A stretch of DNA of 47,840 nt from NCBI GenBank assembly GCA_014764605.1, contig JACXWG010000005.1, positions 1 to 47,840 of the forward strand, given 5' to 3'. How positions within the stretch are numbered: the first letter of the stretch is position 1; every line of letters begins with the position of its first letter. The stretch is from Quinella sp. 1Q5 (GTDB taxonomy: Bacteria; Bacillota; Negativicutes; Selenomonadales; Selenomonadaceae). The position numbers and the translations under genes are program-made. The notes below the pieces were generated by a model that saw only the letters and a program-made list of their open reading frames with translations, was not told the DNA's origin and did not search any database. Below, one piece after another: positions 1-47,840 of this stretch.

Positions 1-861
1 CGCGGCTGACGTTTTTTTATTGTCAAGGAGCTTAACGGCGCGAATTTTTTTCAAAGTTCGTATCGCCGACGGGATTTGAGCAAAAATTTCTAGCGTCGCC
101 AAAAAAATCAGCGTCCAAACCGTCAACGCGATTGTATCAGCTACCGCCGCGACTTTCAACAGCATAAAAAAGAATCCTGCCGCGTTCAAAACCCTAAAAG
201 CCGTGTCGAAATTGATTTGCCGCGCAGTTAGCTTGAAATTTTCCGCTCCAAAGTCTTTTGCGGCTTGATTTAGGCGTTTAATCGCGGGTGCAGTGCCAAA
301 TATTTTAAGTTCGTCGCGTCCGTCATTGAAATCTAAAATTTTATCGCGGTAATCGGAATCATCAGCGGCTTTAAGCGCAATCGGTATCAAATTTATAAAA
401 AAAATCGCGGGCAATATCATCGCAAACCATTTCAGCGGCTCGAATAGGAAAAATGTTAGCAAAATCGTGATGATTGCGGCGGTTGATAGCGGCAAAACGA
501 CTCGCGGCAGGAAATCTTTAAGTAAATCGGCTGAAACGGTTAAATTGTGAAGTAAATCGCCTTCGTGAGAGCGTCCAGACTTGAGCGGAAGGATTTTTGC
601 GGCGTTGAGGAAGATTTTTCGCCGTAAATCGTCGAGGAGCTTGAAAATTACCTTGTGCGAGATGAATCTATCGGCATAACGGAGTGCGGCGCGTGAAATT
701 CCTGCCGTTCGGACTAAAGTAATGCCGATTGAGAGCTTGGAAAGGGGCGGATGCAGTGCAGCGGAGGCAATTAGCCACGCTGAAGCCGCCATTAACAGAA
801 TTTCGGCGAGAGCGGCGGCTAAATTCGCTACGATAGCGGGCAAAAAGCGTTTGAAGTCCAT
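1..861 (-). CDS. cydC: Thiol reductant ABC exporter subunit CydC-like, N-terminal membrane domain, truncated by window start
   Basis: Open minus-strand frame from CAT at 859-861 to base 1 (287 codons), translating as MDFKRFLPAIVANLAAALAEILLMAASAWLIASAALHPPLSKLSIGITLVRTAGISRAALRYADRFISHKVIFKLLDDLRRKIF..., typical of CydC. GGAAGGTGAT Shine-Dalgarno upstream. Confidence 0.8.
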   Translation of the reverse strand, partial: MDFKRFLPAIVANLAAALAEILLMAASAWLIASAALHPPLSKLSIGITLVRTAGISRAALRYADRFISHKVIFKLLDDLRRKIFLNAAKILPLKSGRSHEGDLLHNLTVSADLLKDFLPRVVLPLSTAAIITILLTFFLFEPLKWFAMILPAIFFINLIPIALKAADDSDYRDKILDFNDGRDELKIFGTAPAIKRLNQAAKDFGAENFKLTARQINFDTAFRVLNAAGFFFMLLKVAAVADTIALTVWTLIFLATLEIFAQIPSAIRTLKKIRAVKLLDNKKTSAA

Positions 862-1193
862 AAAATCACCTTCCGAGCGAAAAATTAGCCGCGAGAGTAA
901 AATTTCCTGCCAAAAGTGATTTTGGAGCTGTGAAACGGATTTCAGAGCGTTGAAAGTGATTTTGAGCCGTTGAAACTGCTTTTGAAGCTTTGAAAGAGCT
1001 TTTGAGGCTTGAAAACGGTTTTGGAGGCGATTTTGAGGTACAAAACGGAAAATCCAGAATATCGGATTTTTCAAAATGGTAAATGGCGTCATTACGCGAA
1101 ATAGCTAAAAAAGCCCCTGCTGAGGGCTTGAGATAAGCTGAAAAATCCAGCATACAGGATTTTTATCCGAAATACCGGATTTTTCCACTTCGA

Positions 1194-1222
1194 TTGACGG
1201 CTGAAAATTTTTTTGCTAAAAT
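1194..1222 (+). promoter_or_regulatory. Sigma70-type promoter for mqsRA-like operon
   Basis: TTGACG (1194-1199), 17-bp spacer, TAAAAT (1217-1222), preceded by TG (extended -10). It lies inside the N-terminal extension of the ORF-track call. Confidence 0.7.
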
Positions 1223-1241
1223 CGAGTTCGGAGATGATTTT

Positions 1242-1532
1242 ATGGATAAATTTAATCCTAGTTACAGCTTAGCGGAATTTAAATCATCAAATTATTCGAT
1301 TACGCGGACGGCAATCAGAAATGCTCAAGAATTAGGCTTTTACGAATCGGATATTCGGCAAATAATATCAACAATGGAGCTAAAACACTTTTATAAATCG
1401 ATGACCTCATATGCAAATCATAAAATTTGGCAAGATGTGTATCATTTACCCTTTGGAGACTTGATTTTGTACGTAAAATTTACTAAAGATGTCCTTTCAG
1501 AGTTTACATTGCTATCATTTAAGGAGAAATGA
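1242..1532 (+). CDS. mqsR: MqsR-family type II toxin (mRNA interferase)
   Basis: Translation has TRTAIRNAQELGF...FYKSMTSYANHKIWQDVYH...LLSFKEK, closely matching the E. coli MqsR FYKSMTTYSDHTIWQDVY...SFKEK pattern. ATG at 1242 has GGAG upstream. The ORF-track start at 1194 coincides with the -35 box. Confidence 0.88.
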   Translation: MDKFNPSYSLAEFKSSNYSITRTAIRNAQELGFYESDIRQIISTMELKHFYKSMTSYANHKIWQDVYHLPFGDLILYVKFTKDVLSEFTLLSFKEK

Positions 1533-1783
1533 GTATGGAAACACGAATCCACCCCGAAACAGGAGAAATGTTGATTAGAGACGTTCGACCGGTAGAATTT
1601 TCTTATAAAGGCGAAAGAATAACGGTAGATATGCCTGGTTGGTATCCTGCAAAAGGCGATGACGGGATTTTCACGCATGAAGATATGAAAGTATCAGACC
1701 AAGCGTTAAAAATCTTAAAATCGCGGCACGAAATTAATACAGGAGAACATACGGTAGAATTCAGCGAAAAATATTTAATCTGA
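1529..1783 (+). CDS. mqsA: MqsA-like antitoxin, N-terminal toxin-binding-like domain only
   Basis: Overlaps the mqsR stop by 4 nt. METRIHPETGEMLIRDVRPVEFSYKGERITVDMPGWYPAKGDDGIFTHEDM... resembles the MqsA N-terminal domain. No C-terminal HTH and no cysteines. Confidence 0.75.
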   Translation: MSMETRIHPETGEMLIRDVRPVEFSYKGERITVDMPGWYPAKGDDGIFTHEDMKVSDQALKILKSRHEINTGEHTVEFSEKYLI

Positions 1784-1784
1784 T

Positions 1785-1822
1785 AAAAAAAGCCCTTCGG
1801 CGAAATGTCGGAGGGTTTTTTT
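1785..1822. terminator. Bidirectional intrinsic terminator between mqsA and ylqF
   Basis: AAAAAAAGCCCTTCGGCGAAATGTCGGAGGGTTTTTTT, hairpin with A-tract and T-tract. Confidence 0.75.
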
Positions 1823-2657
1823 AATCTAGGAAGACTTTTCCGAGTTTACCGGCGCGGAAATCGGTTAAAATCAATTTCAAAGCCTTATCGGTGTCGAGGA
1901 CGCCGCCTTTTTTAATGCAACCGCGTTTGAGAGCGATTTTATTTAAAAGTTCGTGCCCGTCAGTCGAAATTTCGATTTTATAGCGTTCGATTAAGCCGTT
2001 AGGGAATTTTTCGGATAAAGTCTCCAAAAGTTTGCAAACGGTGGGTTCGAGGTCGTGAATTTCATCGTTGATAGCATAAATCCACGATAATTTAAGTGCC
2101 ACGTCAGGATTATCGAACTTGGGATATAAAATGCCGGGCATATCGAGCAAATCAAGCCCGTCAGCGATTTTAATCCACTGTTTAGCGCGAGTGACGCCGG
2201 GTTTATTCTCAATTTTAGTGTGATTCATGCCGGCGAGGCGATTAATCAGGGAAGATTTGCCGACATTAGGGATACCGACAATCATAACGCGAGCAGAACG
2301 GGGTTTTGCGCCGTGTTTAGTCAATTTGTGCGTCTTAGATTGTGCGAGGGACTTTGCAAGCGCGATTAGCTGTTTAATTCCGGAACCTTTGACGGAATCG
2401 ACAGCGACGGCGGGAAAATTATTATCGCGGAAGATTTTAAGGGAATTTTCGACGTTAGCGGCGAGGTCAGCCTTATTTAGGACGATTAATCGGGGTTTGT
2501 CGCCGATAATTTCTTGAAGCATAGGATTTTGACTGCTGATAGGTATTCGAGCGTCCAAAAGTTCAATCACGAGGTCGACGAGCGATAAATTTTCGATTAT
2601 GAGGCGTTTAGCCTTCTGCATGTGCCCTGGGAACCAATTCAGATTAGAATTTTGCAT
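1821..2657 (-). CDS. ylqF: Ribosome biogenesis GTPase YlqF/RbgA
   Basis: NWFPGHMQKAKRLI...DLVIELLDARIPISSQNPML...GIPNVGKSSLINRLAG. Circularly permuted GTPase motifs. ATG at 2657 preferred over the track start at 2666 because of GGAAGGTGAT. Confidence 0.92.
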   Translation of the reverse strand: MQNSNLNWFPGHMQKAKRLIIENLSLVDLVIELLDARIPISSQNPMLQEIIGDKPRLIVLNKADLAANVENSLKIFRDNNFPAVAVDSVKGSGIKQLIALAKSLAQSKTHKLTKHGAKPRSARVMIVGIPNVGKSSLINRLAGMNHTKIENKPGVTRAKQWIKIADGLDLLDMPGILYPKFDNPDVALKLSWIYAINDEIHDLEPTVCKLLETLSEKFPNGLIERYKIEISTDGHELLNKIALKRGCIKKGGVLDTDKALKLILTDFRAGKLGKVFLD

Positions 2658-2713
2658 AAAAATCACCTTCCGAACGAAATGTTATCCGTGAATAAAAATT
2701 TTCCTGCCGCGCA

Positions 2714-2740
2714 CAAAAAATCCCCCTACGCGGGGGAAAA
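2714..2740 (-). terminator. Intrinsic terminator after comEA
   Basis: Minus strand CCCCCGCGTAGGGGGATTTTTT. Confidence 0.7.
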
Positions 2741-2742
2741 GT

Positions 2743-3291
2743 TTAAGTAGTGATTTTATCTTTGAAGGCGGCAAACTTTTTGTCGCCGATGCCGCGAACG
2801 TTTTTAATCTCGTCGATTGACTTAAACGCGCCGTTTTGTTCGCGGTATTCGATAATGCGTTGTGCGAGGGCAGGACCAATGCCTTTAAGGGTCTCCAGTT
2901 GTTCGGCGTTGGCGGTGTTTATGTTGACTAAGTCGCTTGACGCGGAGGCAGAAAAACTTTGCGCTTGCAATGAAATTTCTTTAGTGGGAATATGAATATG
3001 CTGACCGTCCGTGAGCGGCTCGGCTAGGTTGATAGCTTCAGTGTCAGCCAAATCAGTTAAGCCGCCTGCTTTATTCACGGCGTCGACGAAATGCAAGTTG
3101 CCGTTGTCCTCAAGCTCGACGACGGAAATATTTTTTACTTGCCCCGAAACGTACACGCTAACTTTTTTGACGGGCGGGGGCGGAGGTTCAAGCGGCGGAG
3201 TGTCGTCTTCGCTGAGTCCGATTAGAAACAAAATCGCAAGCACTGCTAACGACGCAATCCCGAACCCGATTAAAAATTTCTTCTTAATCAT
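2743..3291 (-). CDS. comEA: ComEA-family helix-hairpin-helix DNA-binding protein
   Basis: N-terminal TM segment, SLBB-like region, C-terminal NINTANAEQLETLKGIGPALAQRIIEYREQNGAFKSIDEIKNVRGIGDKKFAAFKDKI (double HhH). Confidence 0.88.
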   Translation of the reverse strand: MIKKKFLIGFGIASLAVLAILFLIGLSEDDTPPLEPPPPPVKKVSVYVSGQVKNISVVELEDNGNLHFVDAVNKAGGLTDLADTEAINLAEPLTDGQHIHIPTKEISLQAQSFSASASSDLVNINTANAEQLETLKGIGPALAQRIIEYREQNGAFKSIDEIKNVRGIGDKKFAAFKDKITT

Positions 3292-4861
3292 CGTAAGCGA
3301 CGGGCGTCACGTCGAAAATCGGCTCAAGGGATTTCATATCGTCGAGGACGTGTTGAGTAATCGGATTGTCGACTGTCAGAACCATAAGGCTTGTCCCTTC
3401 AATCGGGGTTTTGCCGACGTTCATGCCCGAAATATTCACGCCGTGTTTGGCAAGCAGAGTTCCGACCAAACCAATGACGCCGGGGCGATTGATATGCGGG
3501 CAGATCAAAATCCTTGCGTGCGGGTCGACGTCGACGCGGAAACCGTTAATCTCGACGATACGTCCTTCATTGCCGAAAAGCGTACCCGTTACAATGTTTC
3601 CGTTCGCCGAGACCGTTACGAGGTTTGCAAAGTCGCGGGCAATACTCGATTTGATTTCGGAAAGGTGAATGCCCCGTTCCGCCGCTAAAATGTTTGCGTT
3701 GACGAGATTGACGTTGTTATCAAGGGCGGCAGTCAGCATACCCTTAAGCACGGCGGTAGAGATAAGGCTTGAGTTCATGTCGGCAATCTTGCCGTTGACT
3801 TTGACTTGCACGCTTGAGATTGGCTCCTTGCTCATGCCGGTAATCGTTCTGCCGAGACGTTCGCCCAAGTCGAGATAAGGCGCGAGCTTTTCTAGGACGT
3901 GGCTTGGGATATGCGGAAGGTTTACGGCGGTTGCGACGGGTCGATTGTTCAGCGCGTCGATAATCCCCTTAGCAACGTCAACTGACACTCCGATTTGCGC
4001 TTCGACGGTCGAGGCTCCTAGGTGCGGCGTCAAGATTATGTTTGGAAGAGTTCTAAGCGGCGAGTCTTCAGCAAGTGGTTCGTTCTCGAATACGTCGACT
4101 GCCGCGCCCGCGATAATCTTTTCCGTCAAAGCCGTCGCGAGGTCGCCTTCGTTAATGATTCCGCCGCGTGCACAGTTAATCAGTCGTACAGTCGGTTTCA
4201 TGATACGCATTTGCTTAAGGGAAATCATATCGCGAGTTGAATTGGTCAGCGGCATGTGGACTGTTATAAAGTCAGCACGGCGGAAGAGGTCATCAAGCTC
4301 AAGGAGAGTGACGCCCAACGACTTAGCACGCTCAGCACTGATGAACGGGTCGTAGGCTACAACGTTCATGTCGAAGGATTGCGCACGCTTAGCGACGCCC
4401 GCCCCAATTTTGCCCAGCCCGATAATCGCAAGCGTTTTATTCCTTAGCTCCACGCCGAGGAATTTTTTTCTATCCCAACCGCCCGTGTGCATTGTCTGAT
4501 TGGCTTGGGGAATGTTGCGGCTGACGGCTAACATCATAGCAAAGGTATGCTCGGTGGCGGCTATCGTGTTGCCGTCGGGCGAGTTGATAACGATGATTCC
4601 GCGTTCAGTAGCCGCCTGCACGTCGATATTGTCCACACCGACGCCCGCCCGCCCAATGATTTTAAGATTGGTGGCGCGTTCCAAGACATCAGCTGTAACC
4701 TTAGAGGCACTGCGGACAATCAAAGCGTCGAACTTCGGAATGACTTCTAAAAGCTCTTCATGCGAAATCTTATCGCGGACTTCGACGGAGAAATTTTTCT
4801 TAAGCAGTTCGATACCCTCGTTGGCAATGCCGTCCGCCGCCAAAATGTTAAACGTGTTCAT
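3284..4861 (-). CDS. serA: D-3-phosphoglycerate dehydrogenase, long form with C-terminal ACT domain
   Basis: GRAGVGVDNIDVQAATERGIIVINSPDGNTIAATEHTFAMMLA...LGKIGAGVAKRA; C-terminal RPGVIGLVGTLLAKHGVNISGMNVG. Confidence 0.94.
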   Translation of the reverse strand: MNTFNILAADGIANEGIELLKKNFSVEVRDKISHEELLEVIPKFDALIVRSASKVTADVLERATNLKIIGRAGVGVDNIDVQAATERGIIVINSPDGNTIAATEHTFAMMLAVSRNIPQANQTMHTGGWDRKKFLGVELRNKTLAIIGLGKIGAGVAKRAQSFDMNVVAYDPFISAERAKSLGVTLLELDDLFRRADFITVHMPLTNSTRDMISLKQMRIMKPTVRLINCARGGIINEGDLATALTEKIIAGAAVDVFENEPLAEDSPLRTLPNIILTPHLGASTVEAQIGVSVDVAKGIIDALNNRPVATAVNLPHIPSHVLEKLAPYLDLGERLGRTITGMSKEPISSVQVKVNGKIADMNSSLISTAVLKGMLTAALDNNVNLVNANILAAERGIHLSEIKSSIARDFANLVTVSANGNIVTGTLFGNEGRIVEINGFRVDVDPHARILICPHINRPGVIGLVGTLLAKHGVNISGMNVGKTPIEGTSLMVLTVDNPITQHVLDDMKSLEPIFDVTPVAYDD

Positions 4862-4866
4862 GTGAA

Positions 4867-5856
4867 TCAGTCTCCTTTAATCGTATTGCGTTCAATCGGT
4901 TGAAGTTGCGGTTTATAAATCATTCGCTTGCCGTCAATCTCGTCGACAAGGTAAATTGGTCGGTGTTTGGTCTCGTGGAAGATTTGCCCGATGTACTCGC
5001 CGATAATCCCCAGCGATAAAATTTGTATTCCGCCGAGGAAAAGCATTACCGTTATCAACGTCGGGTAGCCCGCCACGGGGTCGCCGTAAAGCAAAGCCAT
5101 TGTCAAGACGAACAGCATATAAGCCATTGCCCCGAACGAAATCATCACGCCTAGGAACGTCATCAATCTAAGTGGCGCGGTCGTAAAGGAGGTCATGCCC
5201 TTCATCGCCAGATTGAACAGCGCGAAGTAATTCCACGTCGTAGCCCCGGCGGCTCGCGGCTGAACTTCAAAGGGAATTTCCTTCTTGCGATAGCCGACCC
5301 ATGTAAACAAACCTTTCGTGAAGCGTTGGTTCTCGCGCATGAGCTTTAACGCCTCAATGCATCTTCTGTCTAGCAAGCGGAAGTCGCCGACGTCGCGTTG
5401 CATTTCGTAAGACGTGCTGAATTTTTTCATGACGGCGTAGAAGAGATTCGCGCAACTCCGCTTAAGCCACGTCTCGCCCGCCCGGTCAATCCTCTTGCCG
5501 CAAACATCATCATAGCCCGCCCGCCACCATTTAACCATTTCGGCGATAGAGCTCGGCGGGTGTTGCAAGTCGGCGTCCATGATAATCACGGCGTCGCCCG
5601 TGGCGTAGTCAATGCCCGCCATCATAGCCGATTCCTTGCCAAAATTCCTCGACAGGCTGATATAAGTTACGTCGTCATGAGCGGCGGACAGTGCCCTTAG
5701 CTTATCTAAAGTCTCGTCGCGGCTCCCGTCGTTCACGAAGACATAATCAAAGCGACAATCGTCAATCTTGGCGACGTGCTCTTGCACCGCCGGATAAAAC
5801 AGGTCGATAACTTCCGCCTCGTTGTAGCAGGGTACGATAATTGTAATCTTGTCCAT
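4867..5856 (-). CDS. Family 2 glycosyltransferase, DPM1/GtrB-like, with C-terminal TM helices
   Basis: MDKITIIVPCYNEAEVIDLFYPAV...DYVFVNDGSRDETLDKLR...MDADLQHPP...; ATG at 5856 with GGAGAA upstream. The track ORF is overextended to 6189, antisense to larE. Confidence 0.88.
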   Translation of the reverse strand: MDKITIIVPCYNEAEVIDLFYPAVQEHVAKIDDCRFDYVFVNDGSRDETLDKLRALSAAHDDVTYISLSRNFGKESAMMAGIDYATGDAVIIMDADLQHPPSSIAEMVKWWRAGYDDVCGKRIDRAGETWLKRSCANLFYAVMKKFSTSYEMQRDVGDFRLLDRRCIEALKLMRENQRFTKGLFTWVGYRKKEIPFEVQPRAAGATTWNYFALFNLAMKGMTSFTTAPLRLMTFLGVMISFGAMAYMLFVLTMALLYGDPVAGYPTLITVMLFLGGIQILSLGIIGEYIGQIFHETKHRPIYLVDEIDGKRMIYKPQLQPIERNTIKGD

Positions 5857-5929
5857 AATTTCTTCTCCGTGATAGAATAACGCCGTAAGTTTAATAGAAA
5901 GGAAAAATTTTGTAAAGGCGGGCTTAGAC

Positions 5930-6718
5930 ATGAACAAACTAGAGAGCTTGAAAGAAAATCTTCGCGGGCTTGGAAGTGTGGCAGTTGCGTATTCGGGCGG
6001 AGTCGATTCTACTTTACTGCTAAAGGTTGCGCATGACCTGTTAGGCGATAAAGTCCTTACGTTGACGGCGGATAGTTGTTTTATCCCACGCAGAGAATTG
6101 GACGCGGCGATAAAGTTTTGCGCGAACGCGGGCATTAAGCAAATCATCTTCAAAGCGGACGTGATGAACGTCGCTGGCGTCAAAGACAACCCGATTGATC
6201 GATGCTACCTTTGCAAGCGTGCATTGTTTGAAAACTTCTTGCGCCTCGCCGAGGACAGAACTTTGATTGAAGGCTCGAACATGGACGACGCAAGCGATTA
6301 CAGACCAGGGGCGCGGGCATTGGTCGAACTCAAAATAAAAAGTCCGCTCCGAGAGGTCAAACTCTACAAAGCGGAAATACGTGAACTATCTAAAGAACTG
6401 AACTTGCCGACGTGGGATAAACCGTCTATGGCGTGCCTTGCGTCGCGTTTCGTTTACGGCGAATCTTTGACGCTTGAACGGCTTGCAATGGTCGAGGTGG
6501 CGGAAGCCTTTTTATCGGACGCGGGCTTTAGTCAGTTGCGGGTGCGTGTGCATGATAAACTTGCGCGTCTTGAAGTTCCGCCCGAAGATTTTCCACGGCT
6601 AATGGAGTTGCGAGCCTCAATCGTCGATAAGCTTAAGGATTTGGGCTTCGCTTATGTCACGTTAGACTTGCAAGGCTATCGCGTCGGCTCTATGAACGAA
6701 TCACTTAAGCTTTCTTAA
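5930..6718 (+). CDS. larE: LarE-family ATP-dependent sulfur transferase
   Basis: PP-loop AYSGGVDSTLLLKVA, IDRCYLCKRALF, LIEGSNMDDASDYRPG, PSMACLASRF. Confidence 0.85.
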   Translation: MNKLESLKENLRGLGSVAVAYSGGVDSTLLLKVAHDLLGDKVLTLTADSCFIPRRELDAAIKFCANAGIKQIIFKADVMNVAGVKDNPIDRCYLCKRALFENFLRLAEDRTLIEGSNMDDASDYRPGARALVELKIKSPLREVKLYKAEIRELSKELNLPTWDKPSMACLASRFVYGESLTLERLAMVEVAEAFLSDAGFSQLRVRVHDKLARLEVPPEDFPRLMELRASIVDKLKDLGFAYVTLDLQGYRVGSMNESLKLS

Positions 6719-7706
6719 ACGCCGTAGAAGGTTGCTTACAACGTGGACAAACTGCGGGCGGCTCGTCTCCGAAGTGTTCATAGCCGCAGACACTGCAGAC
6801 CCACTTAGTACCAGTCGCCTTAGGTGCCTCGGATTTTTCTTCAACAGCGGGAGCGTCCTCGACATCGGGGAGGCTCATTATTTTTTGCGCGTCAAGGTTC
6901 TCATAGCCAAGCGGCGTGTGCGTCGAAAGGTAAACGGTCGGATTGTTCTTAATGAAGGTGCGAACTCTCGACAGCGTATCACGGGCGGCGGGCATGTCCT
7001 CGAACACGACGGATAATTTGTTCTCAAGCAAAGCCTCGTCGGTATAAGTCACGTCGCCATGAATCAGATAAAACTTGTCGCCCGCCTCGACGATGACGAT
7101 TGAATTGCCTTTCGTGTGACCGGGCGCGAAGATGTAATAAACGCCGTCGGCAATCTTCTGGCACTTGTCGAAGTTTTTATACGCGCCGTCCGTGAAGTCG
7201 GTTCTAACGACGTTATCGCCCGTCAACTTCATGTCGTCCGCCTCGATACGCGAGATGAAAATTTTAGCGTTCGGGAAGTGGCGAAGCTCTCCTGTATGGT
7301 CGGGGTGCTTGTGCGTGATAAGAATCTTAGAGACCTGCTCTGGTTCGTAACCCGCCGCCTTGAGTGCCTCGACGTAATCATTGACCTTGTCGCCGAAGGT
7401 TATCACAGAGTCCTTAGTCACGGGAAAAGTTTCTTCGGCAGGGAAACCCGTATCAACCAAGATGACTTCCTTGCCCGTGTCGATAACGAAGTTTTGCAAA
7501 CTGGAGCGGAGCTTCTCTTCCTTAATCGAACCTTCGGGCAAGCCGCCGCCGCAAGCAAACGACTTCATCATAAAGCCGCCGTCATAAAGTTTAACCGCAG
7601 ATACTTTCATAGCTGGAGACCTCCTAGCCTCAACAAAATTTTTACCGTCAATCATCAAGCCGAGTGTCGCAACGCCCGCCGCTTTAATAAATTCGCGCCG
7701 ATTCAT
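6705..7706 (-). CDS. MBL-fold metallo-hydrolase with Tat-like signal and C-terminal rubredoxin-like domain
   Basis: MNRREFIKAAGVATLGLMI (Tat-like); HKHPDHTG (HxHxDH), APGHTKGN, HGD; C-terminal WVCSVCGYEHFGDEPPAVCPRCKQPSTAFKKA. Confidence 0.85.
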   Translation of the reverse strand: MNRREFIKAAGVATLGLMIDGKNFVEARRSPAMKVSAVKLYDGGFMMKSFACGGGLPEGSIKEEKLRSSLQNFVIDTGKEVILVDTGFPAEETFPVTKDSVITFGDKVNDYVEALKAAGYEPEQVSKILITHKHPDHTGELRHFPNAKIFISRIEADDMKLTGDNVVRTDFTDGAYKNFDKCQKIADGVYYIFAPGHTKGNSIVIVEAGDKFYLIHGDVTYTDEALLENKLSVVFEDMPAARDTLSRVRTFIKNNPTVYLSTHTPLGYENLDAQKIMSLPDVEDAPAVEEKSEAPKATGTKWVCSVCGYEHFGDEPPAVCPRCKQPSTAFKKA

Positions 7707-9280
7707 CAGACTTTTTCCTTAAATACGGACGCGGGCTGACCGCACACGGGGCAAACCTCAGGTGGGGCGTCGCCGACATGTTCATAGCCGCAAATCGTGC
7801 AAACGAAAGTTTTTTGCCCAGGTTCAGCCTTTGGAGCGGGCGCGGCGTCCATTAACTTGAAATCCTTCTTCGGCTGAGCGCAAACGGGGCAAGTCCAATC
7901 GTCAGGTTCCGCGTCCAAGTCGCCGACGTATTTATAGCCGCAGCACGGGCAGACGTAAACTTTTTTCCCAGCAGTGTCAGCGGGCTTGAAATCGGGCTTG
8001 TACTGCTTAAATAGCTCCTCGATAACTTCGCCGTGATGCCTTTCCTGCTTAGCGAAGGTTTCCATTTCGTCCGCTACCTTGCCAAAGCCCGCCTCACGGA
8101 ACTTACCAGCAAGAGCTTTAACATTTGCCTCGCCGCCGAATTCAGCCGCCTTTACTCTGTCGAGAAGTTCCCAGAAGTCCTTCGGATATTTGCCGCTTAC
8201 AGTTGCATAAAAGCCCGCGTGCACTGCCTCCTGAGTTCCCAAATCAGCGAGCGTCTTCGCCAAGTCGTCAAGTCCCTGTTCCTTAGCCATACAAGCAAGG
8301 GCGTAATACATCATCGTCCCGTTGAGTTCTGCGCGTGCCGCCTCTTTGGAAATAAATTCAAAGTCGGTGCCCTTCGTCGCGCCGTGCAGGCTGACTTTCT
8401 CCTTAAACACAGTCGACGGCTGACCACATACAGGACAACATTCGGGCGGAGCGTCGCCAACGTGTTCATAGCCGCAGACGCCGCAAACCCATTTTTTACC
8501 GTCTTTGATAGAATCCTTCGGCGCGTGCTTGGCAATCAGTTCGTCAATAACAACTCCGTGATGCCATTCCTGTTCGGCAAAGATTTCCATTTCGTCCGCT
8601 ACCGCCGTCAAGCCCGCCGCACGAACCATATCCGCCAAACCTTTAATCTTAGTCTTGCCGCAGTATTCAGCCTTAGCAACGCCAGCGACGAATTGCCAGA
8701 AGTCCTTAGGAACTCTGCCGTTAAGTGTGGCGTAAAAGCCTGCGTGCACTGCCTCTTGATTAGCCGACTCGATAAAGGTCGCCGCTACGTCGTTAAGTCC
8801 CTGTTCCTTAGCAAGACGCGCTAAAGCGTAATACATCATCACGCCGTTAGCCTCGCCCTGAGCCAAGGCTCCCATTGCCGCTTCAAGGTCGGTGCCCTTC
8901 GTCAAGCCGTGAAGACTTTCTTTAGCCTTAGCGGAGGGACTGCGGTCAATCTTCGGATACTCGAACGCGTAGCCAACGCCGAAATGAATGACCCACTCCG
9001 GCTTTTCGGGAATCGGAATCCAATAACCGTAAGCTTTGCCGAAGTTGCCTTCATAGGTGCAGAATTGCGCCTCGCCCGTGTCAACCGCCTTGTCGCACTG
9101 ACAGCCCTTGTGATTCTCCGGCTTGCCAATCGACGAACACTTAATGCCCGGCGTCAGTCCGAACTCCGCCGCCTTCTTGTTCACGGCGACAATCTCGCGG
9201 CTCTTCTGCGTAATCGTCACGGCTTCGGGGAAGTTGTCCCACATCAGGTGGAACGCTCGGATTATTTCTTCGTTGCTCAT
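7706..9280 (-). CDS. Composite protein: PAS-like N-terminus, rubrerythrin-like, rubredoxin, rubrerythrin-like, rubredoxin, rubredoxin
   Basis: WDNFPEAVTITQKSREIVAVNKKAAEFG PAS-like start; two ferritin-like blocks (GEANGVMMYYALARLAKEQGL...NQEAVHAGFYATLNG...EQEWHHGVVIDEL and the RAELNGTMMYYALACMAKEQGL...QERHHGEVIEEL copy); three CxxCGY...CPVC rubredoxin-like modules. ATG at 9280 with AGGAGTG upstream; the track start 9340 is overextended. Confidence 0.85.
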   Translation of the reverse strand: MSNEEIIRAFHLMWDNFPEAVTITQKSREIVAVNKKAAEFGLTPGIKCSSIGKPENHKGCQCDKAVDTGEAQFCTYEGNFGKAYGYWIPIPEKPEWVIHFGVGYAFEYPKIDRSPSAKAKESLHGLTKGTDLEAAMGALAQGEANGVMMYYALARLAKEQGLNDVAATFIESANQEAVHAGFYATLNGRVPKDFWQFVAGVAKAEYCGKTKIKGLADMVRAAGLTAVADEMEIFAEQEWHHGVVIDELIAKHAPKDSIKDGKKWVCGVCGYEHVGDAPPECCPVCGQPSTVFKEKVSLHGATKGTDFEFISKEAARAELNGTMMYYALACMAKEQGLDDLAKTLADLGTQEAVHAGFYATVSGKYPKDFWELLDRVKAAEFGGEANVKALAGKFREAGFGKVADEMETFAKQERHHGEVIEELFKQYKPDFKPADTAGKKVYVCPCCGYKYVGDLDAEPDDWTCPVCAQPKKDFKLMDAAPAPKAEPGQKTFVCTICGYEHVGDAPPEVCPVCGQPASVFKEKV

Positions 9281-9394
9281 GCGAATCACTCCTAAAACAT
9301 AATACAAGCAAAGAATAACCTGCCATGAAGTTTTTTGCAATGATTAGCGAAGATTTTTCGTAAATCGGCTGTATGAAGTCTAGGATTTGTAAAG

Positions 9395-9424
9395 TTGCCC
9401 TGCGCGGAGGCTTTCTGTTATAAT
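9395..9424 (+). promoter_or_regulatory. Putative promoter for lysA
   Basis: TTGCCC, 18-bp spacer, TATAAT, about 34 bp before the start codon. Confidence 0.55.
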
Positions 9425-9457
9425 CGGCGGCATACAAAACTTTTCGGAGGGATTTAG

Positions 9458-10744
9458 ATGACGAACATTTTCCAGACTCCCAAGAAATTTCCGCTGACAG
9501 CAGACGCCTTGCGCGAAGTGATAAAAAAATTCCCGACGCCCTTCCACATCTACGACGAGAAGATTATCCGCGAAAACTTCCGCAGACTGCGCGAGGCGTT
9601 CAGCTGGGCACCGGACTTTCGCGAACATTTTGCAGTTAAGGCGACGCCCAATCCCTATATCGTCGAGGTCTTAGCTCGTAACGGCGCGGGCACGGATTGC
9701 AGTTCAATCGCCGAACTTTTTATCAGTCAGGCGGCTGGCGTCGTCGGCGAAAAGATTATGCTGACTTCCAATGACACGCCCGCCGAAGAGTTCCGCAAGG
9801 CTCTCGACCTCGGCGCGATTATAAACCTAGACGACATAACGCACATTGACTACCTTGAACGCAACGCCCGCTTGCCCGAAATAATTTCTTTCCGCTACAA
9901 CCCCGCCGACATCATGAACGACGGCAACGACATTATCGGACGACCCGCCGAGGCTAAGTACGGCTTGACCCGCGAACAAATCTTTGCGGCTTACAAGATT
10001 TGCTTGGACAAGGGCATTAAACGTTTCGGCTTGCATACGATGATTGCTTCCAATGAGCGCAAGGCGTCGACGTTCATTTACACGGCGAGGATTATGTTTG
10101 AACTTGCCGCGAAGATTAAATCCGAGCTTGGAATAAAGTTTGAATTCGTGAACTTGGGCGGCGGCTTAGGCATTCCCTATCGACCCGATGAATTGCCCGT
10201 TGATTTAAAGATGATTGGCGAAGGCATTAAAGAACTTTTCCACGAAATACTTGTTCCCGTCGGTTTGGGCGATGTGCGGCTTGCAATGGAAAGCGGGCGT
10301 GCGATTACAGGTTCAGCAGGTTGGCTCGTCTCGACGGTCTTGCACAAGAAGAACACTTACAAACAATACATCGGGCTGGATTCGTGCATGTCTGACTTGA
10401 TGCGCCCCGCCCTTTACGACGCCTATCATCACATAACGGTTTTGGGCAAGGAAGACGCGCCTTGCGACGAAGTTTATGACGTGACGGGTTCGCTTTGCGA
10501 GAACAATGACAAGTTTGCAATCGACCGCCGCTTGCCGCATATCGACGTTGGCGACGTTGTAATTATTCATGACACGGGCGCACACGGTCACGCTATGGGC
10601 TTTAATTACAACGGCAAGCTAAGGAGTGCGGAGCTGTTGATTAGGGAGAGCGGCAAGGTTGAGATGATTCGCCGCGCAGAGACTCTTGACGATTACTTCG
10701 CGACGCTGAATTTTCCAAACGCCCGGCTCAAGCTGAATCATTGA
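9458..10744 (+). CDS. lysA: Diaminopimelate decarboxylase-family PLP enzyme
   Basis: FHIYDEKIIRENFRRL...HFAVKATPNPYIVEVLARNGAGTDCSSIAEL...FVNLGGGLGIPY...DVTGSLCENNDKFA...GAHGHAMGFNYN. Confidence 0.8.
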   Translation: MTNIFQTPKKFPLTADALREVIKKFPTPFHIYDEKIIRENFRRLREAFSWAPDFREHFAVKATPNPYIVEVLARNGAGTDCSSIAELFISQAAGVVGEKIMLTSNDTPAEEFRKALDLGAIINLDDITHIDYLERNARLPEIISFRYNPADIMNDGNDIIGRPAEAKYGLTREQIFAAYKICLDKGIKRFGLHTMIASNERKASTFIYTARIMFELAAKIKSELGIKFEFVNLGGGLGIPYRPDELPVDLKMIGEGIKELFHEILVPVGLGDVRLAMESGRAITGSAGWLVSTVLHKKNTYKQYIGLDSCMSDLMRPALYDAYHHITVLGKEDAPCDEVYDVTGSLCENNDKFAIDRRLPHIDVGDVVIIHDTGAHGHAMGFNYNGKLRSAELLIRESGKVEMIRRAETLDDYFATLNFPNARLKLNH

Positions 10745-10748
10745 CAAC

Positions 10749-10797
10749 AAAAAAATCCCCCCGTCACTCGTTAAAGCGGCGGAGGGGATTTTTTAAT
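10749..10797. terminator. Bidirectional terminator between lysA and the DUF262 gene
   Basis: AAAAAAATCCCCCCG...CGGAGGGGATTTTTT. Confidence 0.7.
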
Positions 10798-10798
10798 A

Positions 10799-12601
10799 TT
10801 ACAGCTCTGCACCGAATGTCTTAACGACATCTGGGCTTTTGCGGTCGGGAATGGTTTTGCCTGTGAGATTTTCTATCCCGTCGAGAATCTTCTTTGCGCG
10901 GTCGACAATGAAGGTGTCAAAATCATCTGCTCGACAAAGCTCGGCGTCGATAAAATGACGTTCTAAAATTTCGTCGACATCTACGCTTGAAAGTCTCGTC
11001 TTATGTTCAATCTTAGTTAGATAAATGCTCGGCGGGTCGCTACCGATTGTCTGATTAGTTTTCTTGAGAATCAGCGTCTTGTTGGCAATGTTATCATATT
11101 TGGCTTTTGGCAAACCTTGAGCCTCGCAATATTTTTTCGGGAAGATGTGATGAATCTCGATGCCCTCGGCGTAATTCACACATGCCCCTATGGTTTTACC
11201 TGCAATGAAATCCCCCGCGCCGCTTTTAAAAACTAACGATATTATTCCCTTGTAAATCGCCGATTGGAGCGTTTTAGGCTTAAGCAATTTCATCGCGTTT
11301 AATTGAATACTTCCAATAGTGTTGGGTTTCCTGTTGGTTTCAATCCATTGCATGACTTGCACAACGTCTTTGGCGAAGCGTGATAAATGTCCGTCGCGAT
11401 AAGCTTCACTGAATACGGAGCACCAATACCATTGTCCAATTTTATTCGAGCTAGCCACGTTGTCTTTGTTCGATAATTTCAGCTCGGCGAAGATAACAGC
11501 CATAGGAATAAGTTGCGGCTTGTACGGCAGATATTTTATCGTAGTAATGTTCTGTTTATCTTTCAAAAATTCCGTAGCCTCAATGAAACCGTCGATTATG
11601 TTCTCCCTATAATCAAGATAATCGTTGTAGTCAAGCTTCAAAATGTCCTCACTCTTGCAACTGACCAAAGTCCTCTTATTACGAAAAAATTTTTCATAAG
11701 AAATCAAAAGCGTCAACGCCGTAATGAAATCCGCGCAATCGACCTCTTTAAGAATATCTAAGCCTTTTTCGGCGAAGACCTCTTTGATTTTTTCCCAGTC
11801 ACGGCGCAATTCTATGGGATTGCCGTTTTTGTCTTTTTGTTTAGCGAAAATCGCCGTCAATAAATCGAATGTGCTTAACTTCACGCCGCCGATATTGACG
11901 TTCTCGAAAATATTGCAGATCGCCGCAAGCGGAATATTTTTTTCCAACATGATGCACGCGATTTCATAAGAGGAAATCTTTTTGACGACTTCATAGTAAA
12001 AAGTTGTTCCAAGTTCTCTGGCTTGTTCGTTATCACTATGATATTCGCGATAGTCTTTAAAAATCCATTCAGAGGCGTCAAAAATTTTATTTAGTGGGAA
12101 CATGCCCTCGGCGAATGCTCTTTTGGGGGACGACAAGTCCAAATTCTTGCCCTTAGCTTTTAACTTTCTATTTTCGTCGACGGAAATAATCATGTCTTCG
12201 ACGGTCTCTGAATTTTGTACGGCGGTAATTGCCTTTGCCATATCAACATAGTAAAAATATTTTTTCACTCTGCCCTTGCTGTCGATGATTCTTACAGCCT
12301 CATTGAAAGAAAGTGCGCCGAAAAGTGAAGTCAATCGCTGTTGCCCGTCGAGGATTAAATGTTGCGGCTTCGATTCGACGCTTTCAAGCAATTCAATCTT
12401 TCGGAAGGAAAATTCTACAGTGTCTGCGTCGCAAGCCAAAAGCATGATTGAATTTATCGGGAAGCCGCGAATTACGCTTTCGAGCAAAGATTTAATTTGT
12501 TTATCGCTCCAAATCCAACTGCGTTGAAAGTCTGGTAACTGAATCTCACCATGTTTGATTTTATCAAGCAATTTCTTAAGCTCCCAATTTTCTGCGCCCA
12601 T
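10799..12601 (-). CDS. DUF262 domain protein with C-terminal HHIFP/HNH-like nuclease region (GmrSD-like)
   Basis: IQLPDFQRSWIWSDKQIKSLLESVIRGFPINSIML...LILDGQQRLTSLFGAL; C-terminal GIEIHHIFPKKYCEAQGL...NKTLILKKTNQTIG. Confidence 0.82.
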   Translation of the reverse strand: MGAENWELKKLLDKIKHGEIQLPDFQRSWIWSDKQIKSLLESVIRGFPINSIMLLACDADTVEFSFRKIELLESVESKPQHLILDGQQRLTSLFGALSFNEAVRIIDSKGRVKKYFYYVDMAKAITAVQNSETVEDMIISVDENRKLKAKGKNLDLSSPKRAFAEGMFPLNKIFDASEWIFKDYREYHSDNEQARELGTTFYYEVVKKISSYEIACIMLEKNIPLAAICNIFENVNIGGVKLSTFDLLTAIFAKQKDKNGNPIELRRDWEKIKEVFAEKGLDILKEVDCADFITALTLLISYEKFFRNKRTLVSCKSEDILKLDYNDYLDYRENIIDGFIEATEFLKDKQNITTIKYLPYKPQLIPMAVIFAELKLSNKDNVASSNKIGQWYWCSVFSEAYRDGHLSRFAKDVVQVMQWIETNRKPNTIGSIQLNAMKLLKPKTLQSAIYKGIISLVFKSGAGDFIAGKTIGACVNYAEGIEIHHIFPKKYCEAQGLPKAKYDNIANKTLILKKTNQTIGSDPPSIYLTKIEHKTRLSSVDVDEILERHFIDAELCRADDFDTFIVDRAKKILDGIENLTGKTIPDRKSPDVVKTFGAEL

Positions 12602-12663
12602 ATTTATCGTCCATCCTTTATGAGAGTTTTATTTAAATTATAATCATGCGAAATTTTCCCGTC

Positions 12664-12709
12664 AAACAAAAACGAGACAAGCCCTAAGACCTGTCCCGTT
12701 TGTTTGTTT
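12664..12709 (-). terminator. Intrinsic terminator after rpsO
   Basis: Minus strand AAACAAACAAACGGGACAGGTCTTAGGGCTTGTCTCGTTTTTGTTT. Confidence 0.7.
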
Positions 12710-12719
12710 ATCGAAAAGA

Positions 12720-12986
12720 TTATTTGCGGAGATTGAGTTTCGCGAGGATGTCGCGATAGCGGTTGATGTCCTTCTTGCTAAGATAGCTCAAAAGGCGGCG
12801 GCGTTGACCAACCATCTTCAACAGCCCGCGCCGCGAATGATGATCCTTCTTGTGCTCCTTGAGGTGCTCGGTAAGGTAAGAGATGCGAGCCGTCAAAAGT
12901 GCGATTTGGACTTCGGGCGAGCCAGTGTCGCCTTCGTGCGCTGCGTATTTTTGTACAATCTCCTGCTTTGCTTGTTTGTCTAACAT
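12720..12986 (-). CDS. rpsO: 30S ribosomal protein S15
   Basis: [69 protein letters not shown]. Confidence 0.98.
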
Positions 12987-13020
12987 GTCGTTTCCTCCTG
13001 CGTAGATTTTTTTCCTTCAG

Positions 13021-13057
13021 CTCAGTCCGCGTCGGAGTCTCGTCGAACCGCGCTGAG
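13021..13057 (-). promoter_or_regulatory. Structured 5' leader of rpsO, candidate S15 autoregulatory leader
   Basis: Minus strand CTCAGCGCGG...CCGACGCGGACTGAG: CTCAG/CTGAG plus CGCG/CGCG arms with a 2-nt bulge. It sits just after the predicted TSS and before AGGAGG-ATG. Confidence 0.4.
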
Positions 13058-13071
13058 GTTAAGATTGACGC

Positions 13072-13100
13072 AGTTTAACACAAGAATTTTTTACCGTCAA
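13072..13100 (-). promoter_or_regulatory. Putative rpsO promoter
   Basis: Minus strand TTGACG, 17 bp, TAAACT. The -35 overlaps the queC stop region. Confidence 0.55.
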
Positions 13101-13834
13101 TATAACTCAACAAGAGAAAGAAACTTTTTGCGCTTAAGCTCAACCAAAGCCGGGTCTTTAACGCCGTTCAATACAAACGCCTGCGCCCTGTCAAGACACG
13201 TAGCACAATGCCCGCAAGGAATGTCCCCGCGTTCATAACAACTCCACGTCAAGTGATACGGCGCACCCAGTTCTAAGCCAACCTTAACGACGTCAGATTT
13301 CTTTTGGCAGAGAAACGGCGCGACGATATGAATTTTTTCGTAGGTGCCGATACGGATTGCCGCACTCATCGAGGCGACGAACTTAGCGGAACAGTCAGCG
13401 TAGGCATGTCCTTCCGCGTTGTCGTCATCGTGCACGCCGATATAAAGCTCAACAAAGTCATCGTCGTAAAGCCCGTCAGCAAAACTCGCCGCCATAGATA
13501 ACATCAAGCCGTTGCGGAAGGGAACATAGGTCGCTACCTTCGGCGAATGATTCTTTGCAATCTGTTCGGCGTAGGAAGAATGCTCCAATGATTCGTTAGA
13601 AGTATCAAGCAATGCCGAATGCGAGTATCGGAAAATTTCTGCGACGTCCAATTCGTAATGCTTGACCTTATAGAAGGCGGCGACGTTGCGGGCGGCTTCG
13701 AGTTCCTTGGCGTGCCGTTGCCCGTAAAAGACTGTTAAAGCTGTGATGTTAGCCGCGCTCGATTTATCAACCGCCATAGCAAGACACGTCGTCGAGTCAA
13801 GCCCGCCGCTTAATAAAACAACCGCCTTATTCAT
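13097..13834 (-). CDS. queC: 7-cyano-7-deazaguanine synthase QueC
   Basis: KAVVLLSGGLDSTTCLAMA...FYGQRHAKEL...YVPFRNGLMLSMAASFA...LTWSCYERGDIPCGHCATCLDRAQAF. Confidence 0.95.
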   Translation of the reverse strand: MNKAVVLLSGGLDSTTCLAMAVDKSSAANITALTVFYGQRHAKELEAARNVAAFYKVKHYELDVAEIFRYSHSALLDTSNESLEHSSYAEQIAKNHSPKVATYVPFRNGLMLSMAASFADGLYDDDFVELYIGVHDDDNAEGHAYADCSAKFVASMSAAIRIGTYEKIHIVAPFLCQKKSDVVKVGLELGAPYHLTWSCYERGDIPCGHCATCLDRAQAFVLNGVKDPALVELKRKKFLSLVELY

Positions 13835-14100
13835 GACGCCGCCTCGAAGACTTTCTTAACGTTGGCAAGGCATTCCTCGTAAGTCTCGCCAGGTTGCGCC
13901 TCGTAAATTTTCTTGCCGCCAACGTACATACTCGGCACGTAGTAATGATTGCTGAACCGTTCGGCAAGCTTGGGTTGCGTGTTCTCGTCGATAACCTCAA
14001 GCTCCACAGGCGGATAATCTTTTTTTATCTCGTCAATCGCCCGATACGCCGCCGCACAATACGGACAACCTTCAATCTTAATCATCGTAATCTTCTTCAT
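13831..14100 (-). CDS. Small thioredoxin/glutaredoxin-like protein
   Basis: MIKIEGCPYCAAAYRAIDEI...YYVPSMYVGGKKIYEA; CPYC motif. Confidence 0.8.
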   Translation of the reverse strand: MKKITMIKIEGCPYCAAAYRAIDEIKKDYPPVELEVIDENTQPKLAERFSNHYYVPSMYVGGKKIYEAQPGETYEECLANVKKVFEAAS

Positions 14101-14112
14101 GTCATTGCCTCC

Positions 14113-15018
14113 TTAACTTGCTAAGACTTCTGCGCCCGTTTCCGTTATCAAAATAGTTTTCTCCCATTGCGCCGATAAGCTCCCGTCCTTGGTGCGAACT
14201 GTCCAATGGTCGTCCGCGTCGACTATGACTTGATACTTGCCCGCGTTAATCATCGGTTCGACCGTCAAGACGACGCCTGGGACAAGAAGCATACCTGTAT
14301 CCGCTTTGCAATCGTGGCTAACGAACGGTTCAAGGTGAAATTTCTTGCCGACGCCGTGCCCGCCCAAATCCGTGACGACTGAATAGCCGTTATCGTGAGC
14401 CATCTTGCCGCAAGCCGCCCCGATGTCGCCGACGAAATGCCACGCCTTAGCCGCCGCAATGCCCGCCTCCATAATGTCGCGTGTCACGTCGATTAATCGT
14501 TGAGCCTCAGGAGACACTTCGCCGACTGTGTACATGCGCGAGGCGTCCGCGAAGTAGCCGTTAAGGTCTGTGGTAATGTCAATGTTGAGAATGTCGCCCG
14601 CCTTGAGAATTTCTTTGCGCGACGGTATGCCATGACAGACGACGTTATTGACGCTAATGCAAATGCTCTTTGGGTAGCCTTCAAAGCCAAGGCAACTGGG
14701 ATGTGCGCCGTGACTTGTGATGAATTCATGCGCCGCGTCGTTAAGCGTCAAGGTGTCGACTCCTTCCCTAACAAGCTCGGTCATTAGGTCAAGCGCGCCC
14801 GTATTGATGACTGCCGCCCGCTTGATGCCTTCTATGTCCGCCGCGTTGTTAATCAGTCGTTTAGGCGGACGAACTTGGCTTTTGGCTTTGATGAATTTTA
14901 TCTCGTCAAGTCTCTCGTCAAAGTCCGCGTGACACTTCTTATATTTCTTGCCGCTTCCGCACCAACACGGGTCGTTTCTCTTCATACGTCGCAACATCTC
15001 CTTGAAAAACTTTAACAT
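14113..15018 (-). CDS. map: Type I methionine aminopeptidase with N-terminal SEC-C zinc motif
   Basis: NDPCWCGSGKKYKKCH SEC-C; GFEGYPKSICISVNNVVCHGIPS...GDILNIDITTDLNGYFAD...GHGVGKKFHLEPFV...EPMIN. ATG at 15018 with GAGGAAG upstream; track start 15063 overlaps the upstream gene. Confidence 0.92.
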   Translation of the reverse strand: MLKFFKEMLRRMKRNDPCWCGSGKKYKKCHADFDERLDEIKFIKAKSQVRPPKRLINNAADIEGIKRAAVINTGALDLMTELVREGVDTLTLNDAAHEFITSHGAHPSCLGFEGYPKSICISVNNVVCHGIPSRKEILKAGDILNIDITTDLNGYFADASRMYTVGEVSPEAQRLIDVTRDIMEAGIAAAKAWHFVGDIGAACGKMAHDNGYSVVTDLGGHGVGKKFHLEPFVSHDCKADTGMLLVPGVVLTVEPMINAGKYQVIVDADDHWTVRTKDGSLSAQWEKTILITETGAEVLAS

Positions 15019-15020
15019 GC

Positions 15021-15734
15021 TTACTTCCTCGCGGGGCAATCGCGTCGTTCGCAAGCCTTGCAAGCCCCTAGTCCCCGGTCTCGAATCCCTAGTCCCTTAC
15101 TCAATCCGATAATCGCCGTGATTGACTTGCGAGGTTCCAACATCATCGCCGAGGTTAAACTCATGCCGATTTGTTCTGCGCCGCTGATTGTAAAAAGTTT
15201 CTCCTGCGCTGTCAAATCCCAGTCGCCGTAGCCCGGACTGAACCGCCAACGCAACTTGAAACCGTCCTTAGCGAACGTCGCCGCGAAATGTCTTTCCATA
15301 GCGTCCGCCGCCTGCTCGACTGCCGCTGTTGCTGCCGCGTCCAAGAGAACCGACGCTAGATACTCTCCGCGCTCGAATTTCTTGTTGACTTCGCGAGTAA
15401 TCTCTGCCCCAACCGTCGCCGCCATGCAGATGACCCGTTCGCAACCGTCTAGATGCTTGATAATCGAGTTGCCGACGATTTCAAATGGTGGCTCGCTCTG
15501 CACGACGTGAGCTTTGTAATCGTAGACATTCCACGCGCCCCGAACCTCAAGCAGTAGCAGAGCTTCCGCGCAGGCGTCGTGAATGTTCTTTTCCCCGAAA
15601 TCCTGAGCCTTGCGCAAGCCCGCGTATCGTCGAGTTTCAGTTGCGTCTATCTCCAGAATCTGCGCGTTGTACGTCGGCAAGTCAATCACCTCCTTTGCAA
15701 AAATTTTATCGCCGTTGACCGCCGCCGTCAACAT
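15021..15734 (-). CDS. Vitamin B12-dependent methionine synthase activation-domain protein
   Basis: RFSPGYGDWDLTAQEKLFTISGAEQIGMSLTSAMMLEPRKSITAIIGLS; C-terminal CKACERRDCPARK. Confidence 0.85.
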   Translation of the reverse strand: MLTAAVNGDKIFAKEVIDLPTYNAQILEIDATETRRYAGLRKAQDFGEKNIHDACAEALLLLEVRGAWNVYDYKAHVVQSEPPFEIVGNSIIKHLDGCERVICMAATVGAEITREVNKKFERGEYLASVLLDAAATAAVEQAADAMERHFAATFAKDGFKLRWRFSPGYGDWDLTAQEKLFTISGAEQIGMSLTSAMMLEPRKSITAIIGLSKGLGIRDRGLGACKACERRDCPARK

Positions 15735-15776
15735 TGGAAGGATTTAGCCCACAAAATTAATAAAAACATCAATGGC

Positions 15777-15805
15777 TTGCATCATTCAAATTGCCTTCAT
15801 ATAAT
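15777..15805 (+). promoter_or_regulatory. Putative promoter of dnaG-rpoD
   Basis: TTGCAT, 17 bp, TATAAT. Confidence 0.6.
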
Positions 15806-15883
15806 CGCCGCAAAAATTCTTGTATGCTTGAAAGGAAATTTAAAAGAAACAGGGAATATAAACGCCACGGAGGTTGAAAGGCT

Positions 15884-17701
15884 GTGAGAAGTGCGGAGCT
15901 TGATGAATTTGTTGAGAAGGTTAGCGAACGGACGGATATTTATTCAGTCGTTAGTCAATATGTAACGCTAACCCAAAAGAGCGGACGATATTGGGGCTGT
16001 TGTCCCTTTCACAACGAAAAGACGGCCTCTTTTAGCGTTAGCCCTGATAAAGGACTTTTTTATTGTTTTGGATGCGGGACAGGAGGCAATGTCTTCAAAT
16101 TCCTTTCACTCATTGAAAACATAACTTATTTCGAGGCTGTTAAACTCCAAGCGCAAAGATTGGGTATTGAACTGCCAAAAAGAAATTCTTCACCCGAACA
16201 AGAGCGGCGACGACGTGAAGAAAAAACTTTGCTAAAAATTAACGAAGTAGCGCAGGATTTTTATCACGAATGTTTAATCAAGACAACCCGTGGCGAAGTC
16301 GGCAGGAAATATCTTGCGGCACGTGGAATTACGCGAGAGACGATTGAAACTTTCCGCTTAGGTCTCGCGCCCGAAGAATGGGATAATCTCTTAAAAAAGC
16401 TCACACGGCAAGGCTACACAGTTCAGCAACTGGAATCAGTCGGGCTCATCGTCAAAAGGAAAACTCTTTCTGGCTACTACGACAGATTCCGCGAACGTGT
16501 CATGATTCCAATCGCCGATATCTTCGGGCACGTAGTAGGCTTCGGTGGACGTATTCTGACCTCCGAGAATGAAGAAACACCTAAATACCTCAACACACCG
16601 GAGACAGTGCTTTTCAACAAGCGGAATTTGCTCTTTGGTTTAGATAAGTCGAATCGTGCAATAAGCTCGGCGGGCGCGGCGGTTGTTGTCGAAGGATACA
16701 TGGACGCAATTTCACTTTTTAGCGCGGGAATAAAAAATGTTGTCGCGACGTTAGGAACTGCCTTCACGCCAGAACACGCCAAGTTGATTCTGCGTTATGC
16801 GAAGAAGGTTTTCTTCTGCTATGACAGTGACGAGGCGGGGCAACGTGCAACGATTCGTGCTTTACCGATTGTTCAACAGGCGGGTGCAGATGTCTTTGTT
16901 ATAAAAATCCCCGACGGCAAAGACCCTGATGAATTCGTTCGCAAGCACGGCAAAGAGGCGTTCGAGGAGCTTATAAAGAATGCGGCAACTTTGATTGATT
17001 ATCGCATGAATTATGTCCTTACTAACACAGAACATTCAACAACCCAAGGAAAGTTTCGGGCATTGCAGGAGATTCTGCCAGTCATTGTCAACATTGATAA
17101 TCCTATCACGAGTAATGAGTATTGTAAAAAAATTGCTGCCGAATTGTTTTTAGATGAACGTCTTGTAGCCGACGAATATCGCAAACTTTTAAAGCAGGAA
17201 TCTTCAAGCAAGCCGAAAAAAGAATACATCATCAAAGAGCCAAGAACATATAGCGAAGAAGAATTGCGAATAAGCATGGCGAGCGAAGAAATTTTGCGAA
17301 TGCTTTGGCACGAAGGCGATATTCTTGACTACGTGTTGACGGTTTTGCCGCAAGAGATTTTTACACCTTGTCACAGAGAAATAATTAGCTGGCTTAAAAA
17401 TTGTGTGGCGCAAGAGCGGCGACCAGATAAGATAAGTGCGGCAGAAGAATTGAGCGAAGAAGCAAACTCAGAACTTTCGCGAATATTGATGAACGGCTCG
17501 GACGAGTTCGGCAAAAAGGAGATTGCCCTATTTGAAGAATCGCTTGCCACGTTGCGTCAAGTCGTGCTCATGAAAAAATTTTATAAGCTCAATGCTCAAG
17601 CTGAAAAATATGTTCCCGAAGATGAAATGACTTATGATAAAACTGTCAAAGAATTGATTAAGATAAAAGCAGAAGTTGATAATCTTAAAAGCAATCCGTA
17701 A
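15884..17701 (+). CDS. dnaG: DNA primase DnaG
   Basis: CCPFHNEKTASFSVSPDKGLFYCFGCGTGGNVFKF; GFGGR; VVEGYMDAISLFSAGIKNVVATLGTA; FCYDSDEAGQRA. Confidence 0.97.
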   Translation: MRSAELDEFVEKVSERTDIYSVVSQYVTLTQKSGRYWGCCPFHNEKTASFSVSPDKGLFYCFGCGTGGNVFKFLSLIENITYFEAVKLQAQRLGIELPKRNSSPEQERRRREEKTLLKINEVAQDFYHECLIKTTRGEVGRKYLAARGITRETIETFRLGLAPEEWDNLLKKLTRQGYTVQQLESVGLIVKRKTLSGYYDRFRERVMIPIADIFGHVVGFGGRILTSENEETPKYLNTPETVLFNKRNLLFGLDKSNRAISSAGAAVVVEGYMDAISLFSAGIKNVVATLGTAFTPEHAKLILRYAKKVFFCYDSDEAGQRATIRALPIVQQAGADVFVIKIPDGKDPDEFVRKHGKEAFEELIKNAATLIDYRMNYVLTNTEHSTTQGKFRALQEILPVIVNIDNPITSNEYCKKIAAELFLDERLVADEYRKLLKQESSSKPKKEYIIKEPRTYSEEELRISMASEEILRMLWHEGDILDYVLTVLPQEIFTPCHREIISWLKNCVAQERRPDKISAAEELSEEANSELSRILMNGSDEFGKKEIALFEESLATLRQVVLMKKFYKLNAQAEKYVPEDEMTYDKTVKELIKIKAEVDNLKSNP

Positions 17702-17733
17702 GTTGAATTGCTTTTTGAAAGGGGGGCTGCGAT

Positions 17734-19446
17734 ATGACAGGAGAGAATAAAACTGTCGAGCCGAAAGAAAGCGGCTTGAGCGGCAGCCTGTCGGAAAACA
17801 AACCAGAATCAGATGTTGCGGCAGGAATTCAAGCCGCCAAGGGTAGTTCGTCAAAAATTATTTCGCTCCTTACGTTAAGGGCTGTGCAGACGGGTGGAAA
17901 GTTAAGCAGAAGCGACTTTGACAAAATTATTCAAACCTTGGGCATATCAAACAACAAGAAAAAAATTAAAGAGATTCTGAGCATATGTGAAAGAGAAGGT
18001 ATAATGATGTCAGAAGACACCGTTCAAGACGATACGAATAAACCTTCTGTTGAAAGTAAGTTATCGTCTAAATCTTCCGTGGATGATATCGAAGCGATGA
18101 AGCTCGTTACAGAAGTCGAGGATGCGATAGTAGAAAACAAACCACAGAAAAAAGGCAATCTCTCATGGAACAAGCGAACTCATTCCGCACAAAAGAAATC
18201 AGAGGCTATATCGGAAATTCAAACAGAAGATGCAAGCAAAACTGTCAAGGGGCGTCCGCCGAAAATCGTTTCAATCTTGACGGAAAAAGCAAAGCAAACC
18301 GGTGGCAAACTAACTTGGAGTGATTTGGATAGCATTCTTCAATCTCTCGGCATGGAAAATGACACGGACGAGATTGATGAAATTCTAAGTATTTGCGAAC
18401 GAGAAGGTATCCCGATAACTGACGAGGACACCACACCCCTTGAGGATATTGACGACGCAGGTAGCACCGTCGATAGTGATTTGACGGCAGAGGGTGTAGC
18501 ACTGGGGCAAGACGGTTCATTAAGCTCTATCGATACGGTTGAGAGTTCTACCGACGATGTTGAGGCACTTAAGCCAAATATGGAAGACTTGATACCTGAT
18601 AATGTCTCAATTGATGACCCCGTCCGCATGTACCTTAAAGAAATCGGACGCGTGCCGCTCCTTACCGCCGACCAAGAAAAGGAATTGGCAATGCGTATGG
18701 AATCGGACGATGAAGAAAAACATTCCGAAGCCCAGAAACAACTTGCCGAAGCAAACTTGCGTCTCGTCGTGTCCATTGCCAAACGCTACGTCGGGCGAGG
18801 TATGTGGTTCCTTGATTTGATTCAAGAGGGTAACTTGGGGCTGATTAAGGCGGTCGAGAAGTTCGACTATCGTAAGGGCTACAAGTTCTCGACTTATGCG
18901 ACATGGTGGATACGGCAAGCGATAACGCGGGCGATAGCCGACCAGGCGCGCACAATTCGAATCCCCGTACACATGGTCGAGACGATTAATAAGCTCACGC
19001 GAGTTTCACGGAACCTTTTGCAGAAGAACGGACGCGAACCAACCGACGAAGAGATTGCCAAGGAAATGGAAGTGGACGTGGCACGCGTGCGGGAGATAAA
19101 AAAGATTTCGCAAGAGCCAGTATCGTTGGAAACGCCCGTCGGCGAAGAGGACGACTCGCATTTGGGCGACTTCATAGAAGACCACGACGCCCCCGCCCCC
19201 GCAGACGCCGCCTCGTTTATGCTGTTAAAGGAGCAACTCGAAGATGTCCTTGGCACCTTGACGCAACGTGAGAAAAATGTTTTGCGGCTAAGGTTCGGGC
19301 TTGAGGACGGCAGGGCACGCACGCTTGAGGAAGTCGGCAAAAGCTTTAACGTCACCCGCGAACGAATTCGACAGATTGAGGCTAAAGCGTTGAGGAAACT
19401 CCGCCACCCCGCCCGCTCAAAGAAGCTCAAAGATTTTCTGGATTGA
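17734..19446 (+). CDS. rpoD: Primary sigma factor RpoD with duplicated N-terminal region-1.1-like domain
   Basis: [18 protein letters not shown]...[81 protein letters not shown]...[27 protein letters not shown]. Two N-terminal copies of ...GGKL..SD.D.I.Q.LG...[11 protein letters not shown]. Confidence 0.97.
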
Positions 19447-19495
19447 CATTATCGGGAGTCGCAAGCGCGGCTCCTTTTACTTTGGAGGAATTGAC

Positions 19496-20386
19496 ATGGA
19501 ATATAAATCGGGATTTGTCACAGTTATTGGTCGCCCGAACGTCGGCAAGTCCACGCTGATTAATAAAATCGTAGGGCAGAAGGTCGCGATAACCTCCGAC
19601 AAGCCGCAGACGACGCGTAGCCGCATTCAATGTATCTTGACGCAAGACGACGCACAGATTATTTTCCTCGACACGCCCGGCATCCATAAACCTAAACTTA
19701 AGCTCGGCGAATACATGTTGAAGGCGGCGGAGGGCACGCTTAAGGAAGTCGACGTGATTTTTTTTGTCATAGATGCGACGGAGAAATTTGGCGGCGGCGA
19801 GAAATATATTTTGGAACGATTAGCCGCAACGACCAAGCCCGTGATACTCGTCGTGAATAAGGTTGACCTCGTTGAGCGCGAAAAGCTCCTTCCGATAATC
19901 GCTGAATATTCGACGCGCAGAGACTTTGCGGCAGTCGTTCCGATAAGCGCGGCGGACGGTACAAACGTCAATGAACTCATCGACGAGGCGAAGAAGTTTC
20001 TGCCCGAAGGCGTGCAATATTATCCCGCAGATATGGTGACTGACCAGCCCGAACGCCTGATTATCGCCGAGCTGATTCGGGAAAAGCTTTTGCACGCGAC
20101 ACAAGATGAAGTTCCGCACGCAATCGCCGTAGACGTGGAAGAGTTCACGCCCCGCGACAACGGCACGATTTTTATTCGGGCGATGATTTATGTTGAGCGG
20201 GACTCGCAGAAAGGAATTCTAATCGGCAAGGGCGGCAAAATGTTAAAGCAGGTCGGTACGGCGGCGCGTCCTGAAATTGAAATGCTCCTCGGCGCGAAAG
20301 TCTTCCTTGACTTGTGGGTTAAAGTCAAACGCGATTGGCGGAATTCAATCGGGGCGTTGCAAAGTTTCGGGCTTAAAGATTTTTGA
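19496..20386 (+). CDS. era: GTPase Era
   Basis: GFVTVIGRPNVGKSTLINKIVGQKVAITSDKPQTTRSRIQCILT...FLDTPGIHKPK; C-terminal KH region LIGKGGKMLKQVGTAARPEIE. Confidence 0.97.
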   Translation: MEYKSGFVTVIGRPNVGKSTLINKIVGQKVAITSDKPQTTRSRIQCILTQDDAQIIFLDTPGIHKPKLKLGEYMLKAAEGTLKEVDVIFFVIDATEKFGGGEKYILERLAATTKPVILVVNKVDLVEREKLLPIIAEYSTRRDFAAVVPISAADGTNVNELIDEAKKFLPEGVQYYPADMVTDQPERLIIAELIREKLLHATQDEVPHAIAVDVEEFTPRDNGTIFIRAMIYVERDSQKGILIGKGGKMLKQVGTAARPEIEMLLGAKVFLDLWVKVKRDWRNSIGALQSFGLKDF

Positions 20387-20395
20387 TTGGCGGGC

Positions 20396-20423
20396 TTGCA
20401 AAAAATTTCACGGCGGCTATAAT
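20396..20423 (+). promoter_or_regulatory. Putative promoter of antisense RNA
   Basis: TTGCAA, 16 bp, TATAAT. No plus-strand CDS lies between it and the terminator at 20729-20764. Confidence 0.45.
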
Positions 20424-20424
20424 A

Positions 20425-20477
20425 AAAAAACCGCATCGCTAAAGATAGCGAGCGGAGTACTTGACAGAAGCGGTTTT
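20425..20477 (-). terminator. Intrinsic terminator of the small-peptide transcript
   Basis: Minus strand CCGCTCGCTATCTTTAGCGATGCGGTTTTTTTATT. Confidence 0.65.
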
Positions 20478-20560
20478 CGCCCTCGATAAAATGTTTCTAA
20501 AGATAAGCTGTGAAACCTAGGTCGTCTAAAGCTTGGAGGAGCTTAGGCGGCCGTTTTGCT
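20430..20560 (+). ncRNA. Candidate antisense RNA overlapping the 3' end of the small-peptide mRNA
   Basis: Starts after the 20396-20423 promoter. Ends at hairpin CGTCTAAAGCTTGGAGGAGCTTAGGCGGCCGTTTT (20523-20556). Confidence 0.3.
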
Positions 20561-20623
20561 GAGTAGGAGCAGGATTGCTCCCGTCAGTGCTGTTACGCGG
20601 ATAATGATTTTAATCACGCGCAT
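20543..20623 (-). CDS. 26-aa hydrophobic peptide MRVIKIIIRVTALTGAILLLLSKTAA; candidate type I toxin
   Basis: ATG at 20623 preceded by GGGGGTGAGGAT (strong anti-SD complementarity), TAA at 20543-20545, promoter and terminator on the same strand. Not in the ORF track because of its size. Confidence 0.5.
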   Translation of the reverse strand: MRVIKIIIRVTALTGAILLLLSKTAA

Positions 20624-20689
20624 ATCCTCACCCCCAGTCCGAGGGCTCTGGTCTAACCGCCTGCCGTTTATAGGCGCAAGCACGAACGA

Positions 20690-20718
20690 ATTATAGCACG
20701 CTGTCAATAAAATGCAAA
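20690..20718 (-). promoter_or_regulatory. Putative promoter of the small-peptide transcript
   Basis: Minus strand TTTGCA, 17 bp, TATAAT; predicted 5' UTR about 60 nt. Confidence 0.55.
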
Positions 20719-20728
20719 AGGAGATTTC

Positions 20729-20764
20729 AATCCCTTAGGTTGTTTAGCAGGGATTTATTTTTTT
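20729..20764 (+). terminator. Intrinsic terminator upstream of the GGDEF/EAL gene
   Basis: AATCCCT...AGGGATTTATTTTTTT. Confidence 0.65.
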
Positions 20765-20824
20765 ACGTTGAATAGCGTTGAACAGCGGAATCTTGGCATA
20801 ACAGAGGAAAGGAAGTGATTTATA

Positions 20825-22156
20825 TTGAACACTGAAGAAAGTTTACCAGTCAACAAGTTCGATTCATTGACAGGACTTTACAACAGCGAAGCTTTTTACA
20901 AGGAGGCGGCACTACTTTTAAAGGATTGCAACGACGTTGGTTATAATATCGTTTGCTTAGATATAAGTTGCTTTAAAATCGTCAATGACTTGTTCCACAT
21001 GGACACAGGCGATTTGATTTTGCGAGAGGCAGCCAATTATTTTAAGGCGGCACTTAATCCGCGAACCTCGATAAGCTGTCGTGCTGAAGCAGACCATTTT
21101 ATTTTGTGTATGCCAACTGATGAACTCAATATCGAACAACTTATCAAAGACCTAGACGAAAGGATTCAATCTCTGCACATAAGCCATAACATTTTATTTT
21201 TTGCAGGTATCTATCCCATTGATAAGCGCGACTTGGGAAAATTGCCGATTAGTCAAATGTATGACCGAGCGAAATTGGCATTGCAACAAGTCAAAGGTTC
21301 TTATCAGACGCGTTATTCCTATTACGATGCAAAGATGCGCGACCAAATGATTGATGAGCTAATGGAAAAGAGCAACTTGGAAATCGCGCTTATGGAACAC
21401 GAATTTACGATTTTCCTGCAACCGATTTTCAACCCCCGCAAAAATACGGTCGTAAGTGCGGAGGCTCTAGTTAGGTGGATTCACCCTGTGCACGGCATGA
21501 TTTCGCCAGGCAAGTTCATTCCGGCTTGCGAGGACAACGGCTTTATCGTCCGCCTAGACCGTTTCGTTTGGGAAGAGGCGTGCCGCCTTCAACGCAAAAG
21601 ATTGGACGAGGGCAAACCGATTGTCCCCATATCCGTGAATCTGTCTAGGCTTAACTTCTACAGCGATGACTTGCCCGAATTCCTTTCAAGCTTAATGGAG
21701 AAATATAATTTGGAGCCGTGGATGCTAAAACTCGAAGTCACGGAGAGTGCCTACACCGACAACCGCTTGCAACTGCTAGATATGCTCTCCACGTTCAGGA
21801 ATATGGGCTTTACGGTTTTAATGGACGACTTCGGGGCGGGCTATTCGTCGCTGAACATGCTAAAGGACATGCCGCTTGATACCGTGAAAGTTGACATGGC
21901 GTTTATCCGTGAGCTTGAAAAATCCAAACGCGTCGCAGTCATCTTAAAATTCGTCGTCGAGCTTGCGGAGGAATTACAGATGGGCGTCGTCGTTGAAGGT
22001 GTCGAAACTCAATTCCAGTGCGATTACGTGGCTAGCTTGGGCGAAGTGACAATTCAAGGTTATTTCTTCTCTCGACCGTTGCCGATACGTGACTACGAAG
22101 CACTTTTAGATAAATATCTTGTGATTAAGGAGGACGATTCACATGCCGTCAATTAA
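20825..22156 (+). CDS. GGDEF-EAL protein with degenerate GGDEF and intact EAL motifs
   Basis: GGDEF position reads AEADHF; EAL domain has SAEALVRWIHP, ISVNLSR, LEVTES, LMDDFGAGYSSL, DTVKVDMAFI, VVEGVET. TTG start with GGAAAGGAAGTGAT. Confidence 0.88.
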   Translation: MNTEESLPVNKFDSLTGLYNSEAFYKEAALLLKDCNDVGYNIVCLDISCFKIVNDLFHMDTGDLILREAANYFKAALNPRTSISCRAEADHFILCMPTDELNIEQLIKDLDERIQSLHISHNILFFAGIYPIDKRDLGKLPISQMYDRAKLALQQVKGSYQTRYSYYDAKMRDQMIDELMEKSNLEIALMEHEFTIFLQPIFNPRKNTVVSAEALVRWIHPVHGMISPGKFIPACEDNGFIVRLDRFVWEEACRLQRKRLDEGKPIVPISVNLSRLNFYSDDLPEFLSSLMEKYNLEPWMLKLEVTESAYTDNRLQLLDMLSTFRNMGFTVLMDDFGAGYSSLNMLKDMPLDTVKVDMAFIRELEKSKRVAVILKFVVELAEELQMGVVVEGVETQFQCDYVASLGEVTIQGYFFSRPLPIRDYEALLDKYLVIKEDDSHAVN

Positions 22157-22823
22157 GAAGGAAGGCACCGTTTGGACGCTACGCAACACCAAAGGCAATG
22201 AACTTAAGGTCAGCGAGCTTGGGGCGCGTCTCGTGTCGATGAGGTTCCGCAACAAGGACTTTAAGAACTGTTTCCTGCTCAAGGACGATGCAAGCTTTGT
22301 TCTCGTCGATGGCGGCGAAGACTTTGCAAACGTTGCTTGGCAAGGCGAGGAGACTCTTGAGGGTGTCAAACTCTCGGCGACGCTCGGCGGCAAGTCGGCG
22401 ACCGTGACTTACAGCATTTCCAACGACAACGAAATCAGCATTAAGTACGAGGCGGCGGGCGTTGAAGATATTTCAACGTTGATGACCTTCAGCGCGGAAG
22501 CCCTGCCCGAAATCGACATTAGAGCTTGTCAAAAGGGCGCGTCATGGGAAAAGATTGATGGCGAGAAATCCTATCCTGTGACGGAGCCTGCCGAAGTCGA
22601 AATGGAATTGGGCATGTTCGGTTACGACCCCGGTTGCCCGATTGATTATCTTAACGCGGGCTTGAAAAATGCGGCGAACCTCTCCTCAGCGGCGGCGGGC
22701 ATTGACATCATCATTTACGCCACGCAAGATAAGATTCAAGCTCAGGCGGTCGAAGGCGGCTTTGCAATCAAGACTAGCGGTAATTCTGGACAGACGGTTT
22801 ACATGATTAAGAACAGGAAGTGA
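22143..22823 (+). CDS. Aldose 1-epimerase (mutarotase)-like protein
   Basis: [25 protein letters not shown]...; overall pattern resembles the mutarotase superfamily N-terminus. Confidence 0.5.
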
Positions 22824-22827
22824 AACT

Positions 22828-24015
22828 TTGAATATCCACGAGTATCAAAGCAAGGCAATCCTGCGCGGCTACGGCGTGAACGTCCCTGACGGCGGGGCGG
22901 CTTTCACTGTCGAAGAGGCAGTTAAGCAGGCGCAAACCCTCGGCTCGGACGTGACTGTTGTTAAGGCTCAAATTCATGCGGGCGGACGCGGCAAGGCTGG
23001 CGGCGTCAAACTCGCGCACAACCTTAACGAGGTTCGCCAATATGCGGAAGAACTCTTAGGCAAAACGCTCGTCACTCATCAGACAGGTCCCGAAGGCAAG
23101 GTCGTTAAGCGTCTGTTGATTGAGGCTGGCTCGAATATCAAGAAGGAATATTACCTTAGCTTCGTCATCGACAGGCAGACCGCGCAGATTGTGATGATGG
23201 GTTCAGCTGAAGGCGGCGTCGAAATTGAGAAGGTCGCTACAGAGACGCCCGATAAAATCTTTAAGGAGTTCATTGACCCGGCGATTGGGCTTGCCCCCTT
23301 CCAAGCTACGCGCATGGCTTACAAGCTGAACTTCCCAAAGGAGACCATCCGCAAGGCTACAAAGCTGATGATTAATCTTTACACGGCGTTTGTTCGCAAG
23401 GACTGTTCGTTAGCTGAAATCAATCCTCTGGTCGTCACGGCGGAAAATGATGTTATCGCCCTGGACGCTAAGTTGAACTTCGATGACAGTGCGCTTTATC
23501 GTCACCCCGATATTGAATCCATGCGCGACGAGACAGAGGAAGACCCTAAAGAACTTCACGCGGCTAAACTCGGCTTGAATTACGTTAATCTCGGCGGCAA
23601 CGTGGCTTGTATGGTAAACGGCGCGGGCTTGGCTATGGCGACTGTCGACATACTTAAACACTTCGGCGGAGAGCCTGCGAACTTCCTAGACGTCGGCGGC
23701 GATTCCACGCCCGAAAAGATTGCTGAGGCTTTCCAAATCATGCTTGAGGGCGGACAGGCTAAAGGAATCTTCGTGAACATCTTCGGCGGTATCAATAAAT
23801 GCGACCTCGTTGCTCAAGGTATCGTCGACGCGGCGAAGATTATTTCCCCCGACGGCAAGTCAATCCCCGTGCCGGTGGTCGTGCGCCTCGAAGGTACGAA
23901 CGTCGAACGCGGCAGAGAAATCCTCAAGGAGTCACCGATTGCCAACGTCATCATGGCGGAGACTATGGAGGGCGGCGCGGAAGAAATTGTTCGCCTCGTC
24001 AAGCAAGCCTCGTAA
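22828..24015 (+). CDS. sucC: Succinyl-CoA ligase (ADP-forming) beta subunit
   Basis: [22 protein letters not shown]...[19 protein letters not shown]...[10 protein letters not shown]...[27 protein letters not shown]...[12 protein letters not shown]. Confidence 0.97.
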
Positions 24016-24028
24016 GCAACAAACTTTT

Positions 24029-24058
24029 AACTCGGTTAAGACGCCGAGTTATTTTTTT
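24029..24058 (+). terminator. Intrinsic terminator after sucC
   Basis: AACTCGG...CCGAGTTATTTTTTT. Confidence 0.7.
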
Positions 24059-24085
24059 GCGCTAAGGGCGGCGGCGTGATATAAT
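24057..24085 (+). promoter_or_regulatory. Putative promoter of the SPFH gene
   Basis: TTGCGC, 17 bp, TATAAT. Confidence 0.5.
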
Positions 24086-24114
24086 CGGGAAAATTTTTTT
24101 GGGAGGGATTGTAC

Positions 24115-25401
24115 ATGGGATTGATTCAAGCGGCATTGGCGGCGGCGGGCGGCGTGCTCGGCGACCAGTGGAAGGAATATTTTTACTGCGATAGCCTATC
24201 GCCGGAGATACTCGTTGCCAAAGGTCACAGGCGCAAATCGAGTAACTGGAGTTCCAATGACGGCTCCGACAACGTAATAACCAACGGCTCGAAAATTTCC
24301 GTAAACGACGGGCAATGCATGATGATTGTTCAGAACGGCAAAGTTGTCGAACTGTGCGCTGATAGCGGCGAATACATTTACGACAAGTCCACCGAGCCGA
24401 GTATCTTTAACAGCAACAAGACCATAGCCGAGAACATTCAAGACATCTTCTTTGCCATGAAGGAACGGTTCAGCTTCGGTGGCGATGCCGGACGCGACGA
24501 ACGCATTTACTATTTCAACACCAAGGAGATTATCGGCAACAAGTACGGAACGCCCAGCCCGATTCCCTTCCGCGTCGTCGATTACAACATTGGGCTTGAC
24601 GTGGACATTGCGATTAAGTGCTTTGGCTCTTACAGCTACAAGATTGTCAATCCGATTCTCTTCTATACGAACGTCTGCGGCAACGTCAAAGACACTTACA
24701 ACCGCTCCGAGATTGACGCACAACTTAAAACCGAACTTATGACGGCGTTGCAACCCGCCTTCGCGAGAATTTCCGAGATGGGTATCAGATATTCCGCCCT
24801 GCCCGCGCATACAACCGAGATTGCCGACGCCCTTAACGAAGTTCTTAGTAAGAAATGGGGCGACTTACGCGGCTTGCAAGTGGTCTCGTTCGGCGTGTCG
24901 AATGTTTCCGCTTCAGAAGAAGATGCCAACATGATTAAGGAAATGCAACGCAACGGCGCGTTGAGGAATCCGGCAATGGCGGCGGCTCATTTGACTGGCG
25001 CACAGGCCTCGGCAATGCAATCGGCGGCTCAAAACTCGGCGGGCGCGATGACTGGCTTTATGGGAATGGGCATGGCTAATCAGGCTGGCGGAATAAACGC
25101 GGGCAATTTGTTTGCTATGGCTCAGCAACAACAACAGCAGGCTCAAACTCAGCAACAGAAGCCGGCAACGTGGAAATGTTCTGCTTGCGGTCACGAGGAC
25201 AATCGCGGGAACTTCTGCGCGGAGTGCGGTGCTCCTAAGCCCGTTGTCAATGAATGGCGTTGTGAGTGCGGAACCGTCAACAAGGGTAAGTTCTGCGCCG
25301 AGTGCGGCAAGCCCCGCCCCGTCAGCAACGAATGGACTTGCGAATGCGGCACCGTCAATAAGGGCAAGTTCTGCGCCGAATGCGGCAAGCCCAAACCTTG
25401 A
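24115..25401 (+). CDS. SPFH-domain (YdjI/virion-core-like) protein with C-terminal triple zinc ribbon
   Basis: MGLIQAALAAAGGVLGDQWKEYFYCDSL...; poly-Q linker; WKCSACGHEDNRGNFCAECG, WRCECGTVNKGKFCAECG, WTCECGTVNKGKFCAECG. Confidence 0.8.
   Translation: MGLIQAALAAAGGVLGDQWKEYFYCDSLSPEILVAKGHRRKSSNWSSNDGSDNVITNGSKISVNDGQCMMIVQNGKVVELCADSGEYIYDKSTEPSIFNSNKTIAENIQDIFFAMKERFSFGGDAGRDERIYYFNTKEIIGNKYGTPSPIPFRVVDYNIGLDVDIAIKCFGSYSYKIVNPILFYTNVCGNVKDTYNRSEIDAQLKTELMTALQPAFARISEMGIRYSALPAHTTEIADALNEVLSKKWGDLRGLQVVSFGVSNVSASEEDANMIKEMQRNGALRNPAMAAAHLTGAQASAMQSAAQNSAGAMTGFMGMGMANQAGGINAGNLFAMAQQQQQQAQTQQQKPATWKCSACGHEDNRGNFCAECGAPKPVVNEWRCECGTVNKGKFCAECGKPRPVSNEWTCECGTVNKGKFCAECGKPKP
25249..25401 (+). 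repeat. Near-identical 78-bp tandem coding repeat (zinc ribbons 2 and 3)
   Basis: NEWRCECGTVNKGKFCAECGKPRPVS / NEWTCECGTVNKGKFCAECGKPKP. Confidence 0.85.
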
Positions 25402-25475
25402 TTAGGGATTAGTTTCTAGGGAGTAGGGAAATCAAAATATCCCTGCTCCTTTTTAAACATTAGGAGGCGATTTTT

Positions 25476-26210
25476 TTGCTTGAGATAAAAGATTTACACG
25501 TTAGCGCGGGCGATAAGGAAATTTTACGCGGGCTTAGCCTACACGTCGGCACGGGTGAAATTCACGTCATCTTAGGGTCGAACGGCTCCGGCAAGTCGAC
25601 GCTGATGAACGTTATCCTTGGGCACCCGAAATATCAAATCACGGGCGGCGAAATTTTTTTTGACGGCGAAGACCTCACGACGTTAAAAACCTTTGAGCGG
25701 GCGCGGCGTGGCATTTTCCTTTCCTTCCAAAACCCAGAGGAAATCCCCGGCATCACCGTCGAGAACATGTTACGAACTGCTAAGCAATCAATCACCGGCG
25801 ACAAGATTAAAGTCCTTGCCTTCCATAAAGAGTTGCTCGCGCTCATGAAGGAACTACAGATTGCGCCCGAATACGCAAGCCGATATATGAACGTCGGATT
25901 CAGCGGCGGCGAAAAGAAACGCAATGAAATTCTCCAGCTCCTCACGCTGAAACCAAAGCTAGCACTCCTAGACGAGACGGACTCTGGGCTTGACGTGGAC
26001 GCCGTGGAAATCGTTTCAAGGGGTGTGGCGAAATTCCATAACGCGGAAAATTCCTGCGTCATCATCACGCACAACGCGCAGATTCTCAAGCACCTGCCCG
26101 TTAATCGTGCGCATATCTTTTTGAACGGGCGGATTGTCCAAAGCGGCGGCGCGGAACTCGTCAATGCGGTTGCTGAACACGGCTACGCACCATTTGAGGT
26201 CGAATCATGA
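25476..26210 (+). CDS. sufC: Fe-S cluster assembly ATPase SufC
   Basis: LEIKDLHVSAGDKEILRGLSLHV...LGSNGSGKSTLMNVILGHPKYQITGGEIFFDGEDL...GFSGGEKKRNEILQLL...LLDETDSGLDVDAV. Confidence 0.95.
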   Translation: MLEIKDLHVSAGDKEILRGLSLHVGTGEIHVILGSNGSGKSTLMNVILGHPKYQITGGEIFFDGEDLTTLKTFERARRGIFLSFQNPEEIPGITVENMLRTAKQSITGDKIKVLAFHKELLALMKELQIAPEYASRYMNVGFSGGEKKRNEILQLLTLKPKLALLDETDSGLDVDAVEIVSRGVAKFHNAENSCVIITHNAQILKHLPVNRAHIFLNGRIVQSGGAELVNAVAEHGYAPFEVES

Positions 26211-27601
26211 AAAACTATATTCAAGACATAGAACGGGCACTTTATGACGTGCGCGACGAGGATAAATCCGTTTACAAATCGGACGCGGGCTTGACGGAAG
26301 AAATTATTCGCGACATATCCAAACGCAAGAACGACCCGCCGTGGATGCTTGAGTTCCGGCTGAAGTCGTTAGAGGTTTATAACAAGCTCGCCTTGCCGAC
26401 GTGGGGACCAGACATCAGCGCGTTAAACATGGACGAGATTGTAACTTACGTCAAGCCGAACGCAAAACAGGTCGATGACTGGTCGCAAGTGCCCGACGAG
26501 ATTAAGCGGACGTTCGACAGGCTCGGAATACCAGATGCGGAAAAAAAATCGCTGGCGGGGGTCGGGGCGCAGTATGATTCGGAGGTCGTCTATCACAGCA
26601 TACAAAAGCGGCTGACTGATTTGGGCGTAGTCTACACCGACATGGAAAAAGCTTTGGTTGAACACGAGGACATAGTTAAGGAATATTTTATGACGCTTGT
26701 CCCGCCGAAGGATCATAAATTTGCGGCGTTGCATGGGGCGGTTTGGTCAGGCGGGAGTTTCGTCTATGTGCCGGCGGGCGTCGACGTTAAGATACCTCTG
26801 CAATCATACTTCCGATTAAACGCGGCGGGGGCTGGGCAATTTGAGCACACGTTGATTATCGTTGAACCAGGCGCAAAGCTCCACTTCATAGAAGGTTGCT
26901 CGGCTCCAAAATACAACGTAACGAACCTTCACGCTGGCTGCGTCGAACTCTTCGTTAAGGAAGGGGCACGCCTCCGCTATTCGACGATAGAGAACTGGTC
27001 GCGCAACATGATGAACTTGAACACCAAACGCGCCCTCGTCGAAAAAGGCGGCTTGATTGAATGGGTTAGCGGCTCGTTCGGCTCGCATGTGTCTATGCTT
27101 TATCCCTGTAGTGTCCTGCACGGCGAAGGCGCAAGGGCTGAGTTTACGGGCGTGACGTTCGCGGGCAAAGGGCAGAACCTCGACACTGGCGCGATTGTGA
27201 TTCATGCGGCTCCGAAGACTTCAGCCAACATAAACACACGGACAATCTCGAAATCGGGCGGCGCGGCTACCTATCGTTCAGCCGTCAAAGTCACTAAGAA
27301 GGCTCCGTTCGCTAAGTGCTCTGTCAACTGCGAATCACTCATGCTAGACGACGAATCCCGTTCGGATACTTTGCCCGTCATGGACATTGAAGGCGACGAG
27401 GCGGACATTGGTCACGAGGCTAAAATTGGTCGCATATCCGAAGAGGCGGTCTTCTACCTAATGGCACGTGGCATATCCGAGGAAGAGGCTCGCGCAATGA
27501 TTGTTCGCGGATTCGTCGAGCCGATTGCCAAAGAGTTGCCGCTTGAATACGCCGTGGAGATGAACAACCTAATCAACTTGGAATTGGAAGGACAGCTATG
27601 A
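26207..27601 (+). CDS. sufB: Fe-S cluster assembly scaffold SufB
   Basis: FRLKSLEVYNKLALPTWGPD...VPPKDHKFAALHGAVWSGGSFVYVPAGVDVKIPLQSYFRLNA...HFIEGCSAP...; HEAKIGRISEEAVFYLMARGISEEEA. Confidence 0.95.
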   Translation: MKNYIQDIERALYDVRDEDKSVYKSDAGLTEEIIRDISKRKNDPPWMLEFRLKSLEVYNKLALPTWGPDISALNMDEIVTYVKPNAKQVDDWSQVPDEIKRTFDRLGIPDAEKKSLAGVGAQYDSEVVYHSIQKRLTDLGVVYTDMEKALVEHEDIVKEYFMTLVPPKDHKFAALHGAVWSGGSFVYVPAGVDVKIPLQSYFRLNAAGAGQFEHTLIIVEPGAKLHFIEGCSAPKYNVTNLHAGCVELFVKEGARLRYSTIENWSRNMMNLNTKRALVEKGGLIEWVSGSFGSHVSMLYPCSVLHGEGARAEFTGVTFAGKGQNLDTGAIVIHAAPKTSANINTRTISKSGGAATYRSAVKVTKKAPFAKCSVNCESLMLDDESRSDTLPVMDIEGDEADIGHEAKIGRISEEAVFYLMARGISEEEARAMIVRGFVEPIAKELPLEYAVEMNNLINLELEGQL

Positions 27602-28875
27602 AAAAGATTTTACCGCTAACACACGGACTGCACAGAGTCATTGAGGTTCCTGGCGATAAGTCAATCTCCCATCGTGCAATCATCTTGTCGAGTCTAGGGA
27701 ATAGCCCCGTTGAAGTCACGAACTTTTTAGCAGGCGCGGATTGCCTCTCTACCGTTGCTTGCATGAAAGCCCTTGGCGCAAAGGTTGAACGGACTGACGG
27801 ACGGATTTTAATCACGGGGCAAGGACTGCATGAACCAGAAAATATTTTGGACGCGGGCAACTCCGGCACGACGCTACGATTGCTAATGGGGTTGCTTGCG
27901 CCGCAGAAATTCCTAACGACGTTCACGGGCGACGACTCACTAAGGCAACGACCTATGGCAAGAGTGATTAAGCCGCTAAGTCAAATGGGCGCGGCAATTG
28001 TCGGACGCAACCTCAACCGCAACTTGCCTATAACAATCCTACCCACATCGAAGAAACTTCACGGCATAACCTACGCCATGCCAGTTGCCTCCGCGCAAGT
28101 CAAATCGGCTATCCTCTTGGCGGGGCTTTACGCTGACTCTTCAACGACAATCATCGAACCTTATCCGAGCCGTGACCATACAGAAAAAATGTTATCGGCT
28201 TTCGGGGCGCGGCTTGAACGTTCAGGCAACGCGATAAAGATTTTCCCGAACGACAAGCTCACGGCTCCCGATAAAATTTCCGTGCCAGGCGATATATCTT
28301 CTGCGGCGTATTGGATTGTTTTGGCGACGATTAAGGGCGGCTCGGACGTGACGATAAAAAATGTTGGCGTAAACGAGACGCGCACTGGGATTATCGACGT
28401 GCTAAGGCGTATGGGCGCGAAGATTGAACTTGTCAACGAACGGACTTCGGGCGGCGAGCTTGCGGCTGATTTAAAAGTTGTCGCGTCTAAGCTTCGGGGC
28501 GTCGAGTTCGGCGGAGAGATTATCCCGCGCCTGATTGACGAGATACCCGCGTTGGCAGTTGCCGCCGCCTTCGCTGAGGGCACGACGATTATCCGCGACG
28601 TCGGCGAACTGCGCGTCAAGGAAACGGACAGGCTCGCGGCGATTGTCGAGGAGTTCAATAAAATATCGCCCGCCACCTTCGAGGCAACGGACGACACTTT
28701 GATTATTCACGGTGGACAAGAGAAGTTATCTGCCGAATGCAAGACACGCGCTGATCATCGTATAGCAATGTCGCTAGCGGTCTTCGGCGCGGCGGCTAAG
28801 GGCGTGACCCTTGACGACGCCGACTGCGTGAACATCTCCTATCCGAATTTCTTTGACACGTTGGCGGGGGTCTAG
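27598..28875 (+). CDS. aroA: 3-phosphoshikimate 1-carboxyvinyltransferase (EPSP synthase)
   Basis: PGDKSISHRAIILSSL...LDAGNSGTTLRLLMGLL...DDSLRQRPMARV...VKETDRLAAI. Confidence 0.95.
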   Translation: MKKILPLTHGLHRVIEVPGDKSISHRAIILSSLGNSPVEVTNFLAGADCLSTVACMKALGAKVERTDGRILITGQGLHEPENILDAGNSGTTLRLLMGLLAPQKFLTTFTGDDSLRQRPMARVIKPLSQMGAAIVGRNLNRNLPITILPTSKKLHGITYAMPVASAQVKSAILLAGLYADSSTTIIEPYPSRDHTEKMLSAFGARLERSGNAIKIFPNDKLTAPDKISVPGDISSAAYWIVLATIKGGSDVTIKNVGVNETRTGIIDVLRRMGAKIELVNERTSGGELAADLKVVASKLRGVEFGGEIIPRLIDEIPALAVAAAFAEGTTIIRDVGELRVKETDRLAAIVEEFNKISPATFEATDDTLIIHGGQEKLSAECKTRADHRIAMSLAVFGAAAKGVTLDDADCVNISYPNFFDTLAGV

Positions 28876-29333
28876 TCTTTATCTATCTTCATGCCCGCCG
28901 CCTCAAGCAATTTGCCGTACTTGTCGAGGCGCGTCTCCAATTGGCTACGTTCTTGCTGATATTTCGCCTTGTCGGACGCGCTGAGTTCGTTGGTTACGTT
29001 ATCGGACATAAGGACGGCGGTCGCCATTAACGAGCGGCACATTTCGATAAGTGCCTGCTTAACGTCGGGAGCGGTGTTCACCTGTTTTAAAAGTTCGAGC
29101 TCTGCTTTTTCTTCGGGCGTGCCGTCCTTGTTGATGTCTACGCCGTCCATAATCTCCAGGTAGTTGTCGATGAGGTATTTGTTCTGCGCGGCTTCGTCCA
29201 TTTGCACGTATTGTCGAAGTTGCGGCTCCTTAGCCTGAATCGCGTTGTCAACGACTTTGTAGCTGCCGTAAATCGTGAACGCTCCGATAATTGCCAAAAT
29301 CACCAAGATTACCAGTAAAATTTTCTTCCACAT
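28872..29333 (-). CDS. Hypothetical membrane-anchored protein
   Basis: MWKKILLVILVILAIIGAFTIYGSYKV TM segment, then an acidic helical region. ATG at 29333. Confidence 0.65.
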   Translation of the reverse strand: MWKKILLVILVILAIIGAFTIYGSYKVVDNAIQAKEPQLRQYVQMDEAAQNKYLIDNYLEIMDGVDINKDGTPEEKAELELLKQVNTAPDVKQALIEMCRSLMATAVLMSDNVTNELSASDKAKYQQERSQLETRLDKYGKLLEAAGMKIDKD

Positions 29334-29337
29334 ATTA

Positions 29338-31029
29338 TCAGCCTCCAATAGTCCTTAATGAGTAATTGCCTGCGCCGTCCAAGTTCAACTCCACGTCGTG
29401 CAACTTAAACAGCGTCGACCGATGACCCACGCTAACGACTGTCGCCTTTGGTAGCTGTTCGCGGAGGAGTTCATACATCTCCAGTTCGCGTGGCTCGTCG
29501 AGTGCGCTCGTTGCCTCGTCAAGGAAAATATAATCGGGCGCAGTCAGCAGGACACGTGCAAAGGCTAAGCGTTGCTGTTCGCCGAGGGAAAGTATTCGGC
29601 TCCAATCGTCAGCGTCGTCGAGCTTATCGACCAAGGCGGGCAAGTCAACAAGTCGCAACGTCCGCTTGAGTTTGTCGTCGGGTGGCGAGTCCTTCTCGGC
29701 GGCGGGATAGATTAATGCGCGGCGGAGCGTCCCCAACGGCAGATACGGTTTCTGCGGTAAGAACATAGCACGGGCGTTCGGCGGCAATGAAATTTCCCCA
29801 GACGCATAGGCCCATATCCCCGCCAGCGTCCTTAGCAACGTCGACTTGCCGCAACCTGAGGAACCAGTCACGAGCAAGGCTTTGGCGTTCTGCAACTGCA
29901 AGGAAAGTTTATTCAACAGTGCACGTCCTGTCGGCAGTGAAACATTCAAGGCGGAAATTTTTAATTCGGGAGCCGTCGCAGTCGTGACTTTGCTTTGAAT
30001 AGTCTTAGCCTCGTTCATGTGTTCGGTAAAGCCTGCAAGACGATTGATGACGGCGGCGAGGCTTGCTAACGTATCGTAGGAATCAACAAAGAAACTCAAC
30101 GCATCCTGCACACGTCCGAAAGCCGATGATATTTGCATAAGCCCGCCAAGCTGAATTTCCTTAGCAAAGTATCTGGGAGCCGCCATTAAAAGCGGAACGA
30201 TGACTGCAAGTTGAGCGTAGCCGTTCACGTAGAAATTAAGGTGCTTAGTCTTCTTCATGAGTTGCCAATAATTTTTTATGACGTTGGAGAACTTTAGGTT
30301 AAAGCCTTCGCGCTCTGACGCCTCGCCACGGTAAAAGGCAATACTCTCGGCATTCTCCCTAACACGCATCATGCTGAAACGGAAATCCGCTTCGTACTTC
30401 TGCTGGTCGAAGTTCAAATCGATTAGCCGCCGCCCGACCTTATGCGCGAAGAAAGTTCCCAATCCCGAATACATGAACGAGAACCAGAACATGTAACCAG
30501 GAATCACTAGCCCGGCGATTGTGATTGAGCCGGACAGCTCCCAAAGCACCACGCCGAATGCCGCAAGGGTCGTTAGTTGCTTGAGGAACCCGATTAGCAG
30601 TGCAAGCGACAAGTTGACGAATTGCCCGATGTCCTCCGAAATACGCTGGTCGGGGTTGTCGGTTGCGTCCTGCAGTCGATAATACGTTTGCCCGCTGAGC
30701 CACTCGCTTAAGTAATTGTTTGTCATCCACGTTCGCCATTTGATTTGGAGCATTTGCCGCAGATACACCGCGTAAACCGCAATGATTATGTAAACGAACG
30801 CAATCGCACTGAATTGACCAATCAGCGGCCAAAAGCTTTCCGCCTCGTAATTCTGCAGGGCGTTGTAAAATGTGTTGTACCACTCGTTGAGCTTGACTAG
30901 CAGATAGACCATCGCGAAGTTCATAGCAATGACGACCGCCAACAGCCCGCGTGCCTTCCACTTGTCCTCACTAGACCAATAACCTTTGAACAGTGACCAG
31001 AAGCCGCGAAGTAATTTTTTCGTTTCCAA
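29338..31029 (-). CDS. YddA/SbmA-like ABC transporter, fused permease-ATPase
   Basis: NEWYNTFYNALQNYEAESFWPLI...WRTWMTNNYLSEWL...YRLQDATDNPDQRISEDI; Walker A GSSGCGKSTLLRTLAGIW; SLGEQQRLAFARVLLTAPDYIFLDEATSALDE. TTG start at 31029 with GGGAGG. Confidence 0.88.
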   Translation of the reverse strand: METKKLLRGFWSLFKGYWSSEDKWKARGLLAVVIAMNFAMVYLLVKLNEWYNTFYNALQNYEAESFWPLIGQFSAIAFVYIIIAVYAVYLRQMLQIKWRTWMTNNYLSEWLSGQTYYRLQDATDNPDQRISEDIGQFVNLSLALLIGFLKQLTTLAAFGVVLWELSGSITIAGLVIPGYMFWFSFMYSGLGTFFAHKVGRRLIDLNFDQQKYEADFRFSMMRVRENAESIAFYRGEASEREGFNLKFSNVIKNYWQLMKKTKHLNFYVNGYAQLAVIVPLLMAAPRYFAKEIQLGGLMQISSAFGRVQDALSFFVDSYDTLASLAAVINRLAGFTEHMNEAKTIQSKVTTATAPELKISALNVSLPTGRALLNKLSLQLQNAKALLVTGSSGCGKSTLLRTLAGIWAYASGEISLPPNARAMFLPQKPYLPLGTLRRALIYPAAEKDSPPDDKLKRTLRLVDLPALVDKLDDADDWSRILSLGEQQRLAFARVLLTAPDYIFLDEATSALDEPRELEMYELLREQLPKATVVSVGHRSTLFKLHDVELNLDGAGNYSLRTIGG

Positions 31030-31090
31030 AGTGCAAAACCTCCCGCACGCAAGTATAATCAGCACGCCTGAACTTTGCAAGCCGTGAAAT

Positions 31091-31119
31091 TTGACTTAGA
31101 AAATAGAATCGAGTATATT
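31091..31119 (+). promoter_or_regulatory. Putative promoter of gmd cassette
   Basis: TTGACT, 17 bp, TATATT. Confidence 0.6.
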
Positions 31120-31146
31120 AAGCGAAAAAATCACGGAGGCTAATTC

Positions 31147-32163
31147 ATGAAGAGCGCAATTATCACGGGCGTCACGGGGCAAGACGGCTCCTATCTTGCG
31201 GAGCTGTTGTTGTCGAAGGGCTACGAGGTTCATGGGTTGATTCGTCGGCACTCCACGCCCTGCAACGACCGCATTGCTCACATTGACGACACGAACTTCT
31301 TTCTGCATTATGGCGACTTAACTGACTCGTCTGGGCTAAACAATCTGATTCGCACTGTTCAGCCCGACGAAGTTTATAATTTGGCGGCTCAATCGCACGT
31401 GGGAATATCGTTCGAGGTTCCCGAATACACAGCAGAAGCGACTGGCGTCGGCACGATTAAATTGTTGGAGGCAATCCGGCAGAACAAAATCGACACGAAG
31501 TTTTATCAAGCGTCCACCTCTGAACTTTTCGGCGGACTGCCTGGCACAGCTCCCCAATCAGAGGCAACGCCTTTCCACCCGCGCAGTCCTTACGCCGCCG
31601 CCAAGCTTTATTCCTACTGGATAACCGTCAACTATCGCGAGGCTTATGACATGTTCGCTTGCAATGGGATCCTGTTCAATCACGAGTCACCTAGGCGCGG
31701 CGTGGATTTCGTTACTAGAAAGATTACAATCGCCATTGCAAAGATTATGGCGGGCAAGCAGGACAAGTTATCGCTCGGCAACATGGACGCCAAACGCGAT
31801 TGGGGCTTTGCTAAAGATTACGTCGAGGGGCAATGGCTTATCCTTCAGCAAGACAAGCCTGATGACTTTGTTTTAGCGACGGGCGAGACTCACACTGTCC
31901 GCGAATTCGTGGAGGCAGCGTTTAGTGAAGTCGGCGTTAATATCGTCTGGAAGGGTGCGGGCATTGAGGAAAAAGGCTACTGCGCCAAAACTGGCAAACT
32001 TCTTGTCGACGTTAATCCGAAGTATTTCCGTCCCGCCGAAGTCGATTTGCTCTTGGGTGACCCGACTAAGGCTCAACGCGTGCTCGGCTGGCAACGCAAA
32101 GTCTCCTTCCGCGAGCTTGTTAAGATTATGATTGAGGCGGACTTAAAAGTTTATGGGAGATAA
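31147..32163 (+). CDS. gmd: GDP-mannose 4,6-dehydratase
   Basis: [33 protein letters not shown]...[15 protein letters not shown]...QASTSELFG...[13 protein letters not shown]...[16 protein letters not shown]. Confidence 0.96.
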
Positions 32164-32166
32164 TGC

Positions 32167-33447
32167 ATGAGAAACTTAGAGATTTTAATTTGGCTCCCTG
32201 ATAAAGATGCCGAATCTTTGAATCAAACACTTAGTATCCTTGATTCGCGTTACGGCATTGAACGCTTTGACATCGTTGGCGTAGTCGGAGAAAGTGAGGT
32301 ATTTTTTCAAGGTAAAAACCTGAATAACATTCCTTTGGAAAGCGTGCCTAACATTTCCTTCGATTATGTCATCGTCAGCGAGAATATCCGCAAGTTATCA
32401 GATTTATCAATTTCTGCCCGTATCATACAAAGAAGAAAAAAATTTCTTGCCGAACAGATTGGAATTTCGAGTGAGTCCGTCGTATTTGATTTTGAAATTT
32501 ATAATAAGTGGTTTAGTTTCCCGAAAGTCTGCTTGGTTATTATGTTCAATCACAGATACGACCAGAACCTGCCGTTGCTCCAGAAGATTTACGGCAAGAG
32601 ATTTTCTGAGATAAGATTTTTAGTACCTTTCTATGACGGTTCGGACGCTGACGTTATTCCCGTTTACGAGTCGTCGTGGCAATTCCAAGGCTTTTTTATT
32701 CAGGCTTATGAGAAATTGAAAAATATTCCGTGCACGCATTATCTGTTCGTTGGTGATGATTTGATTCTCCACCCCGGCTTCAACGATACAAATTTTATCA
32801 CCCAAATGAATATCCAAAACAAAAAGTTCTTAATCACACATTTTTATCAGCTTAATTTGCCAAACCGTTTTCGGTGGAATCATACAGGAGGTTCTTCAAA
32901 ACCATTTTATGACAAGTCTACTGTGTGGAGAAATTCCCTTTACACTTATGATGAGGCAATGGCTAAATTTAAAGATTTTTTCGGTGTGGAATATAAGGAA
33001 GTCTACGATAAAGATTTTTTCGGCGATCCAAATAATCCCAGTGGTAACATGCTTGGTCGCTGGAACAACGCCGAAGAGCATTCCAAAGTTGTAGCTGAAT
33101 TTATAAAAAGCAATGGCGGTTCGACAAAAATTCCTTATCCCATGGCAGGCGGATATTCTGATATTTTTTGCGTAGACAAAGGAAGCTTGTTTGAGTTCTC
33201 AAGACTATGTGGGATATTTTCTGCGATGAATATGTTCGTGGAAATTGCGATACCGACGGTAGCGGTTCTGACATTTAAAAAAGACGAGGTACAATTCTTT
33301 CCGTTTGGTTCCGCTAAGGTATTGTGGGGCAAAGACCGCACCGACTTTGAAAACAAGTATGACAAAGACTTTAATCGGCTTTACAACGAATGGGAAGAAA
33401 ATATTTTGTATGTTCATCCCGTCAAGTTGTCGCGCTGGAAAGTATGA
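32167..33447 (+). CDS. Uncharacterised protein, possibly glycosyltransferase-like
   Basis: Long ORF between gmd and a mutase-like gene; THYLFVGDDLILHPGFND resembles a DXD-type acidic motif, but no family confidently recognised. Confidence 0.55.
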   Translation: MRNLEILIWLPDKDAESLNQTLSILDSRYGIERFDIVGVVGESEVFFQGKNLNNIPLESVPNISFDYVIVSENIRKLSDLSISARIIQRRKKFLAEQIGISSESVVFDFEIYNKWFSFPKVCLVIMFNHRYDQNLPLLQKIYGKRFSEIRFLVPFYDGSDADVIPVYESSWQFQGFFIQAYEKLKNIPCTHYLFVGDDLILHPGFNDTNFITQMNIQNKKFLITHFYQLNLPNRFRWNHTGGSSKPFYDKSTVWRNSLYTYDEAMAKFKDFFGVEYKEVYDKDFFGDPNNPSGNMLGRWNNAEEHSKVVAEFIKSNGGSTKIPYPMAGGYSDIFCVDKGSLFEFSRLCGIFSAMNMFVEIAIPTVAVLTFKKDEVQFFPFGSAKVLWGKDRTDFENKYDKDFNRLYNEWEENILYVHPVKLSRWKV

Positions 33448-33456
33448 GGTACTGCG

Positions 33457-34659
33457 ATGAAATATCTGATTTTGGGTTCAGGCGTTGCTGGTCTGACTTT
33501 CGCAAACTGTTTGAAGAAACGCGGCAAAGATTCTTTCTTGCTCCTTGAAAAAAACGACGAGGCAGGTGGCTTGTGTCGTTCTTTTTATTGCGATGATACG
33601 CCCATTGATATTGGCGGCGGACATTTCTTGGACGTTCGTCGTCCGCATGTTGTCAAATTTCTTTTCGAGTTTATGCCAGAGAGCGAGTGGAATAAATACG
33701 TTCGTGATTCGCGAATAGAGTTGGACGATATAACCACAAGTCATCCGCTTGAGGCAAACATATGGCAATTCCCGCTTGAAAAGCAGGTGGAGTATCTCGA
33801 ATCGATTGCTAAAGCTGGTTGCAACAGCGGAGAGAAGATGCCGGAAAAGTTCATTGATTGGATTCGTTGGAAGCTTGGCGACAAAATCGCCGAAGAATAT
33901 ATGATTCCCTACAATAAAAAGGTATTTGGCGAAAACCTCAACGAGCTTGGGACATATTGGTTGGAAAAATTGCCGAGTGTGAGCTTTAGGGAAACGCTTT
34001 TATCTTGTTTAAGTAAGAAGGCATATGGCAAGCAACCGGGTCATGCGGAGTTCTATTATCCGAAAAAGTTTGGTTACGGCGAAGTCTGGCTGCGAATGGC
34101 GCAAAACATTTCAAAGCACGTTGAATACGGCAAAAAGGTTGTCGAGATTGATTTCAACACAAACACGGTTACGACTTCTGACGGCGGCAAATATACAGCC
34201 GAGAAAATCATTGTAACTATTCCGTGGCGCGAATTTAATAATCTACACGGAATGCCGAAGGAAATAGCTGACGACGTGCAAAAGCTAAAGCATACTGCTG
34301 TTCAGATAAAATATTTCCCGGAAAATCTCGCGGCGCAATCTCAATGGACGTACTTTGCTAATCCTGCTCTTTCCTATCATAGAATTGTTTATCAGCACAA
34401 TATCAACGACAAATGGAATGGCTACTGGACTGAGACGCGAGCCGAGAGGGTCGAAGGCGTCTTGCACGACGGGAAGACGACTTTTATAAACGAGTATGCT
34501 TATCCGCTGAACACTATCGAGAAGCCAAAGATTATGGAAAGGTTGCTTGCGTGGTGCCGCGAAAGGAATGTTTACGGACTTGGCAGATGGGGCGAGCATA
34601 GTCATTACAATTCGGATTTGACGGCGGAGCTTGCTATGTCGCTTGCCGAAAAGCTTTGA
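33457..34659 (+). CDS. FAD-dependent amine-oxidase/UDP-galactopyranose-mutase-like protein
   Basis: MKYLILGSGVAGLTFANCLKKRGKDSFLLLEKNDEAGGLCRSF...DIGGGHFLDVRRPHV; C-terminal VYGLGRWGEHSHYNSDLTAELAMSLAEKL. Confidence 0.75.
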   Translation: MKYLILGSGVAGLTFANCLKKRGKDSFLLLEKNDEAGGLCRSFYCDDTPIDIGGGHFLDVRRPHVVKFLFEFMPESEWNKYVRDSRIELDDITTSHPLEANIWQFPLEKQVEYLESIAKAGCNSGEKMPEKFIDWIRWKLGDKIAEEYMIPYNKKVFGENLNELGTYWLEKLPSVSFRETLLSCLSKKAYGKQPGHAEFYYPKKFGYGEVWLRMAQNISKHVEYGKKVVEIDFNTNTVTTSDGGKYTAEKIIVTIPWREFNNLHGMPKEIADDVQKLKHTAVQIKYFPENLAAQSQWTYFANPALSYHRIVYQHNINDKWNGYWTETRAERVEGVLHDGKTTFINEYAYPLNTIEKPKIMERLLAWCRERNVYGLGRWGEHSHYNSDLTAELAMSLAEKL

Positions 34660-34686
34660 TTAAAATATTTTGTAGGAGATGATGTC

Positions 34687-34944
34687 TTGGATTTGTACGA
34701 TAAACTCGACGCGCTAGTAAAGAAGGATGAAGAACTCCACGCGCTCGGCGATAAGTTTGTCGCACTTGATGACGAAAAAAATCCTGTTCAATCCTATTGC
34801 ATGGAGCAAGCCCTGCTTGAGCTGGCGGACGAGCTTGAAAACATATCGGATACTTTCACTGACGAGGAGCGCAAGGAGATTATTAACGCGCTTGATTATG
34901 ATGAGTACGTCGAGATTCAAAAATTGATTGACGAAGCGAGGTAA
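34687..34944 (+). CDS. Hypothetical acidic 85-aa protein
   Basis: Intact ORF between the cassette and alaS; TTG start. Confidence 0.55.
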
Positions 34945-34949
34945 CAGAT

Positions 34950-37565
34950 TTGAACTACATGACAGGTAAAGAAGTCGCGGAGGCGTTTTTGAAGTTCTTC
35001 GAGGGCAAAGGGCATTTAATTATGCCGAGCTTTTCCTTGATACCCGAAAACGACCCGACGCTATTAATGATTGGCGCAGGCATGGCACCGCTTAAACCGT
35101 TCTTTACGGGCAAGCTCAAGCCGCCCTGCCCGCGAGTGACGACGAATCAACGTTGTGTGCGCACGGGCGACATAGAAAACGTCGGGCGGACGGCAAGACA
35201 TCATACGGCGTTCATGATGCTGGGCAATTTCTCGTTCGGCGACTACTTCAAGGCAGAGGCAATCCCTTGGGCGTGGGAATTCTTAACGGAGGTCTGTGGG
35301 TTGCCGCGTGAAAAGTTATGGGTGTCAATCTATCCCAACGACGACGAGGCGGAGCAAATCTGGCTTAAGCAACCAGGCTTGAACCCTGAACACATCGTGC
35401 GCCTTGAGGATAACTTCTGGGAGATTGGTCCCGGTCCTTGTGGCCCCGACAGTGAGATTTACATTGACTTGGGCGAGGAACGCGGTTGCGGCAAGGAAAC
35501 ATGTTCGCCCGGCTGTGATTGCGATAGGTTCCTTGAGATTTGGAATTTGGTTTTCACGCAGTTTGATAGGACTGAGGACGGCGAGTATAAACCCCTTGAG
35601 CACAAGAACATTGATACGGGTTGCGGACTTGAGAGATTGGCAAGCGTCCTTCAGCAGAAGAATTCCAATTTCGAGACTGATTTACTCTTCCCGATAATCG
35701 AATACGTCGAGAATATCAGCGGGCTGAAGTTCGGTGACGACGCTAAGCGCGATATTTCAATGAAGGTTATCGCTGACCATGCGCGGTCTATGGCTTTCAT
35801 GATTATGGATAAAATTCTGCCGTCAAATGAGGGTCGCGGCTACGTTTTGCGGAGGATTCTGCGTCGTGCGATTCGGCATGGACGGATGCTCGGCATTAAG
35901 GGCGCGTTCCTTGAGGGCGCAATCGGTGTTGTGTCTAAGATTTAGGGAGACATGCCCGATTTCGAGGAGCTTGCCCGCAACGAGGCTTATATCAAAAAGG
36001 TCGTGCGGCTTGAGGAAGACAGATTCGCCGCGACGCTCGCACAAGGTATGGAAGTTTTGACGCATGAGATTGATAACGTCAAGGCGGCGGGCAAGTCGGA
36101 ACTCAGCGGCAAAGTTTGCTTCAAGCTCTATGATACGTTCGGATTCCCCTTTGAACTCACGGAGGAAATTTTAGCGGAGAATAATCTTGCCCCCGACAAG
36201 GCGGGCTTCGATTCGGCAATGGAAAGTCAACGTCAGAGGGCAAGAGCCGCCCGCGCTGCCAATGAACGACTTGACGTGCCAGACCTTTTGAACGTCGACA
36301 CCGAACACCTTACCCGCAACGAGACTTGCACGGCGTCAAAGGTCTTCGCCATGTGGAAGGACGGCAAACTTGTCGACGAACTCCACGACGGCGACTCGGC
36401 AGGAATCATTTTGGATTGCACGTCGTTTTATGCGGAGGGCGGCGGGCAAGTCGGCGACGTAGGCTACCTTATCAGCGAACTCGGCAAAGTCCAAGTCACC
36501 AACGCTAAGAAGCTCCCCGACGGTACGATTTATCATGAAGCCTACGTCGAGGAAGGGCAAATCAAAGTCGGCGACGCTGTCGAGATTAAGATTGACGCGG
36601 ACAAGAAACTTTCTTCCGCCCGCAACCACACGGCGACGCATTTATTGCAAGCGGCGTTAAAAAAGGTCGTCGGCAACCAAGTAAATCAAGCCGGCTCACT
36701 CGTCACGCCCGAACGTTTACGCTTTGACTTCTCGAACTTTGAACCGGTGACGTCGCAACAATTAGCTGACGTTGAGGAGTTGGTCAACGAAGAGATTTTA
36801 AAGGGCGTCGACGTGACGATTAGGCAAATGCCGATTGACGAAGCTAAGAAACTCGGAGCAATGGCACTGTTCGGAGAGAAGTACGGCGATATTGTCCGCG
36901 TGGTAAATGTCGAGGATTTCAGCTGTGAACTTTGCGGCGGCTCGCATGTTAAAAACGTCGGGCAGATTGGCAGATTTAAAATCGTCAGCGAAGGCGGCAT
37001 TGCAGCTGGCGTGCGGCGTATCGAGGCTGTCACGGGGCGTGCGGCGATTAAAGACGCCACGCATCAAGCAGAGTTGCTAAGCCGAGTCTCCGCCCTGTTG
37101 AAGGTAAGAGCCGACGATTTGCCCGCGCAGGTCGAAAAGCTCCTTGCCGAAGATAAATCAATGCGTAAACAACTCGACGAACTGCAGACGCTCAAGGAAC
37201 GTGCCGAGGCTCAAAAGTTGTTGGTCGGCGTGGAGGAAATCGGCGCGTTGAAGTATCTTAAAGGCGTGGTGCAAGCTAAGACGCCCGATGATTTACGCAA
37301 CGTGGCGGACTTCCTGATTGACAAGCTCGACGGCGGCGTAATCGTTCTGGCGGCGGTCAATGACGGAAAAGTTTCGTTGGTCGTCAAAGCAGATAAGAAG
37401 GCAGTATCCTCTGGCGTGCACGCGGGCAAGATAGTCAAGGAGATTGCTAAGCTCGTGGGCGGCGGCGGTGGCGGTCGACCTGATATGGCGCAAGCCGGCG
37501 GCAAAAATCCCGACGGTCTCCCAGATATGTTCAATGCCGCAAGGAATATTCTAGCTAAGCTCTGA
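34950..37565 (+). pseudogene. alaS: Alanyl-tRNA synthetase with in-frame TAG at codon 332 (split or disrupted alaS)
   Basis: ORFs 34950-35945 and 35952-37565 share one reading frame. VVSKI-TAG-GDMPDFEELARNEAYIKKVVRLEEDRF is continuous with AlaRS homology. Total 872 codons, normal AlaRS length. Confidence 0.85.
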
Positions 37566-37571
37566 TAGATA

Positions 37572-37613
37572 AAAAATTGCCCCCGCGCAGTTTGTTGCGT
37601 AGGGGTTTTTAAT
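37572..37613. terminator. Bidirectional terminator between alaS and fbp
   Basis: AAAAAATTGCCCCCGCGCAGTTTGTTGCGTAGGGGTTTTTAATT. Confidence 0.7.
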
Positions 37614-37617
37614 TTGC

Positions 37618-39513
37618 TTAGCTCTTAGGTTGAATCGTTCCGCTTTGATACGCCTGCAAAAGTTTATGTAAGCCGATAATCTCTTGTCGAATGCCTTGCC
37701 CGTGGTCGGTGTCGCCGATTGTCATGCGCCGCGATAGAATTTCTACCGTCTCCGCCGTCGACTCAATGTCTTTGTTCTCGGCTAGCGCAAGTTTCACGTC
37801 CGCAATCTTCTGATGACGTAGGAGCCGTAGCCCGCGAGAATTCGACACCAAAGTATAACCTGAAATGCCGGTCTTCTCGTGATAGGGCGTGCTGAATCCG
37901 CCGTCGATTACAAGAGCCTTGCCGCCCGCCTTGATTGGAGTTTCGCCCTTGCGCACGCGAACGGGTACATGACCGTTGATGATGTGCCCTTGCCGCGAGT
38001 CAAGCCCGAATTCCTCCAGAATCTTATCGCAGGTCGCCGCGTCGTCAATCAGATTGTAATACGGGTCGGCAGGTTCCTTCCACGTCGCCTTATCGTCAAT
38101 GAATGCCCGCTCAAATGTCCGAAACTCTCTGCCTGCAGTCGGTGATAGTAACCCGCACCAAAGGAAGTACATAAAGTCCAAATCCTCAACGGTCTTATCG
38201 AAGTAAGCACGCCGCGCCCGCCGGTCAACGTAGTCAAAGTAATTCTTGCCGCTGTAAGTCTCGCCGCCGAACAAAATCTTTTTGAACGAGCTGTCCTCCT
38301 CCAAAGGAACGTTCGCATGGAAAAGCAAGTTGCCGTTGTGGCAGGTGTAGACGCCGCCTTTCTTGTACAGATAATCGACGTGCGCTTGAAGGTTCGCGCT
38401 CTCGGTGAAATTCGACTTCAAGCCCGAAATAATTTCTTGCTCCGCCTCCGTCAAAGCGCAAGGGTCATCGCGATTAACCGTCGGGAACGTGCCATTGAGC
38501 TTGTAGCATTGCCCGCCGATTGTAAGCGTCATGTCGTCGAAGTTAATCTTATCGAGTAGCAAGCGCGAATCCATTTTGAAATCGGGATTGCGGCGAATCA
38601 GTTGCCCTTCAAGCTTAAACATCATCATCAAGCACGCAAGCTCCGCCGCCCGTATCGGATTGTCATTGGGATAAAGATTGGACGCAAAGATTGTAAGCGG
38701 TCGCAAGCTGATTCCGTAGCCGCGTTCCAAAACGTCGGTGTTGTCGTAGTGCAAGGAGTTCCGCACAACCGCCGCGATACAAACTTCACTGCCAAGAGCC
38801 GCGCCCATCCATAACGCGTCGTGATTGCCCCATTGAATATCGACTTCGCCGGGATAATTCATCAGCAAGTTCAAAATGGCGTCGGGTCTGTCGCCGCGGT
38901 CGAAGAAGTCGCCGACTAAATGCAAGCGGTGAATTGCCAGCCGCTTAATAAACGCCGTCAACGCATGAATGAAATCTTCGCCGCTGTGAATCTCGACGAT
39001 TGAATTTAAAAGTTTCTCGTAGTAAATCTTCTGGTCATTATCGGCTGTCGGGTGCGTGTTCAGCAATTCCAAAATGACAGTCTCGTAGCTGTTCGGAATC
39101 AAATCGCGCATCTTGAACGACGGATATTTATAACTCATGAACTTAGCAAGCCGAACCAGTCGCGCCAGGTTGATTCGGTACCAAGCGGGCGTTGCTCGTC
39201 CTTGCGATTTAATCTGCGCGATTTTTTCTTTGGGATAGTAAATCAGCGTGCAGAACTCCGCAAGCTCATCTTCGCTAAACAAATCCCCGAAGACGTAATC
39301 GACCTTCTCACGAATGACGCCGGAGCAATTATTGATTATATGCAGAAACAAATCGTACTCGCCGTGAAGGTCGCTCATAAAATGTTCGGTGCCCTTCGGC
39401 ATATATAGCCGCGACTGCAAATAAATCAGTTTCTCGTAGATTGATTCCTTAGTCGGATATTTTTCCGATAAAATCCTCATCAAGCTCGCCGCGAAGTCGT
39501 AATCTTGATTCAT
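37618..39513 (-). CDS. fbp: Class III fructose-1,6-bisphosphatase
   Basis: [35 protein letters not shown]-type sequence; [41 protein letters not shown]. Confidence 0.95.
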   Translation of the reverse strand: [631 protein letters not shown]

Positions 39514-39525
39514 ATCTCTCACTCC

Positions 39526-40986
39526 TTACCAATTCTTTGACTTTTGCCAAAAGCTTGGACTGAACAGCGCAAGCACCGTAAATATTTCCAGACGGCTAAG
39601 GAACATGAAGCCGCACGCGCAGAACTTGCTAAAGCTCGGAAGCAGGGCATAAGTACTGGTCGCGCCTTCAATGCCGAAGCCCGGACCCACGCTTGCCATA
39701 GTCGAGACGCTAACGCTTATTGCGTCCACGAATTCAATCCCGTCGAACATCATCACCGCCGCAAACAGCACGTCAAGCACCACGACCGCAAAGAAAAATT
39801 TCGCCGCACCATAAACAACGTCTTCATCAATCGGACGTCCGCCCAAAGTCATTTGCGTTATCAAGTTCGGGTGGAGCTTTTGACGGATAATCAACGCCAC
39901 GAACTTAAACAGCAAGATGATTCGTGCGACCTTCAAGCCGCCCGCCGTCGAACCTGCACAGCCTCCTAAAAACATCGTCATCAGCAGGAAAGCTTTGCTA
40001 AGTGGCGGATACGTGTCGAAGTCGTGCGAGACAAAACCCGTTGTCGAACTCAGGCTTGCCACGTGGAAGACTGCCGCCCTTATCGCCCGCTCAGAATCAA
40101 TGCCCATTTCCCAAATCAAATCGCCCGCTACGACGATTGCCGCCACCGTGATTATCAGCAGGTACGTTCGGAACTCTGTATTACGGAAGACGACGCCGAC
40201 GCCTTTGCGATACGCCACAACATACATCGCAAAGCTACCACTCGACACCACCATAAAGAACGCCATGCAATATTCAAGATAAGCGTTGCCGTATTCGCTG
40301 ACAGTCCCGTTAAAAATCCCGTAGCCGCCAGTCGCAATCGTCGTCATGGCATGATTAATCGCCGCGAAGACTTCAAGCCCGCACAAGTAATATCCAATCG
40401 CGCAAAGCATCGTCAGCAGAACATAGATTGAAAACAGTGCCTTAGCGTTGTCCCTTATACGTGGCATTTGCCTATCCTTAGTCGGCCCCGTCGTCTCGGC
40501 TTTTAGGATGAACATTGCACCGCGTCCAAACTGCGGAGCTATCGCCATGAAGATTACCACGATACCCAAGCCGCCGAACCAATTCGACATGCTCCGCCAC
40601 AACAGGATTGACCGCGGCAAAATTTCTACGTCCTCAATGACCGTTGCGCCCGTCCCGCTGAAACCAGAGAACGACTCAACCAAACTATCAAGCAAATTCA
40701 GATAGCCGCCCGCGAAATATGGCACGAGTCCGAGGATTGAAATCAAGAGCCAGCCTAAGCCCGTTATCGCAATGCCTTCGCGTATGCCGACGTTATCTTT
40801 TTCCTTCAAGCCGCCGAATCGTTCAAGCTCGAAGGTCGCCGCCACGCATAAAAAAATAGACAGCAGGAACGCCGCCGCCCCGTCGAACTCTTCCGCCGTC
40901 GCCGCCAAGATGAACGGTGGAATCATTGCCGCGCCGCAAGCCAAAGTTAAGTAGCCGAGCAAGCCCGCAACTATTCGCCGGTTCAT
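39526..40986 (-). CDS. trkH: TrkH-family potassium uptake protein
   Basis: ESFSGFSGTGATVIEDVEILPRSILLWRSMSNWFGGLGIVV...NHAMTTIATGGYGIFN...SSTTGFVSHDFDTYP...GGCAGSTAGGLKVARI. Confidence 0.93.
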   Translation of the reverse strand: MNRRIVAGLLGYLTLACGAAMIPPFILAATAEEFDGAAAFLLSIFLCVAATFELERFGGLKEKDNVGIREGIAITGLGWLLISILGLVPYFAGGYLNLLDSLVESFSGFSGTGATVIEDVEILPRSILLWRSMSNWFGGLGIVVIFMAIAPQFGRGAMFILKAETTGPTKDRQMPRIRDNAKALFSIYVLLTMLCAIGYYLCGLEVFAAINHAMTTIATGGYGIFNGTVSEYGNAYLEYCMAFFMVVSSGSFAMYVVAYRKGVGVVFRNTEFRTYLLIITVAAIVVAGDLIWEMGIDSERAIRAAVFHVASLSSTTGFVSHDFDTYPPLSKAFLLMTMFLGGCAGSTAGGLKVARIILLFKFVALIIRQKLHPNLITQMTLGGRPIDEDVVYGAAKFFFAVVVLDVLFAAVMMFDGIEFVDAISVSVSTMASVGPGFGIEGATSTYALLPSFSKFCACGFMFLSRLEIFTVLALFSPSFWQKSKNW

Positions 40987-42086
40987 AAGTCACGCTTCCT
41001 ACGGTTGCATGCCTTACAGCGCATTTGGCAGTTCTCCAGAGTTGTCTTGCCTCCTTTGCTCCACGGCTTAACGTGGTCGGCTTCCATTTCCTCAAAATCG
41101 AAATGTTTCTTGCAGTCGGGACAAATTCCGCCTTGCCGTTCATAAGCCGTTTGCTTTATGCCGTTGCTGAACTTCCGCAAGCTCAAATGTTTTTCGTCGC
41201 CGCTTAAGAGATATTCATATATCCCGCGCTTGTCCGTGACTTCATCATCAAGCAACAGCCGTTTAATCGCCGCCGCCAACTTGTCAGCGTTCCAAGTCTT
41301 CGCGCCGTATTTGTTGTAAAAAATTCCCCACGGCAAGCCCTTCATGAGTTTTGCGTTATAGGTTGGGAAGGTCGCCTGCACCCACGCGAACACCGCTTGA
41401 AAGTAATTCCAAAGCTCGGTGGCGTCGGGCGTGCGATTTTGTTTCTGGGCGTCCATATAGAGTGCAATATTGCCTAAGCCGCGGCGGTCGGCTATCCACT
41501 TCAACGCCGTCTCTAAGAAGTCTTGACGAATTGGCTTGCCGCTCATGTACTTGCCGTATTGAACCTGCGCGGGGCAATATGGCTTGCTGAAATATTTCTT
41601 AGCGTCGGTCAGCCACGTGCAAGCGTAGATTGCGTTTAGTGCTTCCTGATTCGTGAGTTTCTCGCCCGCCGTGTTTATCACCTCAAACCAATCAAGCTTC
41701 TCTTGGTCGGTGCCCTCGCAAATGTAAATCATCAGCCGATAAGTTAAAATCTGTTCGCGCTCAGTGTCCGTCAATGTCCTGAAACTTTTATAATCGAGTG
41801 AGAACGTCCCCGCTACGTATTGGCAAATCGAAATCGTGCGCTGTTGCCCGTCTAGCATTTCAAAAGTCCCGTCGTCACTTCGCACCCAATACATCACGTT
41901 CAGCGGAAAATCATTCATAATCGTTTTAATCACCTTATCGCGTTGCTCTTTGCTGTAAACGAATTCGCGCTGATAGACCGGACGAATATTTAGCCGCCCG
42001 CCGTAGCCCCGACAGCCAATGTTCGGGTCGTCGATGAAGCCTTCCACGACTTTGCGAACTGGTATCTCGTGCAGTTCAATCTTCAT
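40983..42086 (-). CDS. DUF262 protein with C-terminal HNH endonuclease domain
   Basis: IRPVYQREFVYSKEQRDKVIKTIMNDFPLNVMYW...EMLDGQQRTISICQYVAG; CPDCKKHFDFEEMEADHVKPWSKGGKTTLENCQMRCKACNRRKRDL. Confidence 0.88.
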   Translation of the reverse strand: MKIELHEIPVRKVVEGFIDDPNIGCRGYGGRLNIRPVYQREFVYSKEQRDKVIKTIMNDFPLNVMYWVRSDDGTFEMLDGQQRTISICQYVAGTFSLDYKSFRTLTDTEREQILTYRLMIYICEGTDQEKLDWFEVINTAGEKLTNQEALNAIYACTWLTDAKKYFSKPYCPAQVQYGKYMSGKPIRQDFLETALKWIADRRGLGNIALYMDAQKQNRTPDATELWNYFQAVFAWVQATFPTYNAKLMKGLPWGIFYNKYGAKTWNADKLAAAIKRLLLDDEVTDKRGIYEYLLSGDEKHLSLRKFSNGIKQTAYERQGGICPDCKKHFDFEEMEADHVKPWSKGGKTTLENCQMRCKACNRRKRDL

Positions 42087-43126
42087 TGTCTCCGCCTCCG
42101 AATCAATATCCGCTTATAAATCTTCTTGCCGCCAATGTAAAGCGCAGGGCACAACGAGTAGCCGTCGACGCCATACGAACCCGCATTGCCGACGATTTCA
42201 AATTGAGCGGGATTGTATTTGTCAAGGAAAGTGATAGGCACGCCCATAACCCCGAAATAGTCAACGGGGATAAATGCCGTCTTCGGAACTTCGATTGCGT
42301 CGTAGTTGTCGTAGTGCGGGAAAAGCTCCGGCTCCTCGGCGTAGTGTTTGAATAGCAGTATGTCTTCATGCCGCTTGCGAACGTCCAGATTCGTGAACCA
42401 ATGAACGCCCGAATTCCTAATCATGCCTTCGCGGTGTTGCGTTGAGGCGGCAACGTCTTCATAAGGACTGCGGAAAAAGCCAACCATACCCCTGAAGCCG
42501 TAGCCGAGCCAAAGCTTATTCTCTTTAATCAGCGGGAAAATTTCTTTGTAGGTTATGGCGTTCATGTTGCCGATAATGAGGAACTTTTTATCGTAAGCTA
42601 TAAGTTGGGCGACGTATTCGCGGAAAAGGCTAAAGGGCGGGTTCGTAACGACGACATCAGCCTCCTTTAGGGCGTCGACGCATTCAGGCGAGCGGAAATC
42701 CCCGTTGCCCTCCAGATACGTTACGACGTTGCGATTATTTTCCAGTAGCAGTTTGACATCCGCCAAATCAGCCGCGCCGTCGCCGTTCAAATCCGTAACC
42801 TCCGTGACTTCAAGTTTGATAGCCTGGGTTCGCTTGTCGAAGTGCGGATTATAGTTTTGCGTCCCGAAAAAGTCCAATTCCGTTTGGACAATCGGCGAAC
42901 CGGCGTAGCACGTGGCGATTACTTTGCGCAAACCGAGCTGATTAAAGTAAATCATGAAGTACTTAAAGAAATCGGACTCGTAAGGGTCATCGCAATTGCA
43001 AAGAACAGTCTTGCCCGCGAAAAACTTTTGATAATGCCATAACTCGTTTTCAATGTCGCGGATTTGCGTATAGAACTCGTCCTTCTTAGCCTTAGCCGCC
43101 GAGTTTAGGTTCTTGTTGCCTGCCAT
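42083..43126 (-). CDS. EcoRI-methylase-family adenine-specific DNA methyltransferase
   Basis: AKKDEFYTQIRDIENELWHYQKFFAGKTVLCNCDDPYESDFFKYFMIYFNQLGLRKVIATCY...VVVTNPPFSLFREYVAQL. Confidence 0.88.
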   Translation of the reverse strand: MAGNKNLNSAAKAKKDEFYTQIRDIENELWHYQKFFAGKTVLCNCDDPYESDFFKYFMIYFNQLGLRKVIATCYAGSPIVQTELDFFGTQNYNPHFDKRTQAIKLEVTEVTDLNGDGAADLADVKLLLENNRNVVTYLEGNGDFRSPECVDALKEADVVVTNPPFSLFREYVAQLIAYDKKFLIIGNMNAITYKEIFPLIKENKLWLGYGFRGMVGFFRSPYEDVAASTQHREGMIRNSGVHWFTNLDVRKRHEDILLFKHYAEEPELFPHYDNYDAIEVPKTAFIPVDYFGVMGVPITFLDKYNPAQFEIVGNAGSYGVDGYSLCPALYIGGKKIYKRILIRRRRQ

Positions 43127-44568
43127 AAAATTTCCTCCAATAGGTTCATGTTCAGATTATCGCGAACGACACGAGCTAGGCGGTCGAAACTCTTCTGCTT
43201 TTCGGCGCGGACGTTTCGTGTTGAGGCGAGCGGCTTAAGTCCTTTCTTGCGGCGGACGGCGTTTAGGATTTGTCTGCGGAAGTCGTCGTTGTCAAAGATG
43301 CCGTGGACGTAAGTCCCGAAGACATTGCCCGCCGAGATAATTTTTTCTCCGTGCAAGTTGCTGTCGCCCGCGTGAATTTCGTAGCCGTCAAGGTCGCGGC
43401 TTAGAATTCGACTGCCGAGGAATTCAAAATCAACATCAAGCCTAACTTGCCGCGTGAACTTATCGGCGGTGAAGGTCGTTTCAATCGGCAGGAGGTTCAG
43501 CCCGTCAAGTTCAGTGTGATTCGATTCAGTGCACAGTGGGTCAAAGATTTTATCGCCGAGCATTTGGAAGCCGCCGCATATCCCGACGACAGCCGCGCCG
43601 CCCTTAGCAAGACGCAAAATCTTATCGGCAAAGTGATTGGCACGCAAGGCAAGCAAATCTTCGGAGGTGTTCTTACTGCCGGGCAAAATGATAATGTCCG
43701 CCGCGTCGAGTTCGTCGGGGTTCGTGGCGTAGAAGAGATTAACATCAGCCTCGCCCGCCAAGCTGTCAAAGTCCGTGAAGTTCGAGAGCTTGCCGAGCCG
43801 CACAACCGCAATCGTCACGTCGCCTGCCGAAGAAGTTTTATCGTCCAATGACACGGAGTCTTCATCGTCAATGCCGAGCCTGTCGATAAACGGAACGATA
43901 CCGAGCACGGGCTTAGAAGTTTTCTTCTCTAGAAAGTCGACGGCGGGCAACAGGAGATTGACATCGCCACGGAACTTGTTAATCACCAAACCTTTGACAA
44001 GTTCGCGTTCGTCATCGTCGAGAAGTTCAAGCGTGCCGACTAGGGAAGCCAACGCCCCGCCGCGGTCAATGTCAGCGACTAAGAGCACGGGCGCATTGAG
44101 ATACTTGGCGACGCGCATATTGACAATATCGTTAGCCTTTAGATTGACTTCGGCGGGTGAGCCGGCTCCCTCAATTATAATCGTATCGAATTCGGCGGAA
44201 AGTTTTTGAAGAGCCGCCTTGACTGCCTCGAAGGCTTTTAGCGAGTAGCCTTGATGATAAGCCGCCGCACTCATGACGCCGACCGCCCGACCGTTGATTA
44301 TGACTTGGGAAGTTTGGTTGCCCGTGGGCTTTAGCAATACGGGATTCATTTCGACACGCGGCGCGAGGTTAGCCGCCTCCGCCTGTGCGACTTGTGCGCG
44401 TCCCATTTCCAGACCGTCAGCCGTCACGAACGAGTTTAAAGCCATATTTTGAGCCTTGAACGGGGCAACGCGTCGCCCTTCCCTAAAGAAGATTCTACAA
44501 AGCGCGGCAGTCAATATGCTCTTGCCCACGTGCGAGCTTGTCCCTTGAATCATTAAGTACTTAGTCAT
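43105..44568 (-). CDS. cobQ: Cobyric acid synthase CobQ
   Basis: MTKYLMIQGTSSHVGKSILTAALCRIFFREGRRVAPFKAQNMALNSFVT...EGAGSPAEVNL...ILPGSKNTSEDL...VGICGGFQMLG. ATG at 44568; track start 44637 overextended. Confidence 0.95.
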   Translation of the reverse strand: MTKYLMIQGTSSHVGKSILTAALCRIFFREGRRVAPFKAQNMALNSFVTADGLEMGRAQVAQAEAANLAPRVEMNPVLLKPTGNQTSQVIINGRAVGVMSAAAYHQGYSLKAFEAVKAALQKLSAEFDTIIIEGAGSPAEVNLKANDIVNMRVAKYLNAPVLLVADIDRGGALASLVGTLELLDDDERELVKGLVINKFRGDVNLLLPAVDFLEKKTSKPVLGIVPFIDRLGIDDEDSVSLDDKTSSAGDVTIAVVRLGKLSNFTDFDSLAGEADVNLFYATNPDELDAADIIILPGSKNTSEDLLALRANHFADKILRLAKGGAAVVGICGGFQMLGDKIFDPLCTESNHTELDGLNLLPIETTFTADKFTRQVRLDVDFEFLGSRILSRDLDGYEIHAGDSNLHGEKIISAGNVFGTYVHGIFDNDDFRRQILNAVRRKKGLKPLASTRNVRAEKQKSFDRLARVVRDNLNMNLLEEILWQATRT

Positions 44569-45005
44569 GTCATCACCTTTTCCATTGCAAGATAAGCGTC
44601 CTGTTCGCCGTAAATCGAGAACGCAACGAACCCGCACTTGTTAAGGTAGAAGTGGACGTTTCGTCTATCAAGCCACGGCGTCGACGCGTACCAAACCTTT
44701 GTATCGGGGTAAAGCCTCTCAATCGCTTGCCACGCCGCAAAGCCGATACCCGAATTCCTCTTGCCTGCCTCCACGAAGAACAGCGATAATTTATTGTGCT
44801 TAGTCTCGGCGTTTATCATAAGGACTGCGCCGCCGACGATTTTTTTATCTGCGATGATATTTAGGAGCGTGGCGCGTGTCTTGTCGAAAAAACTGGGCAA
44901 ATCCTCGTCGCGGAATTTATTCGTGCCGTCAGCCCTGCGGAAGGCGGCTTGCAAGTCGTCAATAAAGCGTCCTCTATCAGTCGTCGGGGCAAGCTCAATA
45001 GTCAC
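44565..45005 (-). CDS. GNAT-like acetyltransferase
   Basis: IIADKKIVGGAVLMINAETKHNKLSLFFVEAGKRNSGIGFAAWQAIERLYPDTKVWYASTPWLDRRNVHFYLNKCGFVAF. Confidence 0.75.
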   Translation of the reverse strand: MTIELAPTTDRGRFIDDLQAAFRRADGTNKFRDEDLPSFFDKTRATLLNIIADKKIVGGAVLMINAETKHNKLSLFFVEAGKRNSGIGFAAWQAIERLYPDTKVWYASTPWLDRRNVHFYLNKCGFVAFSIYGEQDAYLAMEKVMT

Positions 45006-45559
45006 AATTTCTCCTCCAACTTCTTCAGGTCGACTGCCACGCCCGCCACCGTCAAGAAGACTTTATCGGCGTTCGCGGCGAACATTTGATTGGCGAGTCC
45101 GGCTAAGTCTCTGAACCTTCGCGCCAATTTGTTTTCTGGGACAATGCCTCCGCCAACCTCGTTGCTTACAAAGATTATCACGGCGTCTGACTTCAAGGCG
45201 GCGTCGATTAGTCTTTGAATCTGCTCGCGCAGATTTTTATAAAGCTCGGCTTCGTCATCAAGGTCAGCGGTGCAAAGGAAATTGCTAACGTAAATCGTCA
45301 CGCAGTCGAAGAGAATTGCGCTGAAGTCCGCCGCCGCCGTGGAAACCATTTCTTCTGCCGCAAAGGGGGCTTCAAAGGTCGTCCAGTTATTTCCGCGCCT
45401 TTGCTGATGAATTTTAATCCGATAAGCCATTTCTTCATCAAAGATTTGAGCCGTGGCAATGTAAGCCGCCTGCCCGCCGCCGAGTTTAAGCGCGAGCCTT
45501 TCCGCAAAGGAACTTTTGCCGCTACGAGCCCCGCCCGTCACTAAGATTATCTTGCCCAA
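45002..45559 (-). CDS. cobU: Bifunctional adenosylcobinamide kinase/guanylyltransferase
   Basis: MGKIILVTGGARSGKSSFAERLAL...AYIATAQIFDEEMAYRIKIHQQRRGNNWTTFEAP...VFVSNEVGGGIVPENKLARRFRDLAGLANQ-like sequence. Confidence 0.94.
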   Translation of the reverse strand: MGKIILVTGGARSGKSSFAERLALKLGGGQAAYIATAQIFDEEMAYRIKIHQQRRGNNWTTFEAPFAAEEMVSTAAADFSAILFDCVTIYVSNFLCTADLDDEAELYKNLREQIQRLIDAALKSDAVIIFVSNEVGGGIVPENKLARRFRDLAGLANQMFAANADKVFLTVAGVAVDLKKLEEKL

Positions 45560-45637
45560 AGTCTCACCTCCGCTTAGTTGTAAAAAATTTTTTATTCTAC
45601 CTTGAAGCTTTAATCCCTACTGCGCCGCCGGAAAAAT

Positions 45638-45666
45638 TTGACTAAGGTTAAGGCGTGAAGTATAAT
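45638..45666 (+). promoter_or_regulatory. Putative promoter of sigH-like gene
   Basis: TTGACT, 17 bp, TATAAT. Confidence 0.6.
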
Positions 45667-45693
45667 CAGCGCGTAAAAAATGGAGGAAACGAA

Positions 45694-46446
45694 ATGAAAT
45701 CGAACGTTGAAAATTCTTTCGAGAGCGAGATTGCCAGCGAGTATGCCAAATATGAATCGCTGACCGATGAAGAACTTATCGTTGAGATAAAGGAAAAGAA
45801 CAATCCTTCGGCAATGGATTATCTGATTCAACGCTACAGGAGTTTTGTTAGGGCAAAGGCGCGTTCCTACTTTCTAATCGGCGCGGACAGGGAAGACATA
45901 ATCCAAGAGGGCATGATTGGTTTTTTTAAAGCTGTGCGCGACTTCAAGAGTGATAAGCTGTCTAGCTTTCACGCCTTCGCCGAGCTGTGTGTCACGAGAC
46001 AAATCATCACGGCGATAAAGACCGCCACCCGTCAAAAACATATCCCGTTGAACTCTTACATATCGCTGAACAAGCCGATTTACGACGAAGACTCCGACCG
46101 CACGTTGCTGGACGTGATTAGCGGCGTGAAGGTCGCCGACCCCGAAGAGCTCATCATCAGCCGCGAAGAGTTTCTAGCTATCGAAAAGAAAATGTCCGAG
46201 ATTCTCAGCCAACTTGAATGGGAAGTGCTTATGGCTTACCTTGACGGCAAATCTTATCAGGAGATAGCCGTGAGCTTAGACCGGCACGTTAAGTCAATCG
46301 ACAACGCCCTGCAACGAGTCAAACGCAAGCTTGAACGCTACGTTGCAAGTCGCGGCGAGGCAATCGACATCGGTACTGTCTATCGCGGGTTGGCAACGCT
46401 TGACCGTCACATGAAACCACCTGCCACATTGAAACCGAACAGCTAG
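45694..46446 (+). CDS. sigH: Sigma-70-family factor, SigH-like
   Basis: YESLTDEELIVEIKEKNNPSAMDYLIQRYRSFVRAKARSYFLIGADREDIIQEGMIGFFKAVRDF...; LDGKSYQEIAVSLDRHVKSIDNALQRVKRKLERY. ATG at 45694 with GGAGG. Confidence 0.88.
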   Translation: MKSNVENSFESEIASEYAKYESLTDEELIVEIKEKNNPSAMDYLIQRYRSFVRAKARSYFLIGADREDIIQEGMIGFFKAVRDFKSDKLSSFHAFAELCVTRQIITAIKTATRQKHIPLNSYISLNKPIYDEDSDRTLLDVISGVKVADPEELIISREEFLAIEKKMSEILSQLEWEVLMAYLDGKSYQEIAVSLDRHVKSIDNALQRVKRKLERYVASRGEAIDIGTVYRGLATLDRHMKPPATLKPNS

Positions 46447-46487
46447 GCGTCCGCAGAGGATGCCTTTTTAATTTTGGAGGGAGAACC

Positions 46488-47123
46488 TTGTTTAATCGTA
46501 AAAAGCTTTTGAGTTGCGGCTTTGAAGTCGACGGAGGGAATTTTATTCGCCGCCAAAAAATTTTAGACGAGCTGACCTTGACGGTTATAATCGACGGGCG
46601 AGGCTCTGTCACTACAAAAATTTTCGACGCGGACGGCGAGCCTTACACGTTGCACTTGGTCGAGGGCGCAAGCGGCAGTTTCGTCGGGAGCGTCAAGGCG
46701 GAGTGTGAGCGCGTCTTAGCTGACGTTCGGGAGCAATGCTTTGATGCGCAGAACTTCAAAGCCCCGCAGACGTTGCGACTGGTTGAACACGTCCGCGAGA
46801 CCTTTGACGATAAGCCGGAGTTCCTCTGGGAAAAATATCCGAACTTCGCAGTTTTCCGCCGCAAAGATAATCGCAAATGGTACGCGCTGATTGCCAACGT
46901 CCCGAAGAGATATTTAAAGCTCGGCGGCGACGAAGAACTTGAGATACTAAACGTGCGCATTGAGCCAGAGGAGCTTGATAATCTTGTTGACGATGAAAAA
47001 TATTTTCGTGGGTGGCACATGAATAAACGCTCGTGGCTGACGGTGCGCCTTGACGACTGCTTGACTGATGATGAAATCTTCACGCGGCTTGAGCGGAGTT
47101 ATCAGCTTGCAAAGAAAAAATAA
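46488..47123 (+). CDS. MmcQ/YjbR-family protein
   Basis: PEFLWEKYPNFAVFRRKDNRKWYALIANVPKRYLKL...LNVRIEPEELDNLVDDEKYFRGWHMNKRSWLTVRLDD. Confidence 0.8.
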   Translation: MFNRKKLLSCGFEVDGGNFIRRQKILDELTLTVIIDGRGSVTTKIFDADGEPYTLHLVEGASGSFVGSVKAECERVLADVREQCFDAQNFKAPQTLRLVEHVRETFDDKPEFLWEKYPNFAVFRRKDNRKWYALIANVPKRYLKLGGDEELEILNVRIEPEELDNLVDDEKYFRGWHMNKRSWLTVRLDDCLTDDEIFTRLERSYQLAKKK

Positions 47124-47155
47124 TCTGTGCTATATTCTGCGCCGAGGTGATAAAC

Positions 47156-47425
47156 ATGAAATTAATTGTGACAGTCGTCGGCAGAGACCGCATAGGGATA
47201 ATCGCCAGCGTGACGAAAATTCTTGCCGATAACAACGTAAACATCTTGAGCATCAACCAAAACATCTTGGACGGCTTCTTCAACATGATTCTGTTCGCTG
47301 AGGCGTCGGATAATAAACTGCGTCTGGTCGACCTGCAAGCAAAGCTCCGCGAACAGGGCGAGGCTATCGGCGTGGAGATAAAGACTCAACATCAAGACAT
47401 TTTCGACGTAATGCACAAGATTTGA
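47156..47425 (+). CDS. ACT-domain protein
   Basis: MKLIVTVVGRDRIGIIASVTKILADNNVNILSINQNILDGFFNMIL. Confidence 0.92.
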   Translation: MKLIVTVVGRDRIGIIASVTKILADNNVNILSINQNILDGFFNMILFAEASDNKLRLVDLQAKLREQGEAIGVEIKTQHQDIFDVMHKI

Positions 47426-47437
47426 GGAGGCGCGGCG

Positions 47438-47840
47438 TTGATAACGATTGAAGACATACTCGAAACGAACCGAATGATAACCGAGAATAAACTCGACGTT
47501 CGGACGATAACGCTTGGCATTTCGCTTAGGGATTGCGCTCATCCGAACTTGCGCGACTTCTGCCGCAACGTCTACGACAAGATAACGCGTTCGGCAGAAT
47601 TTCTCGTTAAGACGGGCGAGGAGATTGAAGCTGAATACGGCGTCCCTATTATCAACAAAAGAATTTCCGTTACGCCGATTGCCATTGCCGCAGAGGGTTG
47701 CAAGGCTGAAAGCTACGTGCCCATAGCCGAGACCCTCGACCGTGCCGCTAAGGAAGTTGGCGTTAACCTTCGAAAGTTACGAGTCAAAGGAAACGTCATC
47801 AGAGAAGGGGCTCAGAAAAATGGCAAATGGATCATCATTC
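47438..47840 (+). CDS. PFL-family (DUF711) protein, N-terminal part; sequence departs from the family near 47767
   Basis: LITIEDILETNRMITENKLDVRTITLGISLRDC...ISVTPIAIAAEGCKAESYVPIAETLDRAAKEVGVN, then a non-family tail. TTG start with GAGGAGG. Confidence 0.75.
   Translation, partial: MITIEDILETNRMITENKLDVRTITLGISLRDCAHPNLRDFCRNVYDKITRSAEFLVKTGEEIEAEYGVPIINKRISVTPIAIAAEGCKAESYVPIAETLDRAAKEVGVNLRKLRVKGNVIREGAQKNGKWIII

Follow-up and report, generated by a model that had tools for sequence, protein, structure and literature searches.

Between era and a GGDEF/EAL gene on the chromosome of Quinella sp. 1Q5 there very probably lies a type I toxin-antitoxin locus whose antisense RNA overlaps the 3' end of the toxin mRNA, belonging to a family absent from Rfam, Pfam and NCBIfam. 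The window analysed was the whole 47,840-nt stretch of contig JACXWG010000005.1 (GCA_014764605.1, positions 1 to 47,840, forward strand). A first-pass annotation had proposed such a locus from the sequence, and comparative evidence, with copies across the genus and family, supports that reading. The evidence in hand consists of the anatomy of the locus, selection on the coding frame, covariation, conserved placement of both promoters, and gain and loss of the element.

Anatomy of the locus downstream of era

The minus strand carries a short open reading frame (ORF) behind a strong Shine-Dalgarno sequence (SD), and the plus strand a facing promoter. The features, in window coordinates, are as follows.

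20690..20718, minus strand: toxin-mRNA promoter, TTTGCA-N17-TATAAT (promoter scan; a similar -10 lies upstream of most copies)
20427..20695, minus strand: extent of the whole element in the match to the covariance model R1 (score 177.1 bits, with the window locus itself among the R1 training sequences)
about 20683 to 20424, minus strand: predicted toxin mRNA of ~260 nt, with putative ends
20677..20682, minus strand: leader arm 1 of the 5'-3' long-distance helix, TGCTTG (two-sided changes in 6/6 pairs, 84% paired)
20654..20661, minus strand: leader arm 2 of the long-distance helix, GGCGGTTA (98% paired)
20641..20646, minus strand: anti-SD GCCCTC of the local SD hairpin (97.5% paired), with the 3' tail as alternative partner (83.9%)
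20626..20635, minus strand: Shine-Dalgarno sequence GGGGGTGAGG, kept across the family
20543..20623, minus strand: ORF of the 26-aa hydrophobic peptide MRVIKIIIRVTALTGAILLLLSKTAA, putative toxin (dN/dS 0.17)
20520..20557, plus strand: hairpin spanning the toxin stop codon, followed by TTTT; likely antisense-RNA terminator (covariation helix 4; frozen codons AAA-ACR-GCC-GCC)
20458..20484, minus strand: 3' tail GAGGGC-AAACCGCT-CAAGTA, complementary to the leader (covariation, leader-tail duplex energies)
20424..20455, minus strand: toxin-mRNA intrinsic terminator, a hairpin with 7 T (stem covaries in 5/7 pairs)
20396..20423, plus strand: antisense-RNA promoter, TTGCAA-N16-TATAAT (-10 at the same place in 57/77 copies against 1/77 in the control)
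20430..20557, plus strand: predicted ~130-nt antisense antitoxin RNA (from promoter, terminator and complementarity)

Both promoters read exactly as first described (20718..20690 on the minus strand, 20396..20423 on the plus strand), and the ORF with its SD and the sense terminator were recovered, as was, on the plus strand, a hairpin followed by a short run of T. The proposed pairing of the leader with the SD is also present, but the conserved form joins GCCCTC (20641-20646) to GGGGGT and not CCCTC to GAGG. Two features go beyond the earlier description, namely the covarying pairing of the leader with the 3' tail and the position of the toxin stop codon inside the likely antisense-terminator hairpin, which within the genus is followed by only four T. 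The predicted antisense RNA is complementary to the toxin 3' UTR and last codons, and contains a mimic of the toxin leader sequence. Promoter-like sites alone were at chance level (4 in 1.2 kb, 1.7 +/- 1.6 expected; not significant alone), so that relatives were needed to decide; the locus is lifted above chance by a second copy elsewhere in this genome and by copies in congeners, across the genus and in the family.

A further plus-strand hairpin with a T-run (20723-20766) lies between the element and the GGDEF/EAL gene. It was matched in several congeners, including at empty era sites, and is therefore probably part of the ancestral era-downstream region. A repeat-like 29-nt dispersed match near 20745-20775, for which some but not all of the dispersed matches were traced, likewise corresponded to the era-downstream/GGDEF-upstream region, present at empty era sites.

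Coding selection, RNA structure and the predicted antisense gene

The reading frame is conserved in relatives and is under purifying selection. In the true frame dN/dS was 0.17 for the 26-aa group and 0.28 for the 24-aa group (0.71-4.3 in other frames), nucleotide differences within the ORF fell mostly at codon position 3, and the spacing between SD and start was conserved. The locus thus encodes a small (<60 aa) hydrophobic peptide with a conserved coding frame, as is looked for in a type I toxin. Alanine was encoded by GCC in 179/180 cases at the C-terminal end compared with 7/79 in the ORF body, which suggests a second constraint on the last codons, most simply the stop-codon hairpin and putative antisense terminator.

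Covariation among relatives, proposed in the first-pass annotation as a check, was found for the pairing of leader and tail, for the hairpins at the SD and at the stop codon, and for the terminator. In the structure alignment A1 (59 aligned elements), five helices were paired in 92.1% of cells, compared with 34-48% when slid, with two-sided changes in 15/32 pairs; covariation of inverted repeats alone does not distinguish which strand's RNA folds. The set comprises a 5'-3' long-distance helix, in which TGCTTG and GGCGGTTT of the leader bind the tail, the hairpin that holds the SD (anti-SD GCCCYC, loop, GGGGG), the one over the stop codon, and the terminator stem. The duplex of a leader with its own tail was stronger than with swapped tails in 64/78 genus loci and 33/35 family or phage loci.

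Folding of the full-length RNA in silico gave the long-distance helix a mean probability of 0.84 and left the SD unpaired with a probability of only 0.09, an occlusion like that of type I toxin mRNAs. Blocking the tail lowered the latter value to 0.05 and did not open the SD. Because folding gives a long-distance helix and an occluded SD that tail blocking leaves closed, the primary toxin transcript is expected to be inert in translation, a property described as a hallmark of type I loci (PMC6733600). As predicted occlusion changes so little on tail blocking, a conformational switch of the SD like that of SR4 is not clearly supported by the models. Pairing of the anti-SD with the tail is a conserved alternative helix, and alternative states lay within 3 kcal/mol in 25/34 cases, the SD being re-paired elsewhere and not freed. 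A model in which the tail opens the SD by drawing off the anti-SD and the antisense RNA recloses it was set aside as the main mechanism, since in silico the effect was weak (opening by >0.2 in 6/76, closing in 0) despite the conserved alternative helix.

For the plus strand, an RNA of ~130 nt antisense to the toxin 3' end had been suggested, and the promoter predicted to drive it (product 20430-20557) occupies a fixed position behind the sense terminator. An antisense -10 (ATTATA read in sense), -3..25 nt from the terminator end, was found in 57/77 genus loci (1/77 in the control window) and in 29/38 family and phage loci (2/38 in the control). Judged by this fixed promoter position and the terminator-like hairpin, an antisense gene appears to overlap the toxin mRNA. 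Most loci lacking the -10 at this place have extra 3' units without an ORF, and in nearly all of them the -10 stands behind the last unit. These loci apparently encode one antisense transcript with tandem antitoxin modules. Second units of this type past the toxin terminator were seen in L006, L025, L026, L034, L038, L040, L043 (where there is also a third), L061, L086, L114 and L118.

Distribution of the family and of other peptides on the same RNA

A blastn search of 41 genomes found the element once more in the genome of the window (G000:C75, peptide MRVVKIIIRITALTGVIMLLLSKTAA) and also in congeners, where some of the copies stand in tandem. The ORF is broken in a third copy of the window's genome (C84); a weak match there (C96), low in score and without an ORF, was discarded. 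The 90 distinct ORFs collected encode hydrophobic peptides of 24-28 aa, mostly ending in [ST]-K-T-A-A and each preceded by a strong SD; organism labels in the pattern scan were Selenomonadaceae or Selenomonadales metagenome-assembled genomes, mostly from the ruminant gut. Three off-lineage pattern hits (Patescibacteria, Planctomycetaceae, Roseobacter) were without an R1 match and were attributed to chance. R1 matched 55/66 genomes of the genus with up to 23 copies each, dispersed or in tandem, 123/189 genomes and 17/30 genera of the Selenomonadaceae, and 103/351 genomes and 23/103 genera of the Negativicutes; in the phylum sample one genome outside the class was matched. Copy numbers of 23 and 17 elements were observed in G052 and G055 of the same genus, and the window locus is one of hundreds of copies overall.

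No Rfam covariance model matched the locus. The first-pass annotation had named a match to a known RNA family, and a reading frame not kept in relatives, as results that would refute its proposal; neither was obtained. The peptide, which had been described as outside recognised type I toxin families, matched no Pfam or NCBIfam family, the sole Pfam line being DUF4223, far under the cut-off; this covers the peptide side of a comparison with Fst/par, a further system named in the first-pass annotation. A search of annotated plasmids and phages with three peptides gave no match.

Presence of the element varies at the era site. It lies behind era in five species, that of the window included; in a sixth (G077) both ends of the element are kept and the toxin ORF is lost, and seven further genomes have a GGDEF/EAL-type gene directly after era, without the element.

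In other genera the same RNA chassis (leader, SD hairpin, stop hairpin, tail and facing antisense gene) carries YDF-type peptides, for example MTKYDFYTLVFLTLLIIVAIKA. By profile comparison these appear to resemble Hol_Tox, Pfam's putative holin-like toxin family (hhalign 92%, E 6.5e-7 against Selenomonadaceae Hol_Tox), whereas window-type peptides aligned to neither the YDF nor the Hol_Tox profile (Hol_Tox probability 0.4), and homology of the window peptide to either was rejected. The window-type ORF runs into the stop hairpin; YDF ORFs end before it. Viral contigs carry MEYGLIILVLIFATGYIIAIKKK-like peptides on the chassis, others MNETN-types. IMG/VR viral contigs with the chassis and other short peptides (E 1e-17 to 6e-10) included loci L244, L248, L251, L252, L253, L256, L257, L260, L261 and L263. 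Separately, Hol_Tox was found above the Pfam cut-off in 13/61 family genomes (loci L227-L238, other Selenomonadaceae), where inspection revealed an SD hairpin, leader-tail complementarity and an antisense -10. What is unusual about the family is that a single RNA chassis carries different peptides and that antitoxin units without an ORF stand in tandem. It is conceivable, at somewhat less than even confidence, that one conserved chassis serves several exchangeable peptide toxins, unrelated in sequence, across Negativicutes and their prophages, and that some of the antisense genes have been amplified into tandem units that lack an ORF and share a single promoter, to give a multi-module antitoxin RNA.

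Proposed mechanism, alternatives and known systems

We infer two transcripts, their pairing in the cell, decay by RNase III and toxicity of the peptide. On the minus strand, an mRNA of ~260 nt would encode the presumed toxin, a membrane peptide of 26 aa with a single helix. A local leader hairpin would hold the SD while the leader also binds the 3' tail, so that full-length mRNA would be poorly translated. On the plus strand, a ~130-nt antisense RNA would start from the promoter just past the toxin terminator and could pair perfectly with the toxin 3' UTR and last codons. It would repeat the leader segment to which the tail is normally bound, and end in the hairpin around the toxin stop codon. 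Once the two RNAs are paired, RNase III may degrade the mRNA, and the SD would stay closed.

Coding selection and a membrane-like composition would look the same in a non-toxic small membrane protein, such as one that regulates a membrane complex, for which antisense control is incidental. This explanation is improbable. Genomes with as many as 23 copies, dispersed or in tandem, presence and absence at the same site with one loss of the toxin ORF, carriage of a prophage-like kind and the use of one RNA for different peptides all fit a toxin-antitoxin system better. The strong conserved structure and the ORF-less 3' units would suit a structured non-coding or regulatory RNA (sRNA, attenuator or riboswitch-like) with an incidental ORF; yet dN/dS is well under 1 only in the ORF frame, SD-start spacing is conserved, the element's own terminator precedes any downstream gene and Rfam gave no match, making this very unlikely. 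Least probable of all is a selfish miniature mobile element or repeat with a passive ORF. Its dispersed and variable copies, and the insertion and empty sites at era, would be expected of such an element, but both coding and structure are under selection and apparently orthologous sites (the era site) are retained across species; terminal repeats or target-site duplications were not noticed in the course of the analysis.

A type I toxin-antitoxin locus remains the preferred reading, and the convergent, 3'-overlapping layout of txpA/RatA and bsrG/SR4 named in the first-pass annotation fits it (PMC6562991). Like these Bacillus subtilis systems, the locus would combine a short hydrophobic toxin, an mRNA in their range of ~260-290 nt, an SD in a short stem, a facing antisense RNA overlapping the 3' end by >100 nt, and prophage links (PMC6562991); their mode comprises a 3'-overlapping antisense RNA, RNase III decay and an SD kept closed (PMC6562991). 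It differs in its conserved 5'-3' long-distance helix, in a toxin ORF that extends into the antitoxin terminator, and in that an SD switch like that of SR4 is not clearly predicted. The convergent pairing with the mRNA 3' end typical of TxpA/BsrG and Hol_Tox (PF16935) loci is predicted from the sequence, whereas the peptide has no detectable homology to Hol_Tox peptides (no Pfam hit; hhalign probability 0.4). Hol_Tox loci in Selenomonadaceae have, by inspection, a similar general plan, and the YDF peptides of the chassis align to Hol_Tox; the window-type peptide does not, and R1 gave no comparable score on Hol_Tox loci. By analogy the locus most likely acts like txpA/RatA and bsrG/SR4 without peptide-level membership of TxpA/Hol_Tox. 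BsrG and TxpA are not toxic in E. coli (PMC12390103).

In the aapA/IsoA systems of Helicobacter, as in the locus, the toxin mRNA combines a 5'-3' long-distance interaction with a local anti-SD hairpin (PMC6733600), and there are several chromosomal copies. Here, in contrast, the predicted antisense RNA covers the 3' UTR, and blocking the tail leaves the SD closed in silico, where 3' truncation opens it in aapA/IsoA.

No open paper on type I toxin-antitoxin systems of Negativicutes was found. If the interpretation is correct, this class gains a type I toxin-antitoxin family that is widespread, lacks annotation and reaches 23 copies in one genome, together with a covariance model that detects loci missed by peptide searches. 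The family would also offer a natural series of paralogues for the specificity and cross-talk of antisense RNAs, and for the swapping of toxins on a conserved regulatory RNA.
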